A DNA stretch of 64,000 nucleotides from NCBI GenBank assembly GCA_030583865.1, contig CP129479.1, positions 1,698,819 to 1,762,818 of the forward strand, given 5' to 3'. Both the position numbers and the translations under genes were made by a program. The DNA comes from Thermodesulfobacteriota bacterium. GTDB lineage: Bacteria; Desulfobacterota; GWC2-55-46. The notes beneath the pieces are model-generated. The model saw only the letters and a program-made list of their open reading frames with translations, was not told the origin of the DNA and ran no database searches. Positions 1 to 64,000 of the stretch are shown one piece after another (within the stretch, counting starts at the first letter, position 1; the number at the start of each line of letters is the position of its first letter).

Positions 1-453
1 GGTCGTGCAGGTTTTCTTGAGCTCGTCCCTGAGCTTGGAGTTCTCTTCCTTCAGTAAAGGGACCTCCCTGGCCTGCCTCGCGTTATTTCGGACCTCCGCC
101 GCCTTCTCAAGCGTCACAAGGAGCTTGTCCTTGCCGATGACCGGCTTTTCAAGATAGGTGAAGGCGCCGAGCCTCATGGCCTCTACCGTGCTCTCAATAG
201 ACGGGTTGCCGGTTATGATTATGCAGGCGGTATCAGGGGATGCGGACTTTACGGAGCGGATCACGTCGATTCCGCTCATGCCGGGGAGCATGAGGTCTGA
301 AAGGACTATGTCGAATTCGATTTTGCGGGCAAGCTCAATGCCTTCCTCGCCTGTGGGCGAGGCAATGACGCTGTACCCGTTCATCTCGAGGATTTCCTTA
401 AGGGATTCGCGGACTGATTCCTCGTCCTCAACGAGTAGGATATTACAGCTCAT
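1..453 (-). CDS. Response regulator, receiver domain (3' end outside window)
   Basis: The visible 151 residues form a CheY-like receiver. The acidic pair is E9/D10/E11, the phosphoacceptor is D53 (in SDLMLPG), the switch Thr region is TGNPS near residue 81, and the conserved lysine is K103 (YLEKPV). After residue 115 the chain turns into a charged helical linker (LKEENSKLRDELK), typical of NtrC-type regulators just before a sigma-54 AAA+ domain. That output domain is inferred because the gene runs off the left edge. The ATG at 451-453 is chosen because it directly precedes the ILLVEDE strand. It is transcribed away from the next gene, so the gap between them probably carries two divergent promoters. 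Confidence 0.88.
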   Translation of the reverse strand, partial: MSCNILLVEDEESVRESLKEILEMNGYSVIASPTGEEGIELARKIEFDIVLSDLMLPGMSGIDVIRSVKSASPDTACIIITGNPSIESTVEAMRLGAFTYLEKPVIGKDKLLVTLEKAAEVRNNARQAREVPLLKEENSKLRDELKKTCTT

Positions 454-570
454 GAACGGTTCGCTCCAGATGCTGGTGCATGGACGGGCTTGTATTTTGG
501 CACGCATTATAGAACAACTCACAACCCATGTCAATATTTTGAACAAGGGGCATGTTAATGACCAAAGGCT

Positions 571-636
571 ACCTCTAAAAATTAGAGATTTTCCCGCAAT
601 CAAGGAAGGCCGGTATGCAATATGTGAGCATTTTTA
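571..636. repeat. Interspersed repeat family B, copy 1
   Basis: The segment contains AGAGATTTTCCCGC followed by AATATGTGAGC. The same two blocks recur near 56349-56438 and 60922-61013, and the first block alone near 26143. It lies in the 320-bp divergent gap 454-773. Apart from this and the promoter at 694-721 I see nothing else in the gap. No protein is encoded. Its function is unknown; it may be a small palindromic mobile or structural element. Confidence 0.5.
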
Positions 637-693
637 GTTCCGCCCTGACACAGAGATCAGGAAAAATAATCATTTTTCAGAGATAGCCCGAAA

Positions 694-721
694 TTGACAA
701 AAGGCCTGCCGATGATATATT
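694..721 (+). promoter_or_regulatory. Sigma-70-type promoter for the M29 peptidase gene
   Basis: TTGACA at 694-699 and TATATT at 716-721 are separated by 16 bp. Transcription would start near 728, about 45 nt before the chosen ATG at 774. This excludes the further-upstream in-frame ATG at 720 as the start. Confidence 0.6.
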
Positions 722-773
722 GATGGTACTGATTGCCATCGGATTCAATGGCAATGGAGATGGGAGGACGGAA

Positions 774-1910
774 ATGCCCGACGAAGCGATAAAAAAGATT
801 TTTACGGTAAATCTGGGGGTGCAAAAGGACGAGGAAGTGCTGGTCTTTACCGACCTCATCGAAGACCCTGATGCGGTGCCGCTTGAAGAGCGGAAGAAAC
901 GGGAAGCCCTCGTGCCACTTGCGAAAGAGGCCGCCGAAATAGGGAGCGCCCTCTGCAGGACCGCCTATTTCGAGTTCCAGGCTGCCGGAAGCCACGGCAA
1001 GGAGCCCCCAAAGTCCCTGTGGGAGGCGGCCTTCGGGGGCGCGGCGGTAAGGGAGCTTGAAAGAAAATGCCTGCTCGAAAAGATATTGAAAAAAGAGGCC
1101 AAGCCGCGGGACCTCGCCGAGGCCGAAGGCGTAATAAGGGAGCTTGCCGAGTCCCCTGACGCGGTCATCGCCCTCTCGAACTACTCTACCTCGCATACCA
1201 GGTTCAGGGACCTCCTTACGAGGGTAATGGGGACGCGCTACGCGAGCATGCCGCTATTCGAGCGCGAGATGCTCGACGGCTCCATGACCGCCGACTGGAA
1301 AGAGGTCGAGAGGCGGACCATCAGGCTTGCCCGGATGATGTCGGGCGCTGATACGGCTGTAATCACATCGCATAACGGCACATCTATAAGTTTTTCGATA
1401 AAGGGACGGGACGCCAAGCCAGATACAGGAATACTCGTTGAGCGCGGCTCGTTCGGCAATCTCCCGGCAGGCGAGGCCTTCCTTGCGCCTGTGGAAGGGA
1501 CAGCCGAGGGGGTCCTCATACTCGAATGGGCGCCGACGGGGCGGCTCCATAAGCCTGTCGAGCTGGTGGTAAAAAAAGGACTTGTTGTCGAGGTGGTCGG
1601 GACTGACGACTTCTCAAGGAAGCTAAGGGAGAGGATAGAGGCGAACCCGCTCTGCGGCAACATCGCGGAACTCGGCATAGGCACGAACGAGAAAGCGTCG
1701 AGGCCGGACAACATCCTTGAAACAGAGAAGATACTCGGCACCGTGCATATCGCGCTCGGCGACAACTCGTCGTTCGGGGGAAAGGTGAGCGTGCCCTTCC
1801 ACCAGGACTTCATCTTCTTCAGGCCCAACCTTGAGGTAATAAAAGGAGAGGAGAAGATAGAGCTTTTAATCGACGGGGAGCCGAGGTTTGAGGCGGAGGG
1901 AATAAGGTGA
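774..1910 (+). CDS. Aminopeptidase, M29-type metallopeptidase
   Basis: This 378-residue protein resembles the M29 (AmpS/aminopeptidase T) family of cytosolic metal-dependent aminopeptidases. The C-terminal half carries the family blocks: PVEGTAEGV, AELGIGTN, ILGTVHIALGDNSSFGG and HQDF, in the order in which M29 enzymes place their Glu, Glu, His and His/Asp metal ligands. The Tyr usually found near the third ligand reads as Phe here, so activity should not be assumed. The ATG at 774 is preceded by GGAGG at 763-767 and lies downstream of a good promoter. An N-acetyltransferase gene follows after 34 bp, probably co-transcribed. Confidence 0.8.
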   Translation: MPDEAIKKIFTVNLGVQKDEEVLVFTDLIEDPDAVPLEERKKREALVPLAKEAAEIGSALCRTAYFEFQAAGSHGKEPPKSLWEAAFGGAAVRELERKCLLEKILKKEAKPRDLAEAEGVIRELAESPDAVIALSNYSTSHTRFRDLLTRVMGTRYASMPLFEREMLDGSMTADWKEVERRTIRLARMMSGADTAVITSHNGTSISFSIKGRDAKPDTGILVERGSFGNLPAGEAFLAPVEGTAEGVLILEWAPTGRLHKPVELVVKKGLVVEVVGTDDFSRKLRERIEANPLCGNIAELGIGTNEKASRPDNILETEKILGTVHIALGDNSSFGGKVSVPFHQDFIFFRPNLEVIKGEEKIELLIDGEPRFEAEGIR

Positions 1911-1944
1911 GCCCATTTTCGGCAGGGCTGCCGCTCTAACGCCC

Positions 1945-2436
1945 ATGAAAGTGCGCCTTGCCGAGGTCGGGAACGCGGACCTGCCTCTTATCGAAAAATG
2001 GTTTCGCTCGGAGCATGTGATACGGTTCTGGGGCGAACCAGCTAAAAACATCCGGCTCCTCCGCGAACCGGAGCCGGAGACCCGGAGGGCGATAATAGAA
2101 GCCGACGGGCGGAAGGTCGGTCTCATACTCTGGCAGCACCCGACGCGGGCGGAGCTCGACGGGGCCGGGCTTCATGAGATACCAACCAGCGTAATCGACA
2201 TGGACGTAATGGTAGGCGAGCAGGAGACTACCGGAAAAGGCGTCGGCACCGCCGCCATAAGGCTCGTGGCCGAAAAGGCTCTTTCTGACCCTGACGTTCC
2301 ATTCGTAATAGGCGAAACATCGATATGGAACACGGCATCCATAAGGGCGTTTGAAAAGGCAGGGTTCAGGCGGGAAAGGGAGTTCGATGACCCGGAGAGC
2401 GGCAGGTGCGTACTAATGGTGCGGGGAAGGGATTAG
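1945..2436 (+). CDS. GNAT-family N-acetyltransferase (AAC(6')-like)
   Basis: A 163-residue GNAT-fold acyltransferase. The acetyl-CoA pyrophosphate-binding motif is seen as GKGVGTAAIRL (about residues 95-105), and the late motif (NTASIRAFEKAGF) closes the fold. The start (VRLAEVGNADLPLIEKWF) and the W-G-E segment resemble aminoglycoside 6'-N-acetyltransferases. The substrate cannot be deduced, and many chromosomal members act on other amines. It lies 34 bp after the peptidase gene. A REP hairpin starts 4 bp after its stop and may stabilise or end the transcript. Confidence 0.75.
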   Translation: MKVRLAEVGNADLPLIEKWFRSEHVIRFWGEPAKNIRLLREPEPETRRAIIEADGRKVGLILWQHPTRAELDGAGLHEIPTSVIDMDVMVGEQETTGKGVGTAAIRLVAEKALSDPDVPFVIGETSIWNTASIRAFEKAGFRREREFDDPESGRCVLMVRGRD

Positions 2437-2440
2437 TTCC

Positions 2441-2461
2441 GTAGGGTGCGCCGTGCGCATC
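2441..2461 (+). repeat. REP hairpin with GTAG foot
   Basis: GTAG followed by the palindrome GGTGCGC-CGT-GCGCATC (one mismatch in the stem). It belongs to the same family as the hairpins flanking the RAYT gene 1.2 kb downstream. Confidence 0.7.
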
Positions 2462-2483
2462 ATTTGAGTTGGGTTACGCTGCG

Positions 2484-2540
2484 CCCCCCAACTTACCAGC
2501 TGAAATAAGTTGGGGGGGGGTGGCATACGCCACCCCCCCC
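2484..2540. other. Two overlapping, mutually exclusive hairpins with G9 and C8 runs
   Basis: Arm CCCCCCAACTTA (2484-2495) pairs with TAAGTTGGGGGG (2506-2517). The same G-run (2512-2520) plus TGGC pairs with GCCA plus the C8 run (to 2540) around an ATAC loop. The two structures compete for the G-run. It sits between the convergent acetyltransferase and PEP-CTERM genes, so it may be a bidirectional terminator-like element or a REP derivative. No T-tract follows it. Confidence 0.5.
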
Positions 2541-2607
2541 ATGTTTGCATTTCTGCCGGGCTTCATAAAGCACGCCCATTTAAGTAAGCGCAATTGACTA
2601 TGGCTTT

Positions 2608-3378
2608 TTACGCAAGTCGATTTCCAGTATTTAGCTGAGAGAAACGGCGTGCCGCAAACACGCCGGCACCGGCCAGTCCAAGCAGAATCATTGACGATGG
2701 CTCAGGGACGGCCGCCTTTTTCTTTGTACCATCAAAAAAGGCATAGCTATTTCCTACAGCATCAGTTCCTTGGGTTACTTTATATTGAAGAGTGTAACTA
2801 TCCGGCGCAGGCGCAGTCCAACTCCAGTGTTCCCATGGGAGTGGCCCAAAATCAGCAATTTTATTAATTTCACCCATCGCTTGACCTTCGGATGTTGTCA
2901 CACGATAACCTATATCAAAGGAATCAGCGTACCAAGGCACATCTACAATATTGCCTTGACTGTTCAAGATACTAATTAAGGCATAATCATTATAATTATC
3001 CGCATCAATAGGCTGATACGGATAATATACTTCTGAACCGCAACAAAAAGTAGCCCAGCCTTCGAGCTTGTCGCCTCTGTTTAAAGAAACTCTCTGAGAG
3101 AGCATGGTAAAATCTCTATCAGGCTCACCCGTTTCAAGGACTGCGAAGTAATTGCCCTCAACAGGCTTATAGGTTGCAGTCCACCTTTCTGAAGCACCCG
3201 CAATAGTGCTCTGACCGGTCCAGTCAGCCACAACATCAATTTTGCCAAAGTTTTGCGGATAAGTCTCCGTCCAGCCGGTAGTATCCCCCGTTTCAAAACC
3301 AAAATTCTGCGGAAGCGCGAATGCGGTGCCTGACAAAGCCATAAAAGAAACAGAGAACGCAAGTATGAATCTCTTCAT
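2608..3378 (-). CDS. PEP-CTERM sorting-domain protein, secreted
   Basis: A 256-residue exported protein. An N-terminal signal peptide (MKRFILAFSVSFMALSGTAFA) is followed by a beta-rich body and a C-terminal sorting signal: VPEPSS, then a hydrophobic helix (MILLGLAGAGVFAA) and an Arg-rich end (RRF). That tripartite tail is the PEP-CTERM signal recognised by exosortase (EpsH/XrtA type) during export of proteins linked to exopolysaccharide. The body (FETGDTTGWTE near the N-terminus) resembles carbohydrate-binding-like PEP-CTERM proteins. No exosortase is in the window. The ATG at 3376-3378 is chosen because the signal peptide begins there. An upstream in-frame start would add ten residues. The Shine-Dalgarno region is a run of eight G's. 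Confidence 0.88.
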   Translation of the reverse strand: MKRFILAFSVSFMALSGTAFALPQNFGFETGDTTGWTETYPQNFGKIDVVADWTGQSTIAGASERWTATYKPVEGNYFAVLETGEPDRDFTMLSQRVSLNRGDKLEGWATFCCGSEVYYPYQPIDADNYNDYALISILNSQGNIVDVPWYADSFDIGYRVTTSEGQAMGEINKIADFGPLPWEHWSWTAPAPDSYTLQYKVTQGTDAVGNSYAFFDGTKKKAAVPEPSSMILLGLAGAGVFAARRFSQLNTGNRLA

Positions 3379-3494
3379 GCCCCCCCCTTTTTGATTGAGG
3401 ATTAACAATTATTATCGAAAGTACATACAAAGAGTCTAATACACTTTTCAGGAATTTCAATTTGTGAGCTGCCACACGATAAACGCGCACTCTC

Positions 3495-3515
3495 GTAGTG
3501 TGCGCTGTGCGCACC
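3495..3515 (+). repeat. REP hairpin, outer copy downstream of RAYT
   Basis: GTAG then GTGTGCGC-TGT-GCGCACC. Part of the 114-bp duplication. One stem base differs from the inner copy. Confidence 0.75.
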
Positions 3516-3608
3516 ATTTAAATCCGGCGGGCGCAGCCTGCCCTACCTTATTTATTCCGCCCCTATGCCGGCAAAATCGACAACGCCCCCACCCCAATCC
3601 GCAGTCTC

Positions 3609-3629
3609 GTAGGGTGCGCTGTGCGCACC
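3609..3629 (+). repeat. REP hairpin, inner copy downstream of RAYT
   Basis: GTAG then GGTGCGC-TGT-GCGCACC, a perfect 7-bp stem. It lies 37 bp beyond the transposase stop codon. Confidence 0.8.
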
Positions 3630-3665
3630 ATTTAAATCCGGCGGGCGCAGCCCGTCCTAACTTAT

Positions 3666-4205
3666 TTACTCCGCCCCTATGCCTGCGCACTCGACAACAC
3701 CCCCGCCCCAATCCGGGGCGTAAAGCCTTTTTTCGACATATTCGCGGAAAGACGAATACACCCACTCCCTCGGGGCGGAAGCAAGCCCATGTTTCACGGG
3801 ATTGTAATGAATGTATTCTACATGGGCGCTGAGGTCGGCATCATCCCTTATTTTGTGCTCCCAGAAACGCCTTTGCCAGACCGTCCCCTCTCTCCTTTTA
3901 ATCCGCGACGAATCCGGGTGCGGGGTCTTGAGGCTTCCGCTCACCTTCTTTGTGAATCCTTTTTTGATCAAGGCCCATCTGGTCGAAAAATCCGAATCGC
4001 CGTCCGGAAGCTCCCATATCGCATGAATATGGTCCGGCAAGACAACCCATGCCTTTAGCTCGAAAGGCCTGTCGCGCCTAACCTCGCGAGTCGTCTCCTC
4101 GAAAGCCTTCAATGAATAATCAAGACACAGTATAGGCTGGCGCATGTAAGTAACGACCGTGAAAAAATATGTGCTACCACCTCGCGCCCTTCTGTAATCA
4201 GACAT
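3666..4205 (-). CDS. REP-associated tyrosine transposase (RAYT, IS200-like Y1)
   Basis: A 179-residue single-domain Y1 HUH nuclease. The HUH pair is H59/H61 in PDHIHAIW, and the probable nucleophile is Y131 in YIHYNPVKHGL. This segment, together with the W-Q-R-R-F-W-E block just before it, is typical of RAYTs rather than of true IS200/IS605 transposases. RAYTs are single-copy domesticated enzymes that cleave and move REP/REPIN hairpins bearing a 5' GTAG. Here GTAG hairpins lie on both sides of the gene in inverted orientation (3495-3629 and 4240-4260), the usual RAYT arrangement. No terminal inverted repeats or target duplications typical of an insertion sequence are seen. No strong ribosome-binding site precedes the ATG. 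Confidence 0.88.
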   Translation of the reverse strand: MSDYRRARGGSTYFFTVVTYMRQPILCLDYSLKAFEETTREVRRDRPFELKAWVVLPDHIHAIWELPDGDSDFSTRWALIKKGFTKKVSGSLKTPHPDSSRIKRREGTVWQRRFWEHKIRDDADLSAHVEYIHYNPVKHGLASAPREWVYSSFREYVEKRLYAPDWGGGVVECAGIGAE

Positions 4206-4239
4206 GTCGGCGTAAGCAACCCCACAAAATGAATTGAAT

Positions 4240-4260
4240 GGTGCGCAGAGCGCACCCTAC
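4240..4260 (-). repeat. REP hairpin upstream of RAYT, inverted
   Basis: GGTGCGC-AGA-GCGCACC followed by CTAC, the complement of the GTAG foot. It is 35 bp upstream of the RAYT start and 12 bp beyond the stop of the nucleoside transporter gene, and it is oriented opposite to the downstream REPs. Confidence 0.8.
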
Positions 4261-4271
4261 ATTTGATTAAC

Positions 4272-5471
4272 TCACAGCAGCATCCCCGCTATCGTAGCGG
4301 TCGTGAAGCTCGCGAGCACACCGGCTGCGAGGGCCTTGAGGCTCAGGCGGGCAATCTCCTTTTTCCTCTCGGGCGCAATCGAGCCTATGCCGCCGATGAG
4401 AATTGCAATCGACCCGAAATTCGCGAAGCTGCATAGCGCATATGTGGCTATGGCGATTGAGCGCGGCTGTAAGGCCCCTGCCTCTATCATCCCCTGCATC
4501 CGCTGGTAGGAGATGAACTCGTTAAAGACTATCTTTATGCCGAGAAGCTCGCCCACCTTGAAGCAGTCCTCCCAGGGCACGCCCATGAGGAAGGCGAACG
4601 GCGTGAACACATAGCCAGATATCTCCTCGAAGGACGTCCCGGCAAGGCCGAGGAAGTGGTTTGCCATGCCGATGAGCGCGACAAAGGCAAGGAGCATCGC
4701 TCCGATCGTGGCGGCAAGCTTCACGCCCTCGGATGCGCCGTTCGCCGCGGCTTCTATTATGTTCGAGTCCCCGCTCCGGAAAAGAACGGCATTCCCTTCG
4801 GCCTTTGCCCGTCCCTTTTCAGTCTCGGGCAGCATGAGTTTCGCCATGACCAGGGCAGCGGGCGCGCTCATGACCGACGCGGCAAGGAGGTGCCCGGGGC
4901 TAGCGCCGAAGCTCGCGTAGACCGCCATGACGCTCCCGGCTATCGTTGACATGAAGGCAGTCATGACCGCGAACACTTCCGAAGCGGTCATGCGCCGGAA
5001 GTATTCCCTTGCCCCTGAGACGGCCTCTATGCCCATGAAGACGAAGACCGAGGCCATGAACGCCTCAATGCCCGAGGCCTTCATGGTCCGCTCCATGACC
5101 CAGGCCATTCCGGCCACTATGAGCTGGATGACCCGCAGGTAATAGAGTATGCCCATGAGGGATGATACGAAGATTATGACCGGGAGCACCTTGAAGGCGA
5201 GGACCGCCCCGATGTTCAAGTCGGTTGTGAGGCTGCCGAAGAGGAAGCGCGAGCCTATGTCCGTAAAATCAAGGACGCTCGTCATCACGACGCGGGCGAA
5301 ATCGAAGACCAAAAGGCCCGGCCCTGTCTTGAGTATCACGACTGCGAAAAGGGCCTGAAGCCCAACGCCCCAGGCGACGAGCCTCCAGCTTATTGATTTG
5401 CGTGAACTGCTCAAGCCCCATGCTATAAGAAGGAATACAAAAAGCCCTGCAAGGCCAAGAAGCTTCTCCAA
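4272..5471 (-). CDS. nupC: Concentrative nucleoside transporter (CNT/NupC family)
   Basis: A 399-residue inner-membrane protein with about ten hydrophobic helices. It matches the NupC family of cation-coupled nucleoside importers. Diagnostic stretches include VFVFMGIEAVSGAREYF, the TAFMSTIAGSVMAVYA helix and the C-terminal YALCSFANFGSIAILIGG helix, which in CNT proteins forms part of the nucleoside and ion site. Length is typical. It begins 6 bp after the YjbQ-type gene, so the two are probably co-transcribed. The co-transported ion and nucleoside preference cannot be read from the sequence. Confidence 0.9.
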   Translation of the reverse strand: MEKLLGLAGLFVFLLIAWGLSSSRKSISWRLVAWGVGLQALFAVVILKTGPGLLVFDFARVVMTSVLDFTDIGSRFLFGSLTTDLNIGAVLAFKVLPVIIFVSSLMGILYYLRVIQLIVAGMAWVMERTMKASGIEAFMASVFVFMGIEAVSGAREYFRRMTASEVFAVMTAFMSTIAGSVMAVYASFGASPGHLLAASVMSAPAALVMAKLMLPETEKGRAKAEGNAVLFRSGDSNIIEAAANGASEGVKLAATIGAMLLAFVALIGMANHFLGLAGTSFEEISGYVFTPFAFLMGVPWEDCFKVGELLGIKIVFNEFISYQRMQGMIEAGALQPRSIAIATYALCSFANFGSIAILIGGIGSIAPERKKEIARLSLKALAAGVLASFTTATIAGMLL

Positions 5472-5477
5472 ACGCGG

Positions 5478-5897
5478 CTACTCCCCGATTATCTTTACAA
5501 GCACCCTTTTTCTCCGCCTGCCGTCGAACTCGCCGTAGAATATCTGTTCCCAGGTGCCGAAGTCAAGCCTTCCGCCGGTTACGGCGACAACGACCTCGCG
5601 CCCCATGATTGTCCTCTTGAGATGCGCGTCAGCGTTGTCCTCGCCAGTGTCGTTGTGCCTGTAGCCGGAGACTGGCTCGTGCGGGGCGAGCTTTTCAAGC
5701 CACTTCCTGAAATCATTATGCAGCCCGCTCTCGTCGTCGTTTATGAAGACCGACGAGGTGATGTGCATGGAGTTTACGAGGACAAGGCCCTCTTTGATGC
5801 CGCTCTCTTTAAGGCATTCATCGACGTTCGGGGTTATGTTCACGAAGCCGACCCTCTCCGGGATGTTGAAAAAAAGCTCCTTCCTGAATGATTTCAT
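5478..5897 (-). CDS. YjbQ/UPF0047 family protein (secondary thiamine-phosphate synthase-like)
   Basis: A 139-residue protein of the compact YjbQ family. Conserved segments are [28 protein letters not shown], the metal-site region [21 protein letters not shown] and [18 protein letters not shown] near the C-terminus. E. coli YjbQ shows weak thiamine-phosphate synthase activity; the physiological role is unsettled. The ATG at 5895-5897 is preferred to longer options because it follows a GGGGGCG ribosome-binding site and matches the family N-terminus. It precedes the nucleoside transporter gene by 6 bp. Confidence 0.85.
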
Positions 5898-5950
5898 CCG
5901 CGCCCCCTTATATTGAACCCGAACCTCTGCAAGCGGCAGGTTCAAGCCAG

Positions 5951-5999
5951 GTAGGGTGGGCACAGCCCACCATTTTTTGGCGGGCAATGCCCGCCCTAC
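5951..5999. repeat. REPIN: two inverted GTAG hairpins
   Basis: GTAG-GGTGGGC-ACA-GCCCACC is followed after 7 bp by GGCGGGC-AAT-GCCCGCC-CTAC. Two REPs face each other with the GTAG feet outside, which is the REPIN layout. The stems differ from the RAYT-flanking REPs but pairing and feet are kept. It lies upstream of the YjbQ-type gene and 85 bp beyond the stop of the flavodiiron gene. Confidence 0.75.
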
Positions 6000-6084
6000 G
6001 AGACTGCCTCTCCCACAAGGGGAGAGGGGATTAGAAATATCAGCTCCTCGATGTAAAAGAGAAAGTCAAGATAACTCGACAACT

Positions 6085-7263
6085 TTACAGCAGCCCGGCT
6101 TCCTTGTGCTTCGCTGCTATGGCCCGGGCGAGCCTTTCTATCTCGGCGAAATCCGCTTCCCTCGGTTTGCCTTTTACGAGCACGGGGGCAAGCATCTCGG
6201 CCTTGAGGTTCCCCATGTTCGACGTCAATTGCTCGGGCATCCTGCCGGCCCAGCCGAGCGAGCCGATGATGGAGGCGAACCTGAGCTTTGGCCTTAGCGC
6301 GTTCACGAGGAAGGCGGCTGAGACCGCGAGCGGGTGCGCTCCGCCGAGCACGGTCGGTGAGCCGATGACTATCGTCGCCGCGTCCACGAGCGACATGGCG
6401 AGCTTCCCTAGGTCCGCGTGCGCGAGGTTGAAGACCTCGACCTCCACGCCATCCCTCCAGAGCGCCTCGGAAAGCGCCTCGGAAAGCGCCTCCGTCGAGC
6501 CGTGCATGGTCGCGAAGGCGATGACAGCGCTGTTCCTTACCCTGTCCGAGACCCATTCCGCGTGCGAATCCATTATGCACCGGGGGTCTTTATAGACCGG
6601 GCCGTGGCTCGAGGCTATGGTCTTTATGTGGTATTTCGCGAAGCGCTCCAGGTGCTTCCTTATGGTCGGCCTGAAGGGCATCATGACCTCGGAGAAGTAC
6701 CTCTTGGAGGCCTCGCATACCTTCTGTTCGTCCTCGATATATATGCCTGAAAACGAGAGGTGCGAGCCGAAAAGGTCGCAGCTGAAGAGTATGCCGTCCT
6801 CTTCGAGGAAGGTGCATATCGTCTCCGGCCAGTGCACCCAGGGCGTGTGTATGAACTCGAGCGTCTTCCCTCCGAGGGAGAGCTTCTCGCCGTCCGCGAC
6901 CGTCCTCACGCGGCCTTCCGCGATGTGGAGGTGGTCTATAAGGAGCTCCCTGCCCTTGGGGCTTGCGACGACCACCGCGTCCCTGTACTTATCGAGCACG
7001 GCGGGCAGCGCGCCCGAGTGGTCCTGCTCGGCGTGGTGCGCGACCACGTAGTCTATTTTCGCGATTTTTTCGAGCCTGGCCATGAGCTCGTGCGTCTTTG
7101 ACGGGTCGACGGTGTCGAGGAGCGCGGTCTTTTCCGTCCCCTCGACGATGTAGGCGTTGTAGCTCGTCCCGTCCGGGAGCGGTATGAGGGAGTCGAAGAG
7201 CCGCCGGTCCCTGTCGACAGCCCCGGCCCAAAAAACACCTTCGGTTATCTTCCTGGGTTCCAT
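6085..7263 (-). CDS. Flavodiiron protein (class A, O2/NO reductase)
   Basis: A 392-residue soluble enzyme with the two standard modules. The N-terminal metallo-beta-lactamase-like domain holds the diiron ligands H77-x-E79-x-D81-H82, H144, D163 and H220. The C-terminal flavodoxin domain (from about residue 245) binds FMN, with ATMHGSTE as the phosphate loop. No rubredoxin or flavin-reductase extension follows, so an external donor such as rubredoxin is needed. Such enzymes reduce O2 to water or NO to N2O in the cytoplasm of anaerobes and microaerophiles. It appears monocistronic, with 70 bp to the ABC permease gene stop upstream. Confidence 0.93.
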   Translation of the reverse strand: MEPRKITEGVFWAGAVDRDRRLFDSLIPLPDGTSYNAYIVEGTEKTALLDTVDPSKTHELMARLEKIAKIDYVVAHHAEQDHSGALPAVLDKYRDAVVVASPKGRELLIDHLHIAEGRVRTVADGEKLSLGGKTLEFIHTPWVHWPETICTFLEEDGILFSCDLFGSHLSFSGIYIEDEQKVCEASKRYFSEVMMPFRPTIRKHLERFAKYHIKTIASSHGPVYKDPRCIMDSHAEWVSDRVRNSAVIAFATMHGSTEALSEALSEALWRDGVEVEVFNLAHADLGKLAMSLVDAATIVIGSPTVLGGAHPLAVSAAFLVNALRPKLRFASIIGSLGWAGRMPEQLTSNMGNLKAEMLAPVLVKGKPREADFAEIERLARAIAAKHKEAGLL

Positions 7264-7333
7264 CGGTCCTCCTTCCTTGCGTTACGATATTCGATACATA
7301 TCACAGGGGCCGGTTTTTTTCAACGAAGCGGGC

Positions 7334-8455
7334 TCAGAGCGCCCGCTTGAATATCAGGAGGCCGGACGAGATGGATATGACGGCGAATACCGCAAGGAAG
7401 ATTATGTCGTACTGCACGGCCGCGAGCCCCGCGCCCTTGAAAAGGAGGGCCCGGATCGCGTGGACGGAGTATGTCTCTGGGTTCGCCATCGCGAAGGCCC
7501 GGAGCCACCCTGGAAAGCTCTCCACGGGATATATGGCGCCGCTCGGAAAGAAGAGTATGACGTTAAGGAAGCCGCCGAGCACGCCGACGATCCTCGGGTG
7601 GTTTATCCGGCCCATTATCATGAACATGAGCCCCTGCAGGCCGAGCGTCGAGAGGACGATAACGAGCATGAGGAGGAAGAGCGAGCCCGGCGTGAGCATG
7701 CTCCAGAGATGGATGCCCGAGATAAGGGACCCGATAAACAGTACCAGCACGGCGAGGACGGTCGTTATAAGAAGCCCGCTCGCGATAAGCCCCATGACTA
7801 TGTCGCCCTTGGTAAGGGGCGTGAGGAAATAGCTCTCCTCGATGCCGAGGAACTTGTCCATGACCATGTTGAACGCGCCCGTCGTCATCGCGCCCAGGAA
7901 TATGGCCATTATTACGACGCCCGGGAGTAGCGACTGGTCGTAGTCGACCTTCCTGTAGAGCTCCATGTCCCGGAGCACTGGGCGCGACCTCTCCTCCCGT
8001 ATGGGGATGAACTCTTCTCCAAGCGAAGGGAGGGCCGAGGAGACTGCCATGCGTATGGCGTTGGCGGATATGGCCTCGGTATTGTCGAGGTAAAGGCCGA
8101 GCTCGGGCCAGGCCCCCCTTATGGACCTTCTCGTAAAGTCCGGCGGTATGACCATCACGCCTTTATAGTCCCCTTCCCTAAGCCCCCGCATGGCCTCGCC
8201 CTGGTCAGCGACCATTCTCACCTCGATGGTAGCCGGCCCGGCCTCTATCGCGCGAAGGAGGTCCATGACGCTCTCGGCCCTGGGCCCGTTGTCCTGGTCG
8301 ACGACCGCAAGGGGCAGGCGCTTGAGCTCGCCCTGGAAGGAATGGCCGAGCACAAGGAGGTAGATTATCGGCATAAGGAGGCTCATGGCCACCACGAGCG
8401 GGTTTCTTATGAACTTCCTCAAGTCCCTTTCGAATATGGCGATAAAGCGGTTCAA
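7334..8455 (-). CDS. ABC-2 type transporter permease
   Basis: A 373-residue membrane subunit. There is one N-terminal transmembrane helix (LVVAMSLLMPIIYLLVLG), a large periplasmic domain, then five further helices between about residues 185 and 370. This is the layout of YbhS/YhhJ-type ABC-2 permeases that work with an ATPase and an HlyD-like adaptor. It is the last gene of a three-gene operon. Its start lies 3 bp after the ATPase stop. Only one permease is present where some related systems have two, so it probably homodimerises. Confidence 0.88.
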   Translation of the reverse strand: MNRFIAIFERDLRKFIRNPLVVAMSLLMPIIYLLVLGHSFQGELKRLPLAVVDQDNGPRAESVMDLLRAIEAGPATIEVRMVADQGEAMRGLREGDYKGVMVIPPDFTRRSIRGAWPELGLYLDNTEAISANAIRMAVSSALPSLGEEFIPIREERSRPVLRDMELYRKVDYDQSLLPGVVIMAIFLGAMTTGAFNMVMDKFLGIEESYFLTPLTKGDIVMGLIASGLLITTVLAVLVLFIGSLISGIHLWSMLTPGSLFLLMLVIVLSTLGLQGLMFMIMGRINHPRIVGVLGGFLNVILFFPSGAIYPVESFPGWLRAFAMANPETYSVHAIRALLFKGAGLAAVQYDIIFLAVFAVISISSGLLIFKRAL

Positions 8456-8458
8456 CCC

Positions 8459-9463
8459 CTATCTCCCCCACTTCGTCGGGATGCCCGCGCCGAGGAGGAA
8501 GCTCACCTTCCTCGCCTCCTCCTCGCGTATGGGCCTTCCGGTATAGTGGATAAAGACGTCCTCAAGCGTCTGCTCCTTGAGAGTGACCCTTGAAACCCTG
8601 CCCCCCAGGGCCCTGAGCGCTTCCACGGCCTCGGGGATTATCTCCGCGCCCTTGTCGGAGGAAAGGATGATGCTCTCTCCGCTATAGTCAGCGGAGGCCG
8701 CGCCGGGGACCGCCTTCACGCGCTCTGCGGCCTTTTCCATGTCAATGCCGCTTACGACAAGCTCGACCCTGTCCTTCTGCGGAATTGCCCACTTGAGCCC
8801 CGGCACTGTATCGAGCGCGACTATCTTCCCGTAGTCGATTATGGCCACGTGGTCGCAGAGCGTCTCGGCCTCTTCCATGTAGTGCGTCGTAAGGAGAATC
8901 GTCAGCCTGTCCGCCTTCCTGAAGTTGTCGAGGAGCTCCCAGACCACGTGCCTTGACTGCGGGTCGAGGCCTATGGTCGGCTCGTCGAGTATCAGTAGCG
9001 AGGGCCTGTGCACAAGCCCCCTCGCGATCTCGAGCCTCCGCCTCATGCCGCCCGAATACGTCGCGACGAGGTCGCCCGCCCTCTCCTTCAAGCCGACCAT
9101 CGAAAGGAGCTCATCCGCCCTTTCCCTCCGCTCGGCCCTGGGTATCCCGTAGAACCGGGCGTATATGTCCATTGTCTCGTAGCCTGTAAGGTCGAGGTCG
9201 CTCGTCATTGCCTGCGGCACGACTCCTATTTCCGCCCGGACAGCCGATGGCTCGCGGACCACGTCCCTGCCCATGACCCTTGCCGAGCCGGAGGTCGGCC
9301 TTATGAGGGTGGTGAGTATCCTTATTAGAGTAGTCTTCCCCGCGCCGTTCGGGCCCAGAAGGCCGAAGAAGTCGCCCTCTGGTATAGTAAGGCCAACGCC
9401 GTCGAGGGCCTTGACATCCCCGTAGCTCTTTGAAAGGTCTTTTGTCTCTACAGCGGCTCTCAT
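8459..9463 (-). CDS. ABC transporter ATPase (DrrA/YbhF-like)
   Basis: A 334-residue nucleotide-binding subunit. Walker A is GPNGAGKTT, the signature motif is YSGGMRRRLE, Walker B is LLILDEPTIGLD and the switch His is in LTTHYMEEAE. The roughly 100-residue C-terminal extension is typical of DrrA-type drug-export ATPases, including the TLEDVFIHYTGR end motif. It powers export through the adjacent ABC-2 permease. Its start overlaps the adaptor stop by 4 bp, indicating translational coupling. Confidence 0.92.
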   Translation of the reverse strand: MRAAVETKDLSKSYGDVKALDGVGLTIPEGDFFGLLGPNGAGKTTLIRILTTLIRPTSGSARVMGRDVVREPSAVRAEIGVVPQAMTSDLDLTGYETMDIYARFYGIPRAERRERADELLSMVGLKERAGDLVATYSGGMRRRLEIARGLVHRPSLLILDEPTIGLDPQSRHVVWELLDNFRKADRLTILLTTHYMEEAETLCDHVAIIDYGKIVALDTVPGLKWAIPQKDRVELVVSGIDMEKAAERVKAVPGAASADYSGESIILSSDKGAEIIPEAVEALRALGGRVSRVTLKEQTLEDVFIHYTGRPIREEEARKVSFLLGAGIPTKWGR

Positions 9464-10515
9464 CTCTCGGCCCTGCCGAAATATATCCTTGCCACTACGG
9501 TCATGCCGGGCTTGATAACGCCGCCGGTATCGCCCAGCGCTATCCTTACCCTGAAGGTCTTAATGTCCAGGCGGCCCCTGGTCACGTCCCTCTGGGTCGC
9601 GAAGCCGCCGAGCTGGCCTATTTCGGCCACCTCGCCGGTAAAGGTCCTTTCGCCGCCTATGGGCGTCACCTCGGCCCTGCCGCCGACCACTATCTCCTGT
9701 ATGCCGGTCTCGGGTATGTCCACGCGCGCCCAGATGTCGTCAGGGTCGTAAATCGCATATATCACATCGCCGGGGTTCGCGTATTCCCCTGCCTCGAAAG
9801 CCTTGTACGAGATTATCCCGCTTATCGGGGAGGTCAAAACCGCGTCCTCGAGGCGCGCCTCGAGCGCGCGCACCTCTGCCTCTGCCTGGCCGAGCCTTGC
9901 CCTGGAAGCGGCGATCCTGGCCTCGGCGGCCCTGATGCGGACCGCCGCGTTCCGAAGGTCCGCCTCCGAGCTCCTCTGCCTAGACCTTGCGCTCTCAAGG
10001 AGCGCCCGGCTCGAATCGTATGCGGCCCTTGCCCCGTCCAGTTCCCTTCTGGAGACGAAGCCCCGGCTAAAAAGCCCCTCGGCCCTTTCGAAGTTCTCGC
10101 CGGCCTCCTGAAGGCGCGCGCTTGCGGCCTCGGCCTCGGCCCGGAGCGCCTCGGCCTCGTGCGCCGCCGCTTCCCTCTCTACCCTGGCGTTATCGAGAGC
10201 AGACCTGGCCTCTTCTATCGCCTCCCTCTCCGCGGCGGCTGCGGCCCTCCCTTGCTCGACCCTGGCCAGAAGCTCCCTTTCATCGAGCCTCGCGGCGACA
10301 GCGCCCTTTTCTATCCGCTCTCCCTCCCTGCAGCAGAGCCAGTCGATACGCCCGGGTATTTTAGGCGCGAGGTCTACTTCGGTCGCTTCCGCCACCCCTG
10401 CCGTCTCTACGAAACCCGGAGGGGACTTCGGGCTCAAATAAAAGAAATACGCGGCAAACGCAACTGCCAGCAGAAATACGAATATCGCCAGGGACTTGAG
10501 TCTCTTTAGAGCCAT
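9460..10515 (-). CDS. HlyD-family membrane fusion protein
   Basis: A 351-residue periplasmic adaptor. A single N-terminal membrane anchor (LAIFVFLLAVAFAAYFFYL) is followed by the first biotinyl-lipoyl half (KIPGRIDWLCCREGERIEKG), a long Ala/Arg/Glu-rich alpha-helical hairpin (about residues 80-220), the second lipoyl half (LTSPISGIISYKAFEAGEYANPG) and a beta-barrel domain. It links the ABC pump to an outer-membrane channel, which is not encoded here. It is the first gene of the operon. Its GC-rich helical region gives long open frames on the other strand, which are not genes. Confidence 0.9.
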   Translation of the reverse strand: MALKRLKSLAIFVFLLAVAFAAYFFYLSPKSPPGFVETAGVAEATEVDLAPKIPGRIDWLCCREGERIEKGAVAARLDERELLARVEQGRAAAAAEREAIEEARSALDNARVEREAAAHEAEALRAEAEAASARLQEAGENFERAEGLFSRGFVSRRELDGARAAYDSSRALLESARSRQRSSEADLRNAAVRIRAAEARIAASRARLGQAEAEVRALEARLEDAVLTSPISGIISYKAFEAGEYANPGDVIYAIYDPDDIWARVDIPETGIQEIVVGGRAEVTPIGGERTFTGEVAEIGQLGGFATQRDVTRGRLDIKTFRVRIALGDTGGVIKPGMTVVARIYFGRAER

Positions 10516-10781
10516 TACGAAGCTCCACGATTTTTCTGTAAGCTTAACAGAATAAGCCTGATATTACCATGCACCAGCATTGATTGTTACAAGGCGGAGC
10601 AGAGGAAACTAATCCTCCGGGGGCCCGGCAGGTTAGAAGGAGAGCTGTCTTGCAGGTTTAAGGGGACTTAAAAAGGAAACCGCCGGCATGCGCGAAAAAA
10701 ACCGGCGGTGAAATCACCTGCATTTGAATACGGACGGACTAATCGGATTTGCCTCCGAAGGAGGCCTGGACCCCTCTGCTT

Positions 10782-11204
10782 CTAGCCATTTGCCTTCTCG
10801 GCGTTTGCCACTATCATCCCGCCTATCTCGATGCCGCCCTCCTGCGCGGCCTTGACCGAGGCATGGTCCCAGTCCTGGCCGTCCTGCCTCCAGACGGCGT
10901 TAAAGACCATCCGCTCGCCGCCCGCGAGCATCTCAAGGGGCGGGCTTTTGGTCTTGTACCTCGGGACGAAAAGGAGGCTTTTGAAGACGGAATCGCCGTA
11001 TTTTATGGGAGTGCATGCGGCCACGAACCAGTGCTCTGTAAGCACCTCAACGGTCTTTGCGCCGGCTATCATGTCAGCGGCCCTGGGCATGGCCTCGACC
11101 TCCCTTGAGCCGCTCAAGCCGTCAACGACCGTCGCTGTAAACCTGTTTGTCCCGTCGCCCGAGTCGAAACCACGCGGCTCGCCGACCTGGATCGCCAATT
11201 TCAT
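10782..11204 (-). CDS. Hypothetical protein, 140 aa
   Basis: I do not recognise a family. The protein is soluble, without signal peptide or membrane segment. It begins with a beta-rich MKLAIQVGEPRGFDSGDGTNRF and includes FVAACTPIKYGDSVFKSLLFVPRYK. The ATG at 11202-11204 has a GAGGAG ribosome-binding site at normal spacing, and codon use matches the neighbours, so it is probably real. It stands alone between the export operon and the transglycosylase gene. The stretch 10516-10781 upstream of the adaptor gene holds one imperfect hairpin (ACCGCCGG...CCGGCGGT, 10675-10710) and nothing else I can name. Confidence 0.7.
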   Translation of the reverse strand: MKLAIQVGEPRGFDSGDGTNRFTATVVDGLSGSREVEAMPRAADMIAGAKTVEVLTEHWFVAACTPIKYGDSVFKSLLFVPRYKTKSPPLEMLAGGERMVFNAVWRQDGQDWDHASVKAAQEGGIEIGGMIVANAEKANG

Positions 11205-11279
11205 CAGCCACTCCTCTGCCCTTTTTTTATCAGTTCATGTTATAACACCGGGCGCTCAGGTTGCAAATGAAAAAAATGC

Positions 11280-11882
11280 TCAGCTATAGCGGCCCAGCGC
11301 GGCCTTTACCTTTACGATGTAGTTCTCGCCGCTCACCGGAAGGTTGCCCCTGTAATACCTGGCTATGCCTTCGTCGAAGCCCCAGCGCCGTATGTTCTCG
11401 GCAAGTATCCGGCACCCCGCGTTTATGTTATTGTCTATGTCGAAGAGCGTGCCATGCACTCCCAGCTCCTTTTTCCAGAACGGCATAACCTGCATGAGGC
11501 CCTGCGCCCCCTTGCTGCTCACCGCAAACGGGTTGCCGCTGGATTCGACTTTTATTATCGCGGCGACGAGGCCGGGCTCAAGCCCGTACCGGCTGCTGTA
11601 GCGAAGGAGCGCCCTCACGATCTCGCCGGCTTCCCGATCGGTGAGCCGCGGGTTCATCGCCGAGATCAGCCCCTGCCAGTACGCGCTGTCCGCATCGAGC
11701 CGCCCTTCGTGGCCGTAAAGCCCTTCTGAAGGCGCATCGTCGAACGGCCCGCTTCCGGTGTGCCGCTCAAAGGCCGCGCTCGTCGCGAGCCAGAACGGCA
11801 GAAAAACGGCCAGGCAGAAGAAGAAAGAGGAATAGCCGCCTGAGCGCCTCTTCAAGGCCAAACAATCTCCCCTTGGCTCCAT
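11280..11882 (-). CDS. Lytic transglycosylase, SLT domain
   Basis: A 200-residue exported or membrane-anchored murein enzyme. There is a hydrophobic N-terminal segment (FFFCLAVFLPFWLATSAAF), a roughly 40-residue linker, then an SLT/Goose-lysozyme-like domain from about residue 80. The catalytic Glu lies in IIKVESSGNPFAVS, followed by the GAQGLMQVMP motif and the late NINAGCRILAENI and ENYIVKVKAALGRY blocks. It cleaves the glycan strands of peptidoglycan to 1,6-anhydro ends. It is small for the family and carries no accessory domain. AGGAGG precedes the ATG at 11880-11882. Confidence 0.88.
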   Translation of the reverse strand: MEPRGDCLALKRRSGGYSSFFFCLAVFLPFWLATSAAFERHTGSGPFDDAPSEGLYGHEGRLDADSAYWQGLISAMNPRLTDREAGEIVRALLRYSSRYGLEPGLVAAIIKVESSGNPFAVSSKGAQGLMQVMPFWKKELGVHGTLFDIDNNINAGCRILAENIRRWGFDEGIARYYRGNLPVSGENYIVKVKAALGRYS

Positions 11883-12084
11883 CGGTCATCCTCCTTTTCC
11901 GGCAGAGTTGAAAAACTCCATCGCAGCGCATCGCCGCCGGGCAACATGCCTCTAAAGACGGGCTTTCATCCGGCCCCATAAAGTATAGCCGGGGTTTCCA
12001 GTTTCTGCAGAAGTACGGACGGGATTGACTTGCGCCTCGAGGCCTTCCTGCTATCCTTTTATGTGACCGGAGGAGGAATATCGG

Positions 12085-12702
12085 ATGCGCAAACAGACCA
12101 GGGCAGCAGTTTTCGCGGCCCTTCTCGCGATTTTGGGAGCCGTTGCGGGCTTAAGTCACGCCGGAGCAGCGGAGCCCGGGTATTCCTTCAGCGTAAAGAC
12201 GGCGATGGACACCGTCTCCCGCTGGCCCGACGCTTCCAGGGGAGCCGCAATGGAGATGATAGGGAAGTACGGCGCCCCTGACGGCTTGACAGTCGAGATT
12301 ATTTACTGGAGGAACAGGGGCGAATGGCTTGAGATTACGGTAAGGAGAACGGGGGCGCCCCATAATTTCCCGGCGCCCCACGAGGACGTGCTCGAGCAGG
12401 TCGTGGCCTATGAGGTACCGCCGGGGAGGCATAACGACCTCGCCGTATTCGACGGAAGCGTCGTCGCCGAGCGCACGAGAGGGACCCTCTCTGCCCGGTG
12501 CCGGAGCGAGGCCATGAACTATGCGGCCCTCAACCTCGCGCACGAAATCATAACCGAGGGCATGAGCATAGAGGCCGCAAGGGAGAGCTTCGCCGCGATA
12601 ATGCGCGGCCATGCGGAGGGGAGGGAGCACAGGTATACGCGCGGCCTGCAGTTCCGGCTGGAGATACCTGAAGATACAAGGGACCCGGACTTCGCCTTTT
12701 GA
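12085..12702 (+). CDS. Exported hypothetical protein, 205 aa
   Basis: A signal peptide is clear: MRKQTR, then AAVFAALLAILGAVAGLSHAGAA with an AxA-type cleavage site near residue 29. The mature part (about 176 residues) has no family I can name. It includes SWP.ASRGAAMEMIGKYGAPDGLT, a pattern seen in periplasmic proteins of the type that modulate envelope or lipoprotein assembly, but this is weak. The start has GGAGGAGG upstream. It stands alone, divergent from the transglycosylase gene and convergent with the hybrid kinase gene. Confidence 0.75.
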   Translation: MRKQTRAAVFAALLAILGAVAGLSHAGAAEPGYSFSVKTAMDTVSRWPDASRGAAMEMIGKYGAPDGLTVEIIYWRNRGEWLEITVRRTGAPHNFPAPHEDVLEQVVAYEVPPGRHNDLAVFDGSVVAERTRGTLSARCRSEAMNYAALNLAHEIITEGMSIEAARESFAAIMRGHAEGREHRYTRGLQFRLEIPEDTRDPDFAF

Positions 12703-12754
12703 GGCCAGATTTGAATCGGGATCATCCGCCCCCCCCCGTTTCAGTCAGGGACGG

Positions 12755-15016
12755 TCATTCCTCCCCACCAGGCCCAGCCGTCAGGAACTTTCCCACCAGC
12801 GCCATCATCTCCCTTGCCTTGTACGGCTTGGAGATGACGCCTGAGAAGCCGAACTTGCCGTAGTCGGACATGACAGGGTCGTCGGAGTAGCCGCTTGATA
12901 CTATAACCCTGGCCGCCGGGTCTATCTCGAGGACGCGGCGGACAGCCTCCTTCCCGCCCATGCCTGCAGGGATGGTAAGGTCCATTATCACGAGGTCGAA
13001 GCCCCTGCCCCCCGACCTGGCCTCCTTGAAAAGCGCGACCGCCTCGGCCCCGTCCCTTGCCGATTCCACCTCGCACTCCATGCCCTTAAGCATCTCGCCC
13101 AGGGCTTCCCTGATGGTCTCGTCGTCGTCCATGACCAGGACCCTGCCCTTATGCGAAGGCGCCGGGAACGGATCCATCTCCATATACGCGCCCGCGTCGG
13201 GTGACGCCGGGAGGTAGACGGAGAAGGCCGAGCCCTTTCCCGGCGCTGACTCAACCTCTATGAAGCCCCCGTGGTCCCTTACTACCGAATACGCGGCGGC
13301 AAGGCCTAGCCCGCTCCCGCCTTCCTTCGTCGTGTAGTAAGGGTCGAAGACCTTTTCCACGTCCGCATCCGGTATTCCCGCGCCATTGTCTTCCACGCGG
13401 ATGCACACGTGCGGCGGGCCGAGAGGACGGTCCTTGGCGGACGAGGCGTTGAACGCGCTCACCTTTATCACTCCCCCGGAAGGCATGGCCTCGTCGGCGT
13501 TGACGATTATGTTCTGGATGGCCTGGGAGAGCATTCCCTCGTCCGCCTCTATCGGCAGGAGGCCGGGGGCTATCGAGAACTCGCATTTCGATTTGGAGCC
13601 AGTGGTAACGAACGAACACCAGTCGGCTATTACGTTTTCAAGGAAGAGCATGCTCTTTACCGGCGCCCCTCCCTTTGAGAACGTCAGGAACTGGCGCACC
13701 AGCCGCTTGGCCTCGTTGCAGGCCTTCTCCGCTTCCCTTAGCCGCCCGGACACCTTCTCGTCAGGCCCGTAAAAGAGCGCGAGCGAGACGTTCCCGATTA
13801 TCCCGGTGAGGAGGTTATTGAAGTCGTGGGCTATGCCGCCGGCGAGCCTGCCGAGGGATTCGAGCTTCTGCGACTTGATAAACTCGGCCTCAAGCCCCTT
13901 CCTCAGGGTGATGTCCTTGACCGTGGCGCAGTAATTGAGGATGTTGCCCTTCTGGTCGGTTATGACGTAAGGGCTTATGATGACCGGGAAGAGGCTTCCG
14001 TCCTTTCTCCTGAAGACGAACTCATGGTCGCCCTCTTTCCCGGCTTCAAGGTCCGAAAAGGCCGCCTCAATCCTGGGCAGCTCCTCCTCGGGCCAGTAAG
14101 GCATCGGGGCTTTTCTACCGGCAAGCTCGTCTTTCTTAAATCCGACCATATTGAAAAAGGCCGGGTTCCCGTCCACGAACCTCCGTTCGCCGTCGAACAT
14201 GCTGAAGCCGTCGTGCATGGACCTTATGAGGCTCTCGGTGCGGCTCTTGCTGTCGATGAGGGCCTTTTCGTATTCAACCCTGTCGCTTATGTCCCTGAAG
14301 ATGCCGAGTATGCGCCCGCCCTCTCCGAACGAGAGCGGGGCCGCGCTTATACGGACGTTTACTATCGTGCCGTCCTTCCTTATTACCTCCCCGTCGTAGT
14401 CGGCGGCCCTGCCCTTTACCGAATGGGCGGCGAACTTGCCCCTGTATTCCTCGGCCTTTCCGGGAGGGTGGAGCTTCGACTGGTGCATCCCGATAAGCTC
14501 TTCCCTCGTCCTCCCGGTAAGGACCTCGGCCTCCTTGTTTGCGTCGACAAGGAATCCGGTCTCCATATCGGCGAGGAAGGCGGCGTCATTTAGGTTCTCG
14601 AAGAGGTGCCTGTACTTCTCCTCCGAGACCCGGAGACGCTCCTCCGCCATCCTGTAATCCGTTATGTCCCTGGCCATGACCACGGCCCCGGCTACGGTCC
14701 CGTCGTAGTCGAGATAGGGGTAGTACGTGACGTTCATGAACCTGCGGCCGGCGGCCCGGAAGGTGAACCATGCCCTGTAATTTATGACCTCTCCTGCAAA
14801 GCAGCGGTCCAGGTAGTCTTTTATGAAATTATTAAATACGGCATCACCGAGGAGCTCTGGGACCTTATGCCCTACGATCTCCTCCCTGCTCTTTCCGTGG
14901 GCCTTCAAATATGCGTAGCTTACTACAAGGTATTCGTAATTCCTGCCGACTATCGAGATATGGTCCGGGGAGGGGGAGATGAACCGCTCGTAAAACCTGA
15001 GGAATTCCTGTGGCAT
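12755..15016 (-). CDS. Hybrid sensor histidine kinase, PAS-PAS-PAS-HisKA-HATPase-REC
   Basis: 753 residues with no transmembrane segment, so probably a cytosolic sensor. Three PAS domains occupy about 1-120, 130-248 and 258-375. The second and third have PAC-type ends (GIFRDISDR, ATVKDITLR). HisKA has the phosphorylated H397 in GGIAHDFNNLL. The ATPase domain has N506, DNGAGIP (543-549) and GSGLGLA (567-573). A C-terminal receiver (625-745) has D630-D632, phosphoacceptor D679 and K730. The FNNLL form of the H-box is typical of kinases whose receiver relays internally or acts as a brake. No partner regulator is adjacent. The signal is unknown. Confidence 0.93.
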   Translation of the reverse strand: MPQEFLRFYERFISPSPDHISIVGRNYEYLVVSYAYLKAHGKSREEIVGHKVPELLGDAVFNNFIKDYLDRCFAGEVINYRAWFTFRAAGRRFMNVTYYPYLDYDGTVAGAVVMARDITDYRMAEERLRVSEEKYRHLFENLNDAAFLADMETGFLVDANKEAEVLTGRTREELIGMHQSKLHPPGKAEEYRGKFAAHSVKGRAADYDGEVIRKDGTIVNVRISAAPLSFGEGGRILGIFRDISDRVEYEKALIDSKSRTESLIRSMHDGFSMFDGERRFVDGNPAFFNMVGFKKDELAGRKAPMPYWPEEELPRIEAAFSDLEAGKEGDHEFVFRRKDGSLFPVIISPYVITDQKGNILNYCATVKDITLRKGLEAEFIKSQKLESLGRLAGGIAHDFNNLLTGIIGNVSLALFYGPDEKVSGRLREAEKACNEAKRLVRQFLTFSKGGAPVKSMLFLENVIADWCSFVTTGSKSKCEFSIAPGLLPIEADEGMLSQAIQNIIVNADEAMPSGGVIKVSAFNASSAKDRPLGPPHVCIRVEDNGAGIPDADVEKVFDPYYTTKEGGSGLGLAAAYSVVRDHGGFIEVESAPGKGSAFSVYLPASPDAGAYMEMDPFPAPSHKGRVLVMDDDETIREALGEMLKGMECEVESARDGAEAVALFKEARSGGRGFDLVIMDLTIPAGMGGKEAVRRVLEIDPAARVIVSSGYSDDPVMSDYGKFGFSGVISKPYKAREMMALVGKFLTAGPGGEE

Positions 15017-15221
15017 ACGGCTTCTCCTGATGGCTTTTGGAAGGGATGGGCACCACAGTTTTTAAAGCGCTGGCGCACCCTGTTGGCACCATCCCGGGAC
15101 AGGAAGCAACCCCCATCCAGCGCTGAAATTATATCACAAACGTAACCACCCTGTCATCCGATAAAGGCCCTGGGCGGGCGCAGCGCCCCGGGACTTCGGC
15201 TATAATCGCAAATAGGTAAAA

Positions 15222-16427
15222 ATGCCAGAAGACATATCAAAACTCAGGATCGAGAAGAGTCCAGGAAAGGGGTACAGGAGAAGAAAATGGAGGCCTGCAT
15301 ACTGGGGGGCCGCCCTTTTACTACTCTTCCTCTCCGGCTACCTGGCCTTTCGCACCCTGAGCGTTACACAGGTAAGGGCGGCGGAGGTGTCCGTCACGTA
15401 CCCTTCAGAAGGCCTTACCGTCCTTAACGCGAGCGGCTATGTCGAGGCCGAACGGAAGGCCGCGCTCTCCTCCAAGATAACGGGAAGGCTCGTATGGCTC
15501 GGGGTCGAGGAAGGGAGCCCCGTCGAGAAGGGACAGATCGTCGCGCGCCTTGAAAGCGCCGACCTCGAGGCCGCGCTCGACGAGGCAAGGGCCTCTCTCA
15601 GGGCCTCCAGGGACAACATGGAGGCCGCAAGGGCCGAGCTCGATGACGCAAGGAGCGACTACCGGAGGAAAAAAGAGCTTATGGATATGGAGTTCATAGC
15701 CCGAAGCGTCTTCGATGCCGCGGGTGCGAGGCTCAAGAAAGCGGAGGCCGCTTTCGAGGCGGCCAGGGCGGGGGTGCGGGCTGCCGAGGCCGCTGAGCGG
15801 GGCGCAAGCGCCTCGCTCGGCTTCACGGAAATAAGGGCCCCCTTCAGCGGGGTCGTCCTCACAAAGAACGCGGACATTGGCGATATCGTCACCCCGGTCG
15901 GAGCCGCGGCTGACGCCAAGGCGGCCGTGGTTACGGTCGCGGACATGGATACGCTCTACGTCGAGGCCGACATATCCGAGGCGAATATCGGGAAGGTATA
16001 CGCCGGAATGCCGTGCGAGATCGAGCTGGATTCGTCGCCCGGCGAAAAGAGGAGGGGGAGCGTCCACATGATAGTGCCAACAGCCGACAGGACCAAGGCC
16101 TCCGTAATGGTAAAGGTCCGGTTCCTTGACGGCACCGAGAGGGTGCTTCCCGAGATGAGCGCCAAGGTGGCCTTCCTCTCAAGGGCACCTTCCCGGGAAG
16201 AGAACAAACCGCTGCCGACGGTTCCCGGCCAGTCGATAGTCTCCGAGGAGGGCCGGGATTTCGTCTTTATAATCGACGGCGAAAGGGCAGGGAAAAAAGA
16301 GGTGCGGACAGGGAAACGGATAGGAGAGGCGATCGAGGTATCGGGAGTGGAGCCCGGGACGAGGATAGTCCTCGCCCCTCCCGAAGGCCTCGAAGACGGC
16401 TCGAAGATAGAGGTCATAGAGGAATAA
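15222..16427 (+). CDS. RND/MacA-type membrane fusion protein
   Basis: A 401-residue periplasmic adaptor. The membrane anchor is at about residues 27-44 (GAALLLLFLSGYLAFRTL). Two lipoyl half-motifs (SSKITGRLVWLGVEEGSPVEKG and the later EIRAPFSGVVLTKNADIGD) flank an Ala/Glu/Arg-rich helical hairpin, followed by barrel and membrane-proximal domains. It is the first gene of a MacAB-like export operon. Its stop overlaps the ATPase start by one base (TAATG). An extended -10-like GGCTATAATCG at 15199-15206 lies only 15 nt before the ATG, so the leader is very short or transcription begins further upstream. Confidence 0.9.
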   Translation: MPEDISKLRIEKSPGKGYRRRKWRPAYWGAALLLLFLSGYLAFRTLSVTQVRAAEVSVTYPSEGLTVLNASGYVEAERKAALSSKITGRLVWLGVEEGSPVEKGQIVARLESADLEAALDEARASLRASRDNMEAARAELDDARSDYRRKKELMDMEFIARSVFDAAGARLKKAEAAFEAARAGVRAAEAAERGASASLGFTEIRAPFSGVVLTKNADIGDIVTPVGAAADAKAAVVTVADMDTLYVEADISEANIGKVYAGMPCEIELDSSPGEKRRGSVHMIVPTADRTKASVMVKVRFLDGTERVLPEMSAKVAFLSRAPSREENKPLPTVPGQSIVSEEGRDFVFIIDGERAGKKEVRTGKRIGEAIEVSGVEPGTRIVLAPPEGLEDGSKIEVIEE

Positions 16428-17125
16428 TGGCAGGGGCAAAGGAAAGCCCGCTTGTGAGGATAAGGGGCCTTAACAAGTCTTACGCGCGGGGCAGCCGCGT
16501 TATCCCGGTCCTCCGGGACATAGACCTCGACATCGAAAATGCCGGGTTCATGGCGCTAATGGGCCCTTCGGGCTCGGGGAAGAGCACGCTCCTTAACCTC
16601 ATAGCCGGAATAGACAGGCCGGACAGCGGCACAATCGAAATCGGCGGCATAGAGACCACCTCTCTTGCCGAGTCCGAGCTCGCCTCCTGGCGCTCGGACC
16701 ACGTAGGCTTCATATTCCAGTTCTACAACCTCATGCCGGTCCTTACCGCCCTCGAAAACGTGGAGCTTCCGCTCCTTCTTAAGGACATGCCCCGGAAAGA
16801 AAGGCGCGAGAGGGCCGGAATGCTCCTCGGGCTCGTAGGCCTCTCCGAGCGCCTGGACCATTACCCCGGCGAGCTCTCGGGCGGGGAACAGCAGCGGGTC
16901 GCCATATCGAGGGCGATGGTCACGGACCCTACCATTCTCGTCGCGGACGAGCCGACCGGCGACCTTGACATGGAATCCGCGGAAGAGGTGCTGCGCTTAA
17001 TGGAGAGGCTGAACGTGGAATTCGGGAAGACCGTCATCCTGGTCACGCACGACCCCAAGGCCGCCGGGAAGGCGCGCACCGTTAGGCGCCTCGAAAAGGG
17101 TTACCTTAATGCCGCTGTTTTTTAA
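16427..17125 (+). CDS. ABC transporter ATPase (LolD/MacB type)
   Basis: A 232-residue ATPase of the MacB/LolD/FtsE class. Walker A is GPSGSGKST, the Q-loop region is FIFQFYNLMPVLTALENVELP (hallmark of this class), the signature is LSGGEQQRVAISRA, Walker B is ILVADEPTGDLD and the switch His is in VTHD. It drives the two FtsX-like permeases encoded downstream, which suggests mechanotransmission-type export or lipoprotein handling rather than import. Its 3' end overlaps the next gene by 17 bp. Confidence 0.93.
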   Translation: MAGAKESPLVRIRGLNKSYARGSRVIPVLRDIDLDIENAGFMALMGPSGSGKSTLLNLIAGIDRPDSGTIEIGGIETTSLAESELASWRSDHVGFIFQFYNLMPVLTALENVELPLLLKDMPRKERRERAGMLLGLVGLSERLDHYPGELSGGEQQRVAISRAMVTDPTILVADEPTGDLDMESAEEVLRLMERLNVEFGKTVILVTHDPKAAGKARTVRRLEKGYLNAAVF

Positions 17126-18269
17126 GCTACTATTGAGGAACGCCTTCCGCCACAGGCTCCGCACCATGCTCACGGTCCTCGGCATGGCGGTCGCTATACT
17201 CTCATTCGGGCTACTCCGTACGGTAGTGGACGCCTGGTACGCGGGGGTCGAGGCCTCGGCGGCCAACCGGCTCATAACCAGAAACGCCATATCCCTCACA
17301 TTTTCGCTCCCGCTCTCATATTACGAGAAGATACGGCAGGTCGACGGGGTCGAGAAGCTCTCTTACGGCAACTGGTTCGGCGGCGTATACGGGGACGAGC
17401 GGAAATTCTTCGCCAACTTCGCGATGCAGGCGGAAAGCCACCTCAACATAGTGACCGAGCTCGTCCTCTCCCCCGGGGAAAAAGACGCATACCTGAAAGA
17501 CAGGAAAGGCGCGATAGCCGGAAAAAAACTCGCCCAGAGGTTCGGCTGGGAGATCGGAGACGCCATAACGCTTAAAGGCACTGTCTTTTCAGGCGATTGG
17601 GACTTTACTCTCCGGGGCATATACAGGGGACGGGACGACACCGTTGACGAGAGCCTTTTTTTCTTCCACTGGGAATACCTGAACGAGACCCTTGAGGCGC
17701 GCGAGCCGATGAGGGCCGGAAGGGTAGGCTTCTACCTCGCGGAGATCGAAAGGCCAGAACTCGCAGCCGTCGTCTCGGGCCGCATAGACTCTCTCTTCGA
17801 GAACTCCCTTGCGGAGACGCTCACTGAAACGGAGCGCTCTTTCCAGATGAGCTTCGTAAGCATGACGGAGGCGATAATGACAGCGATCCGGCTCGTCTCG
17901 GTCGTGGTCATATTCATAATCATGGCGGTCGTGGCTAACACGATGGCGATGTCGGTCAGGGAGCGCATGGGCGAGTTCGCGGTCATGAAGGCGCTGGGCT
18001 TCGGGGCCCGGCATATCACTCTACTCGTATTCGGGGAGTCGCTGGCCATCGCGGCCCTCGGCGCGGCCCTCGGGGCCGCCCTCACCTTCCCCGCCGCTTC
18101 TTTTTTCAGGGCCGAACTCGGGCAATACTTTCCGGTGTTCATCATAAAGCCAGCTACCTTCTGGCTGGACGCGGCAGCCGCCCTGATAGTCGCCGCATCC
18201 GCTTCCGTCATCCCTTCATACAGGGCCTCGACCGTCCCCATAACCGCCGCCTTGAGAAGGGCGGTATAA
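17109..18269 (+). CDS. FtsX-like ABC permease (first of pair)
   Basis: A 386-residue permease of the MacB/LolC type. One N-terminal helix (TMLTVLGMAVAILSFGLLRTVV) is followed by a roughly 220-residue periplasmic domain and three C-terminal helices in the FtsX domain (about residues 262-385), with the typical VRERMGEFAVMKALGFG cytoplasmic segment that contacts the ATPase. It overlaps the ATPase gene by 17 bp and is followed after 5 bp by a homologous permease, so the pump is probably a heterodimer. Confidence 0.9.
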   Translation: MPLFFKLLLRNAFRHRLRTMLTVLGMAVAILSFGLLRTVVDAWYAGVEASAANRLITRNAISLTFSLPLSYYEKIRQVDGVEKLSYGNWFGGVYGDERKFFANFAMQAESHLNIVTELVLSPGEKDAYLKDRKGAIAGKKLAQRFGWEIGDAITLKGTVFSGDWDFTLRGIYRGRDDTVDESLFFFHWEYLNETLEAREPMRAGRVGFYLAEIERPELAAVVSGRIDSLFENSLAETLTETERSFQMSFVSMTEAIMTAIRLVSVVVIFIIMAVVANTMAMSVRERMGEFAVMKALGFGARHITLLVFGESLAIAALGAALGAALTFPAASFFRAELGQYFPVFIIKPATFWLDAAAALIVAASASVIPSYRASTVPITAALRRAV

Positions 18270-18274
18270 CAACA

Positions 18275-19441
18275 ATGCCAGTACCGCTCTCATACAGCCT
18301 CAAGTCGCTCCTTGCAAGAAAGCTCACGACAGCCCTCACCGCCGGCGGCATGGCCCTCGTCGTCTTCGTCTTCGCCGCGATAACGATGCTGGCCGAGGGG
18401 CTCGAGGCCACCCTGGTAGAGACCGGCTCAAGGGACAACATGATCGTCGTAAGGAAGGGAGCGCCATCGGAGGTCCAGAGCACAATAACCCGGGACCAGG
18501 CCGCCATAATAGAGTCGCTTCCCGGCGTGGCGCCGGGCCCCGGCGGGATCAGGCTCGCGGCAAAAGAGATAGTCGTCCTCATATCGCTCCAAAAGCGCGG
18601 CACCGAAAGCCCCTCCAACGTGGTCATACGGGGGATAACGCCCGCTTCTCTCGAACTCAGGCCGCAGGCAAGGCTCGTCGAAGGCAGGATGCCGAGGCCC
18701 GGCACTTACGAGATAATATCCGGAAAGGCGGTCTCAGGCAGGTTCGAGGGGGCGGGCATGGGGGAAAAGCTCTCCTTTGCGATGAGGGAATGGACTGTCG
18801 TCGGCATATTCGACGCCGGCGCTACCGGGTTCTCCTCCGAGATATGGGGCGACACCGACTCCCTCATGCAGGCCTTCAGACGTCCCATCTACTCGTCAGT
18901 GGTATTCAGGATGGAAGACCCGGAAAGGCTCGATTCCATAAAGGCCGCGATTGAAGACGACCCCAGGCTAAGCCTCGACGCCAAGCGCGAGACGGAGTTC
19001 TACTCCGAGCAGTCCAGGGCCCTCTCCCTCTTCCTGAGGGTACTCGGCACCACGCTCACGGCCATATTTTCAATAGGGGCCGTAATCGGGGCCATGATAA
19101 CAATGTACTCGGCTGTGGCAGGGAGGGTCGGCGAGATCGGGACGCTCCGCGCCCTCGGCTTCGGCAGGACCAGCATACTCGCGGCCTTCCTCGTCGAGTC
19201 GCTCCTTACCGGCCTGGCCGGAGGCGCAATCGGCCTCCTTGCCGCATCGTTCCTCCGCTTCATCTCGTTCTCCACGCTCAACTTCCAGACCTTCTCGGAG
19301 CTGGCCTTCTCGTTCACCCTCACCCTGAAAACAGCCGTGCTCTCCATAACCGTCGCGCTCATCATGGGCCTCGCAGGAGGACTCCTGCCGGCCCTCAAAG
19401 CCTCAAGGATGAAGATAACGGACGCACTCCGGACCGGATAG
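18275..19441 (+). CDS. FtsX-like ABC permease (second of pair)
   Basis: A 388-residue paralogue of the preceding permease. It has an N-terminal helix (ALTAGGMALVVFVFAAITM), a large periplasmic domain and three C-terminal helices with GRVGEIGTLRALGFGRTSIL as the coupling segment. It ends the four-gene export operon, and two strong hairpins follow within 110 bp. The exported substrate is unknown; macrolides, lipoproteins and peptides are all precedented for this class. Confidence 0.9.
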   Translation: MPVPLSYSLKSLLARKLTTALTAGGMALVVFVFAAITMLAEGLEATLVETGSRDNMIVVRKGAPSEVQSTITRDQAAIIESLPGVAPGPGGIRLAAKEIVVLISLQKRGTESPSNVVIRGITPASLELRPQARLVEGRMPRPGTYEIISGKAVSGRFEGAGMGEKLSFAMREWTVVGIFDAGATGFSSEIWGDTDSLMQAFRRPIYSSVVFRMEDPERLDSIKAAIEDDPRLSLDAKRETEFYSEQSRALSLFLRVLGTTLTAIFSIGAVIGAMITMYSAVAGRVGEIGTLRALGFGRTSILAAFLVESLLTGLAGGAIGLLAASFLRFISFSTLNFQTFSELAFSFTLTLKTAVLSITVALIMGLAGGLLPALKASRMKITDALRTG

Positions 19442-19457
19442 GCTGCCGGAGCCTCTT

Positions 19458-19487
19458 GGGGGAAACTTTCTGTAGAAAGTTTCCCCC
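19458..19487. repeat. Perfect hairpin, GGGGGAAACTTTC family
   Basis: A perfect 13-bp stem (GGGGGAAACTTTC / GAAAGTTTCCCCC) closes a TGTA loop, 16 bp after the export operon stop. A broken form (GGGGAAAACTTTCCGTAGAAAGCC, in two parts) recurs at 49121-49142, also just after a gene end, so this is a dispersed element probably acting as a transcript end or stabiliser. Confidence 0.65.
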
Positions 19488-19510
19488 AAACCCCCTTCAA
19501 AGACTTTTAG

Positions 19511-19549
19511 TTCCTGAGCGTACCCCCTATTTGGGGGTACGCTCAGGAA
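19511..19549. terminator. 17-bp perfect hairpin between convergent genes
   Basis: The arm TTCCTGAGCGTACCCCC pairs exactly with its complement around a TATTT loop. It lies between the export operon and the converging dUTPase gene, so it can serve both strands. It is flanked by TTTTAG on the left and AAA on the right rather than by a full T-tract, so terminator function is inferred from placement and stem strength. Confidence 0.55.
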
Positions 19550-19622
19550 AAACTGAAAATTTTTGGAGAGAGTTTGAGATGACCTTTTACAAAGGGCCCT
19601 CTTAAGGGGTCTTCGGCACCTG

Positions 19623-20069
19623 TCAGCGTCCGGTGCTTCCGAATCCGTTTTCGCCTCGTGTGGAGGTTGAGAGGTCTTCGGCGAGTTCGATTGCTACCTG
19701 GGGGACCGGGAGGAAGACCATTTGCGCGACCTTGTCGCCGGGCCTGAAGGCGAAGGCAGGGCCGTCCGGGGCGGAGTTGCCGTTTATCGCGACTACGCCT
19801 ATCTCGCCCCTGTAGGAGCTGTCGACGACTCCTGCCGTCACGATGAGGCCTTTTGCGCCGAGGCCGCTCCTGGATTTTATCTGACCGTACCAGCCGTGCG
19901 GTATCTGCATTGCGATGCCGGTTTTTATAATCATTGTGCCGCCCGGGGGTATGGTCGCCTCCTCGGACGCGAAGAGGTCCCAGCCCGCGTCGCCGTCGTG
20001 CGACTTGCAGGGCGCCTTGGCGGACGCGGAAAGGAGCCTTATCCTGACCGTGAGCGGGGCTTTTTCCAT
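19623..20069 (-). CDS. dut: dUTP diphosphatase (dUTPase)
   Basis: A 148-residue trimeric dUTPase that hydrolyses dUTP to dUMP and PPi, keeping uracil out of DNA. All five family motifs are present in order: DAGWDLFA, RSGLGAKGL, GVVDSSYRGEIGVV (catalytic Asp), RPGDKVAQMVF and the C-terminal RGENGFGSTGR that closes over the active site. The ATG at 20067-20069 follows GAGGAGA at 6-nt spacing; a longer frame upstream lacks such a site. It is divergent from the 215-aa hypothetical gene. Confidence 0.95.
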   Translation of the reverse strand: MEKAPLTVRIRLLSASAKAPCKSHDGDAGWDLFASEEATIPPGGTMIIKTGIAMQIPHGWYGQIKSRSGLGAKGLIVTAGVVDSSYRGEIGVVAINGNSAPDGPAFAFRPGDKVAQMVFLPVPQVAIELAEDLSTSTRGENGFGSTGR

Positions 20070-20166
20070 TTTTTCTCCTCTCAAGGGCTGAATTGATATC
20101 ATATCTGCGCAGCCGGGCGCAAAAGTATTTGTAATCGGCCCGCGCTTATAATAAAATATCCGGACT

Positions 20167-20814
20167 ATGGAAAACAAGAAGACAAAGACGCGGCAAGAGC
20201 TAGAGGCTTACCTTAAATCACTTCTGCAGTTCATGCTGAAATCCGGACAGGCGTATGACATGGGGTTCGAGGGCGAGGCCCAGAGGCTTGCGGTGGCGCT
20301 GAAGGCCATACTCGATGACCCTGACGGCTCGGGCTCGCTCATCGAGAAGATCGGGCTCGACCTCTACTTTTACGACAACTGCCCGGACTACGACGAGAAG
20401 CTCGCGCTGCCGATGAGCGGGCTTGCGCTCTTTGCGCCGTCGAGCAAGGAAAAGAACAGGTATGTTCCGAGGCTCGGCAGGAACCCCGGGATTGCCATGA
20501 ACAAGGCCAAGTTCGGCGAATGGTGGAGCAAGCCGGTCATCGTGGACGACATCAAAGGGGTGCGCCTCACAAGGAAAGACATAGTAAACGCCGTTTCAAA
20601 TACCGAGGCAAAGGGCGCGAGGCCGGTCCTTAACGAGGACTTCAACAAGCTCCTTAAGGAGAACCCCATCGGCTGGGTGGACGATGAGGCCGGGCTCAAA
20701 AAAGAGCCACTTCTGGGGATGGAGTTCGCGAGCGCCAGGCATATCGCCTTCGAGGTGCTGGTCTCATTCGAGGAGCAGCTCCCGCATTACTTCGAAGGCC
20801 TTTACCCGAACTGA
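20167..20814 (+). CDS. Hypothetical protein, 215 aa
   Basis: I do not recognise a family. The protein is soluble, with an acidic helical N-terminus (LEAYLKSLLQFMLKSGQAYDMGFEGEAQRLAVALKAIL, given here as its helical segment only in outline), a central W-W segment (FGEWWSKPVIVDDIKG) and RKDIVNAVSNTEAKGARPVLN. It has no signal peptide, no metal-binding Cys cluster and no P-loop. It is monocistronic, with a strong terminator 37 bp after the stop. The sequence reads like a conserved bacterial hypothetical, possibly nucleic-acid or stress related, but no function can be supported. Confidence 0.75.
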   Translation: MENKKTKTRQELEAYLKSLLQFMLKSGQAYDMGFEGEAQRLAVALKAILDDPDGSGSLIEKIGLDLYFYDNCPDYDEKLALPMSGLALFAPSSKEKNRYVPRLGRNPGIAMNKAKFGEWWSKPVIVDDIKGVRLTRKDIVNAVSNTEAKGARPVLNEDFNKLLKENPIGWVDDEAGLKKEPLLGMEFASARHIAFEVLVSFEEQLPHYFEGLYPN

Positions 20815-20850
20815 CCCAATCCGACGATTCAAATCCAGGGCTTTAAAAGA

Positions 20851-20889
20851 CAAGGGGAGCTTCTTTCGAAGCTCCCCTTGGTTTTTTTG
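20851..20889 (+). terminator. Rho-independent terminator
   Basis: A perfect 13-bp stem (CAAGGGGAGCTTC / GAAGCTCCCCTTG) with a TTTC loop, followed by GTTTTTTTG. It ends the 215-aa hypothetical gene and faces the converging helicase gene. Confidence 0.9.
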
Positions 20890-20934
20890 TTTTCAAATTA
20901 GATTAAGGCATCCTCTTTTAGAGGCTGCCTTGCC

Positions 20935-22716
20935 TCAGGATTTTTTCAGGAACTTAAGGAAACGCTTGAGAAGCCCCGTCTTTTCCTCTTTTTGAGCCGG
21001 CTGCACCTTCGAGGGCTCAAATGCCTTGGACTCCTTCTCCTGCCTCGCTATCGCCATTGCGGCCTGCTCTACCTGCCTTGTATTGTACTGCCTGCCGCCT
21101 GCCGGCCTCTTCGTTTCCCGGTCTCCGGCCTTGAAGCCCTGGCCCCTTTTCCTGGGCGGCCTCTGGCCCCTCTCCTGGGACTGCCGGCTGCCTGGCTCGG
21201 GTTTCGCGTTCAGGGCGCGCGGCTCTCCTGAAGTAATCTCTTTCGGATTCGCCCCAGCCGGGCTGTTCCCTTTCCGGCGGTTTCTCGGGCGGTTCCTTTT
21301 CGGACGGTCCCCGGGCTGACGGCTGCCGGGCTGCCCTGGCTGACTATCAGGCCGAGCGGCCTTTTCCGGTTCCAACGGCAAGGCCTGCGCCAAGGCAGGT
21401 CCTGCCGCCGCCTTATCATCGCGCGGAGGGCCCTTTTTCTCATGGCGCCTCTCCGGCCGCTTTCCGTCTTTCTGGAAAGACCTCTCGCGCCCGCCTGGGC
21501 CCGGCCTTTTTCCGCCGCCCCCTGCCCTCTCGTGCGGCCTCTCCCTTCTCGGCCTCTCCTTTATGACGAGGTCCCTGACCATTTCCCCTTCTTCTATCCA
21601 TTCGGTCTCGAGTTTGCGCTCGATGTACTTCTCTATCTCCGGGAGGTTAAGTACATGGTCTTCGCATGCGAGGCTGTACGCCTTGCCGCTTTTACCGGCC
21701 CTCGCGGTCCTGCCGATGCGGTGGACGTAATTCGCCGCGTCGTCCGGGAGGTCGTAGTTTATGACGTGGGTCACTCCCTCTATGTGCAGCCCGCGCGCCG
21801 CGACGTCCGTGGCGACAAGCACGTTGATCTTCCCGGCCTTGATGCCCTCAATTATCTTCTCGCGCCTGGCCTGGGTCACGTCGCCGGTGAGGACCTTGGC
21901 CGGGATGCCGTTCGCCACGAGGTTTATGCCGACCTTCTCGGCTGTGGATTTCATGTTCGTGAATATGATGGCGCGCTCGACGTCGGGGCGCTTGAGGAGC
22001 GCAAAGAGTGACGGAAGCTTCTCCTCGTTCGAGACGTAGATTATCCTCTGGTCTATCGCGCTTACGGTAACCTGCTCGGGCTCTATCTCGACCATGACCG
22101 GGTCGGGTTTCATGTAGCGCGACGCGAGCCTCCTGACGTTCGAGTCGATGGTCGCGGAAAAGAGCATCGTCTGGCGGGGCTTGCCTTTCGGGAGCTTGCT
22201 TGCGATGTACATGATGTCCGGGGCGAAGCCCATGTCGAACATGCGGTCCGCCTCGTCTATGACGAATATCTCGATGGAGTCGAGCGAGAGTGTCTTGGAC
22301 TTGTAGAGGTCTATCATGCGGCCCGGGGTGGCGACCACCAGCTCGACCCCTTCCTTCAACGCGTTCACCTGCTTGCCGTACTCCACGCCGCCGTAGACTG
22401 CGACCGACCTGAACGGCAGGTGCTTTCCGAGCTTTTCTGCATCTTCGATTATCTGGGACGCAAGCTCGCGGGTCGGGGCCATGACGAGCGCCCTTGGCTG
22501 CCCGGTCGTATTGGGTCCGGCTGCCATGACCCTGCTGAATATCGTAAGGAGGAAGACCGCGGTCTTTCCTGTGCCGGTCTGGGACTGAGCTATGACGTCC
22601 TGCCCGTCAAGGCACGTTGGAAGGGATTGCTCCTGAATGGGTGTACAGTGCTCGAATCCGGCATCGCTAATCCCTCTAAGGATGTCCGGGTGCAGAGCTA
22701 AACTTTCAAATTTCAT
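20935..22716 (-). CDS. DEAD-box ATP-dependent RNA helicase (RhlE/CsdA-like)
   Basis: 593 residues. The helicase core (1-370) has the Q motif (GFEHCTPIQEQSLP), motif I AQSQTGTGKT, PTRELA, motif II VIDEADRM, motif III SAT, the second RecA domain with TDVAARGLHIEG and motif VI HRIGRTARAG. The C-terminal third is a low-complexity, Arg/Gly/Pro/Lys-rich tail (RRERPHERAGGGGKRPGPGG and similar), which in this family gives non-specific RNA binding and cold or ribosome-assembly roles. The start is supported by AGGAG upstream. It is monocistronic. Confidence 0.93.
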   Translation of the reverse strand: MKFESLALHPDILRGISDAGFEHCTPIQEQSLPTCLDGQDVIAQSQTGTGKTAVFLLTIFSRVMAAGPNTTGQPRALVMAPTRELASQIIEDAEKLGKHLPFRSVAVYGGVEYGKQVNALKEGVELVVATPGRMIDLYKSKTLSLDSIEIFVIDEADRMFDMGFAPDIMYIASKLPKGKPRQTMLFSATIDSNVRRLASRYMKPDPVMVEIEPEQVTVSAIDQRIIYVSNEEKLPSLFALLKRPDVERAIIFTNMKSTAEKVGINLVANGIPAKVLTGDVTQARREKIIEGIKAGKINVLVATDVAARGLHIEGVTHVINYDLPDDAANYVHRIGRTARAGKSGKAYSLACEDHVLNLPEIEKYIERKLETEWIEEGEMVRDLVIKERPRRERPHERAGGGGKRPGPGGRERSFQKDGKRPERRHEKKGPPRDDKAAAGPALAQALPLEPEKAARPDSQPGQPGSRQPGDRPKRNRPRNRRKGNSPAGANPKEITSGEPRALNAKPEPGSRQSQERGQRPPRKRGQGFKAGDRETKRPAGGRQYNTRQVEQAAMAIARQEKESKAFEPSKVQPAQKEEKTGLLKRFLKFLKKS

Positions 22717-22866
22717 CCGTTCTTTTCAAATCTCCTTTGTTCGGCTATGGCATCTGCCGGTCTGATTGCATAAAACAATATAATATTACACCATTTTTAG
22801 CACAATGGAGTCAAGGATTAGTTTCAGGGTACGATTTCGAGTGGAAAGGCGGCCTGAAGATACAAT

Positions 22867-22900
22867 AAAAAAAGCCGGCCACGGAACCTCCGGGCCGGCT
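22867..22900 (-). terminator. Terminator of the tRNA-Gly gene
   Basis: On the minus strand AGCCGGCC pairs with GGCCGGCT across a 12-nt loop, followed by a T7 run, 13 bp after the tRNA 3' end. Confidence 0.85.
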
Positions 22901-22912
22901 CTATTTCGAATC

Positions 22913-22986
22913 TGGAGCGGGCGATGGGAATCGAACCCACGTCTAAAGCTTGGGAAGCTTTCATTCTACCATTGAACTACGCCCGC
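22913..22986 (-). tRNA. tRNA-Gly, anticodon CCC
   Basis: A 74-nt cloverleaf with encoded CCA. The acceptor stem is GCGGGCG/CGCCCGC with discriminator T. The D arm is GTTC-AATGGTA-GAAT, and the anticodon stem AAAGC/GCTTT surrounds the loop TTCCCAA (anticodon CCC). The T arm is TGGGTTCGATTCCCA. CCC reads GGG glycine codons. It stands alone between its own promoter and terminator. Confidence 0.95.
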
Positions 22987-23000
22987 GTGATTTCGCTATA

Positions 23001-23029
23001 AAAATACATCATGCCCGCCGTCGAGTCAA
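23001..23029 (-). promoter_or_regulatory. Promoter of tRNA-Gly
   Basis: On the minus strand TTGACT (23024-23029) and TATTTT (23001-23006) are 17 bp apart, 14 bp upstream of the mature tRNA 5' end. Confidence 0.6.
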
Positions 23030-23058
23030 GTCCAATTCCGGGAGCGCGGCTCTTATAT

Positions 23059-23403
23059 TCACCACCATTTAGGCTTGCATTCCTCGCCGTCGCCGGGCTC
23101 CTGGACGAAGGTCGTCTCCACAATCGAGCTGCTCACCCAGCCCACATGCCCGCCCTGCTCGTCAGAAGACCTGACCTTCACGAACCCATCGCTCTTTTCG
23201 AGCACCTGTACCAGCGCGCCGGGCCTGAGAGTGCCTACTATCTTCACCATGCCCGGCGAGTCCCACATGAGTATCGAGATCCTGCCCTGGGCCCAGTTTG
23301 TCGCGAAGTAATCCATGTCGCGGATAACGCCGTGCTCAACGCAGGCAAAGGCCCAGGCGGACATCATTACGCTCAGAACTATCGAGAGGACGACTTTTTT
23401 CAT
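23059..23403 (-). CDS. Exported SH3-domain protein
   Basis: A 114-residue secreted protein. The signal peptide is MKKVVLSIVLSVMMSAWAFA. The mature domain resembles bacterial SH3 (SH3b/SH3_3): a Trp/Asp start (MWDSPGMVKIVGTLRPGALVQVLEKSDGFVKVRSS, in outline) and the closing GGHVGWVSSSIV that ends most SH3b folds. These domains usually bind peptidoglycan. The ATG at 23401-23403 is preferred over a start 16 codons upstream because the signal peptide begins there. It has one free Cys after the cleavage site and one near the C-terminus. Confidence 0.8.
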   Translation of the reverse strand: MKKVVLSIVLSVMMSAWAFACVEHGVIRDMDYFATNWAQGRISILMWDSPGMVKIVGTLRPGALVQVLEKSDGFVKVRSSDEQGGHVGWVSSSIVETTFVQEPGDGEECKPKWW

Positions 23404-23674
23404 GATGTGTTCTCGCCGCAGCCGACCCGGAAGCCTCAGCCGAAACTTCACCTAATTATAACTATTGTAACATTCTTTCATGTTTTGTCCCGTTTGTCCA
23501 CTGTTTCCCGAAATTTCCTGGGCCCCCGGCTCGCTTGCCCGTCATTTTCAGCTCTGATATACTCAACTGGATTTTATATTATTTCGGTTCCCACTGAACG
23601 CACACCCGTAGCCGCAAAATGACCTCTCAGGGTCTGAGCAAGGGTCTTGACGCCTTAGCCTGATAGGAGGAGCG

Positions 23675-25168
23675 ATGCCCCCTGAATTCCTGAACCTCAT
23701 AGGCGGGAAATGGTCCGCCGCCTCGTCGGGGAAGACGATCGAGAGCGTAAACCCTGCGGATACCGGCGACATAGTCGGCCTTGTCCCGGCTTCAGGAAAA
23801 GAGGAGGTCGACAGGGCGGTGGCGGCGGCACGGGAGGCCTACGAGGGCTGGCGCCTTACTCCCGCGCCCAAGCGCGGGGAGATACTATTCAGGGCCGCGG
23901 AGCTGCTTCTTAAGCACAAGGACGAGCTTTCAAGGCTCGTAACGAGGGAGATGGGGAAGATACTCCCCGAGGGCATGGGAGACGTGCAGGAGGCCATTGA
24001 CATGGCCTACTACATGGCGGGGGAAGGCAGGAGGCTGTCCGGCGAGACCGTCCCTTCAGAGCTGTTCGCAAAGGACTGCAAGTCGCTCCGCGTACCCATA
24101 GGCGTATTCGCGCTAATAACCCCCTGGAACTTCCCGACCGCCATCCCCGCGTGGAAGATATTCCCCTGCATGATAGCCGGGAATACCGCTGTCTTCAAGC
24201 CGTCGAGCTACACGCCCATAGCCGCGGCAAGGCTCGTGGAGCTAATCGCCGAATCCGGCCTCCCGCCCGGCGTACTCAACCTCGTACACGGGACCGGGGA
24301 TGATACCGGGGAGTACCTTGCCACGCACCCTGGAGTTGACGGGGTCTCCTTCACGGGGTCGTCTGCCGTGGGCGAGAGGCTTGCCAAGCTCTGCAGCGGC
24401 CTGGAAAAGGAGATATCCTGCGAGATGGGCGGAAAAAACCCCATCATCGTCATGGACGACGCAAGGCTCGACCTCGCGGTCGAGGGCGCGCTCTGGGGGG
24501 CCTTCGGCACTTCCGGGCAGAGGTGCACTGCGGCGAGCAGGCTCATCGTCCATGAGAAGGTCTACGACCGCTTCCTCGGGATGTTCCTCGACGCGGCCCG
24601 GAGGCTCAAGACAGGGCGCGGGCTCGACCCCGGCACCCACATGGGGCCGGTCATAAACGAGGCCCAGATGAAGAAGGTTCTGGGCTATATTGAAATCGGC
24701 AAGAAGGAAGGCGCGAGGCTCGTCCTCGGAGGCAACAGGCTTGATGACGGAAACTACTCGAAAGGCTTCTTCATAGAGCCGACCGTGTTCGCGGACGTGT
24801 CCCCGGAGATGAGGATAGCCCAGGAGGAGATATTCGGCCCCGTCGCCTCGGTCATCAGGTCAAAAGACCTGAAGGACGCCATAGGGATAGCGAACGGGGT
24901 CCGGTACGGCCTTTCGTCTTCGATATACACCCAGGACGTGAATAGCTCGGCCATAGCAGAGCGCGACCTCGAAGCCGGGATAGTCTACATAAACGCGCCG
25001 ACAATCGGGGCCGAGGTGCAGCTCCCGTTCGGCGGGACGAAAAGGAGCGGGCTCGGCAGGAAGGAGGCGGGCGGAAGGGGCGGCTCGCTCGACATGTTCA
25101 CGAAATGGAAGGTCGTATACAGGGACTTCAGCGGCCGCCTCCAGAAAGCCCAGATAGACAAGGAGTGA
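23675..25168 (+). CDS. NAD(P)-dependent aldehyde dehydrogenase
   Basis: A 497-residue soluble ALDH. The catalytic set is intact: N152 (PWNFP), general base E250 (EMGGKNP) and nucleophile C284 (SGQRCTAASR), with the cofactor loop FTGSSAVG and the late GPV and EIFGPV motifs. Overall it resembles the succinate-, aminoadipate- or glutarate-semialdehyde group rather than the dedicated P5C dehydrogenases. Genes downstream on the same strand encode a class III aminotransferase and proline dehydrogenase, so an amino-acid-derived semialdehyde is a reasonable substrate, but this is inference. The ATG follows AGGAGG. Confidence 0.92.
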   Translation: MPPEFLNLIGGKWSAASSGKTIESVNPADTGDIVGLVPASGKEEVDRAVAAAREAYEGWRLTPAPKRGEILFRAAELLLKHKDELSRLVTREMGKILPEGMGDVQEAIDMAYYMAGEGRRLSGETVPSELFAKDCKSLRVPIGVFALITPWNFPTAIPAWKIFPCMIAGNTAVFKPSSYTPIAAARLVELIAESGLPPGVLNLVHGTGDDTGEYLATHPGVDGVSFTGSSAVGERLAKLCSGLEKEISCEMGGKNPIIVMDDARLDLAVEGALWGAFGTSGQRCTAASRLIVHEKVYDRFLGMFLDAARRLKTGRGLDPGTHMGPVINEAQMKKVLGYIEIGKKEGARLVLGGNRLDDGNYSKGFFIEPTVFADVSPEMRIAQEEIFGPVASVIRSKDLKDAIGIANGVRYGLSSSIYTQDVNSSAIAERDLEAGIVYINAPTIGAEVQLPFGGTKRSGLGRKEAGGRGGSLDMFTKWKVVYRDFSGRLQKAQIDKE

Positions 25169-25255
25169 AACCGGCGGGCAAAAGGGACAAACGTCCGTTT
25201 TTGATCTGGAAAGGACCCGGGTCTTAAACCTCTTCAACCACCTCCCCTTTTTTGC

Positions 25256-25261
25256 TATAAT
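25256..25261 (+). promoter_or_regulatory. Extended -10 element before the rubrerythrin-like gene
   Basis: TGCTATAAT is a consensus extended -10 box, 27 bp before the ATG. No good -35 is seen at 16-18 bp, which extended -10 promoters can tolerate. Confidence 0.4.
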
Positions 25262-25287
25262 CCGAAAAAATCAGACTGGAGGGGGGT

Positions 25288-25782
25288 ATGGACCCGGTGC
25301 ATTTCACAGGCAAGGAAGTTCTCGACATGGCTGTCAGGATAGAGGAAAACGGGATGCGTTTCTACGCGGACGCGTCGAAGGGCGCAAGCAGCAAGGAATT
25401 GAAGGCGCTCTTCAAGGCCCTTTCCGAGGAGGAAGGCACCCACATAAAGCTCTTCCTCGAACTCAAGAAGCTCTTGACCGATGAGACGTCCAACGGGTTC
25501 GACCCGTATCTCGAAGAGGCGCAGCAGTACCTCAAGACCATGGCCGACGGCGAGGTCTTCACGAACCCGGACGCGGGCAAGGAAGCGGCTGGCGCCGTGA
25601 AGAACGAGGAAGAGGCCCTCAAGATGGCGATAGACATGGAGAAGGACTCGCTCCTCTTCTACTACGAGCTTGAGAGGATGATAAGAGAGAAGGACAGGAA
25701 GGTCATAGATTCCCTTATAGAGCAGGAAAAGGAGCATGTGAGGAAACTCACCGCGATACAGGCGAGCCTCTTCGGGAAATAA
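25288..25782 (+). CDS. Rubrerythrin-like ferritin-family diiron protein
   Basis: A 164-residue four-helix bundle. Diiron-type ligands are visible in the usual order: Glu in MAVRIEENGMRFY, an ExxH in SEEEGTHIKLF, Glu in MAIDMEKDSLLFYYELE and an ExxH in EQEKEHVRKL. The C-terminal rubredoxin domain of classical rubrerythrin is absent, and the chain ends right after the fourth helix. Such proteins reduce peroxide or handle iron in anaerobes. A separate small zinc-ribbon or rubredoxin-like protein is encoded 48 bp downstream and could be the missing electron-transfer partner. Confidence 0.85.
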   Translation: MDPVHFTGKEVLDMAVRIEENGMRFYADASKGASSKELKALFKALSEEEGTHIKLFLELKKLLTDETSNGFDPYLEEAQQYLKTMADGEVFTNPDAGKEAAGAVKNEEEALKMAIDMEKDSLLFYYELERMIREKDRKVIDSLIEQEKEHVRKLTAIQASLFGK

Positions 25783-25830
25783 GCGGCTCTTTTCAGGCAG
25801 GCAATTCAAAACATTACAAGGAGCGTTCGG

Positions 25831-26079
25831 ATGGTACAATACGTCAAGACCTATTCCTGTCCCACATGCAGCGGGCTCGCGAGCGGACGCGGCCACCTCT
25901 GCCACCCGAGGACCGAGGGCCTGCCGTTCGTGTGCGAGTTCTGCGGCAAGGAAGTCTCCGACCCCAGGCACGTCTGCCCCAAGATGGTCGACGAGATCGA
26001 GTACGTCTGCAAGAAATGCGGCAGGCTCGCCATCTACGACTCCCTCCTCTGCGAGCCCCAGCCGATAGACACGGAATGA
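25831..26079 (+). CDS. Small Cys-rich (zinc-ribbon/rubredoxin-like) protein, 82 aa
   Basis: The protein has three CxxC knuckles: CPTC near residue 10, CEFC near 35 and CKKC near 61. Additional Cys/His occur in HLCHP, RHVC and LLC. The spacing fits two zinc-binding or Fe(Cys)4 sites. AAGGAG precedes the ATG. It is probably co-transcribed with the rubrerythrin-like gene 48 bp upstream and may be its redox partner. I know similar short proteins only as conserved hypotheticals. Confidence 0.75.
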   Translation: MVQYVKTYSCPTCSGLASGRGHLCHPRTEGLPFVCEFCGKEVSDPRHVCPKMVDEIEYVCKKCGRLAIYDSLLCEPQPIDTE

Positions 26080-26142
26080 AGCCGGAGCCGGATGGCGCAG
26101 GCCGTCCGGCTTGCATTCCATCCTTCCCGGAATGAACTGAAG

Positions 26143-26196
26143 GCAACCTCAAAAATCTCAGATTTTCCCCGCGATCAATACGCAGAGTCCGGGGAA
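26143..26196. repeat. Repeat family B, partial copy
   Basis: CTCAGATTTTCCCCGCGATC and the following ACGCAGAGTCC match the first block of the copy at 571 and the tail of the copy at 60922. The CATATGTG block is missing. It sits directly before a family C element. Confidence 0.4.
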
Positions 26197-26219
26197 TAAA
26201 TCGATCTCAAAATCTTATT

Positions 26220-26341
26220 CAGGCTGCTCAAAAAGCTCAAGATGCAAGGAGTCGAAAATGAGGGCTGAGGCATACTTTTATTGTACGCCGGAATGTCCAA
26301 TTTTGAAGACAACGCCTTGAAGCGGGTTTTTCAGCAGCCTG
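26220..26341. repeat. MITE-like element family C, copy 1
   Basis: 122 bp with terminal inverted repeats (CAGGCTGCTCAAAAAG...TTTTTCAGCAGCCTG) and an inner hairpin GGCATAC (26269-26275)/GTACGCC (26283-26289). It is homologous to 32931-33055 and 59264-59391. This is the most diverged full copy: its inner stem carries one A-C mismatch. It ends 13 bp before the GGAGG of the aminotransferase gene, so it may lie in that gene's leader. Confidence 0.75.
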
Positions 26342-26359
26342 TAGGGGATTCGGAGGCCC

Positions 26360-27631
26360 ATGGGGAACGACCTTAAAGAGCGGGCGAAGAAACACATAAC
26401 CCCGGCCCTTGTTTTCCACACCGACATAGAGGTCAAAAAGGCGGAAGGGCTCTATGTCGAATCGACCGGGGGGAAGAGGTACATGGACTTCTCCTCGGGC
26501 CTTGCGACCGCGAACCTGGGGCACTGCCCGCCAGAGGTGCTCGAAGCCGCCAGGCGCCAGATGGACTCTCTCGTCCATTCGGGCTGCATATTCAGGTACT
26601 CGTCGCAGGTCGAGCTTGCCGAAAGGCTTGCTGAGATAACCCCCGGCGCAATCGACATGTTCTTCTTCTCAAATAGCGGCGCGGAAGCTATAGAAGGGGC
26701 CATAAAGCTCGCGCGCTTTGCAACCGGGCGCCAGGGAATAATCAGCTTCACCGGCGGGTTCCACGGGAGGACGATGGGGGCCCTGACGCTTACGACCTCT
26801 GCCGCCAAATACAGGCGCGGCTTCCACCCTCTCTTGCCGTCCGTCTACCACGCGCCCTACCCTTACTGCTACCGCTGCCTGCTCGGGCATCAGAGGAAAG
26901 ACTGCTCTCTCGAATGCTACGAATACCTCGAAGGCATCCTGAGGCACCAGATATCGCCTGAGGACGTTGCCTGCATGGTAATCGAGCCGGTACTGGGCGA
27001 AGGAGGATACGCCCCTCCGCCTCCAGAGGTCCTCTTCAGGCTCCGCGACCTCTGCTCAAGGCACGGCATCCTCCTTATCGCCGACGAGGTGCAGAGCGGT
27101 TTCGGCAGGACCGGGAGATGGTTCGCCTCCGAGCACTTCGGCCTTGAGCCTGACATAATCGTCATGGCAAAAGGCATAGCCTCGGGCTTTCCGCTGAGCG
27201 CCTTCGGGGCCTCAGCAAGCCTCATGTCAAAGTGGCCTCCCGGAGCGCACGGCACCACATTCGGCGGGAACCCGGTCTCCGCTGCCGCGGCTGTAGCTAC
27301 AATCGACACAATAAGAAAAAGGGGCCTCCTTGAGAACTCCGCGAGGACCGGAGAGTACGCGCTATCCAGGCTGAACGACATGAAAAAGCGGCACAGCATA
27401 ATCGGCGACGTGCGCGGGCTCGGCCTCATGATAGGCATCGAGTTCGTGAAGGAGGACGGAGGCCCTGATAAGGAAGGGCTCGAAAGGGTGATGGAACGGT
27501 GCCTGGATAACGGGCTAGTCATAATCGAGTGCGGCCCGGGAAAGAACGTCGCCCGCCTCATGCCGCCGCTCACCGTGACCAGGGAAGAGATGGACGCGGC
27601 GCTTTCCATATTCGAGGAGGCCCTTCCTTGA
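26360..27631 (+). CDS. Class III aminotransferase (4-aminobutyrate/acetylornithine type)
   Basis: A 423-residue PLP enzyme. Features are the SNSGAEAIEGAIKLAR cofactor-phosphate region, GFHGRT, LLIADEVQSGFGRTG with D242, and the Schiff-base K271 in IIVMAKGIASGFPLS. A Cys-rich loop (YCYRCLLG....DCSLEC, C170-C186) is shared with archaeal-type GabT-like enzymes and separates it from standard ArgD. It moves an omega-amino group from GABA, ornithine or similar to 2-oxoglutarate or pyruvate, giving a semialdehyde that an ALDH like the one at 23675 could oxidise. The stop overlaps the next gene's TTG start (TTGA). Confidence 0.9.
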   Translation: MGNDLKERAKKHITPALVFHTDIEVKKAEGLYVESTGGKRYMDFSSGLATANLGHCPPEVLEAARRQMDSLVHSGCIFRYSSQVELAERLAEITPGAIDMFFFSNSGAEAIEGAIKLARFATGRQGIISFTGGFHGRTMGALTLTTSAAKYRRGFHPLLPSVYHAPYPYCYRCLLGHQRKDCSLECYEYLEGILRHQISPEDVACMVIEPVLGEGGYAPPPPEVLFRLRDLCSRHGILLIADEVQSGFGRTGRWFASEHFGLEPDIIVMAKGIASGFPLSAFGASASLMSKWPPGAHGTTFGGNPVSAAAAVATIDTIRKRGLLENSARTGEYALSRLNDMKKRHSIIGDVRGLGLMIGIEFVKEDGGPDKEGLERVMERCLDNGLVIIECGPGKNVARLMPPLTVTREEMDAALSIFEEALP

Positions 27632-28944
27632 GCCGAAGGAAGCGCATTATCATCATGGGGGCCGCCGGACGGGACTTCCACAACTTCAACGTCCTCTACA
27701 GGGACGACCCTTCGATAGAGGTCGTCGCCTTCACCGCCGCCCAGATACCCTTTATCGAAAACCGGACCTACCCCCCTTCCCTCGCGGGCCCGCTCTATCC
27801 CGAAGGCATAAGGATATATCCGGAAGACGAGCTTCCGGAGCTTATTAAAAAATACGGGGCCGACGAGGTCGTCTTCTCCTACAGCGACGTCTCTTACGAA
27901 TACGTCATGCAAAGGGCCGCGCTCGCAATCTCGCTGGGCGCGGGTTTTGTGCTACCCTCGGCAGAGGCCGCGATGATAAAGGCAGAAAGGCCGGTTATCT
28001 CGGTTTCTGCCGTGCGGACCGGGTGCGGCAAGAGCGGGGTAACGAGGTATATCGGTAAAAAACTCCTCCAAGCCGGGAAAAGGCCGGTTGCCATACGCCA
28101 TCCCATGCCGTACGGCGACCTCGAGAGGCAGCGGCTGCAGAGGTTCTCATCCCGCGAGGATCTGGTAAAAGCGCAGTGCACTATTGAGGAGCTCGAGGAA
28201 TACGAGCCGCTTGTCGAATCCGGCCTCGTTGTATACGCCGGGGTCGACTACAGGGCGATACTTGACGAGGCCGAAAAAGAAGGCAACATCATCCTCTGGG
28301 ACGGCGGGAATAACGACCTCCCTTTCATCCGTCCGGATTTCGAGATTGTCGTCACTGACCCGCTAAGGCCGGGGCACGAACTCGGATATTACCCCGGGGA
28401 AGCGAACCTCCGGAGGGCGCATCTCGTGGTCGTCAACAAGGCCGGGAGCGCCGGGGCGGAGGTGGAGCTTGTCGCCTCGAACGCGAGGGCCGTAAACCCC
28501 CGCGCCACGATATTGAGGACCGATTCGGCGATAACTGTCGAGGGAGATATAAAGGGGAAGAAGGCGCTGGTCGTGGAGGACGGCCCCACCCTCACCCACG
28601 GAGGCATGGCCTTCGGCGCCGGGATTGCAGCAGCAAGGGCATTCGGGGCCGTGCCCGTGGACCCGAGGCCCTACGCCTCCGGCACGATAAAGGAGGCCTT
28701 CCGCAAATACCCGGACCTTCAAAACCTCCTGCCGGCGATGGGCTATTCGGAGGGGCAGAAAAAAGAGCTTCAGGAGATAATAGAGAAGACCCCTGCGGAC
28801 CTGGTCCTCATAGCCACGCCTATAGACCTTTCCCGCGTCGTCCCGATAACGAAACCGGCTGTGCGAGTCCGCTATGAGATAGAGGAGATGGACAGGCCCG
28901 GGCTATGGGACGAGGTGCGCGCCTTCCTTTCAAAAACCGGATGA
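27628..28944 (+). CDS. COG2403 GTPase-like protein (cyclic 2,3-diphosphoglycerate synthetase-like)
   Basis: A 439-residue protein. An N-terminal Rossmann-like half (IIIMGAAGRDFHNFN) is followed by a P-loop AVRTGCGKSGVTR at about 128-140 and a C-terminal region with RPGHELGYYPGE and DGPTLTHGGMAFGAG. This is the family whose archaeal namesake makes cyclic 2,3-diphosphoglycerate; most bacterial members have no assigned reaction. The TTG start at 27628 is chosen because it gives TTGA coupling to the aminotransferase and has GAGGAGG 7 nt upstream. An earlier in-frame ATG would sit inside the aminotransferase gene. The stop overlaps the PRODH start (ATGA). Confidence 0.85.
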   Translation: MSRRKRIIIMGAAGRDFHNFNVLYRDDPSIEVVAFTAAQIPFIENRTYPPSLAGPLYPEGIRIYPEDELPELIKKYGADEVVFSYSDVSYEYVMQRAALAISLGAGFVLPSAEAAMIKAERPVISVSAVRTGCGKSGVTRYIGKKLLQAGKRPVAIRHPMPYGDLERQRLQRFSSREDLVKAQCTIEELEEYEPLVESGLVVYAGVDYRAILDEAEKEGNIILWDGGNNDLPFIRPDFEIVVTDPLRPGHELGYYPGEANLRRAHLVVVNKAGSAGAEVELVASNARAVNPRATILRTDSAITVEGDIKGKKALVVEDGPTLTHGGMAFGAGIAAARAFGAVPVDPRPYASGTIKEAFRKYPDLQNLLPAMGYSEGQKKELQEIIEKTPADLVLIATPIDLSRVVPITKPAVRVRYEIEEMDRPGLWDEVRAFLSKTG

Positions 28945-29789
28945 AGGATTTTCTCCTTATACTCGCCAGTAGATACATAGCAGGGACCGAGAGGCGGGAC
29001 GCGATAGGCGCGGCAGCGGCCCTGAACGCTCTCGGTTTGAAGGCGACCATAGACAGCCTCGGAGAGAACGTAAATACCGCCGAAGAGGCCGCGCGCTCTG
29101 CCGAAGAGTACCTGGCCCTCCTCGCCGACATCAAAGAATCCGGCGTAGACTCTCACGTATCCTTGAAGCTAACGCATATGGGCCTTGCGCTATCGGATGA
29201 ACTCGCCCGGAAGAACACGGAAAAAGTAGTGCAAAGAGCCGCTGACCTCGGGAACTTCGTCCGCATCGACATGGAGGGCTCGGCATTCACGCAGGCGACC
29301 ATCGACATCTTTCTCGGACTGAGGGACAAATACCCGGACGTCGGAATCGCAATACAGAGCGCCCTTAAAAGGAGCATGGAAGACGCGAGGCGGGTCGCCG
29401 CTTCTGGCGGAAGCATCAGGCTCGTAAAGGGCGCGTACAAGGAGCCGCCGTCCATCGCCTTCGCCGACAAGAAAGACGTGGACAGGAGCTTTGAGCGTAT
29501 CATGAAAGAGCTCCTCTTGAGCGATACCCGCCCAGCCATAGCCACCCACGACGAGAGGCTCATAGACGAAACCAAAAGGTTCGCGGAGGAAAAAGGCATC
29601 CCGAAGGGGGCGTTCGATTTCGAGATGCTACTCGGCATCAAAAGGACTCTCCAGAAGAGGCTTTCCGGCGAGGGATATGCCATGAGGGTCTATGTGCCTT
29701 ATGGCAGGGACTGGCTACCGTACATGCTGAGGAGGGTCCGCGAGCGGAAGGAAAACGCCTGGTTCGTGCTGAGGAACATTCTCGATTGA
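28941..29789 (+). CDS. Proline dehydrogenase (monofunctional PRODH)
   Basis: A 283-residue FAD enzyme oxidising L-proline to delta-1-pyrroline-5-carboxylate with quinone as acceptor. The TIM-barrel motifs are clear: SLKLTHMGL, RIDMEG, IQSALKRS, IRLVKGAYKE and the substrate-binding tail YVPYGRDWLPYMLRRVRERKEN. Its short length matches the stand-alone PRODHs of Gram-positive and thermophilic bacteria rather than PutA. The ATG overlaps the preceding TGA by 4 bp (ATGA). It is the last gene of a translationally coupled trio. The partner P5C dehydrogenase could be the ALDH at 23675, although that enzyme does not look like a dedicated P5CDH. Confidence 0.93.
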   Translation: MKDFLLILASRYIAGTERRDAIGAAAALNALGLKATIDSLGENVNTAEEAARSAEEYLALLADIKESGVDSHVSLKLTHMGLALSDELARKNTEKVVQRAADLGNFVRIDMEGSAFTQATIDIFLGLRDKYPDVGIAIQSALKRSMEDARRVAASGGSIRLVKGAYKEPPSIAFADKKDVDRSFERIMKELLLSDTRPAIATHDERLIDETKRFAEEKGIPKGAFDFEMLLGIKRTLQKRLSGEGYAMRVYVPYGRDWLPYMLRRVRERKENAWFVLRNILD

Positions 29790-29866
29790 AATATCGGGCA
29801 ATCCATTCTATACTTTGGCGATTGATTGAGGCTGCTGAGTGACAATGGCATCGCGGGGGGTCACGA

Positions 29867-30748
29867 ATGGGGATGGACAAAACTATCGGAGGCCTTCTTG
29901 CGATGCGTGAGATAACCGACTGGCTGTGCCGGGTCGAGGCAGCCGCGGCTGAGGCATACGGGCTCGCGGCCTCGGTGTTTTCCGAGGACGAGGAATTCGT
30001 CCGGCTGCTCCACAAGCTCAAGGCAGACGAACTGGAGCACTATAAGGCCGCCAGGAAGGCTTCGGAGCTTATTGCGGGCGGGATAGACCTGCCCTGCATA
30101 TTGTCCCTTGACCGCGCTGACATGGAGTATGTGGAAGACTTTCTCCTCTTCCTCAAGGGCAGGATAATGGCGGGCAAGATGACCAAGGAGGGCCTGCTCC
30201 ATTATATCATCACCATAGAATCCAAGGAATGCAACGACTTCATGTCCTATGTGGTCAACTGGCTTTTCAGGGAGGGCCATTTGGACGGAAATGCGGAAGA
30301 GCTCGTCTTCGGGCACAGGAAGAGACTGGAGGATTATGTCGAGTCATTGAACTGGGACCCGCTCATCCAAAGGCTCGAAACCGGTTTTTCGCCGCTACGC
30401 GGCAAGAGGCTCCTCGTGGTCTCCCGCGATGGGCTGCTCGAGGAAGGCCTTAAGGCCATATACTCCGGCGTGGAGGTCGTCCTCGACAGCGCAGTGACCG
30501 GTAAAGAGGCCCTCGACAGGATTGGCCAATGCGGGTATTCCGCCGTCATGGCCGACGAAGACGTATCCGGCCTTGACCAGGAGTTATTCCCAGCGGCCAC
30601 GGGGCTCCGCCCGGAGCTGAAAGACAGGCTCATTCTCCTTACGCGAAAACCGGCCTCAGACCCCTCGTTCACGTTAGACGGGCTCAGGGTCCTTCGCAAA
30701 CCTGCGAGGGTACAGGAGATAAAAAACGCGCTTAATGAAATTGCCTGA
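29867..30748 (+). CDS. Ferritin-like domain fused to a degenerate receiver domain
   Basis: 293 residues in two parts. The N-terminal four-helix bundle (1-165) shows diiron-type residues E24, E55-L-E-H58, E118/E121 and H150. The C-terminal part (178-292) folds like a response-regulator receiver: KRLLVVSRDGLLEEGL, then D230 at the phosphoacceptor position (YSAVMADEDVSG), then K278 (LRKPARV). The usual acidic pair is only partly kept (S186-R-D188), so phosphorylation is uncertain. I know of no standard family with this order. An attractive guess is an iron- or redox-reading input attached to a signalling module. It follows PRODH by 77 bp, possibly with its own promoter. Confidence 0.75.
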   Translation: MGMDKTIGGLLAMREITDWLCRVEAAAAEAYGLAASVFSEDEEFVRLLHKLKADELEHYKAARKASELIAGGIDLPCILSLDRADMEYVEDFLLFLKGRIMAGKMTKEGLLHYIITIESKECNDFMSYVVNWLFREGHLDGNAEELVFGHRKRLEDYVESLNWDPLIQRLETGFSPLRGKRLLVVSRDGLLEEGLKAIYSGVEVVLDSAVTGKEALDRIGQCGYSAVMADEDVSGLDQELFPAATGLRPELKDRLILLTRKPASDPSFTLDGLRVLRKPARVQEIKNALNEIA

Positions 30749-30800
30749 GCGCCCTCGCCTTATCGTTCGACTCGCGCTTCCGGCCTATTCCGCATTTCAC

Positions 30801-31337
30801 CTACTGCTTCCGGGTATACGTAATCTCCATCATCTTCTCTTCCTTTCCTCCGACGGGCGTGCCGTACATCTCGAAGGTCACGGTATTGTCGTCCACGAGC
30901 CTGCATGTGGAACGCCATTCGGTCGGGCCCTTGACCGGGTCGTCATAGCGGCTCCGCTGTGTGAAGCCCTTGCCGTCTTTATCGATCGGGCCCTCGAAGT
31001 AGTATATGGCCGTGCCCATCGAGTCCATCCAGGTGGAGACGAACTTCTTTGTGTTGTTGTCGTATCCCGTGAAGCCCAGGCCGTTGAAGGTGCCGCCCAT
31101 CCACTCGCCTGTGGACTCCTGCTGAAGGATCCTCCCTCCGAGTATCATCTTCTGCTCGCACGTGCCTGATGATTCCTCAGGCGGCATGCCGGGCTCCCAT
31201 GATTTCGTCTTCGTATTCCAGCTCCCGGCCATGCGGGAGAGCAACGCATGCGGCGCTCCCGGGGTGCCGAGCTTTATGTAAAGCTCCTTCATGGCCTCGG
31301 GGTCCATCTTTCTTTCAGGCTTTCTCTCGGTAGCCAT
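30801..31337 (-). CDS. DUF1579 family protein
   Basis: A 178-residue soluble protein of the DUF1579 beta-barrel family. Recognisable pieces are the LLSRMAGSWNTKTKSWEPG opening, a Gly-rich RILQQESTGEWMGGTFNGLGFTGYDN.TKKFVSTWMDSMGT core (outlined, not contiguous) and a closing KMMEITYTRK strand. The function is unknown; the family is usually a stand-alone cytosolic protein. It is convergent with the ferritin-like fusion gene (52 bp apart). GGAGG stands upstream of the ATG at 31335-31337. Confidence 0.85.
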   Translation of the reverse strand: MATERKPERKMDPEAMKELYIKLGTPGAPHALLSRMAGSWNTKTKSWEPGMPPEESSGTCEQKMILGGRILQQESTGEWMGGTFNGLGFTGYDNNTKKFVSTWMDSMGTAIYYFEGPIDKDGKGFTQRSRYDDPVKGPTEWRSTCRLVDDNTVTFEMYGTPVGGKEEKMMEITYTRKQ

Positions 31338-31424
31338 AAAAGCCTCCTTTCAATGCATACCATTACATCATAATTAAGAATATGCGCGGGATGGGGTGGT
31401 GTCAAGACGGGAGGGGCGTTGAAT

Positions 31425-31711
31425 GTCATTCCGAAGGAAATCGCTTGTCATCCTGAGCGGAGCGAAGAATCTGCTTTGGGAGGAGTTAAAAATCCCTCTT
31501 TTCTAAAGGAAGATTAGATACAGTTAATCTCCCCCGCCCCTCTTTAAAAAAGAGGGGAAAAGCCTTTGCAGGGTGCGACGCTTCGCGCACAAAGTCCTTT
31601 GAATTCCAAGGGCAGATGGATTCAAAAAAAGGGCTCACGGAAAAGGGTTACCGCATATCAGTGGTGCGCATAGCGCACCCTACGGAACTGGTGCGCACAA
31701 CGCACCCCTAC
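31425..31711. repeat. Repeat-rich gap with REP hairpins and part of a family D element
   Basis: The 389-bp gap 31338-31726 has no gene. It holds two GTCATTCYGA-type fragments (31425 and about 31449, family D), a degenerate REP-like hairpin (GGGTGCGACGCTTCGCGCAC, 31571-31590, no GTAG) and two good inverted REPs: GGTGCGC-ATA-GCGCACC-CTAC (31663-31683) and GGTGCGC-ACAA-CGCACC-CCTAC (31690-31711). The tandem REP pair ends 16 bp before the stop of the PIN-domain gene. Confidence 0.65.
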
Positions 31712-31726
31712 GTATTCATCATTACA

Positions 31727-32248
31727 TTAAGGTGGATTAGAATCTTTCAAAACATTCCAGCAGAGAACTCCAAAATCATTTGCCGCCTGTGATAGTTTTT
31801 CGTCTGCTGTAACAAAGATACCTTTACTTGCAAATTCAAATCTGCAATGATTCAAAAAAAGAGCGTCAAGAAAGTCAACATCGTATTTTTTTACAATCTC
31901 AGAAGATTCTCCGAAGTACTTGGACAATGACAAATCATGCAGAACAAGCCGCTTGTTATCAATTTTGTATCTGATTCTGTTAATCAGCAAAAGATATCCA
32001 TCCACAGAAAGCACTCCATCACGAAACCATTTTCTTTTCAACACTCCAAATACTTCCCCAATACAATATTCAGAAGTATGGATTCGTATACCAGGTTGCC
32101 TTGATAAATATGATTGCAAAATTTCCGTTCCAGGCTCATTTAATTCATTCGCCAACAATTTAAAAAGCGCACATGTATCTAAGAACAAATTGGCGTACTT
32201 GGCAGATTTATCCTCTGCAATGAATTTAGGAGGGTTATTTATGTTCAT
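31727..32248 (-). CDS. PIN-domain protein
   Basis: A 173-residue PIN-like nuclease fold. Acidic residues lie at the expected places: D24 (LFLDTCALF), E60/E65, D125/D128 (DVDFLDALFL) and D149 (FVTADEKL). The gene is markedly AT-richer than its neighbours and uses different codons, a sign of recent acquisition. It follows moaB closely: its GGAGGGGG ribosome-binding site overlaps the end of moaB, so translation may be coupled. No antitoxin-like gene adjoins it, which argues against a standard VapBC pair. It could be an orphan toxin or an RNA-processing nuclease. Confidence 0.78.
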   Translation of the reverse strand: MNINNPPKFIAEDKSAKYANLFLDTCALFKLLANELNEPGTEILQSYLSRQPGIRIHTSEYCIGEVFGVLKRKWFRDGVLSVDGYLLLINRIRYKIDNKRLVLHDLSLSKYFGESSEIVKKYDVDFLDALFLNHCRFEFASKGIFVTADEKLSQAANDFGVLCWNVLKDSNPP

Positions 32249-32254
32249 AAAAGA

Positions 32255-32746
32255 CTACCCCCTCCCGCACTCCTCCTTGCTTCCCTTTATCTTCTCTATC
32301 GTGTGATTTAGGGCGGGCATGACTACCGCTAAGTTTTCGCGTACGGCCCTGGGACTTCCGGGTAGGTTAATTATGAGGGAGCATTTCCGTATCCCGCAGA
32401 CCGCGCGGGATATCATTGCGTTGGGGGTCTTCTTGAGGCTCTCGGCGCGCATGGCCTCCGACATCCCGGGGAGCTCCCTTTCGATTACGGCCTTTGTGGC
32501 CTCGGGGGTCACGTCCCTGGGGGTTACGCCGGTGCCGCCGGTAGTGAGGATGAGGTCCAGATTCAGAACATCGGCGTATTCGATGAGCTTGGCCTTGATT
32601 ATGTCCGTCTCGTCCGGGATGACCTCATAGGCCTTTACCTCGGCGGGGAGCGTCTTTATCATGCGCTCGATCTCGGCGCCGCTAAGGTCTTCCCTTTCGC
32701 CGCGCGAGCCCTTGTCGCTCATAGTGAGTATTCCGACTGTTACCAT
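32255..32746 (-). CDS. moaB: Molybdenum cofactor protein MoaB/Mog
   Basis: A 163-residue MPT adenylyltransferase-type protein of the MoaB/Mog fold. The signature TTGGTGVTPRDVTPEAT and the late INLPGSPRAVRENL are present. The ILTMSDKGSRGEREDLSG opening is also typical. It acts late in molybdenum-cofactor assembly, activating molybdopterin for metal insertion. moaE and moaD lie upstream on the same strand but are separated by a 309-bp repeat-filled gap, so moaB probably has its own transcript. A PIN-domain gene follows after 6 bp. Confidence 0.92.
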   Translation of the reverse strand: MVTVGILTMSDKGSRGEREDLSGAEIERMIKTLPAEVKAYEVIPDETDIIKAKLIEYADVLNLDLILTTGGTGVTPRDVTPEATKAVIERELPGMSEAMRAESLKKTPNAMISRAVCGIRKCSLIINLPGSPRAVRENLAVVMPALNHTIEKIKGSKEECGRG

Positions 32747-32789
32747 GACATGACTCTCCTAAGGAAGCTCTGATTAATTCACAAATGTT

Positions 32790-32875
32790 GTCATTCTGAG
32801 CGCAGCGAAGAAGCTCGTATTTAGAAAATCAGCAACTTACGAGATTCTTCGGTCGCTTACGCTCCCTCAGAATGA
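32790..32875. repeat. Family D long hairpin (GTCATTCTGAG element)
   Basis: GTCATTCTGAGCGCAGCGAA and CTCGTA on the left pair with TACGAGATTCTTCG and the CCTCAGAATGA end on the right, giving a long imperfect stem. Fragments with the same start lie at 31425-31470. Elements of this look occur widely in unrelated bacteria. It shares the moaB-moaE gap (32747-33055) with a family C element, and the gap holds nothing else. Confidence 0.6.
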
Positions 32876-32930
32876 AAGAAAACGGAATAAATCAGACCTT
32901 ACCTAATGTTGCTTAAAACTCAACTCACAT

Positions 32931-33055
32931 GCAGGCTGCTCAAAAAGCTCCAGATGCGAGGCGTCGAGGAGCGAGGAATGAGGCGTACTTTTCGTGTACG
33001 CCGCAGTGACGAGCGACGAAGACAACGAAGCAGATGGACTTTTTCAGTAGCCTGC
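32931..33055. repeat. MITE-like element family C, copy 2
   Basis: 125 bp bounded by GCAGGCTGCTCAAAAAG and CTTTTTCAGTAGCCTGC (inverted, one mismatch). The inner hairpin is GGCGTAC (32982-32988)/GTACGCC (32996-33002). The right end touches the moaE stop codon (33056-33058) exactly. Confidence 0.8.
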
Positions 33056-33481
33056 TTAAGGCGTCTCCGAGACCCAGACATCCCCCTTCGAGGTCGTCTC
33101 GCTCTTCCAGATGGGGGTCGTCCTCTTGAGCTCGGTTATGGCCCACTCGCAGGCCATGAAGGAGTCGTTCCTGTGCGCGGAGGCGGCGACGATAAGGACG
33201 ATGTTCTCGCCTATGTCTATCTTCCCTGTCCTGTGGACTATGCCCATCTCTATTATGTTGAAGTTCCTGAGGGCCCTCTCCCTTATGTCCGCGAGCTTCT
33301 TCTCGGCCATCACCGGATAATGCTCGAATGAAAGGCCGGTTATGGTCTCGCCCTTGGAGAAGTCCCTTGCCGCGCCTAAAAAAGTGACCACCGCGCCGAT
33401 GCCATTTGAGGCGGCGGTCACACGGCGCACCTCCTCGTCAATGGAGAAGTCCTTTTCCTGTATCCTTACGAGATCTGACAT
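33056..33481 (-). CDS. moaE: Molybdopterin synthase catalytic subunit MoaE
   Basis: A 141-residue large subunit of molybdopterin synthase, which transfers sulfur from the MoaD thiocarboxylate to cyclic pyranopterin monophosphate. Family landmarks are present: GAVVTFLGAARDFSKG, SFEHYPVMAEKKL, MGIVHRTGKIDIGE, ASAHRNDSFMACEWAITELK and the KRTTPIWKSE segment with the active-site Lys. Its stop codon abuts a family C repeat. MoaD is encoded 167 bp upstream on the same strand, with a REP-like hairpin between them. Confidence 0.95.
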   Translation of the reverse strand: MSDLVRIQEKDFSIDEEVRRVTAASNGIGAVVTFLGAARDFSKGETITGLSFEHYPVMAEKKLADIRERALRNFNIIEMGIVHRTGKIDIGENIVLIVAASAHRNDSFMACEWAITELKRTTPIWKSETTSKGDVWVSETP

Positions 33482-33561
33482 CAGGTTATCACTCCCTGCT
33501 CAAGGAAAGTTGAAAAGATATAGCTCCCCTTTTTTCTAATTAGGGGCAGGGGAGATTATTT

Positions 33562-33579
33562 GGGTGCGCTATGCGCACC
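33562..33579. repeat. REP-like hairpin without GTAG foot
   Basis: GGGTGCGCTATGCGCACC matches the REP stem, but the 5' neighbour is TTT rather than GTAG, so it may be an inactive copy. It lies between moaD and moaE. Confidence 0.55.
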
Positions 33580-33648
33580 ATTATAAATCCCCCTCATTCC
33601 CCCTTTAGGAAAGGGGGTAATTCAATTGGCCCCGAAAAGTCTTTAAGC

Positions 33649-33897
33649 CTACCCGCCCGAGAAAGGCGGCAAAAATCCCACCTCGTCGCCGTCCTTCACG
33701 ACTGCGTCTTTCTCAGCGAACTCCTGGTTTATGGAGACGAGCACCGAGCGGCTGTCAAGGAGCCCCTTGAGCGCCGGGAAGTCCCTTTTGATGAGGGACT
33801 TGAGCTCGTCAAGCGGCAGAGGCGAGCTTATGTCGTATTCCTTTATCTCAGTCTTCGCAAGCCCCTTGAGCATGGCGAAGAACCTTACGGTTACCAT
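33649..33897 (-). CDS. moaD: Molybdopterin synthase sulfur carrier MoaD
   Basis: An 82-residue ubiquitin-like carrier. The C-terminus ends in FSGG, the double-glycine tail that is adenylated and thiocarboxylated; FLPPFSGG is the family end. It supplies sulfur to MoaE (gene 167 bp downstream). Its start overlaps the stop of the large GAF-domain gene by 7 bp, so its translation probably depends on that gene, an unusual coupling for a cofactor gene. Confidence 0.93.
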   Translation of the reverse strand: MVTVRFFAMLKGLAKTEIKEYDISSPLPLDELKSLIKRDFPALKGLLDSRSVLVSINQEFAEKDAVVKDGDEVGFLPPFSGG

Positions 33898-36230
33898 TGC
33901 TGACCCAGTCCCTTCAGTTCAGTGTCCTGGACCCTGTTCAAGTCCAATTTGACCCTGTTCGAGGCCTTTGCGAATAGCTCGGCAAAAGAGTCGCCCTCCC
34001 TCGGGAAGGTGGCATACCCGTAGAGTATGTCGGCCCTGCCCTCGGAAAAGGCGCTCTTGAAGGCCGGCTCGTTCGCTATGACCGCTGATATGGAATGGAG
34101 GAGCCTTGTGACCTTCTCGTCGGTATCGAGGAAGAGGAAGCCGAAGGTCTCCTCGTTGAGCCTTATTACTATATCGAAGCTACGGGTCTTTTTCCGTATC
34201 TCGCCTATGAGCCTCGTCTCGAAATCGGATTTCCCGGTGCCCATGTCCTTGAGGCCCGCGACCCTTATCGTAGCCAGCACCAGGCCCCTGTCGAACCTCC
34301 TTGCGCGGTTAAGCTCCTGCTCGACCTTCTCCTCGAAGATGGTTAGGGGCGCAGGGCCCGTAGCCTCGGCCTCTTTCGAGGCCTCCTTCGGCGCTGGCGC
34401 GTGCATGTTGGCGAGAGCTTTTTCCGCGTACACGCAGAAGCGGGAGAGTATCTCGAGGTCCTGCTTCGTGAAGCCGCACGGGAAGATCGAATTGTCCCCG
34501 GTCTTGTTGAAGAGCGAGATGACCGCGACCGTCTCCTCGCCTATCATAATGGGCTTCGAGAGGACCGACCTTATGTAAGGGCTCGCCTCCTCGGAAAACT
34601 CGCGCATTACCGGCTCTTTTCTCCGGAGGACCTCCATGACCGTTTCCTTCTCGAACGGAAGGAAGTAGTCCCGGACTGCCGCGTCGTCGAGCCCGTAGGT
34701 GGCCGCGGTCTGGAACCTCTTGGAGCCGGCCTGCTTTATCCTGAGGAGCGCCCCCTCCGCCCCGAGTATGACGGCGGGGGTGGTGGCGATAATGGTGACG
34801 AGCTTCTTCGGGTCCTTCATGGATATCATCTCAAGGCCCGCTTCGTCCACGGCGAACATCTTCCTTGAGCGGAGCTTGTCCTTCTCGCTCTGCTTGTGCT
34901 TCCATATGCTCTCGGCAAGGAGGGTCCTTATGTCCTTCAGGAAAGACTCGTGGTAGACCGAAAGCCCGCCGTGGGATATTATCTGCCCGTTCAGGGTGCC
35001 CACGAGCCGCCCCTTGGTTATCATGGGAAGCGAAAGATAGACCTTCTTTATCTGACCGTGCTCGGTCCTGTCGACAAGGAAGGTGTCGACCACCCCGTCG
35101 AGCGACGCGCCCTCTATGCCCTCGCCCGGGCGGAGCGTAAGGAGCCCGAGGCCCTTGGTGTCCCTGATGCTCGAGGCCTGCAGCATGAGCCTTCCGGAGT
35201 CGTCGTCCAGGATGTAGATGAAGCAGGTCAGCCCCGGCACTATCTCCACGAGCCTCTTGCATACGGCGCTCAGGCGCTTCTCCATCGGCTGGTTGGAGGA
35301 CATGAGCGAGTCCACCTCTTTCCAGAAGGTGAACTTGGCGGAATCCACCCGGAGCTTCTCGTACTCGTTCGACCTCTGTATGACCTCGGCGGCCAGACCG
35401 GCAAGGCTCGTAAGGAAGTTAAGGTCTTCCTCAGTGAAGACGTGGGTCGATTCGCTCGAGCTTACGTTTATGACGCCGATTACCTCGCCGTTTACGACGA
35501 GCGGGACAGACATTGCGCTCTTTACGTCGCTACGGTCCATTGGACGCGAGAACTGCCCTGACTTGGCCTTTCCGCTCAAGAGCAAGGGCTTTGCCGTGCC
35601 GGCGACCTTCCCGGAGACGCCCTCGCCCACCGAGACCCGTATCTTCCTCACGACCTCCTCGTCCATGCCCTTCGCGATCTCGACCCTCAGCATCTTCTCG
35701 TCGTTCATGAGCATTATCGAGCCGCGCTCGGCGCGGGTGGACTCTGTCGCGAGCTTCAAGATAACGGAGAGGAGCTCTTTCCTGTCTATGGTGAGCCTTA
35801 CGGCGTCCACTATCTCGCGGAAGGAGGTGAGTAGGTTGGCCTGCTCGTGCACCTTGTCCTGGCAGTGCCCGTCGTGCGCGGTCGAGGCCCTCACGCCCCA
35901 TATGAGCCTGGTGGAAAGCGGGCCGAGCTTCTCGACGTCCCTGAACTCCGGCGATTCGAGGAACTTTTCGGTTGCCTGGTCCTGGAGCGCGTTCACGATT
36001 ACGTCGAGGTCGGGGATTTTCTTGAGGCTTTCGAGGTCGGTGGTCGTCTCTACGTTGAACCTCGAGGCTATGCGGTATCCCAGCTCCTTCAATTTGAAGA
36101 GCATGGCGTTCCTGTTCGGGTCGGCTATGAGGCGGATGCGCGTACGCTGGTCCCCGAGGAGAATGGGCAGGAGCTTCAATCCTTCCTTGTTCGCGCCTAT
36201 CAGGGCTATGTTCTTGACCTCGGCGGGCAT
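33891..36230 (-). CDS. Multi-GAF signalling protein with N-terminal Rossmann and C-terminal GGDEF-like domains
   Basis: 779 residues, no membrane segment. Residues 1-115 resemble a nucleotide-binding Rossmann fold (IALIGANKEGLKLLPILLGD). Three GAF domains follow at about 140-285, 305-455 and 470-610. The first has the typical ESTRAERGSIMLMN and GEGVSGKVAGT blocks. The last part (640-765) has the length and pattern of a diguanylate cyclase domain (FEEKVEQELNRARRFDRGLVLATIRVAG in outline), but the GGDEF loop reads NEETFGF, so it is surely inactive as a cyclase. It is the second gene after DUF4388 (2 bp apart) and overlaps moaD. This suggests a signalling scaffold, perhaps linked to molybdoenzyme or redox state. 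Confidence 0.85.
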   Translation of the reverse strand: MPAEVKNIALIGANKEGLKLLPILLGDQRTRIRLIADPNRNAMLFKLKELGYRIASRFNVETTTDLESLKKIPDLDVIVNALQDQATEKFLESPEFRDVEKLGPLSTRLIWGVRASTAHDGHCQDKVHEQANLLTSFREIVDAVRLTIDRKELLSVILKLATESTRAERGSIMLMNDEKMLRVEIAKGMDEEVVRKIRVSVGEGVSGKVAGTAKPLLLSGKAKSGQFSRPMDRSDVKSAMSVPLVVNGEVIGVINVSSSESTHVFTEEDLNFLTSLAGLAAEVIQRSNEYEKLRVDSAKFTFWKEVDSLMSSNQPMEKRLSAVCKRLVEIVPGLTCFIYILDDDSGRLMLQASSIRDTKGLGLLTLRPGEGIEGASLDGVVDTFLVDRTEHGQIKKVYLSLPMITKGRLVGTLNGQIISHGGLSVYHESFLKDIRTLLAESIWKHKQSEKDKLRSRKMFAVDEAGLEMISMKDPKKLVTIIATTPAVILGAEGALLRIKQAGSKRFQTAATYGLDDAAVRDYFLPFEKETVMEVLRRKEPVMREFSEEASPYIRSVLSKPIMIGEETVAVISLFNKTGDNSIFPCGFTKQDLEILSRFCVYAEKALANMHAPAPKEASKEAEATGPAPLTIFEEKVEQELNRARRFDRGLVLATIRVAGLKDMGTGKSDFETRLIGEIRKKTRSFDIVIRLNEETFGFLFLDTDEKVTRLLHSISAVIANEPAFKSAFSEGRADILYGYATFPREGDSFAELFAKASNRVKLDLNRVQDTELKGLGQQW

Positions 36231-36232
36231 AC

Positions 36233-36637
36233 TCAGGACTTCTCCAGTATCTCAAGCTCTATGAGCCTGTTCATGAGCCTTATGGACTCAAGGTCCCCTA
36301 CGTTCCCCCCGGCCCGCACGTCCTTGCCCCTGGTTTCGTCAAGCCTCCGGAGGCCTTCGAGTATGAGCCCCTCAGAGGACTCGTTTATGGTCCTGTCGTG
36401 CGTGACGGCGTCAGGCTCCACCTCGAACTCGCCGTCCTTCCACGCAAGGAGCTGGAAGAAGCCCTCCGCGCCGAGTGCGTCCCTGTAAACGGCGTGCACT
36501 ACCTGGCCGTCCTTTAGATACACACGCCCGTAACCGAGCTCCGAGCCGAGGTGTATGGCGACCGTCTTCCGTTCCGCATTGAAGATCTGGATTATGTCCA
36601 CGAGGCTCATGTCCCTGAGCCTGCCCTTGACGCCCAC
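36233..36637 (-). CDS. DUF4388 (PATAN-like) protein
   Basis: A 134-residue protein with the DUF4388 domain: MGVKGRLRDMSLVDIIQIF, KTVAIHLG, GRVYLKDGQVVHAVYRDALGAEGFFQLLAWKDGEFEVEP (in outline). The domain is common in Deltaproteobacteria and related phyla, usually attached to or beside signalling proteins, and may mediate protein contacts. It starts the small operon DUF4388-GAF-moaD. Two bases separate it from the GAF gene. Confidence 0.85.
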   Translation of the reverse strand: MGVKGRLRDMSLVDIIQIFNAERKTVAIHLGSELGYGRVYLKDGQVVHAVYRDALGAEGFFQLLAWKDGEFEVEPDAVTHDRTINESSEGLILEGLRRLDETRGKDVRAGGNVGDLESIRLMNRLIELEILEKS

Positions 36638-36724
36638 GCCCGCCTCCCGGCCCCGGAAAAGGGCCCTTTTAACCGTTTTATTTTATCCTAAAACCCTTAT
36701 TTTTTCTACCCTTCGCGCCAGGCC

Positions 36725-37981
36725 CTATTCCCTTACCTGGCCTTCGCCGAAGATTATGAATTTGCGGGTAGTAAGCTCCTCAAGCCCCATCGGGCCGAAG
36801 GCGTGTATCTTGGTGGTCGATATGCCTATCTCCGCGCCGAGCCCGAGCTGGAAACCGTCCGAAAACCTCGTCGAGGCGTTGACGAGCACGGTCGAGGAGT
36901 TGACCTCTCGGAGAAACCTCTGGGCGTTGCCGTAGTCGCTCGTGACTATCGATTCGGTATGGAGCGAACCGTACCGCGCTATGTGCCCTATGGCCTCGTC
37001 CATGCCGTCGACCACCTTTACCGCGAGTATGAGGTCGAGGTACTCGGATCCCCAGTCCTCTTCGGTCGCGGGGACGGCGTCTTTCAAAATCTCCCTCGTC
37101 CTTTCGCAGCCCCTCACTTCCACCCCGGCGGCCTTGTATTTTTCATACATGGAAGGCAGGAACTTCACGGCTGCGTCCTTATGGACGAGGAGCGTCTCCA
37201 TCGCGTTGCATACGCCAGGCCTCTGGACCTTGGCGTTGAAGGCTATCCTCTCGGCCATCCCGAGGTCGGCTGAAGAGTCGACAAATACGTGGCAGACCCC
37301 CTTATAGTGCTTTATTACAGGTATTTTCGAGTTCTCGACTACGAACCTTATGAGCCCCTCGCCTCCCCTCGGTATTATGAGGTCGATCTCCTCCTCGAGC
37401 TTCAGCATCTCGAGGACGGCCTCCCTCTCAATCGTGGGTATGACCTGTATCGCGCCCGAAGGCACGCCGGCTTCTGCGCATGCCTCCTTCAGCACTTTTG
37501 CGATGGCGTTGTTGGAGTTAATGGCTTCGCTCCCGCCCCGCAGTATCACGGCGTTCCCGGACTTAAGGCAGAGGCCTGCCGCGTCCGCGGTCACGTTCGG
37601 CCTGGACTCGTAGATAATGCCTATCACCCCGATGGGGATGCGCATCCTACCGACCATGAGGCCGTTCGGCCTCTTCTGCATCCCGGTTATCTCTCCCACC
37701 GGGTCGGGCAGGGCCGCGACTTCCTTGAGCCCGGCTGCCATGGAGCCTATGACCTTATCCGAGAGCGTGAGCCTCTCGACCATTGCCTTCTGAAGGCCCT
37801 TGGCCGTGGCAGCCTCCACGTCCTTCCGGTTTTCCTTCTTTAGAAAGTCCGAGGCGACCAAAAGCCCCTCGGCCATATTCACAAGGGCCCGGTTCTTTGC
37901 GGCAGTATCGAGCCTTGCCACACCGTAAGAGGCCTCTTTAGCAGCCTTTGCAATCCCCAGGACGCTATCCCTTACAGACAT
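36725..37981 (-). CDS. proA: Gamma-glutamyl phosphate reductase
   Basis: A 418-residue enzyme of proline biosynthesis that reduces glutamyl-5-phosphate to glutamate semialdehyde with NADPH. It has an ALDH-like fold. Features are [38 protein letters not shown] (in outline), [12 protein letters not shown], the nucleophile Cys in the [16 protein letters not shown] segment and the ending [25 protein letters not shown]. The ATG at 37979-37981 follows AGGAG at 7 nt. A 23-codon longer frame has no good site. It is downstream of proB by 194 bp on the same strand. Confidence 0.95.
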
Positions 37982-38175
37982 GAAAATCTCCTTGAGAAAA
38001 TAAATGTAACTACCTTGTTTTTCTCCGGTTTTCCATTCCGAAAGGGGCATCCAAAATGGCGGGGCGATTTGGCCGCGCTCTATGCCGATACGATACTATC
38101 GGTAGGAACCCCCCAAGGGTTTAGGAAAAACACGCATTTACATTCCAGGGTGCCTCTAAAAAGAGGCCCCCTCAA

Positions 38176-39303
38176 TCAGAGCACGACCAGGTTGTCCCTG
38201 TGGATGACCTCGTCATAGACCTTGTATCCGAGGACGCCCACCACGTCGGCGGTCTTGAGGCCCTTTATCCTCTTTATCTCGGATGAGCTGTAGTTTGCGA
38301 CCCCCCTCGCGAACTCCATCCCCGACTGGTCCACGCAGTGGACTACCTCCCCGGCCTCGAATGCGCCGTCGACCTCGCTTATGCCGGAGGGCAGCAGGCT
38401 CCTCCCCTTTTCAAGGAGAGCGTCCCTTGCGCCGTTGTCTACGAAGACCCTTCCGGTGGGCCGCGCGGAGAAGGCTATCCAGTGCTTCTTGCTTGTCAGC
38501 CTGTCCTCCTTGGGGAGAAATAGCGTGCCCTCGTCCTCGCCGGCCATTACGCGGGAGATTACGCCCGGCCTGTTCCCGTTTGCGATGACCGTCGCGGCCC
38601 CGAAGTGGGCCGCGAGCCTTGCGGCCTCGCACTTGGACCTTATGCCGCCGGTGCCGAGCCGGTTCGCTGAATTTGCCATCGAGTCGGTCCTCAAGGCGTC
38701 GACGTCCTCGACCACGTGCACCTTTTTCGCGTCAGGGAACGCCTTTGGGTCCTTTTCATAGAGCCCGTCTATGTCGGAGAGTATGAGAAGGAGGTCGGCC
38801 TCGACCAGGTTCGTGGCAAGGGCCGAGAGTGCGTCGTTGTCGCCGAACTTTATCTCCTCCACGGCCACGGTGTCGTTCTCGTTTATGACAGGCACTATGC
38901 CGAGCCTGAAAAGGGCAGTGAGGGTATTGCGGGCGTTAAGGAAGCGCTTGCGGCTCCCCAGGTCGTCGTGGGTAAGGAGCACCTGCGCGGCCTTCTCTTC
39001 AACCGCCGAGAACGCGCTGTCGTACATGGCCATGAGCGAGCCCTGCCCCACGGCGGCGGCGGCCTGCCGCTCGGGGATGGCAACGGGCCTATCCCTCATG
39101 CCGAGCCTTCTCATGCCGAGGGCGATGGCGCCCGAGCTTACTACCGCTGTCTCCCTGCCCGAGGTCTTAAGCTCCTTTATCGCGGAGGCGAGCCTTGCGA
39201 ATATGTCCGCGCCGTCAACGGGCGGTGCGGCTATTACGGCGCTCCCGACCTTTATTACGACCCTGCGGGCCTTCTTTGCTATCTTCTTCCTTAAGTCCTT
39301 CAC
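38176..39303 (-). CDS. proB: Glutamate 5-kinase with PUA domain
   Basis: A 375-residue enzyme of proline biosynthesis that phosphorylates glutamate. The amino-acid-kinase domain (1-260) has [68 protein letters not shown] and [17 protein letters not shown]-terminal PUA domain (about 280-372) closes it, the usual full-length form. The start overlaps the obgE stop by 4 bp, so proB is translated after obgE in one transcript. Confidence 0.95.
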
Positions 39304-40328
39304 CTTGCCTCGGATGCTCCCCCGCCCTTTGAGGCGGATACCTCCCTGCCGACGTAGTTCACAAGCTCCTTAAGGCCTTTTCCCGTGGCTGCTGAGATCG
39401 GAAATACCTTTATACCCAAACCGTTAAAAAATTTCAATAACTCCGCGACCTTCTCCTCGGCCTCCGGTATGTCGGTCTTGTTGAGCGCAACCACCTGGGG
39501 CCTCTCCGCCAGCTCGGCCTTGAAGGCCCGCAGCTCCCGGTTCACTACCTCGAAGTCCTCTTTCGGGTCCCTGCCCGACACGGGAGAGAGGTCTATGACA
39601 TGGATGAATATGCTCGTCCGCTCGATGTGCTTCAAAAACCTCACGCCGAGCCCCTTGCCCTCGTGCGCCCCTTCTATGAGGCCCGGGATGTCGGCCACGA
39701 CGAACCCGCCAAAATCTCCGAATTTCACAATGCCGAGGTTCGGGACGAGGGTCGTGAAGGGGTAATCGGCAATCCTGGGCTTTGCAGCCGAGATATGTGA
39801 GATCAGGGTCGATTTCCCGGCGTTCGGAAAGCCTATTATGCCGACGTCGGCAAGGAGCTTGAGCTCTAATTTAAGATTTTTCTCCTCGCCCGGCTCGCCG
39901 GGCTGGGCGAACCTGGGCGTCTGGTGGGTGGAGGTCGCGAAATGGGCGTTCCCCTTGCCGCCCCTTCCGCCACGCGATACCAGGTACTCCTGGCCGTCCG
40001 CCACGAGGTCGGCGAGCGCCTCCCCGGTGTCCGCGTCCTTTACGACAGTGCCAACGGGCACGTTTATCCTCAAGTCAAGCCCGTCCCTGCCGCTGCACAT
40101 GCTGCCCATGCCGTGCTGGCCGCGCTCCGCCTTGTATTCGCGCTTGTACTTGAAGTCAAGGAGGCTCGCGAGCCTGCCCTCGGCAATGAGGAGGACGTCG
40201 CCGCCCCTTCCGCCGTTGCCGCCGTCAGGGCCGCCCTTGGGCACGTATTTCTCGCGCCTGAAGCTGACGCAGCCCCTGCCGCCGTCGCCGGCCTTTACGT
40301 ATATCTTTGCCTCGTCTATGAACTTCAT
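39300..40328 (-). CDS. obgE: Obg/CgtA GTPase
   Basis: A 342-residue ribosome-associated GTPase. The Gly-rich Obg domain (1-158: [53 protein letters not shown] in outline) is followed by the G domain with G1 [10 protein letters not shown]3 [17 protein letters not shown]4 NKTD and G5 ISAAT. The C-terminal extension is very short. It acts in 50S maturation. It lies in the order rplU-rpmA-obgE-proB-proA, common in Proteobacteria and relatives. A terminator separates it from rpmA. Confidence 0.96.
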
Positions 40329-40396
40329 CTTTATAATTCCGTTCGGCGCTCACGCGGATTGCCTCCGGTAAGGCACGTTTTATTTACAAGAGACCT

Positions 40397-40453
40397 TTTA
40401 ACGCGCTGGAGCGCTGTGCGCGCCATGAATTGTCCGCTCCGCTTATGCCCGGA
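40397..40453. repeat. Partial family F repeat before obgE
   Basis: CCTTTTAACGCGCTGGAGCG at the left and CGCTCCGCTTATGCCCGG at the right match the two ends of the element at 49173-49345, with the middle missing. It also contains a REP-like GCGCTGTGCGCGCC. Confidence 0.4.
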
Positions 40454-40485
40454 CTACTTCTTAAATATAAAAAAGCGCTGAAATG

Positions 40486-40534
40486 CAAAAAGGGCGGATG
40501 GAAAGACTGAAAAAGCCTCTCCTTTCCGCCCTTA
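40486..40534 (-). terminator. Terminator after rpmA
   Basis: On the minus strand AAGGGCGGA (from 40533) pairs with TCCGCCCTT (to 40490), followed by TTTT. The 26-nt loop contains a secondary stem. It ends the rplU-rpmA transcript 25 bp after the rpmA stop. Confidence 0.75.
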
Positions 40535-40558
40535 TGAATGATTTTTCCAGACCCTTTT

Positions 40559-40810
40559 CTACTGCGGAAGGATGTTTACGACCTTCTTGGCTCCCCTGTC
40601 CTCGAACTGGACCACCCCGCTTACCTTCGCGAATATGGTGAAGTCCCTGCCCATGCCTGCGTTCGAGCCGGGGTATACCTTGCTCCCCACCTGCCTGACT
40701 ATTATGGAGCCGGCGGAGACGGCCTGGCCCGAGAAGCGCTTGACACCCCTTCTCTGGCCGTTCGAGTCCCTGCCGTTCCTTGAGCTTCCGCCCGCCTTTT
40801 TATGTGCCAC
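40559..40810 (-). CDS. rpmA: 50S ribosomal protein L27
   Basis: An 83-residue ribosomal protein near the peptidyl-transferase centre. The N-terminus [20 protein letters not shown] and the [23 protein letters not shown] core (in outline) are unmistakable. It starts with Ala-His after Met, without the cleavable N-terminal extension of Firmicutes. It is 28 bp after rplU. Confidence 0.98.
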
Positions 40811-40838
40811 TGTAAAACCTCCTGAAAGCCTTAAAATA

Positions 40839-41150
40839 TCAAGACCTGATTTCCTGTATCTTTATGCTGGTGAAGGGCTGCCTGTGACCCTGGCGCTTGT
40901 CGTAGCCCTTCCTCCTCTTCTTCTTGTAGATGATAACCTTCTTGTCCCTGTCCTGGGTGAGTATCTCGGCGACGACTACCGCCCCCTCCACCCTCGGGGA
41001 GCCCACCTTTATGCTCTCTCCCTCGCCGACAGCAAGCACGTCGGAAAGCTCTATTCTCGCGCCGGGCTCGCCGGAGAGCTTCTCAACGTTCAGGACGTCT
41101 CCTTCCGAGACCCTGTACTGCTTTCCGCCTGTTTTAATGACCGCATACAT
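40839..41150 (-). CDS. rplU: 50S ribosomal protein L21
   Basis: A 103-residue large-subunit protein. The [18 protein letters not shown] start and the Lys/Arg-rich [18 protein letters not shown] end are diagnostic. It is the first gene of the rplU-rpmA operon. GGAGGG lies about 10 nt before the ATG. Confidence 0.98.
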
Positions 41151-41376
41151 CTTCTAATGCCCTCCAGGAATCTATTCCAAGCCTTTTGAATGTTAAATAA
41201 TAACGGTTTTGGAAACCCGTGTCAAGCCCTTTGTCACAGGGTGCAAGGCGACCCGCGCCTGGTGCAATCCGGCCTTGCAAACACATCTCGGATATTCTAT
41301 CCTGTCTCCTAACAAAAACAAATCATTAAATATTTCCATAGAGAGCCAGCCTGCTCAGTATCGCAGCCTGAAGACC

Positions 41377-43968
41377 ATGCCGCCAGTAAGAGAGCTCCGG
41401 AAAGACCATATCGTACTCGCCTTTTTTTTCGTAACCGGCCTTACCGGCCTCGCCTACGAGGTCGTGTGGATACGGCTTCTGATACTCTCCTTCGGCTCCA
41501 CCCAGTTCGCGGTCACCACGGTCCTTTCGACCTTCATGGCCGGGCTCGCGCTCGGGAGCGCCATTTTCGGCAGGGTCGTCGACCGCTCCGACGCTCCCCT
41601 CAGGACCTACGCCGTCCTCATAATAGCGCTCGGGGCATACTGCATCGCCTCGCCCCTGGTCTTCAGCCTCGTAAAGGGCGTCTACCTTTACGCCTCGCCC
41701 ATAACCGGGGATTCCACTTACAGGGCCGGTTTCGAGCCGGCGCAGTTCGGGCTGTCGCTCCTGGCCCTTATCGTCCCTACGACGCTCATGGGCGGCACCC
41801 TGCCAGCCGTTGTCAAACACTTCGCATCTACAGAGAGGATCGGTTTCCATATAGCCGTCCCGTATGCCGTAAACACACTCGGGGCTGTAACGGGCTGCCT
41901 CGCCACGGGGCTCTTTTCGCTTTACTACCTCGGCGTTAGCTCGACCCTTTACCTGGCAGGGGCGGTGGACATCATCGCCGGGCTCCTGTTACTCGCTTTT
42001 TTCAGGCATGACGGCGCGCGGAAGGCGGGCCCGGCGCCGGTGGCGGAAGCTCCTTGCGCCCAGGAGGCAGGCGCCGCAAAAATGAGGCTGAACGCCTTCA
42101 TCATATCCGCCTTCTTCCTTTCCGGCTTCGCGAGCCTCGCCTATGAAGTCCTCTGGACGCGGATACTCTCGCTTGTCCTGGGCTCGTCAGTGTACGCGTT
42201 CACCATAATGCTCTCGACATTTCTCGCAGGGATCGGCCTCGGGAGCATCGCCTTCGCCCCGCTCGTGGACAGGTTGAGGCGGCCCGTATTCTGGTTCGCG
42301 CTCCTCGAAGCCGTGATAGGCCTATTCGCCCTCGCCTCCATATTCCTTTATAAAGAGCTCCCGTTCGTGTTCTTCAACCTGAAGCAGGCCTTCGGCGAGA
42401 GGTTCTGGCTCTTCCTCGTCTTCAAGTTCCTCATGGCCTCAATGGTCATGATAGTGCCCGCGCTCGCGATGGGCGCCCTATTCCCGCTCGTCAACAGGAT
42501 ATATTCGGAGGGGCGCCGGTCAATCGGAAAGAGGGTCGGGAACGTCTACTTCTTCAACACCTCCGGAGCGATACTCGGCTCTTTCTCCGGCGGCTTTATC
42601 CTCATCCCCTGGCTCGGGGCCCAGAACGGGGTCGTCCTCATAGCGGCCCTCAATATGGCGATATGCATTTCCGCGCTGGCCTTCTCAGGCCTTTCCGCCT
42701 CATGGAAATCCCGGTGGGCGGCCGCGTTTGCGGCAATTTACATCGTGACGGCCCTAATGCTCCCGTCATGGGAAAGGCAGGCCATGACGACTGGGATGTA
42801 CGCAAACGATTACGGGAATACAGGCGGAAAGGCTTCCTTCAGGGACTGGGCATTCAACGACAAACTCCTCTACTATAACGAGGGGCTTAACGCCGTCATA
42901 ACCGTCCGGAGCTCAGGGCCCGACGGCGAGACGCTCACCTACCAGGCGAACGGGAAACAGGAGGCCAGAAGCGACCGGGGGAAGCCCCCGGCAAGCTGGA
43001 CGGTGCTCGGCCACATCCCGGCCATACTACACCGCGGGGACCCCCGGGACGCGCTCCTCATAGGCCTCGGCTCGGGCGTGACCCTCGGCATGTTGGAGCT
43101 TTACCCTTTCAGTGCCTTCGACGTGGTCGAGCTCGAGCCCGCCGTAGTGGACGCGGCAAGGTTCTTCTCCAGGGCAAACAACAACGCGCTGGAAGACCCC
43201 AGGGTGCGCCTCCATGTGACCGACGGCAGGAGCTTCCTCTCGTCGGTCAAGCGCAAATACGACGTCATCGTGTCGGGCGTTTCAGACCCCTGGATCTCCG
43301 GGGTCTCGAACCTTTTCACATACGACTATTTCATGGAGCTCAAGGGCAGGCTGAATGATGGCGGCATAGTGGCGGTCTGGTTTTCCAATTACAACAGCAC
43401 GCCCGAGGACTTCAAAACAGGCCTCAACTCCTTTGCCGCCGCTTTCCCGCACGCGAGCGTATGGTTCCATTTCAGGGAGTCCCTCGACCTGGTGGTCATC
43501 GGGAGCGTCGGGGAGCACCCGGTCGACATGGCGCGCCTCAGGGCAGTCTTCGCGGACCGAAGGATAAGGGAGAGCCTTCAAAGCGTGGACATGAACACAC
43601 CCTACGACTTCTTCGGCCTGCACCTTGCCGGCGATGCGGAACTCCGTAAATACATAGGGGACTCCGTCATAAACACGGACGAGAGGCCGGTACTCGAATT
43701 CTCTCTCCCGAAGAGCCTTTACAGGAAGGTGACCGGCCCGGACAGGGTCGCGGAGCTACTTGAATCTGCCGGATGGGAAGCGCCGGGAGTGGTCCTCCGT
43801 GGAGAGGAGCCCGGGGAATTCTATCTTAACCTCGGGAAGAGCTACAACCAGTACGCGTTCAGGCTCGAACAGGCCCGCCGGGCTTTCCTAAGGTCGCTCG
43901 AATCAGACCCCGGCAATGCGGAAGCGCGGGTTTACGCCGAAAGGCTCGGAAAAGAGCTCGGCCGCTGA
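41377..43968 (+). CDS. Spermidine-synthase-like protein fused to a duplicated membrane domain
   Basis: 864 residues. Two homologous membrane halves occupy about 10-210 and 235-500. Both begin with FFxxGxxxLAYEVxWxRxLxL, followed by an LSTFxAGxxLGS helix, so the region arose by internal duplication. Residues 545-790 form a spermidine-synthase-type methyltransferase fold (LLIGLGSGVTLGML, DVVELEPAVVDAARFF, VTDGRSFLSSV, YDVIVSGVSDPW). The tail (815-860) has a TPR-like repeat. Many bacteria carry such fused proteins, annotated only as spermidine synthase-like; the true substrate is unknown. The ATG at 41377 is chosen from domain start. It has no strong ribosome-binding site, and a longer frame reaches 41209. 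Confidence 0.85.
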   Translation: MPPVRELRKDHIVLAFFFVTGLTGLAYEVVWIRLLILSFGSTQFAVTTVLSTFMAGLALGSAIFGRVVDRSDAPLRTYAVLIIALGAYCIASPLVFSLVKGVYLYASPITGDSTYRAGFEPAQFGLSLLALIVPTTLMGGTLPAVVKHFASTERIGFHIAVPYAVNTLGAVTGCLATGLFSLYYLGVSSTLYLAGAVDIIAGLLLLAFFRHDGARKAGPAPVAEAPCAQEAGAAKMRLNAFIISAFFLSGFASLAYEVLWTRILSLVLGSSVYAFTIMLSTFLAGIGLGSIAFAPLVDRLRRPVFWFALLEAVIGLFALASIFLYKELPFVFFNLKQAFGERFWLFLVFKFLMASMVMIVPALAMGALFPLVNRIYSEGRRSIGKRVGNVYFFNTSGAILGSFSGGFILIPWLGAQNGVVLIAALNMAICISALAFSGLSASWKSRWAAAFAAIYIVTALMLPSWERQAMTTGMYANDYGNTGGKASFRDWAFNDKLLYYNEGLNAVITVRSSGPDGETLTYQANGKQEARSDRGKPPASWTVLGHIPAILHRGDPRDALLIGLGSGVTLGMLELYPFSAFDVVELEPAVVDAARFFSRANNNALEDPRVRLHVTDGRSFLSSVKRKYDVIVSGVSDPWISGVSNLFTYDYFMELKGRLNDGGIVAVWFSNYNSTPEDFKTGLNSFAAAFPHASVWFHFRESLDLVVIGSVGEHPVDMARLRAVFADRRIRESLQSVDMNTPYDFFGLHLAGDAELRKYIGDSVINTDERPVLEFSLPKSLYRKVTGPDRVAELLESAGWEAPGVVLRGEEPGEFYLNLGKSYNQYAFRLEQARRAFLRSLESDPGNAEARVYAERLGKELGR

Positions 43969-44025
43969 CCCCTCCTTTCCTCCCCTCCTTGCAAAACACG
44001 GCAAAATCGGCAAGAATCACATTGT

Positions 44026-45216
44026 ATGGACCGGGGCGGAGGAGAAAGAAAATATATCTTCGGGCTCAACCGGAACGTATTCTATACCGGTTTCGTGAGC
44101 ATGCTGATGGACATCTCTTCAGAGATGGTCTATCCGCTCCTGCCTCTTTTCCTCACGACGGTACTAGGCGCCACAAAGACCGCCGTAGGCATAATCGAGG
44201 GCATAGCCGAGACCACTGCCTCGATCCTCAAGATCTTCTCGGGCTGGCTCTCTGACAAGCTCGGCAAAAGGAAGCTCCTCATGGGCGCGGGCTACGGCAT
44301 ATCCGCCGTGAGCAGGCCCCTCATCGCGATCGCGACAGCGTGGTCGCACGTGCTCGGCGCTCGGTTCATAGACAGGGTCGGCAAGGGCACCAGGACCGCC
44401 CCGCGTGACGCGATAATCGCAGACTCGACGGAAAAGGAGAAGCTCGGCCTGGCGTTCGGCTTCCACAGGTCGATGGATACCGTGGGGGCCATAATAGGCC
44501 CGGGCATCGCGTTCCTTATACTCCTTTTCTTCGTAGGCAACCTCCGGCTCGTGTTCCTCCTCTCGACCATACCGGCCCTTATATCCGTCCTGGTCATAAT
44601 AATTTTCATAACCGAAAAAAAGAGGACCAGAGAGGAGGCCGCGAGGCTACCGAGGTTCTCGATATCCGATTTCGACGGCCCGTTCAGGCGCTACCTTGTG
44701 GTAGTCGGGATTTTCTCGCTCGGATATTTCGCCGACGCCTTCGTGATACTCAGGGCCGAAGACCTGGGGGTGAGTAGCGCCCTCATCCCGATAATATATC
44801 TCGCTTTCAATATCGTCTACGCGCTTTCTTCGACGCCAATGGGGGCGCTCGCAGACAAGATAGGCCTCCGGCGCATGGTGCTGGCCGGCTTCGTTTATTA
44901 CTCCGTTATATTCGTCCTCATCGCCTTCTCTACCGAAGCACTCCACATCTGGATATTATTCCCGCTCTACGGCATATTCAAGGGCATGAGCGAGGGGACA
45001 CTCCGGGCCTACCTCGCGACCCTCGCCCCGCCGGAGCGGAAGGCCACGGCATTCGGCGTGTACCATACGGTGGTCGGCCTCATGCTCCTTCCGGCAAGCG
45101 TGATGGCAGGATACCTCTGGGACAACGTGGGCCCGGAAGCGACCTTCCTTTACGGAAGCGGCATGTCCGCCTTAGCCGCCCTTGTTTTCGTGGTATTCAG
45201 GCCGGGGAAGGGATGA
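44026..45216 (+). CDS. MFS transporter
   Basis: A 396-residue carrier with about eleven to twelve transmembrane helices. The helix 2-3 loop SGWLSDKLGKRKLLMG matches the MFS signature, and GTRTAPRDAIIADS and a second-half LADKIGLRRMVLAGF repeat it. It resembles the uncharacterised MFS group found in Deltaproteobacteria. The substrate is unknown. It starts 58 bp after the spermidine-synthase-like gene and may share its transcript. Its 3' end overlaps the convergent DUF3108 gene by 45 bp. Confidence 0.9.
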   Translation: MDRGGGERKYIFGLNRNVFYTGFVSMLMDISSEMVYPLLPLFLTTVLGATKTAVGIIEGIAETTASILKIFSGWLSDKLGKRKLLMGAGYGISAVSRPLIAIATAWSHVLGARFIDRVGKGTRTAPRDAIIADSTEKEKLGLAFGFHRSMDTVGAIIGPGIAFLILLFFVGNLRLVFLLSTIPALISVLVIIIFITEKKRTREEAARLPRFSISDFDGPFRRYLVVVGIFSLGYFADAFVILRAEDLGVSSALIPIIYLAFNIVYALSSTPMGALADKIGLRRMVLAGFVYYSVIFVLIAFSTEALHIWILFPLYGIFKGMSEGTLRAYLATLAPPERKATAFGVYHTVVGLMLLPASVMAGYLWDNVGPEATFLYGSGMSALAALVFVVFRPGKG

Positions 45217-46068
45217 GATGGCCGGCGCGGCTTGAGACGCCGCGACAGTGCGGGAAAGGTTTACTTCGCGGAGCTTGCCCTTGACGTCGCCGAATAGGAT
45301 CACGCCCTTGGCGACGGCCTGCACAGGCAGCATCCCGTTGGTGAAATTTATCTCTATCTCGCCGTTCTTGGAGCCGAAGAGGTCCTTGTCTATCCGGGCG
45401 TCCGCCAGGTAGTCGGAGGTCCTCCTTTTTCTTTTCTTCTTAAGCTCCTTTTCAGGCACTATCCTTATGCTTATCTCGGGGAAGCGGCCGTCCCTGGGAA
45501 AGCTCGCTATATTGTAGACGCGACCTTCCTCTATTTTACCGTACGACCCGAACCTGAAGTTATAGAAGGCGGCTATGGGGTCATCGACGAACATGCCCTC
45601 CGGTATGTCCGCCGCACCCTCCTTATCCTTCTTTTCGCCCTTCCAATAGTCCCAGATCACGGTCATTTTCGCGTAATCCACGGTATGGACCGACCTTTTC
45701 CTGTCCTTCCCGTCTATCTCGACCTCTTTCTCGAAGCGCTCGGTCACGAACCTTTTGCCGTCGTCGGTCATCCTGAGAGTTGCGATATACTTATCCCGCC
45801 TGTGGCGCAAAATCGTTCCCACGAAGCCCGAGGTCTGGGCCGTAAGGGTCGCCGTGTACAGGCCGCCTTCCCCCTCCTCTATCTTGAGCCTGCCTTCAGC
45901 GACGTCGTCGAATATCCAGAAACCTATCTCATAGACGAGTTCCTCGCCGGCAAAGGCCTGGCCTATCGTCTTTTCGTTTCCGGACCCCGCATGCAGGGGG
46001 GCGGCTGTCGATGAGAGGAGAAGTAAAACCAGACTTAAGCTGAAAAGGCACTTGATTGAATTACGCAT
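45172..46068 (-). CDS. DUF3108 exported protein
   Basis: A 298-residue protein with a signal peptide (IKCLFSLSLVLLLLSSTAAPLHA). The mature part has the DUF3108 pattern: AGEELVYEIGFWIFDDVAEG at the start, repeated beta-strands (GTILRHRRDKY, DPIAAFYNFRFGSYG) and a PVQAVAKGVILFGDVKGKL close. Such proteins are predicted outer-membrane or periplasmic; the function is unknown. The ATG at 46066-46068 is chosen for the signal peptide. It has no clear ribosome-binding site, and a TTG 12 codons upstream is the alternative. The last 45 bp overlap the convergent MFS gene. Confidence 0.82.
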   Translation of the reverse strand: MRNSIKCLFSLSLVLLLLSSTAAPLHAGSGNEKTIGQAFAGEELVYEIGFWIFDDVAEGRLKIEEGEGGLYTATLTAQTSGFVGTILRHRRDKYIATLRMTDDGKRFVTERFEKEVEIDGKDRKRSVHTVDYAKMTVIWDYWKGEKKDKEGAADIPEGMFVDDPIAAFYNFRFGSYGKIEEGRVYNIASFPRDGRFPEISIRIVPEKELKKKRKRRTSDYLADARIDKDLFGSKNGEIEINFTNGMLPVQAVAKGVILFGDVKGKLREVNLSRTVAASQAAPAISSLPRPEYHENKGG

Positions 46069-46133
46069 GGGTTTTATTTTAAAGAATTTCAGGAGGTAAA
46101 TCAAGCAAATACAAACGCGAGCCCGGCCCGGGG

Positions 46134-46161
46134 TTGCGCTGGCCGGTTCTTGACATATAAT
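46134..46161 (+). promoter_or_regulatory. Promoter of the Gln-rich exported protein gene
   Basis: TTGCGC (46134-46139) and TATAAT (46156-46161) are 16 bp apart. The leader before the ATG at 46260 would be about 90 nt. Confidence 0.5.
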
Positions 46162-46259
46162 TGTTGGAAGGGATGCTTCATTTCCATGTCATCGGTATGG
46201 GAATAGTCTGCGTCCCGCCAACCGGCAGTCAAATAAACCCCAACGAGGAGGAGAATGAA

Positions 46260-46646
46260 ATGAAGAGGTCAACTCTTTCAGCCGTAGCCGTATCGTTTTT
46301 CCTGTCCGCATTCGCCGTAGCGCCGGCTATTTCCAACGCGCAGGATATGACCGCCCAGCAGAGGCAGCAGCAGATGCAGCAGCCCATGACCCAGCAGCAG
46401 GCCGTGCAGCAGACGCAGCAGGCGATAGACAACCTCAAATCGGCCCTCAAGACCTTCCAGCAGCAGCAACAGGCCGCGGCAGATGACGAGCACATCAAGG
46501 AGGCGGTAAGCAACACCGAAGAGGCGATAGAGAACGCCGAGAAGGCCCTTGAGCACGCGAGGCTTTCCCAGCCCCAGGCAGGCGCAGGGCAGCAGCCCCG
46601 CGCAACACCCGGCTCGGAGCGCGGCACGACCGGCGGCGGGATGTAA
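46260..46646 (+). CDS. Small exported Gln-rich helical protein, 128 aa
   Basis: The signal peptide (MKRSTLSAVAVSFFLSAFAVAPAISNA) leads to a mature chain rich in Gln: MTAQQRQQQMQQP and TQQQAVQQTQQAI. This continues as a coiled-coil-like helix (LKSALKTF, then IKEAVSNTEEAIENAEKALEHA) and ends in a Gly/Thr/Pro-rich tail. The helical part resembles small periplasmic metal- or stress-related proteins, but I cannot place it. GAGGAGGAG lies before the ATG at 46260. An upstream in-frame start lacks a signal peptide. A strong terminator follows, so it is a single-gene unit. Confidence 0.8.
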   Translation: MKRSTLSAVAVSFFLSAFAVAPAISNAQDMTAQQRQQQMQQPMTQQQAVQQTQQAIDNLKSALKTFQQQQQAAADDEHIKEAVSNTEEAIENAEKALEHARLSQPQAGAGQQPRATPGSERGTTGGGM

Positions 46647-46724
46647 GAGAGCCCAGCCTGGACTTTAAATCCAGGGCCCAAGGGAACGATAGCGCCTGAA
46701 CGTTGGCACACTGGCAATAATCAG

Positions 46725-46757
46725 AGGGACGGGCAAAAACCCGTCCCTTTCTTTTTT
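46725..46757 (+). terminator. Rho-independent terminator
   Basis: AGGGACGGG / CCCGTCCCT around a CAAAAA loop, then TTCTTTTTT. It ends the Gln-rich protein gene. Confidence 0.9.
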
Positions 46758-46844
46758 CATCCTGTTCGCTTCCGGAGCGCCCATGCCAGTGCCTCCTCTC
46801 AGGAATTGCAAGCCTTTAAGGGTTTGCGATTCAAGAATCACGTT

Positions 46845-46912
46845 CAGGCTGCCCAAACAGCTCAATTTCACACCAGCGCACTTTTACCGGTTTTCAAGAC
46901 ACGGGCTGCCTT
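46845..46912. repeat. Degenerate family C remnant
   Basis: CAGGCTGCCCAAACAGCTC at the left matches the family C end, but the body is unrelated or lost and the right end is only CGGGCTGCC. It lies in the 319-bp gap 46647-46965, whose other content is the terminator at 46725. Confidence 0.35.
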
Positions 46913-46965
46913 TAAAATGATTTACAAGCCGCCATAAGTCATAGTATATTAAGCGTTATCCAACC

Positions 46966-47622
46966 ATGGCGCCCATCGTATCGATAGTAGGGAAATCCGG
47001 GAGCGGCAAGACTACGCTCCTCGAGAAGGTCATCTCCGAGCTTACCCGGAGGGGCTACAGGGTAGGCGTATTGAAGCACGACGCGCACGGCTTCGAGATA
47101 GACCACGAGGGCAAGGACTCCTGGAGGCACAAGCAGGCCGGCGCAAGGGTCGTGGCCCTCTCGTCTCCAGAGAAGTTCGCGGTAATAAAAGACGTTGAAA
47201 AGGAATGGCCGCCCGAGAGGCTTATCGCCTCCTATCTTTCCGGGGTGGATGTGGTCGTCCTCGAAGGCTTCAAGAAATCGCCCTTCCCCAAAATAGAGGT
47301 GGTGCGGAAGGCGAACTCGTCAAGGCCGGTCTGCGCCAAGGACAAGAACCTCATGGCCTTTGCCTCGGACTTCAAGGTGAGCAGGCGCCTGCCCGTCTAT
47401 AAGCTTAACGATTTCAAAGGCATATCCGACCTCATCGAAGAGAGGATAATAAAGGGGCACAGGGACCCCGGCGTAAGCCTTCTGGTTAACGGGACCAACG
47501 TTGAGCTGAAGCCGTTCATAGAAAACCTCCTCCGGGACGGCGTGACCGGCATGATAAAGAGCCTAAAGGGATGCGGCGAAGCCGACGAGATCGAGATAAG
47601 GATCACCAGGCGCGGCTCATGA
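46966..47622 (+). CDS. mobB: Molybdopterin-guanine dinucleotide biosynthesis protein MobB
   Basis: A 218-residue GTP-binding partner of MobA. The P-loop is VGKSGSGKTTLLEKV, followed by the MobB block VLKHDAHGFEIDHEGKDSWRHKQAGA (in outline) and VDVVVLEGFKKSPFPKIEV. A roughly 60-residue extension after residue 155 (GTNVELKPFIENLLRDGVTGMIKSLKG) matches a MobB C-terminal fusion seen in some anaerobes. It acts in attaching GMP to molybdopterin. It is followed by mobA. Confidence 0.93.
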   Translation: MAPIVSIVGKSGSGKTTLLEKVISELTRRGYRVGVLKHDAHGFEIDHEGKDSWRHKQAGARVVALSSPEKFAVIKDVEKEWPPERLIASYLSGVDVVVLEGFKKSPFPKIEVVRKANSSRPVCAKDKNLMAFASDFKVSRRLPVYKLNDFKGISDLIEERIIKGHRDPGVSLLVNGTNVELKPFIENLLRDGVTGMIKSLKGCGEADEIEIRITRRGS

Positions 47623-47738
47623 ACGCTTGTACCTGAGGCTCTTCCGAGAACTGAATCGCGCCAAGGGCGATATGCCTCCACAAACGGCTTGATAAACCAC
47701 TCGCCTTGAACAACTTACCTCAAAATCCGCCCTTGAAG

Positions 47739-48314
47739 ATGACCGGAGCGATACTCGCCGGCGGCCAGAGCCGCCGGATGGGCTTCAACAAGGCCTTCAT
47801 AGATACTGCCCAGGGCACCATTATAGAAAGGACGGTCCGCGTCGTGGGGTCGGTATTCGACCCCGCCTTCATAGTCGCGAACGATATTGCGCTGTACGGC
47901 AGCCTGGGTCTTCCTGTGCACGAGGACATAATCAAGGGGGCCGGGAGCCTGGGAGGGATCTACACCGCCCTTTACCTTTCCGGATCCGAGCATGCGTTCG
48001 TAACGGCCTGCGACATGCCTCACCTCGACGCTGGATGCGTAAGGGCGGTCGCGGAAAGGGCATCGAAAGCGGACTGCGTCATACCTTTCATAGGCGGCAT
48101 GCTACACCCCATGCACGCGGCCTACTCCAAAAGGTGCATGTCGGCAATAGAGGAGATGGTAAGGGCCGGAAACCTCAGGATAAACGACCTCTTCGGGAAG
48201 ATAGATACGATGAGGCTTACGGAAGAGGACTTCCCGGGCCTCGACATATCCATATCCGTCGAGAACGTGAACACCAGAGACGACCTCAAAAGGGCCGGGA
48301 TAGATGAAAAGTGA
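47739..48314 (+). CDS. mobA: Molybdenum cofactor guanylyltransferase MobA
   Basis: A 191-residue GTP:molybdopterin guanylyltransferase. The nucleotide-binding start TGAILAGGQSRRMGFNK is diagnostic, with VTACDMPHLDAGCV holding the metal Asp and HPMHAAYSKRC further on. The ATG at 47739 places this motif at the N-terminus. An upstream TTG at 47706 would add eleven residues with no better ribosome-binding site. The stop overlaps the mazG start by 11 bp. Confidence 0.93.
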   Translation: MTGAILAGGQSRRMGFNKAFIDTAQGTIIERTVRVVGSVFDPAFIVANDIALYGSLGLPVHEDIIKGAGSLGGIYTALYLSGSEHAFVTACDMPHLDAGCVRAVAERASKADCVIPFIGGMLHPMHAAYSKRCMSAIEEMVRAGNLRINDLFGKIDTMRLTEEDFPGLDISISVENVNTRDDLKRAGIDEK

Positions 48315-49101
48315 CGGGAAAGCGGATATCGGAAAGCTCGAAACCCTGATGGAGAGGCTGCGGGCAGAGGACGGCTGCCCCTGGGACAGGGCGCAGTCCA
48401 TGGATTCCCTCGTGCCTTTCATAATCGAGGAGGCCTACGAGGTCATATGCGCCATAGACTCCGGCATTCCCGATGAAATCCGGGACGAGCTGGGGGACCT
48501 CCTTTTCCAGGTCATATTCATTTCGCAAATAGCGAAGGAAAAAGGGGACTTCACGCTCGCAGACGTCATAGACCGCTCAAACTCGAAGATGATAAGCCGA
48601 CACCCCCATGTGTTCGGAGAGGCCAGGGCCGAAACGCCCGAAGAGGTGCTCCGCCAGTGGGCTGAGATAAAAAAGAAGGAGAAGAGCGGCAAGGAGACCG
48701 GCGGACGCCTTGCCGGGGTCCCGGAAGTCCTGCCTGCGCTCCTTCGGGCGCACAAGATAAGCCAGAAGGCGGCAAAGGCGGGATTCGACTGGAAGAATAC
48801 GGAAGAGGTACTGGAAAAACTCAACGAGGAGCTTGACGAATTCAAGGAGGCTGTAAGGAAGAAGGAGCCTCTTCAAATGGAAGAAGAGCTCGGCGACATG
48901 CTCTTCACCCTCGTAAACGTCGGGAGGTTCCTCGAAGTAAACCCCGAGGACGCACTTAGAAAGACCATCGCGAAGTTCATAACCCGCTTCCACCACATCG
49001 AAAGCGAGCTCCTTAAACAGGGCCGCGACCTCTCATCAACCCCCATTGACGAGCTCGAACGCCTCTGGCAAGAGGCAAAGTCGCCCAAAAGACAGGATTA
49101 G
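48304..49101 (+). CDS. mazG: Nucleoside triphosphate pyrophosphohydrolase MazG
   Basis: A 265-residue two-repeat MazG. Both halves have the EExxE...ExxD metal-binding pattern: FIIEEAYEVICAID with ELGDLLFQVIF, then KLNEELDEFKEAV with EELGDMLFTLVNVGRFL. The start LMERLRAEDGCPWDRAQSMDSL is typical. It hydrolyses non-canonical and excess NTPs to NMP and PPi. It overlaps mobA by 11 bp and ends the mobB-mobA-mazG operon. Confidence 0.94.
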   Translation: MKSDGKADIGKLETLMERLRAEDGCPWDRAQSMDSLVPFIIEEAYEVICAIDSGIPDEIRDELGDLLFQVIFISQIAKEKGDFTLADVIDRSNSKMISRHPHVFGEARAETPEEVLRQWAEIKKKEKSGKETGGRLAGVPEVLPALLRAHKISQKAAKAGFDWKNTEEVLEKLNEELDEFKEAVRKKEPLQMEEELGDMLFTLVNVGRFLEVNPEDALRKTIAKFITRFHHIESELLKQGRDLSSTPIDELERLWQEAKSPKRQD

Positions 49102-49172
49102 CAGGCGGCAGAAAGACTCTGGGGAAAACTTTCCGTAGAAAGCCTGGTGACGCTCTGCGCACCAGCGAATTG

Positions 49173-49345
49173 CAAAGGCCTTTTAACGCGCTGCCGCGCT
49201 TTTCGGCATAAGGCTCCGCTCTCTTTCCGCCACCAGCCTCCGGGCTCGGCCCTTATGTCGCTCGGCCCGCTACGGGGCCTCGCTCCTGTTGCCCCGCCTC
49301 GCCCGCCCTTCCTCCAACCCTATGTTCGCTCCGCCTTATGCCAGG
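49173..49345. repeat. GC-rich palindromic element family F, copy 1
   Basis: The lead segment AAAGGCCTTTTAACGCGCTG-CCGCGC is followed by a unit bounded by GGCATAAGGC (49205-49214) and GCCTTATGCC (49333-49342). The body is rich in GC palindromes (CTCCGGGCTCGGCCC). It is about 85% identical in inverted orientation to 53524-53696. It lies in the 476-bp gap 49102-49577, which also holds a broken GGGGAAACTTTC hairpin (49121-49142) and a lone family C right end (49384-49405). No gene is present there. Confidence 0.75.
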
Positions 49346-49577
49346 GTTATTTTGTAGAAGCAAAACAAAAAGTGCCTCTCAAAAAAATTTTTCCAGCAGC
49401 CTGCTAAATCAAGGGCTTCAGGAGATTTCCCCACATGCTGTGGATAAGCTGTTGAAAAGAGGGCCTATGCAAAAAACGGCAAAACCGGATTATATGGGCG
49501 TTCTGAACGTTGCTCTTTTTTTAGGCACAAAATAACTCGGTAAATTAAACGCTTGGGGCCATTCGCCCCTTATTCAT

Positions 49578-51152
49578 TTAACCCGCCTTTTTGCCTCTCC
49601 GAAATAAAAAACCTTTTAAAAACGCGAGCTCAGTAACGCCCATGAGCCTGGATGCCGCGACATAGGAAATAACACCCAGTCCGAGACAGGCGCTTAAGAG
49701 GGCCGCCTTCCACACGCCTCCCGGGATATCGACTATGCCGAATGCCAGTAGATATACGAGGACGCCCATGACGAGCGCAGCTCCCGTGGACTTAAGCCCT
49801 GAGACTAACATCCCTGTCACGCCGAAACGCCCGAACTTCATCCGGAGGACGACAAAGAGAATCGAGCAGTTCACAAGCGCGGCGAGCGTTGTCGCCAGCG
49901 CGAGCCCGCCGTGCCCGAGCGGTCCTATGAGCACGAAGCAGAAGACCGCATTGAACAGGAAGGCTATGAGGGCTATCCAGACAGGGGTCATGGTGTCCTT
50001 GAGCGAATAGAAGACCGAGGTGAGTATCCGGGCGATTGCCACCGGCACTAGGCCGAAGGCGTAAAAGTAGAGGGCGGTCGCGGTCCCGGCGGCGTCGGCG
50101 GCGCTGAACTCCCCTCTCGTGAAAAGGAGCTCGATTATCGGGTATGAGAGGACCAGGAGGCCGATGGTAGCCGGTATCATGACGAAATTCACTATCCTCA
50201 CGGCAAAGGAGATGGAGCCCTTGAAGCCGTCCCAGTCTTGTCTCGTCACCTGCTCGGAGAGGCTCGGGAGCACCGCGGTCGTTACCGAGACCCCAAAAAC
50301 GCCGAGCGGGAGCTCCATGAGCCTCCCCGCGTAATAAAGGTACGAGACAGCTCCCTCGGGCAGCCCGGAGGCGAACCACATGGTTACGAATATATTGAGC
50401 TGGTATACGCCTATGCCGAAGGCGGCAGGCCCCATGAGGGCGAATATCTTCCTTATTGCGCTGTCCCTGAACCCGAATGAGAATCTAGGGAGCATCCCGA
50501 CCCTGCCCAGGAACGGCACCTGCAGAAGCAGCTGGAAAACACCGCCCGCAAGCACCCCCACCACCAGGGCGTAGACCGGGGAGTCGAGGTACGGGGCTAT
50601 CGCGAAGATGCTCGCGATGATGGCCAGATTGAAAAGGACCGGCGAAAGGGCCGGGGCCGTGAAATGCCTGTAGGAATTCAAGACCCCCATGGCGATGCCC
50701 ATTAGCCCCACGAAGAGCATGTAGGGGAACATCCACCTGGTTAGGGATACCGTAAGCTCGAATTTGCCCGGGTCGGAGAGGAAGCCCGGGGCCATCAACC
50801 AGACTATCTCCCTTGAGAAGATGATGCCGATTATGGCGAGGGCGGCAAGGATAAGTGCGAAGAGGGTGAAGACGCTCGAGGCGAGAGACCTCAATGCGCT
50901 CCGGTCCCTTCTGCTCATCTCGTCCGTGAATATGGGGATAAATGAGGATGTAAGGGCGCCCTCGCCCACGAGCCGGCGGAGGAGGTTCGATATCCTGAAG
51001 GCCATGAAGAAGGCGTCCGCAACAAGGCCGGCGCCGAAAACATAGGCCAGGGCCGCGTCCCTCAGGTAGCCGAGCACCCTGCTTGCCGCTGTAAGGGCGC
51101 TTATGACCGAGGCGGCCCCGGTGATCCTCCTTTCGTGGCTCACACGGCGCAC
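49578..51152 (-). CDS. murJ: Lipid II flippase MurJ
   Basis: 524 residues with fourteen predicted helices. The opening RRITGAASVISALTAASRVLGYLRDAALAYVFGAG and the FRISNLLRRLVGEGALTSSFIPIF block (both in outline) are the MurJ signature, including the conserved Arg residues lining the cavity. It flips the peptidoglycan precursor lipid II across the inner membrane. The start is GTG (51150-51152); a second in-frame GTG three codons later is equally possible, as neither has a strong ribosome-binding site. Confidence 0.95.
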   Translation of the reverse strand: MRRVSHERRITGAASVISALTAASRVLGYLRDAALAYVFGAGLVADAFFMAFRISNLLRRLVGEGALTSSFIPIFTDEMSRRDRSALRSLASSVFTLFALILAALAIIGIIFSREIVWLMAPGFLSDPGKFELTVSLTRWMFPYMLFVGLMGIAMGVLNSYRHFTAPALSPVLFNLAIIASIFAIAPYLDSPVYALVVGVLAGGVFQLLLQVPFLGRVGMLPRFSFGFRDSAIRKIFALMGPAAFGIGVYQLNIFVTMWFASGLPEGAVSYLYYAGRLMELPLGVFGVSVTTAVLPSLSEQVTRQDWDGFKGSISFAVRIVNFVMIPATIGLLVLSYPIIELLFTRGEFSAADAAGTATALYFYAFGLVPVAIARILTSVFYSLKDTMTPVWIALIAFLFNAVFCFVLIGPLGHGGLALATTLAALVNCSILFVVLRMKFGRFGVTGMLVSGLKSTGAALVMGVLVYLLAFGIVDIPGGVWKAALLSACLGLGVISYVAASRLMGVTELAFLKGFLFRRGKKAG

Positions 51153-51327
51153 CCAAAGGGCTTGACAAGGGGTCTAAAAACAAATATCATGTCTCTTTAT
51201 CCGAAAACCGGGCCTATCTCGGACGAAGCAGGCCAATATAGATGCAATCTATAAAGATCAAGGTTAACAAATTAGCGCCTTAAAAGGTAGCATAAATTAA
51301 AGGGAAAGATACTTTCAGGAGGATATC

Positions 51328-51594
51328 TTGGCCAATCACGCGTCGGCAATAAAGAGGCACAAACAGAGCGAGAAGAGGAGGCAGAGGAACGCCTCCGTTA
51401 AGTCCTCGTTGAGGACGGCGGTAAAGAAAGTGAAAGAGGCGGTTGCGGCAGGAAAGGCCGACGAGGCGAAAACGAGCCTCAAGAACGCGATAACCGAGCT
51501 TGACAAGGCCGCTTCAAAGGGCGTTCTCCACAAGAATAACGCCTCAAGGAGGGTATCCCGCCTCTCTAAGCTTGTTAACCAGAAGACGAAGTAG
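51328..51594 (+). CDS. rpsT: 30S ribosomal protein S20
   Basis: An 88-residue small-subunit protein. The start ANHASAIKRHKQSEKRRQRN and the ending KGVLHKNNASRRVSRLSKLVN are diagnostic. It starts with TTG at 51328, 5 nt after AGGAGG; a non-ATG start is common for rpsT and fits its known translational autoregulation. It is single-gene with its own terminator, divergent from murJ, a frequent arrangement. Confidence 0.97.
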   Translation: MANHASAIKRHKQSEKRRQRNASVKSSLRTAVKKVKEAVAAGKADEAKTSLKNAITELDKAASKGVLHKNNASRRVSRLSKLVNQKTK

Positions 51595-51616
51595 ATAATA
51601 CCTCATAGAAACCAGA

Positions 51617-51652
51617 AGACCTCCGGGCAAAAACCCGGAGGTCTTTTTTTTG
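51617..51652 (+). terminator. Terminator of rpsT
   Basis: ACCTCCGGG / CCCGGAGGT around CAAAAA, extended by GA/TC pairs and followed by T8. Confidence 0.92.
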
Positions 51653-51760
51653 CGTTCAGTACTCCCTGAGAGAAGTTCCCTTCCAGAAGCTTATTTGCGC
51701 CCCTCATGTTTGTCGGTTAAGCTGATTATCAGCTGAAATCCCCGACCTTCAGGAGGACCC

Positions 51761-53113
51761 ATGAAAAGACGCCTTCCTGCCCACGACGAGGTCCGAAGGA
51801 CTCTCATGCACGGTGACTTTGGCCGCATTCAGGAGCTTGCCGGCAAGCTCCACACAGCGGACCTCGCTCATTACCTTGGCGAGCTCCTTCCAGCAGAGGC
51901 GGCGCGTATCATCACGATACTCCAGGAAAGGAACCAGGCCGAGGTCCTGAGCTATTTTCCCCTCCCCTACCAGCTCGCGCTCGTAAGAGAGCTCGGCCCC
52001 GGAAGGCTCGGGCCGATAATGAACCTCATGTCGCACGACGACCGCGCCGACCTCCTCAAGGCCCTCCCGGAGGACCTCCGCTACGACGTCCTCCATTCCA
52101 TGGCAAAGGCCGAGAGGGAGGACATAATAATGCTCGGAGCCTATCCCGAGGGGAGCGCCGGGTCGATAATGACGTCCGACTACGCGGTCCTCTACCCCGA
52201 GCTTACAGCCGCTGCCTCGGTAGAGACGCTAAGGAGGGAAGCGCCGGAAAAGGAGACCATAGACAGGGCGTTCGTAATCGACCCCGACCGCCGCCTCCTC
52301 GGTACCGTGAGGTTCCAGTCCCTGGTATTCGCTAAGCCGGGCACGCTCGTGCGGGAGTTGATGGAGGGGCTTACCCACGCCGTAAGGACGGACGACACGG
52401 CCGAACACGCGGCAAGGCAGATAGGGCGCTACGACATACCGGCCCTGCCCGTCGTGGACGGAGAGGACAGGCTCGTGGGCATCATCACCCACGACGACGC
52501 GATGGACGTCCTGCAGGCGGAGGCTACCGAAGACTTCCACAAGGCCGGGACCATAGGGAAGCTCCCAGGGAACGTCAGGACCGCGAGCCCGTGGCTCCTT
52601 TACCGGAAGAGAGTGGTATGGCTGGTGCTTCTCGTATTCGGGAACGTCTTCTCCGGCGCAGGCATAGCGTATTTCGAGGAGACCATCGCGGCATTCGTCA
52701 CGCTGGTATTTTTCCTCCCGCTCCTCATTGACAGCAGCGGGAACGCGGGTTCGCAGGCCGCAACCCTCATGATACGCGCGCTCGCCACCGGGGACGTGGA
52801 GGTTAAGGACTGGGGACGGATGCTCGGGCGCGAGATATTCATCGCGCTCGCCCTCGGGCTGACCATGGCCGCTGCGGTCTCTCTCATAGGGGTTGCGCGC
52901 GGCGGGCCGGAAATAGCGCTCGTCGTATCGCTATCCATGCTGGCGGTAGTGATAATCGGGAGCCTTTTCGGCCTGAGCCTGCCCTTTATCCTGAGCCGCC
53001 TCAGGATGGACCCCGCGGCCGCGAGCGCGCCCCTTATAACGTCGGTAGCCGACGCCCTGGGCGTTTTCATCTATTTCCTGATAGCGAACGCGCTCCTCAT
53101 GAGGGGGGTGTAA
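51761..53113 (+). CDS. mgtE: Magnesium transporter MgtE
   Basis: A 450-residue Mg2+ channel. The N-terminal superhelical domain (about 10-130), two CBS domains (about 135-255, with GSAGSIMTSDY and IPALPVVDGEDRLVGIITHDDAMDVL in outline) and five transmembrane helices from 285 follow in the standard order. The pore block PLLIDSSGNAGSQAATLMIRAL and the last helix with the D-A-L-G-V-F-I-Y-F motif are intact. CBS domains gate the channel by Mg2+. The leader has a small hairpin (AGCTGATTATCAGCT) but no M-box riboswitch that I can see. Confidence 0.95.
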   Translation: MKRRLPAHDEVRRTLMHGDFGRIQELAGKLHTADLAHYLGELLPAEAARIITILQERNQAEVLSYFPLPYQLALVRELGPGRLGPIMNLMSHDDRADLLKALPEDLRYDVLHSMAKAEREDIIMLGAYPEGSAGSIMTSDYAVLYPELTAAASVETLRREAPEKETIDRAFVIDPDRRLLGTVRFQSLVFAKPGTLVRELMEGLTHAVRTDDTAEHAARQIGRYDIPALPVVDGEDRLVGIITHDDAMDVLQAEATEDFHKAGTIGKLPGNVRTASPWLLYRKRVVWLVLLVFGNVFSGAGIAYFEETIAAFVTLVFFLPLLIDSSGNAGSQAATLMIRALATGDVEVKDWGRMLGREIFIALALGLTMAAAVSLIGVARGGPEIALVVSLSMLAVVIIGSLFGLSLPFILSRLRMDPAAASAPLITSVADALGVFIYFLIANALLMRGV

Positions 53114-53202
53114 GGAGCTTTTGTCCTAAAGACCTTATGCGCGCTGCCGCGCTTTTTTTCGGACTTAAGCGGAAGACCTTTTCCGCACTGCCGTGCGTTT
53201 TC

Positions 53203-53459
53203 GAGGGTAAGACTCGCTTGCTAGCCCCCTCCCCGTGAACACACAAAAGCGAAGAGAGACCCCGGAATTTTTTCGGGGTCGAGCGAGCGGATGCAAATCC
53301 GGAAATCTTCCTCTTGTGTTGAAGATTCCCGGCGGAATGCCGGGAATCTTCAACGGGCCCCCAAAGTCGCGGAGTTTACCCTGAGCAAAGCGAAGGGCTA
53401 GTTCTACTTCCCCGGCCCGTTCACGCTCTTCCTCCCTATGCAGCGCTCGCCTTACCCTC
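53203..53459. repeat. Family F-like element, diverged copy with inner 15-bp hairpin
   Basis: It is bounded by GAGGGTAAG (53203-53211) and CTTACCCTC (53451-53459), preceded by TTTTCCGCACTGCCGTGCG, and ends with CTTCCTCCCTATG...CGCTCGCC like the other family F copies. The interior differs and contains a perfect 15-bp hairpin, TTGAAGATTCCCGGC (53319-53333) / complement (53339-53353), loop GGAAT. The 615-bp gap 53114-53728 consists of this element and the copy at 53524. No gene is seen in it. Confidence 0.55.
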
Positions 53460-53523
53460 AGGGGTTTGTTTAAAGACAAAAAAAGGAATTCGTGCCGCAA
53501 ATTTGTTTTTGCATTTCAAGATA

Positions 53524-53696
53524 CCGGGGCACAAGGCGTTGCGAGTGCATAGGGATGGAGGAAGGGCGGGCGAGGCGGAGCAGCAGGAGCGAGGCCCCGA
53601 AGGGGGCCGAGCGACTTAAGGGCCGAGCCCGGAGGCGGATAGCGAGCCGAGCCTTGTGCCCAAAAAAGCGCGGCAGCGCGCAAAAGGCTTTTGGTA
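53524..53696. repeat. GC-rich palindromic element family F, copy 2 (inverted)
   Basis: This is the inverted homologue of 49173-49345. The bounding stem is GGCACAAGGC (53528-53537)/GCCTTGTGCC (53651-53660). Relative to copy 1 both strands of the stem changed together (T-A to C-G), so pairing is preserved. The lead segment CGCGCTGCCGCGC lies at the right end. Confidence 0.75.
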
Positions 53697-53728
53697 AGAG
53701 CATAGCTGAACGACCCGCAAAATCCTCT

Positions 53729-54145
53729 CTACTCCTCCCCTCCCTTTCTCCTCATCTTCTTTTTCACTCCCCTTATCGACTTTGCTTTCAAGCGCCGCTC
53801 CTTAGACGCGGCGGTGGGCCTCGTCTTTCTCCTCCGCCTCGGTTTTTCCGTTGCGCGCGCTACGAGGTCTATGAGCTTTTGAAGGGCTTCGGTCCTGTTC
53901 CGCTCCTGACTCCTGGACTCACGCGCCTCTATGACAATGTCCCCCGCAGCCGTAAGCCTGTGCCCGGCAATCGCCTTGAGCCTGTCCTTTACGTCCTGGG
54001 GCAGGGAGGAGGAATTTACGTTGAACCTGAGCTGCACGGCCGTCGAGGCCTTGTTTACGTGCTGCCCGCCCGGCCCGCCCGCGCGGACGAACTCCCACGA
54101 AAGCTCGCCCTCAAGGAGCCATATGGTATCTGTCACCTTTATCAT
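53729..54145 (-). CDS. arfB: Alternative ribosome-rescue factor ArfB (class I RF-like)
   Basis: A 138-residue peptidyl-tRNA hydrolase. The catalytic GGQ lies in FVRAGGPGGQHVNKASTAVQLRF (in outline), and SRSQERNRTEALQKL follows. A basic C-terminal tail (RRRRKTRPTAASKERRLKAKS and on) inserts into the mRNA channel of stalled ribosomes. It lacks the codon-recognition domain of RF1/RF2, as expected of ArfB. It is single-gene, 31 bp after the family F element. Confidence 0.93.
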   Translation of the reverse strand: MIKVTDTIWLLEGELSWEFVRAGGPGGQHVNKASTAVQLRFNVNSSSLPQDVKDRLKAIAGHRLTAAGDIVIEARESRSQERNRTEALQKLIDLVARATEKPRRRRKTRPTAASKERRLKAKSIRGVKKKMRRKGGEE

Positions 54146-54184
54146 GGGGTGAGTTTACACCAGCCGGGGGCCGCGCTCAAGGCG

Positions 54185-54215
54185 CAAAAAAAGCCGCGGA
54201 AGGCTTCCGCGGCTT
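54185..54215 (-). terminator. Terminator of the GH13 gene
   Basis: On the minus strand AAGCCGCGGAA / TTCCGCGGCTT with a 3-nt loop is followed by T6, 24 bp after the GH13 stop. Confidence 0.9.
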
Positions 54216-54238
54216 GAAATACTGGCGAGCTTCAGGCG

Positions 54239-56122
54239 TTACTGCCCGATTGTCCATACCCTCCCGTAATTGCCCGGTATCGGGAGCCTTATGTTCTCAT
54301 CGGCCTGGATGTTCCAGAGGTTCACGTCAGCCCCTTCCCTGCCGTGGAGCTCCTCTATGTAGTTTCCGCTTACCGGGAACGGGAAAGAGACCTCCTGGTC
54401 CTGGTCGCTGAAGTTGAGGGCCGTAAGGCTGAAGGCCCCGTCCATCTTTCTCGAAAAGAGCAGCACGCCCTTCGATATGTACTGGTCGTCGTTGTAGAAG
54501 AAATGCTCGCCGTTCCTGAACTGGGCGCTTCTCCTCCGGAGGTCGAGAAGCTTTCTTACGAGCGCGACCATGTTCTTTCCGACTTCGTCGTAGAAGTACT
54601 CCCAGCGCATGGGCCTGAAGAGCGCCACCCTGCCCCATCCCTGGTCGGGCACGTAGTAGTTTTCGCCGAACTCCTGCCCCTGCCACAGCATCGGGATGCC
54701 CTTTGCCGTCAAAAGGCCTATTAGGTATGGCTGCACCTTGTACCACATGGAGCGGTCGCCCTCGGCAAGGAGCTCGTTGCCGTTGAAGAAGGTCTTGAAG
54801 TTGCAGATGAAGCGGGCATGGTCGTGGTTCTCGATGTACTGCACCGCGCTCTTTCGTATCCTGTCGCCGTTATAGGTTACCGCGTCAGGGTAGCCCATGA
54901 GGCCGAACTGGAACCCGAGGCTCCGGAGGGCCTCGGCGCTTCCGCGCGTCACGTCCTCCGCCGCGCCGAGGGTCTCGTTCTGCCAGGTGCAGTTGGAATA
55001 AGTATCCTCGACTATCTCCCTGGGCCTCTCGAGCTGCTCGGCGCACTGCACGAGGTTTATCCCCTCTTCGGAGAAGAACCTCTGCCAATGGGTCATCCAG
55101 TGCCCCTCGCCCGCCTTTGCCTGCACGGTCTTGTAGGTCTCGTAGGTGAGGGCGGCGTAGCCGGTCCCGAGCGGACCGTCCCACCAGTCGGGCACGCAGT
55201 CGTAGCGGAAGCCGTCCACGTGGTAGCAGTCCAGCCAGTGGCAGTTCACCGTGTAGAAAAAGTCCCTTGTGAACCCGCGCCTGAAATCCGTGCTCTCGCC
55301 GTAATAGTCCTTCGCGAAATGCCCTATGAAGGGGTTCTCCTCGTACCCGAGCCTCTTGTACACGTAGGAGTACGGGAAGTGCTCGCTCGTGTGCCCGTAT
55401 ACGGAGTCGATGAGGACCGCCATGTCTTTCCTGTGCGCCTCCTCTATGAGCCTCTGCATGTCCCTTCTCTTCCCGAACCTCTCGTCCACCCCGAAATACC
55501 CTATCGGGAGATATCCCCAGTCCACCTGGTTGGCGACGTTCGATACCGGCATGAGCTGGATGCAGTTCACCCCGAGGTCACGGAGGTAATCGAGATGTGC
55601 TATGGTCCTTTCAACGTCGCCGCCGAACTCGCTTATTATGAGCTCGTATATGACGAGGTTATCGACCCTCGGCGTCTTCCAGCGTATCTCGTTATCGTGC
55701 CACTTGTAGTGCTCGTACCCGAGGGTGAATGCCGAGAGCTTCCCGACCCCGAACTCCCTGGCAAATGGGTCGATTATCCAGTCTATTTCGCGGGCCGGCG
55801 CGGAAGCCGCGTTCGGGTTTTCGAGGAAGTACCTGTAGACATAGCGGCCCGGCCTTCCCCATGCCGATTTCTCGACCGGCTTTGAATCCGGTGTTATGGG
55901 GACCTGGACCGACCAGTAATCGCCGTACTCCGGGTCGGTCGCGTGGCCCATCTCGAACCGGAGGGGCTGTATATCCTGTATGAACTGGTCGTTCTCATGT
56001 ATGACCTTTACCCATAACCTGTGCCCGTTCTCCGGCGTTACCCAGGGGAGGAATATGCCGAACCGGACAACCCCGTTCTCCATTTCCCTGGTCCCGAGCT
56101 TCTCAAGAGGAAGTAGCTTCAT
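54239..56122 (-). CDS. GH13 alpha-amylase-family glucan enzyme (branching-enzyme-like)
   Basis: 627 residues. An N-terminal beta-sandwich (about 15-120, CBM48-like) precedes a (beta/alpha)8 barrel with all GH13 sites: region I D239-SVYGH244, region II GFRYD308 (nucleophile), region III E362 (acid/base, QCAEQLE), region IV NHD434. A C-terminal all-beta domain follows. There is no signal peptide, so it acts in the cytoplasm on glycogen-type glucan or oligosaccharides. The arrangement is close to GlgB and trehalohydrolase-type enzymes, but the exact specificity cannot be told. The start has GGAGAG 7 nt upstream. It is monocistronic with a strong terminator. Confidence 0.88.
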   Translation of the reverse strand: MKLLPLEKLGTREMENGVVRFGIFLPWVTPENGHRLWVKVIHENDQFIQDIQPLRFEMGHATDPEYGDYWSVQVPITPDSKPVEKSAWGRPGRYVYRYFLENPNAASAPAREIDWIIDPFAREFGVGKLSAFTLGYEHYKWHDNEIRWKTPRVDNLVIYELIISEFGGDVERTIAHLDYLRDLGVNCIQLMPVSNVANQVDWGYLPIGYFGVDERFGKRRDMQRLIEEAHRKDMAVLIDSVYGHTSEHFPYSYVYKRLGYEENPFIGHFAKDYYGESTDFRRGFTRDFFYTVNCHWLDCYHVDGFRYDCVPDWWDGPLGTGYAALTYETYKTVQAKAGEGHWMTHWQRFFSEEGINLVQCAEQLERPREIVEDTYSNCTWQNETLGAAEDVTRGSAEALRSLGFQFGLMGYPDAVTYNGDRIRKSAVQYIENHDHARFICNFKTFFNGNELLAEGDRSMWYKVQPYLIGLLTAKGIPMLWQGQEFGENYYVPDQGWGRVALFRPMRWEYFYDEVGKNMVALVRKLLDLRRRSAQFRNGEHFFYNDDQYISKGVLLFSRKMDGAFSLTALNFSDQDQEVSFPFPVSGNYIEELHGREGADVNLWNIQADENIRLPIPGNYGRVWTIGQ

Positions 56123-56348
56123 GGTCGTTCTCTCCTTTCAGAAGGCCTAAAGGCCGAACGTATCAGGCCCGCGAGCCGGCGCGAGCCAAGCGCCCGAAAA
56201 ACCGGACGTTTCAGGGGAAACCGGGCCTTTTGAAGCCCGATAAAAATTAAGTATAGCAGGGTTTTGGGATGACGCTGAATTCGGGAAAGAGCGTGTTCGC
56301 CTTTAGAATGCCTGGCCAGAAAGGCAGGAATGCAGGGAAATCTAATTC

Positions 56349-56438
56349 AAGGCAAGCCCTGAAATCAGAGATTTTCCCGCTTTCCGGAAGGGCTGTAATG
56401 AAAGCGGAGCATATATGTGAATATGTGAGCTTCCGGGT
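56349..56438. repeat. Repeat family B, copy 3
   Basis: It holds CAGAGATTTTCCCGCTTTCC, GGAAGGGC, AAAGCGGAGCATATATGTG and AATATGTGAGC. It is the longest match to the copy at 60922. It lies in the 360-bp gap 56123-56482, where I see nothing else. Confidence 0.6.
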
Positions 56439-56482
56439 ATAAGATTGATTTCAACTTCCTCAAGAGCAGGGAAAAGGCAGGC

Positions 56483-56713
56483 TCAGCCTTTCTCCATCAT
56501 GGTAAGTTCCCATTCGTCCATGCCCCTGTCATATTTGATGATATATGTGCAGTCGTCGTCAGCCCGGAGCTTATAATACTCCTCCGCCTCCCCCTGCCAC
56601 CTGTCGAGTATCTCCTCGATATTGAGGGTCTTTCCCCCGATGGTGAAAGAGACGGGCTTCTCCTCGGACTCGTAGCCCGAGTATGTGTTGACCCTTATGT
56701 TGATCCCGGTCAT
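56483..56713 (-). CDS. Hypothetical protein, 76 aa
   Basis: A small acidic soluble protein. It begins MTGINIRVNTYSGYESEEKP, has VSFTIGGKTLNIEEILDRWQ in the middle and YYKLRADDDCTYIIKYDRG near the end. The pattern of strands and one helix looks like a compact conserved domain, but I cannot name the family. TATAAT sits only about 9 nt before the ATG and no ribosome-binding site is seen, so the start or expression mode is uncertain. Confidence 0.6.
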   Translation of the reverse strand: MTGINIRVNTYSGYESEEKPVSFTIGGKTLNIEEILDRWQGEAEEYYKLRADDDCTYIIKYDRGMDEWELTMMEKG

Positions 56714-56860
56714 ATACGTTAATTATACCTCATTTTTCCGGCCCCTCATCCTTGCACGCAAAAAATCCGGCGAGTGACTTGCCCGTATTATGGAAACTCC
56801 TTATGGTTAAAGTAGGCATGTATCCGGAAGCAACCGAAATAACAAAGGGGGTAAAGGCAA

Positions 56861-57379
56861 ATGGAAAAAGACCCCGTATGCGGCAATATGATAGACCCGG
56901 CGTCTGCCGGGCACCTGAGCGAGTACGGCGGGAAGGTATACCGGTTCGATTCCTCCAAATGCAAGCACGATTTCGATTCCGACCCTGCGAAATACATATC
57001 GGGAGGCGGAGCGGCGGCGAAGGAGGTACGCGAAACCGGCAGGAAGGCCGCTCAAAAATCGCGCTCGTTCGCCAAAAGCGTCGTCTCCGGCAGGAAATCC
57101 CAGGCTGCGGACGTGATCGGGAGCGTATCAAAGGCCCTGCACGACCTCTCAAGGTCACTTGACGAGAAGGACAGGCACGAGCTCTCGCGCGTGGTTGAGA
57201 AGACGGCGGAAGAGACGGACGCGGCATCGACGTATTTCAGGGACAGGGACGCGGACGACATAATCGAGCGCATCGAGGAGTTCGTGAACGAAAGGCCAGG
57301 GCTTTCCATAGGAGGCGCGCTCGGCGCCGGTTTCATCGCCGCGCGGCTCCTTAAGGGCGACAGCGCCTGGAGAGAATGA
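56861..57379 (+). CDS. YHS-domain protein with C-terminal helical region
   Basis: 172 residues. The N-terminal YHS domain (DPVCGNMIDP..AGHLSEYGGKVYRFDSSKCKHDF in outline) is a Cys-containing metal-binding motif often found with heavy-metal and copper proteins. The rest (50-170) is Lys/Arg/Ser-rich, then helical, with a short hydrophobic Gly-rich end (SIGGALGAGFIAARLL) like the membrane-edge segment of YqjD/ElaB proteins. It starts a run of four envelope-stress-like genes; the next start is 88 bp away. Confidence 0.82.
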   Translation: MEKDPVCGNMIDPASAGHLSEYGGKVYRFDSSKCKHDFDSDPAKYISGGGAAAKEVRETGRKAAQKSRSFAKSVVSGRKSQAADVIGSVSKALHDLSRSLDEKDRHELSRVVEKTAEETDAASTYFRDRDADDIIERIEEFVNERPGLSIGGALGAGFIAARLLKGDSAWRE

Positions 57380-57467
57380 CCGCGTCCTGGAACCGACCGG
57401 AAAGGCAGGCGCGTTGATTCCGATGCCAATCCAGGACCCAAGACCGGATATACGGCAGGAGGTTAAA

Positions 57468-57863
57468 ATGGCTTACGTCAGGAAAGATGAACGGACGCTC
57501 GGGGAATTGTTCTCCGACCTCTCGGACCAGTTACAGGACATGGTCCGGAAAGAGTTCCTGCTCGCCAGGAACGAGATGGCTACAAAGGTCTCCCGCGGCG
57601 CGGAGGACGCAAGGAGCGCCGCCATAGGCGGGGTGCTGATGCACACTGGCGCGCTTGCGGTCGCTGCGGCGGTGATACTGCTCCTCGGCCTCATAATACC
57701 GCTCTGGCTCTCGGCGCTCATCGTGGGGATAGGGGCGGCCTGGTTCGGGTACGGCCTCGCGCAAAAGGGCATCTCGGACCTTAAGCGGATCGACATAACT
57801 CCTCACCAAACCGTATCTACACTAAAGGAGAACAGACAATGGCTGAGAAGAAAGGCGCATTGA
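57468..57863 (+). CDS. DUF1469/YqjE-type membrane protein
   Basis: A 131-residue protein of the Phage_holin_3_6 (DUF1469) family. The amphipathic start (TLGELFSDLSDQLQDMVRKEFLLARNEM in outline) is followed by two transmembrane helices (GALAVAAAVILLLGLIIPLWL and SALIVGIGAAWFGYGLA). Despite the Pfam name it is a chromosomal stress-type membrane protein, often beside DUF3618, and not a phage holin. The ATG at 57468 follows AGGAGG. It overlaps the next gene by 25 bp. Confidence 0.85.
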   Translation: MAYVRKDERTLGELFSDLSDQLQDMVRKEFLLARNEMATKVSRGAEDARSAAIGGVLMHTGALAVAAAVILLLGLIIPLWLSALIVGIGAAWFGYGLAQKGISDLKRIDITPHQTVSTLKENRQWLRRKAH

Positions 57864-58507
57864 CCGAAAGGGAGAGGGAAAACCGGGCCGAGGCCCGCGA
57901 AGAGTCCGCCAGCAGGCGCCCGGAACATGGAAAAGGCCCGTACGAGCTCCGTGAGGACATAGCGCGCGACCGCGCAGAAATTTCGGAGACCATTGACCTC
58001 ATCGCAAGGAAGTTCTCCACGGAGCGCCTTAAGGGCATGGTAAAGGAAGAAGTACGCGAGTTCGGAGGCTACGACAGGGTAAGGGACTTTACCGGCTCGG
58101 TCATGGACACGATAAGGGAAAACCCCATTCCGGCGGCGCTTGCCTCGGCCGGCCTTATACTTCTCTTCGCAAAGGGAGAGGAACGGGTAAAGGCCGGAAG
58201 TGAAGGGCTTAGGGGAGAGAAAGAGGAGCTACGGGCCAGGGTCGAGGGTAAGGGGGCCGAGATTGCCGGAAGGGCAAGGGAGGCCAGGGAAGCGATATCA
58301 GGCAGGGCCGGCGCGGCAAAGGGCACTATCCAGGAGGCCTTTCGAGGCAACATGCTGGCCGCCGTAGCTGCAGCGTTCGCGATAGGCGCGGTTGCCGGCC
58401 TGGTCCTCCCGGAAACAAGGAAGGAAGAGGAAGTCCTGGGCCAGGCAGCCGGAGAAATAAAGGAGGCTGCCCGGGAAGCGGAAGGCGAAGCGCGGAAGGC
58501 AGCCTGA
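57839..58507 (+). CDS. DUF3618 protein
   Basis: 222 residues. The DUF3618 core near residues 38-100 has DIARDRAEISETIDLIARKF and then RENPIPAALASAGLILLF. Charged Lys/Glu/Ala-rich helices follow, and there is a second Gly/Ala-rich hydrophobic segment (AAVAAAFAIGAVAGLVLP). DUF3618 proteins accompany DUF1469 proteins and are thought to be membrane-associated ribosome- or envelope-stress factors (ElaB/YqjD-like). It overlaps the DUF1469 gene by 25 bp, so translation is coupled. Confidence 0.85.
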   Translation: MAEKKGALTERERENRAEAREESASRRPEHGKGPYELREDIARDRAEISETIDLIARKFSTERLKGMVKEEVREFGGYDRVRDFTGSVMDTIRENPIPAALASAGLILLFAKGEERVKAGSEGLRGEKEELRARVEGKGAEIAGRAREAREAISGRAGAAKGTIQEAFRGNMLAAVAAAFAIGAVAGLVLPETRKEEEVLGQAAGEIKEAAREAEGEARKAA

Positions 58508-58704
58508 ATGGGAAACCGCTCCTATCTCCCTTGCTCCACAAGCGTCCTTCCAAAAGTCGGCGGCTGCCCGAGCCTTGAACGTACTCAGGTACGGGACTAT
58601 AATCTGAACAGGAGTCGGGCATGCTTGTTTGTGCCTGCGCCCCCTATATAGGGTCAGGGGAGGCAGGGCATGCGTCCAACACGAAAGGGACAAGGAGGGC
58701 ATTT

Positions 58705-59157
58705 ATGGAGAACAAGGAAATCGCAAAGGAGCTCATTTCCCTCTGTAAAATAGACATAGACGCGGTGCACGCCTATAACCAGGCCTTGCGCCACCTCGAC
58801 ATCGCAGGAGTCAGGAATGAGATAGAGTCGTTCAGGGGTGACCATGAGCGGCATATAAAGGAGCTTTCCGACGCGATTCGCACTTTCGACGAGGAGCCTC
58901 CCGAGTTCTCAAAGGACTTCAAGGGCTATCTCCTTGACGCATTCACCCGTGTGCGGAGCCTTACCGGGGCCGAGGGCGCGTTGAAGGCCCTGAAGGGCGG
59001 CGAGGAGATGACCAACAGGAACTACTCGAACGCCGTAAAGATGGCCTTCCCCCCGCCGCTCAAGTCCCTCATTGAAAAGAACTACAGGGACGAACAGAGG
59101 CACTTGAATTACATTGAGCAGGCCATCAGGGACCAGGTCTGGAAAAAAGCGGCCTGA
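58705..59157 (+). CDS. DUF2383 (PA2169-type) four-helix protein
   Basis: A 150-residue ferritin-like four-helix bundle. The family pattern is SLCKIDIDAVHAYNQALRHLD, FRGDHERHIKEL, then the late KNYRDEQRHLNYIEQAI. Glu and His fall at diiron-like positions (H75, E100 region, E/Q-R-H in the last helix). The function is unknown; relatives are induced under envelope or metal stress. The ATG at 58705 follows AAGGAGGG. A 28-codon longer frame has no site. A terminator follows. Confidence 0.82.
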   Translation: MENKEIAKELISLCKIDIDAVHAYNQALRHLDIAGVRNEIESFRGDHERHIKELSDAIRTFDEEPPEFSKDFKGYLLDAFTRVRSLTGAEGALKALKGGEEMTNRNYSNAVKMAFPPPLKSLIEKNYRDEQRHLNYIEQAIRDQVWKKAA

Positions 59158-59176
59158 CGAACTCCCGATAAAGGAA

Positions 59177-59212
59177 AAAGCCGTAAATCAATGATTACGG
59201 CTTTCTCTTTTA
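59177..59212 (+). terminator. Terminator after the DUF2383 gene
   Basis: AAAGCCGTAA (59178-59187) / TTACGGCTTT (59195-59204), then CTCTTTT. Confidence 0.85.
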
Positions 59213-59263
59213 TGATTGCGTTAAACAGTTCTAACAGACTGGCATCGAAAAACCCAATTCTTT

Positions 59264-59391
59264 CAGGCTGCCCAAAAAGCTCCAGCTGCGAGGCCCCATT
59301 AGGAACAGGGAGCGAGGCGTATTTTTGTATACGCCGGAGTGTCAAAGCGACGTAGCTTCCGAAGCAGATGGGGACTTTTTGAGCAGCCTGC
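59264..59391. repeat. MITE-like element family C, copy 3
   Basis: 128 bp with CAGGCTGCCCAAAAAG and CTTTTTGAGCAGCCTGC ends. The inner hairpin is GGCGTAT (59326-59332)/ATACGCC (59339-59345), a compensatory change from copy 2 (GTAC to GTAT with GTAC to ATAC). The last base is shared with the TAG stop of the minus-strand gene at 59391. Confidence 0.8.
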
Positions 59392-59798
59392 TAATTGGAT
59401 ACGGCAGCGCCGCCGCTCAAGACGCGGACGAATATCAGGAATGCCTCTTCCTCCTGCCAGAGTATCTCGGAAGCGGTTATCTCGACCCTGACCTCTTCCC
59501 CGTTCCGGCCCCTTACAACGGTTTCGTACTGGCAGACGTAAGGGGCGCGCCTTACTACGCTCCTGTAGAGCTTGAGCGCCCTTGAAAGCTTCTCGATGAA
59601 TTCGGGCATGCGTCCGCGCTCCCCGGATAATTTCTCCGCGAGCGCGGCCATGCAGTGGTTCACGTATACGGTCCTCTCCGTATGCACGGTAGAGACGACC
59701 GCGCCGTCCCCGGGCATGCCATCTTCCGATGCTCCGGGACCATTGCAGGGCGGTTCTCCCGTCCGCCCGCCGACTACCTTCAAACGTCCGGCAATCAT
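59391..59798 (-). CDS. Unknown protein in the DUF2325 operon, 135 aa
   Basis: I do not recognise a family. The protein is soluble. MIAGRLKVVGGRTGEPP is followed by a helical middle (NHCMAALAEKLSGERGRM) and a strand-rich end (YVCQYETVVRGRNGEEV, ITASEILWQEEEAFLIFVR) that may form a small alpha/beta domain. The ATG at 59796-59798 overlaps the preceding TGA (ATGA) and has GGAGG 8 nt upstream, so it is translated with DUF2325. The stop lies inside the junction with the family C repeat. Confidence 0.7.
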   Translation of the reverse strand: MIAGRLKVVGGRTGEPPCNGPGASEDGMPGDGAVVSTVHTERTVYVNHCMAALAEKLSGERGRMPEFIEKLSRALKLYRSVVRRAPYVCQYETVVRGRNGEEVRVEITASEILWQEEEAFLIFVRVLSGGAAVSN

Positions 59799-60091
59799 GA
59801 CCACGCCTCCTTTCCGGAAATGCCGGCAAGGCACTTCTCGAAGCTCGATACCCCGCACCCCTTGCACATGACGACCGGGACGCCAGCCGCCCTGCCGGTG
59901 GCCCTTGCGGCGTTTGCGATCTTGTGGGAGGCCATGCCCGAGAAAACTATTATTGCGTCCACGCCGCCGAGCCTCCTTTCAAGCCGCGGGCAGGACCTCA
60001 GGTAGTGCTGCAGGGTAACCTTGTGCCTGCCGGCTATCTCCCTGTAGCCTGCGCTCAATCTGTCCATCCCTCCTATAACGGCTATGCACAT
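59795..60091 (-). CDS. DUF2325 family protein
   Basis: 98 residues of the DUF2325 family. MCIAVIGGMDRLSAGYREIA, CPRLERRLGGVDAIIVFSGMASHK and the C-terminal VVMCKGCGVSSFEKCL give a Rossmann-like fold with a Cys trio (CKGC and C) that could hold a metal or cluster. The role is unknown. A consensus promoter and a Fur-like palindrome lie directly upstream, so expression is likely iron-responsive. It is translationally coupled to the 135-aa partner gene. Confidence 0.82.
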   Translation of the reverse strand: MCIAVIGGMDRLSAGYREIAGRHKVTLQHYLRSCPRLERRLGGVDAIIVFSGMASHKIANAARATGRAAGVPVVMCKGCGVSSFEKCLAGISGKEAWS

Positions 60092-60103
60092 TTGGGCCCT
60101 CCT

Positions 60104-60130
60104 AAATGAAAATGACTTTCATTTTCATTT
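60104..60130 (-). promoter_or_regulatory. Fur-like operator (perfect 12-bp inverted repeat)
   Basis: AAATGAAAATGA (60104-60115) and its exact complement TCATTTTCATTT (60119-60130) flank CTT. The central 19-mer (60108-60126) matches 14 of 19 positions of the classical Fur box, and overlapping 7-1-7 half sites are present. It lies right after the -10 box, over the expected transcription start of the DUF2325 operon, so binding would block transcription. Confidence 0.65.
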
Positions 60131-60158
60131 AGTATAGCAGAACCGCCTCCCCTGTCAA
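60131..60158 (-). promoter_or_regulatory. Promoter of the DUF2325 operon
   Basis: On the minus strand TTGACA (60153-60158), a 16-bp spacer, then TGC-TATACT (-10 at 60131-60136). A near-consensus sigma-70 promoter, consistent with strong expression when the operator is free. Confidence 0.75.
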
Positions 60159-60188
60159 GCGGGAACTCGGTCGGGTCCGGAAAAATTG

Positions 60189-60896
60189 TCAGGACAGTAT
60201 TATTATTACGAGCTTCCTTACCCCCCGGAGCAACCCGCGGCTGCTGCTGAAGAGGTCGGCTATCTGGTACGTGACGAGGAAAAGAAGCGGGTAAAAGACG
60301 GCGGGCCTTGAGTCCAGCCATGCGTAGGCTGACTTGAAAGCGCGGCTTCCCGCGAGGTAAGGCACGGCGAGCCACCCTATGGCTATGCCCATGCCCGCGC
60401 CCGCGAGCACGTCCGTGGGGTAATGGAAGCCGAGGTATACCCGCGGGAGCCCTATCACGAAAGCGGCATACGCGAGCGCGAAGACCCCGGCGGGCCTCGA
60501 TATATAGAGGAGGCCGGTCGCTATGGTGAAGAAGAGGACGGCGTGGTCGCTCGGAAATGAGCTCCACCCGTCAAGGACGCTCTGGTCGACCCCGTGCGGC
60601 ATGACGAACCCGCCTTCCGGCTCGTGAAGCGGGCGAAGTCTCATGGGCAGGGCGGCTGCAAGCCCCCGCGCCAGGGCAATGGCTGGAAAACAGGCGAGGA
60701 GCGCCGCAAGCACGCGCTCGCGGCCAAGCTCGCGCGTGCCGCCGCACCTGAACCAAAGCCACCATACGAGGGTGGCCAAAACGCCCCCCTTGATGAGCGG
60801 GTTTATTGCTACCCATCCGACCAGGTTGTCGAAGAATTCAGATTGCCTGGCATAGGCGTTTATGAGGGCAATCAGGGGCCCGTCGATGAAATTCAT
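60189..60896 (-). CDS. PAP2-family phosphatase (undecaprenyl-PP phosphatase-like)
   Basis: A 235-residue membrane protein with about five to six helices. The three PAP2 motifs are LPMRLRP-like K/R...P (about residue 78), SSFPSDHA (about 113-120) and RVYLGFHYPTDVLAG (about 152-166). Such enzymes dephosphorylate undecaprenyl diphosphate or phosphatidic acid; the BcrC type is likely, given length and motifs, but the substrate is not certain. It is single-gene, upstream of the DUF2325 promoter. Confidence 0.88.
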   Translation of the reverse strand: MNFIDGPLIALINAYARQSEFFDNLVGWVAINPLIKGGVLATLVWWLWFRCGGTRELGRERVLAALLACFPAIALARGLAAALPMRLRPLHEPEGGFVMPHGVDQSVLDGWSSFPSDHAVLFFTIATGLLYISRPAGVFALAYAAFVIGLPRVYLGFHYPTDVLAGAGMGIAIGWLAVPYLAGSRAFKSAYAWLDSRPAVFYPLLFLVTYQIADLFSSSRGLLRGVRKLVIIILS

Positions 60897-60921
60897 AGGC
60901 CTTGGCCTCCCTTGCTTTAAG

Positions 60922-61030
60922 CGACATCAAAAAAATGGAGATTTCCCGCTCTTTCCGGAAGTCCGGAAAAAAAAGCGGAATACATATGCGAATATGTGCG
61001 CCTTTTTATCACGTAACTACGCAGAGTCCT
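60922..61030. repeat. Repeat family B, copy 4
   Basis: GGAGATTTCCCGCTCTTTCC, then AAAGCGGA, ACATATGCGAATATGTGCGCC and ACGCAGAGTCC. This copy joins blocks seen separately at 56349 and 26143, so it best shows the full element (about 100 bp). It fills the gap between the PAP2 gene start and the cytochrome gene stop. Confidence 0.6.
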
Positions 61031-61051
61031 TGGAAAGGACATTTTGAGGCT

Positions 61052-61954
61052 TTATTTATGGTGGCATGTCCGGCATACGCCGGAGCCGCTGTTCCCGCCC
61101 ACCCGCCTCAGGAAGAGCCCGTTCGACTCGAACCTCAGGTTCTGCACGCCGCCTGGACCGTATGTGTAGTCGATCTCGGTCCAGGACTTATTGTTGAAAT
61201 GAGGGTCGTGGCACGAGGTGCATTCGACCCTCCACTGCCCGTCCGTGACCCTCAAAAGGTCCTGGATGGTCGCGGTATCGGATATGTAGCCCATCACGGC
61301 CCAGAGATTCCTGTCGAGGTTTCCCCGATCGAATTGAAGCGCGCCCGTATTGAGCCCGTCGGCGAGGTCTATGTCGCTTATGACCGTGTCCATCGGCCTC
61401 AAGCCGGCCGTGAACTCGGTATAAGGGATCGATATAGGGTGGTCGTTCGACAGGTCGCGGCCGATATTAAGCGCCGGGTCGGTTATATAGTCCGCGGTCT
61501 GGCCCGAAGGGCTGAAAAAGCTCCATCCCCTGTCAGTGCCGGTCAGTGTCACTCCACCCTTGCCAGGCGCGTTCACGAGGCTGTCGAAGGTGACGACGCC
61601 GTCATGGCAGCTAAGGCAGGCGAGCGAGGACGAGCCGATGCTCGTGGCCCCGGCGAACTCTTCACCCATAGTCGGGCCGTAGGCCACAAACGACGCGGAG
61701 CTGGCGGAATACCTGTTCCAGAGCGGCTTTATCCCGTTCTCCCTGTTAGAGTGGTGCGGCGTGTGGCAGAAAACGCATATCTCCGTCGTATTGCCGGTCA
61801 TCGTGAAAAAACCGGTTGCGCCGAGGTTGTGCCGCGACGAGGCTATGCCGGTAGCCGCGTCGCCGACGGTGTACGTATCGATCGCTTCAGCCGTGCCGGC
61901 TGTCCAGAAGCAGGCTGAAATGACCGCCATCGTAATACAGGTTAGTCTTTTCAT
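61052..61954 (-). CDS. Tetraheme c-type cytochrome, exported
   Basis: A 300-residue periplasmic protein. The signal peptide is MKRLTCITMAVISACFWTAGTAEA. Four CxxCH heme sites are seen: CVFCH (near residue 60), CLSCH (near 113), CTSCH (near 248) and CRTCH at the very end (near 296). The spacing (HTPHHSNR after the first, HDG and HDPH after the second and third) resembles doubled CxxCH multiheme proteins used in extracellular or periplasmic electron transfer. The ATG at 61952-61954 has AGGAG upstream; a 50-codon longer frame has no signal peptide. It has no redox partner gene beside it. Confidence 0.88.
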   Translation of the reverse strand: MKRLTCITMAVISACFWTAGTAEAIDTYTVGDAATGIASSRHNLGATGFFTMTGNTTEICVFCHTPHHSNRENGIKPLWNRYSASSASFVAYGPTMGEEFAGATSIGSSSLACLSCHDGVVTFDSLVNAPGKGGVTLTGTDRGWSFFSPSGQTADYITDPALNIGRDLSNDHPISIPYTEFTAGLRPMDTVISDIDLADGLNTGALQFDRGNLDRNLWAVMGYISDTATIQDLLRVTDGQWRVECTSCHDPHFNNKSWTEIDYTYGPGGVQNLRFESNGLFLRRVGGNSGSGVCRTCHHK

Positions 61955-62481
61955 CTCCGTGCTCCTTTCAGGTTGTCTTTCGCGGCGTTCGGAAATTGGA
62001 AAAGGAAATAGCGCGGCCTCGCCGTGTGAAAAGGCGCTGCTTGTCGTGATTTTTATTAACCGGCTATTCGGTACGGAAGAGACCTGCAGCATTTGCGGCT
62101 GCATGGAAGAGGGCTGCCCAAGCCCGGCAAGCGTCTACATAAAAAATTTTAGCAGAGAAATCCGCGCCCGCTCGCGGAAATACGGAAGAAAAATCGGCTG
62201 TAAAAAATACTGCATGGCTGAAAAAATCCTTTATAGGCGGAAGTAAAGAAGCTTTACTCGTGAGGCTTCCGGCCTGAAAGGGAAAAGCGAGTCAGCATCG
62301 CGCATTTGTGAAAAAAGGCGCGATTGCCATCCTCAAGAGGTATTTCCGTTGTAAATTGATTTTACCGGACGGGAGGTCAAAAAAAATTCTGGCCCACGGC
62401 GCGAATGGGGAAATCCAGGGCCAGGGGCCTGGAGCGGGACCGCAAAATCCATGCCGCCGCTCCGGGCCGCCAGGCCCGGGT
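61955..62481. other. 527-bp gap with one GC-rich hairpin
   Basis: No convincing gene. Near its right end GGCCTGGAGCGG (62426-62437) can pair with CCGCTCCGGGCC (62457-62468) with one G-T wobble, just downstream of the 61-aa gene on the minus strand. It lacks a T-run, so it is at best a transcript-stabilising hairpin. The rest is AT-rich and unremarkable. Confidence 0.5.
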
Positions 62482-62667
62482 CTACTGAAGCTTGCTGCAG
62501 GATTTCTCGCTGAGAAGCAGAACGCTCGTCTCGCTCAAAAGGTAGTACACGCCCGGCGGTATCGGAGGGTTCCCGTCCGCTCCGGACGCATTCTCTTCAG
62601 CCGCTTTTTCCTCGGAAAGGCCTTTCTCAAAGGAAACGAACTCATTGAAGTTCATCCTCCTTGCCAT
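62482..62667 (-). CDS. Possible small protein, 61 aa
   Basis: MARRMNFNEFVSFEKGLSEE is followed by an Ala/Glu/Gly-rich linker and a PPGVYYLLSETSVLLLSEKSC end with one Cys. GGAGAGG stands 5 nt before the ATG. The fold is unknown. The short length and lack of family make it uncertain, but the ribosome-binding site and codon use are good. Confidence 0.5.
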   Translation of the reverse strand: MARRMNFNEFVSFEKGLSEEKAAEENASGADGNPPIPPGVYYLLSETSVLLLSEKSCSKLQ

Positions 62668-62795
62668 TTTTCCTCTCCTTGCGTTTATTTTGCGGCTTTC
62701 CTCAAGTATAGCAGATAAACCGGGTTGTCATGCCGGGCCAAACAGCCTGGCGGATAATAGACCAAAGGGCCCCGATATGGTATCCTTAGCCGAGG

Positions 62796-64000
62796 ATGAG
62801 AGACCTTAAGCTCATAGTATTATCGCTTATGGCAGCTTTTATTGCGCTCCTTGCGCTTTCAGGAAGCGTTGCCGCGGGGCCGCCGGTTCCAGAGCCCGTT
62901 ACCCGCCATTCGCTCAAGGTGTCTCTCGATATCGCCTCGGGGACGGTGGAGGGCACGGACCATATAACACTTTGGCGGGAGGCTCAAGAAGCGCGTTTCA
63001 TACTGAGGGACGGGACGGAAGTGATTCGGGCCAGTGCGGAAGATTCCGAGCTTCAGTTCGAACTCTCTCACATAGGCGGCGGCTTGCAAGAGTTGAAGGT
63101 GAAACTCCCTTCCGGCGGGAAGAGGCTTTCAATAGCGTTCAGCGGAAAATTCCAGTCCCCGGCAGAGGCTTCCCGGCAAATCAAGAAGGGCGTTGCTCAT
63201 CTCAAGGACGGCATCATCGGCGAGGAAGGGGTCTTTCTACCGTCCTTCTCGTACTGGTTTCCGCAGGAGCCGGAAACGCTGATGGTCTTCGAGGCCGAGG
63301 TCGCCCTGCCCGAGGGATACAAATCGGTAATGGAGGGCGAGCTCGTCTCAAACGAGGAAAAGGACGGCGGCACGGTCGAGAGATGGAAGGAATGGAAGCC
63401 GGTGGACGGGATCGACCTTGTGGCCGGCAGGTACTTCGTCGAAAAAGAGGCCCATGACGGCATAGACATCTACACGTATTTCTTCTCCAGGGACGACGCC
63501 CTCTCCAAAACCTATATCGAAAAGACGAAGGAGCGCCTGGACGCCCTGCAGCGGCTCATAGGCCCCTACCCTTTCAGGAAGTTCGCGGTGGTCGAGAACT
63601 TCATGCCCACGGGGTACGGGATGCCTTCATTCACGCTTCTCGGCTCTGCCGTCATAAGGCTTCCCTTCATACCCGACACCTCGCTCGGCCACGAGATAGC
63701 GCACAACTGGTGGGGCAATTCCGTGTTCGTCGACCCCTCGGAGGGGAACTGGGTCGAGGCCATAACGACCTATGTCGCGGATTATTCATACGAGAGGGAA
63801 AAGGGGCCTGAGAAGGCAAGGGAGTTCCGCGCAGCCAAGCTCCGCGGTTTCAAGAACTACGCCGGCGGCTCGGAGATAGCGCTCAAGGACTTCATCGACA
63901 CCTCGGATTCGGCATCGAGGGCCGTGGGCTACAACAAAGGCTTTATGGTCTTCAACATGCTCGAAGAGACGCTCGGCGAAGATACGTTCAAGGCCGGGCT
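62796..64000 (+). CDS. M1-type metallopeptidase, exported (3' end outside window)
   Basis: The visible part is about 400 residues. A signal peptide (LIVLSLMAAFIALLALSGSVAAG) is followed by the beta-sandwich domain and an M1-type zinc site H299-E-I-A-H303, with the third ligand E321 in GNWVEAITTY. The usual GxMEN exopeptidase motif is replaced by GYGMPSFT, as in the atypical periplasmic M1 group. The ATG at 62796 precedes the signal peptide and has CGAGG close by. The substrate is unknown, and the last part of the catalytic domain is cut off. Confidence 0.85.
   Translation, partial: MRDLKLIVLSLMAAFIALLALSGSVAAGPPVPEPVTRHSLKVSLDIASGTVEGTDHITLWREAQEARFILRDGTEVIRASAEDSELQFELSHIGGGLQELKVKLPSGGKRLSIAFSGKFQSPAEASRQIKKGVAHLKDGIIGEEGVFLPSFSYWFPQEPETLMVFEAEVALPEGYKSVMEGELVSNEEKDGGTVERWKEWKPVDGIDLVAGRYFVEKEAHDGIDIYTYFFSRDDALSKTYIEKTKERLDALQRLIGPYPFRKFAVVENFMPTGYGMPSFTLLGSAVIRLPFIPDTSLGHEIAHNWWGNSVFVDPSEGNWVEAITTYVADYSYEREKGPEKAREFRAAKLRGFKNYAGGSEIALKDFIDTSDSASRAVGYNKGFMVFNMLEETLGEDTFKAG

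Follow-up and report, generated by a model that had tools for sequence, protein, structure and literature searches.

The window, a 64,000-nt stretch of the chromosome of a Thermodesulfobacteriota bacterium, holds two inverted copies of a GC-rich element whose outer stems differ in sequence. From the letters of the window, a first-pass annotation took this "Family F" for a conserved structured RNA or DNA element. Which of the two is it, and what maintains its stems?

Anatomy of the repeat and its two copies in the window

We found the copies at 49173-49345 (+) and 53524-53696 (inverted) to be 83% alike over the whole element and 91% alike over the best 97 nt, and their outer stems are indeed changed on both sides (GGCATAAGGC/GCCTTATGCC vs GGCACAAGGC/GCCTTGTGCC), as the first-pass annotation had described. 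Both copies extend past these coordinates once their outer ends and AT tails are included, and "Family F" makes up one half of an intergenic composite that usually measures 240-570 bp; some solo units measure ~165 bp, and some copies, copy 1 included, are solo F. Also as first described, the element has no reading frame of its own, since there is no gene inside it and the overlapping frames look incidental.

Each unit consists, in order, of an outer end AAAAGGCCTTTT (reading TTGCAAAAGGCCTTTT, by eye, in the copies listed), a GC hairpin H1 with a TGCC-like loop (type CGCGC-TGCC-GCGC) followed by a T-run, the arm S1, a pyrimidine-rich body that holds an inner stem S2, the arm S1', and an AT-rich tail (GGGTTGTTTTAAATGCAAAAAC). 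The S1 arms are GGGCATAAGGC/GCCTTATGCCC in F units and GAGGGTAAGGC/GCCTTACCCTC in G units, F and G being paralogous units joined tail to tail. Since the two tails face each other, the composite is a giant quasi-palindrome; complete copies are flanked on both sides by H1 ends as terminal inverted repeats, and a 410-nt composite forms a single long hairpin when folded (z -8.2 as DNA). Directly left of F there is often a CGACCGAAGAATCTCGTATTCAAGCC-type repeat (with CCTGAGCGAAGCGAAGGG; L121 in G001, L008 and L011), whose second part also occurs within G bodies, as if the repeats were nested in one another.

Copy 1 (49170-49370, +), delimited by blast and alignment, is a solo F unit with the end, H1, S1, body, S1' and AT tail, and lies between mazG and murJ. 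Its outer end, TTGCAAAGGCCTTTT (49170-49184, +), was read from the sequence and is conserved in other copies; the covarying stem H1, GCGC-TGCC-GCGC (49188-49199, +), is followed by a T-run and is terminator-like; and its S1 arms are GGCATAAGGC (49205-49214, +) and GCCTTATGCC (49333-49342, +).

Copy 2 is one composite, about 53128-53696, between mgtE and an RF-1-domain gene, and has the arrangement G(+)/F(-) with an old F-end remnant at its left. The remnant (53128-53170, +) retains H1 and a broken S1, and in the congener G005 a full F unit occupies the matching position. The G unit (53171-53459, +) has an H1 of CCGCAC-TGCC-GTGCGT (53183-53198, +) and S1 arms GAGGGTAAG (53203-53211, +) and CTTACCCTC (53451-53459, +). 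This is the unit that had been counted as a third copy of F at 53203; the stem is present as claimed, but it belongs to the paralogous unit G. An AT-rich centre read from the sequence (GGGGTTTGTTTAAAGACAAA...TTTGTTTTTGCATTTC, 53460-53526) links the G and F tails, and the inverted F unit (53527-53694, -) contains S1 arms GGCACAAGGC (53528-53537, -) and GCCTTGTGCC (53651-53660, -), H1 (53668-53681, -) and the outer end AAAAGGCTTTTGG. The H1 hairpins at 53139-53152 (+) and 53681-53668 (-) were both flagged as terminator-like (GC hairpin plus T-run), and both read inward, into the element.

Two further features of copy 2 recur in other copies. A near-perfect internal hairpin, GAAGATTCCCGGCGGAATGCCGGGAATCTTC, lies in the G body at 53321-53351 and is present in some G copies and missing from others. 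The junction between a G end and a broken F end (...CTTTCG|CTTATGCCC..., at 53128-53170) has similar counterparts in G000 at 440 kb, 2404 kb and 2592 kb, which suggests that a single variant has spread or that the junction is a favoured one.

Copy number, genomic context and distribution

Using copy 1 as the blast query, we found 37 matches in the 2.75-Mb genome, with E-values down to 2.9e-86, and G likewise gave 37 matches. Clustered, the matches form 32 composite loci, and element DNA amounts to about 11.5 kb of the genome, a repetition far beyond chance. By gene context, 13 copies are convergent, 14 tandem and 4 divergent (convergent vs divergent sites, 13 vs 4, p 0.05).

Across genomes, blastn matches occur in 22 of 59, the window's own counted, and all 22 belong to one taxonomic family and span several genera; there was no blastn match in 29 genomes outside that family. 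A pattern scan for H1 ends in GTDB representatives returned mostly Deltaproteobacteria MAGs (groundwater bins, UBA5799 and H5_GWC). Pattern matches in Lachnospiraceae, Paenarthrobacter, Gammaproteobacteria, Actinomycetota and Sphingosinicella lack the F/G body and were taken as chance. The phages and plasmids searched gave no match to the element, and two viral-contig matches to the pattern look, by eye, like chance in unrelated sequence. Among the genomes searched, the element is restricted to the window's taxonomic family.

Pairing, orientation and turnover

We aligned 31 units of F and G types from several genera, with one strand modelled, and found the S1, H1 and S2 structure paired in 91% of cells. 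Cells with changes on both sides numbered 114, compared to 28 in shuffled alignments (0/500) and 7-34 when the structure was slid, and a mutual-information scan blind to the structure ranked the pairs of H1 and S1 among the highest. Hence, the covariation first noticed between single copies is significant in a larger alignment. S1 is wholly different between genera (GGGCATAAGGC, GTTTACCCGGC, GGGCCAAGGG, GGGGTATTG), and the H1 loop T(G/A/T)CC is kept while the H1 stem varies.

The S1 pairs on the modelled strand comprise 302 Watson-Crick, 4 G-T, 11 A-C and 18 other pairs, so that G-T is in no excess over other mismatches. Such near-strict Watson-Crick pairing fits upkeep at the DNA level better than selection on an RNA. 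Pooled with a genus-level count, A-C outnumbers G-T by 18 to 6, in counts that are not independent because the rows are related; with one strand modelled, this lean to A-C leaves room for an RNA from the opposite strand.

We paired the loci of two congeners, G001 and G005, by their flanks after masking the elements, and counted orientation by hand at loci with an F-G composite in both species, leaving out triplets and partial copies. Orientation was opposite in 15 of the 26 comparisons (6/14 for G001 and 9/12 for G005), compared to 0 of 4 solo copies, a modest difference (one-sided p 0.05). Of the 54 units assigned to F or G, 53 carry the H1 of their own type, and F bodies run the same way with respect to H1 by 132 to 1. 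No F body was seen inverted inside S1, the sole flagged case being the end of a neighbouring unit. Hence, the flip concerns the whole element.

Junctions at orthologous loci show three patterns: the same orientation with flanks kept to the ends (L106, L124); the opposite orientation with both flanks kept to the ends (L116/L023), which is one clear in-place inversion; and the opposite orientation combined with either a change in one flank or a leftover F-end remnant (copy 2 vs L141). Copy 1 is unchanged in orientation and flanks relative to G001. The ortholog of an F unit was its best-matching copy in only 6 of 19 (G001) and 0 of 10 (G005) comparisons, so simple vertical inheritance of each copy is not general, and whole composites show the same trend, their ortholog often not being the closest relative. 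Hence, replacement by other copies occurs too. At several flipped loci, the ortholog is not the nearest relative of the element and the immediate flank differs on one side, so that some of the flips may instead be replacements or insertions that happened separately.

Gain or loss was seen at two orthologous sites, where G001 has a copy and G000 has no element. One of these insertions is a compound block in which F is combined with a GTAG-type repeat and one other repeat; it is flanked by the 16-bp direct repeat GCTTGACAAGCGGCTC, which occurs twice in G001 and once in G000 and is the only clear candidate for a target duplication. The second sits at a terminator hairpin whose intact form is present in G000. 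The two insertions show presence/absence, not a defined target duplication. At a separate G001 locus, L108, the sequence to the left matches G000 near 347 kb and that to the right matches it near 614 kb; either the chromosome has been rearranged here or the assembly is wrong, and the breakpoint coincides with a copy of the element.

Explanations and related systems

The description as a conserved structured RNA or DNA element stands for the structure and the covariation, whereas the evidence favours DNA over RNA because the copies are dispersed with inverted repeat ends, because pairs are strictly Watson-Crick without a G-T excess, and because whole elements change orientation at orthologous loci and are present or absent between species. 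With a probability of about 0.7, we conclude that the element is an old non-autonomous, palindromic, intergenic mobile repeat (MITE/BIME-like) and not an RNA gene. Its anatomy, copy number, restriction to one taxonomic family among the genomes searched, covariation, lack of coding capacity, orientation change and presence/absence were observed, and it has the MITE-like traits of being short, non-coding and dispersed in many intergenic copies (32 loci).

In this reading, each unit is a DNA hairpin whose outer hairpin is terminator-like, F and G being joined tail to tail within inverted terminal repeats. Copies may have been spread by a putative transposase and probably persist for long at the same gene junctions. 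Recombination between inverted repeats, or template switching between them during replication, could keep the arms complementary and could also flip or replace the whole element. The T-run hairpins at both ends would stop incoming transcription, making copies harmless at gene 3' ends, a proposed role that the 13 convergent vs 4 divergent sites fit. For the H1 ends, we found no autonomous partner in the element's own genome, where H1 matches lie in composites, and no opposite-strand H1 pairs 0.6-5 kb apart among the matches listed for relatives. As no transposase with these ends was found, mobility is argued from copy number and presence/absence. The element also has no homology to a known transposon end, though its behaviour is that of a transposon derivative.

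A conserved structured non-coding RNA (or RNA pair), made from many intergenic copies and with its stems kept by selection, would also yield significant covariation, and it agrees with the conserved H1 loop, with the lean of wobble-type mismatches toward opposite-strand G-U in these non-independent sequences, and with the very stable RNA fold of the 410-nt composite (z -9.5 and -7.1 on two strands). However, the given strand lacks a G-T excess, orientation relative to genes varies, about 30 copies per genome are swapped between loci, and no promoter-like sites occur at the copies. No known RNA family matches either: Rfam searches, run with the gathering cutoff and with E<=1, yielded chance-level matches and nothing credible, in line with the first-pass annotation, which could put no family name to the element. 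We consider the RNA unlikely. Whole-element flips with breakpoints outside H1 and unit identity intact, together with the inverted ends, would suit a programmed DNA inversion switch in which a putative recombinase acting at the ends AAAAGGCCTTTT flips the element and alters the transcription of its neighbours; but the element contains no promoter-like site and flips come with sequence replacement at several loci, and we hold such a switch to be improbable. The same low probability applies to a bacterial family carrying dozens of invertible intergenic cassettes flipped at their palindromic ends by a dedicated enzyme, with the complementary stems as recognition hairpins.

Least probable, in our judgement, is that F/G is a REP/BIME family that owes its mobility to a Y1 (RAYT) transposase. 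The element is palindromic, intergenic and found in inverted doublets, and its genome has one Y1_Tnp gene. Yet at the foot of the hairpin the listed copies show, by eye, neither a GTAG nor a CGTC tag, the unit is about 190 nt long, and the window's RAYT is flanked by GTAG repeats of its own. Y1_Tnp is present in 11 of 22 genomes with the element vs 5 of 8 without (p 0.69), and mobilisation by RAYT was dropped as its presence is uncorrelated with that of the element. The RAYT-like Y1_Tnp gene itself (3666-4205, -), the sole Y1_Tnp match in the genome, belongs to a compact REP-RAYT unit at 3600-4262 of the window, with inverted GTAG hairpins (GTAGGGTGCGCTGTGCGCACC) on either side.

Taken as a mobile DNA repeat, the element places textbook covariation, commonly taken to prove a functional RNA, beside strict Watson-Crick pairs and whole-repeat flipping, which are signs of upkeep at the DNA level. 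Repeats of this sort can mislead hunts for novel RNA families. The element is also a natural test set for the flipping and homogenisation of palindromes in bacterial chromosomes, as tens of its copies occupy orthologous sites in several species. Palindromic intergenic mobile repeats are a known kind; a literature search, with most subscription journals outside its scope, found no published description of the F/G repeat.

BOX elements of Streptococcus pneumoniae are modular. Like the F/G repeat they are intergenic repeats that fold (PMC3049150); BOX modules and F/G are unrelated as far as known. MITEs and the enterobacterial repeat units RU-1/ERIC and RU-2 share with F/G a small, non-coding, intergenic and multicopy character, inverted ends and hairpin folds (PMC2229807, PMC2759123). 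Unlike them, F/G joins two paralogous units tail to tail, terminates on both sides in a terminator-like hairpin, has no parental transposon that we found, and lies in opposite orientation at orthologous loci. REP/BIME repeats with RAYT resemble F/G in their palindromes, inverted doublets, intergenic location and compensatory changes (PMC2817692, PMC3733652), whereas F/G shows no GTAG tag, has units several times longer and has no link to a Y1 transposase.

In published accounts, template switching homogenises the arms of inverted repeats and inverts spacers (PMC8604942), and it also gives rise to compensatory changes (PMC8794818). At quasipalindromes it predicts the homogenised arms of F/G, that is, covarying stems without wobble intermediates, as well as its inverted spacers; the reported cases concern short repeats, whereas the flipped stretch in F/G is hundreds of bp long.

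Another short repeat family (CAGGCTGCTCAAAAAGCTC / GCAGGCTGCTGAAAAAG) occurs in the window at 26210, 29991, 32922, 46835 and 59254, and a repeat like it adjoins an F-G composite in G001 (L115, about 1340-1500).
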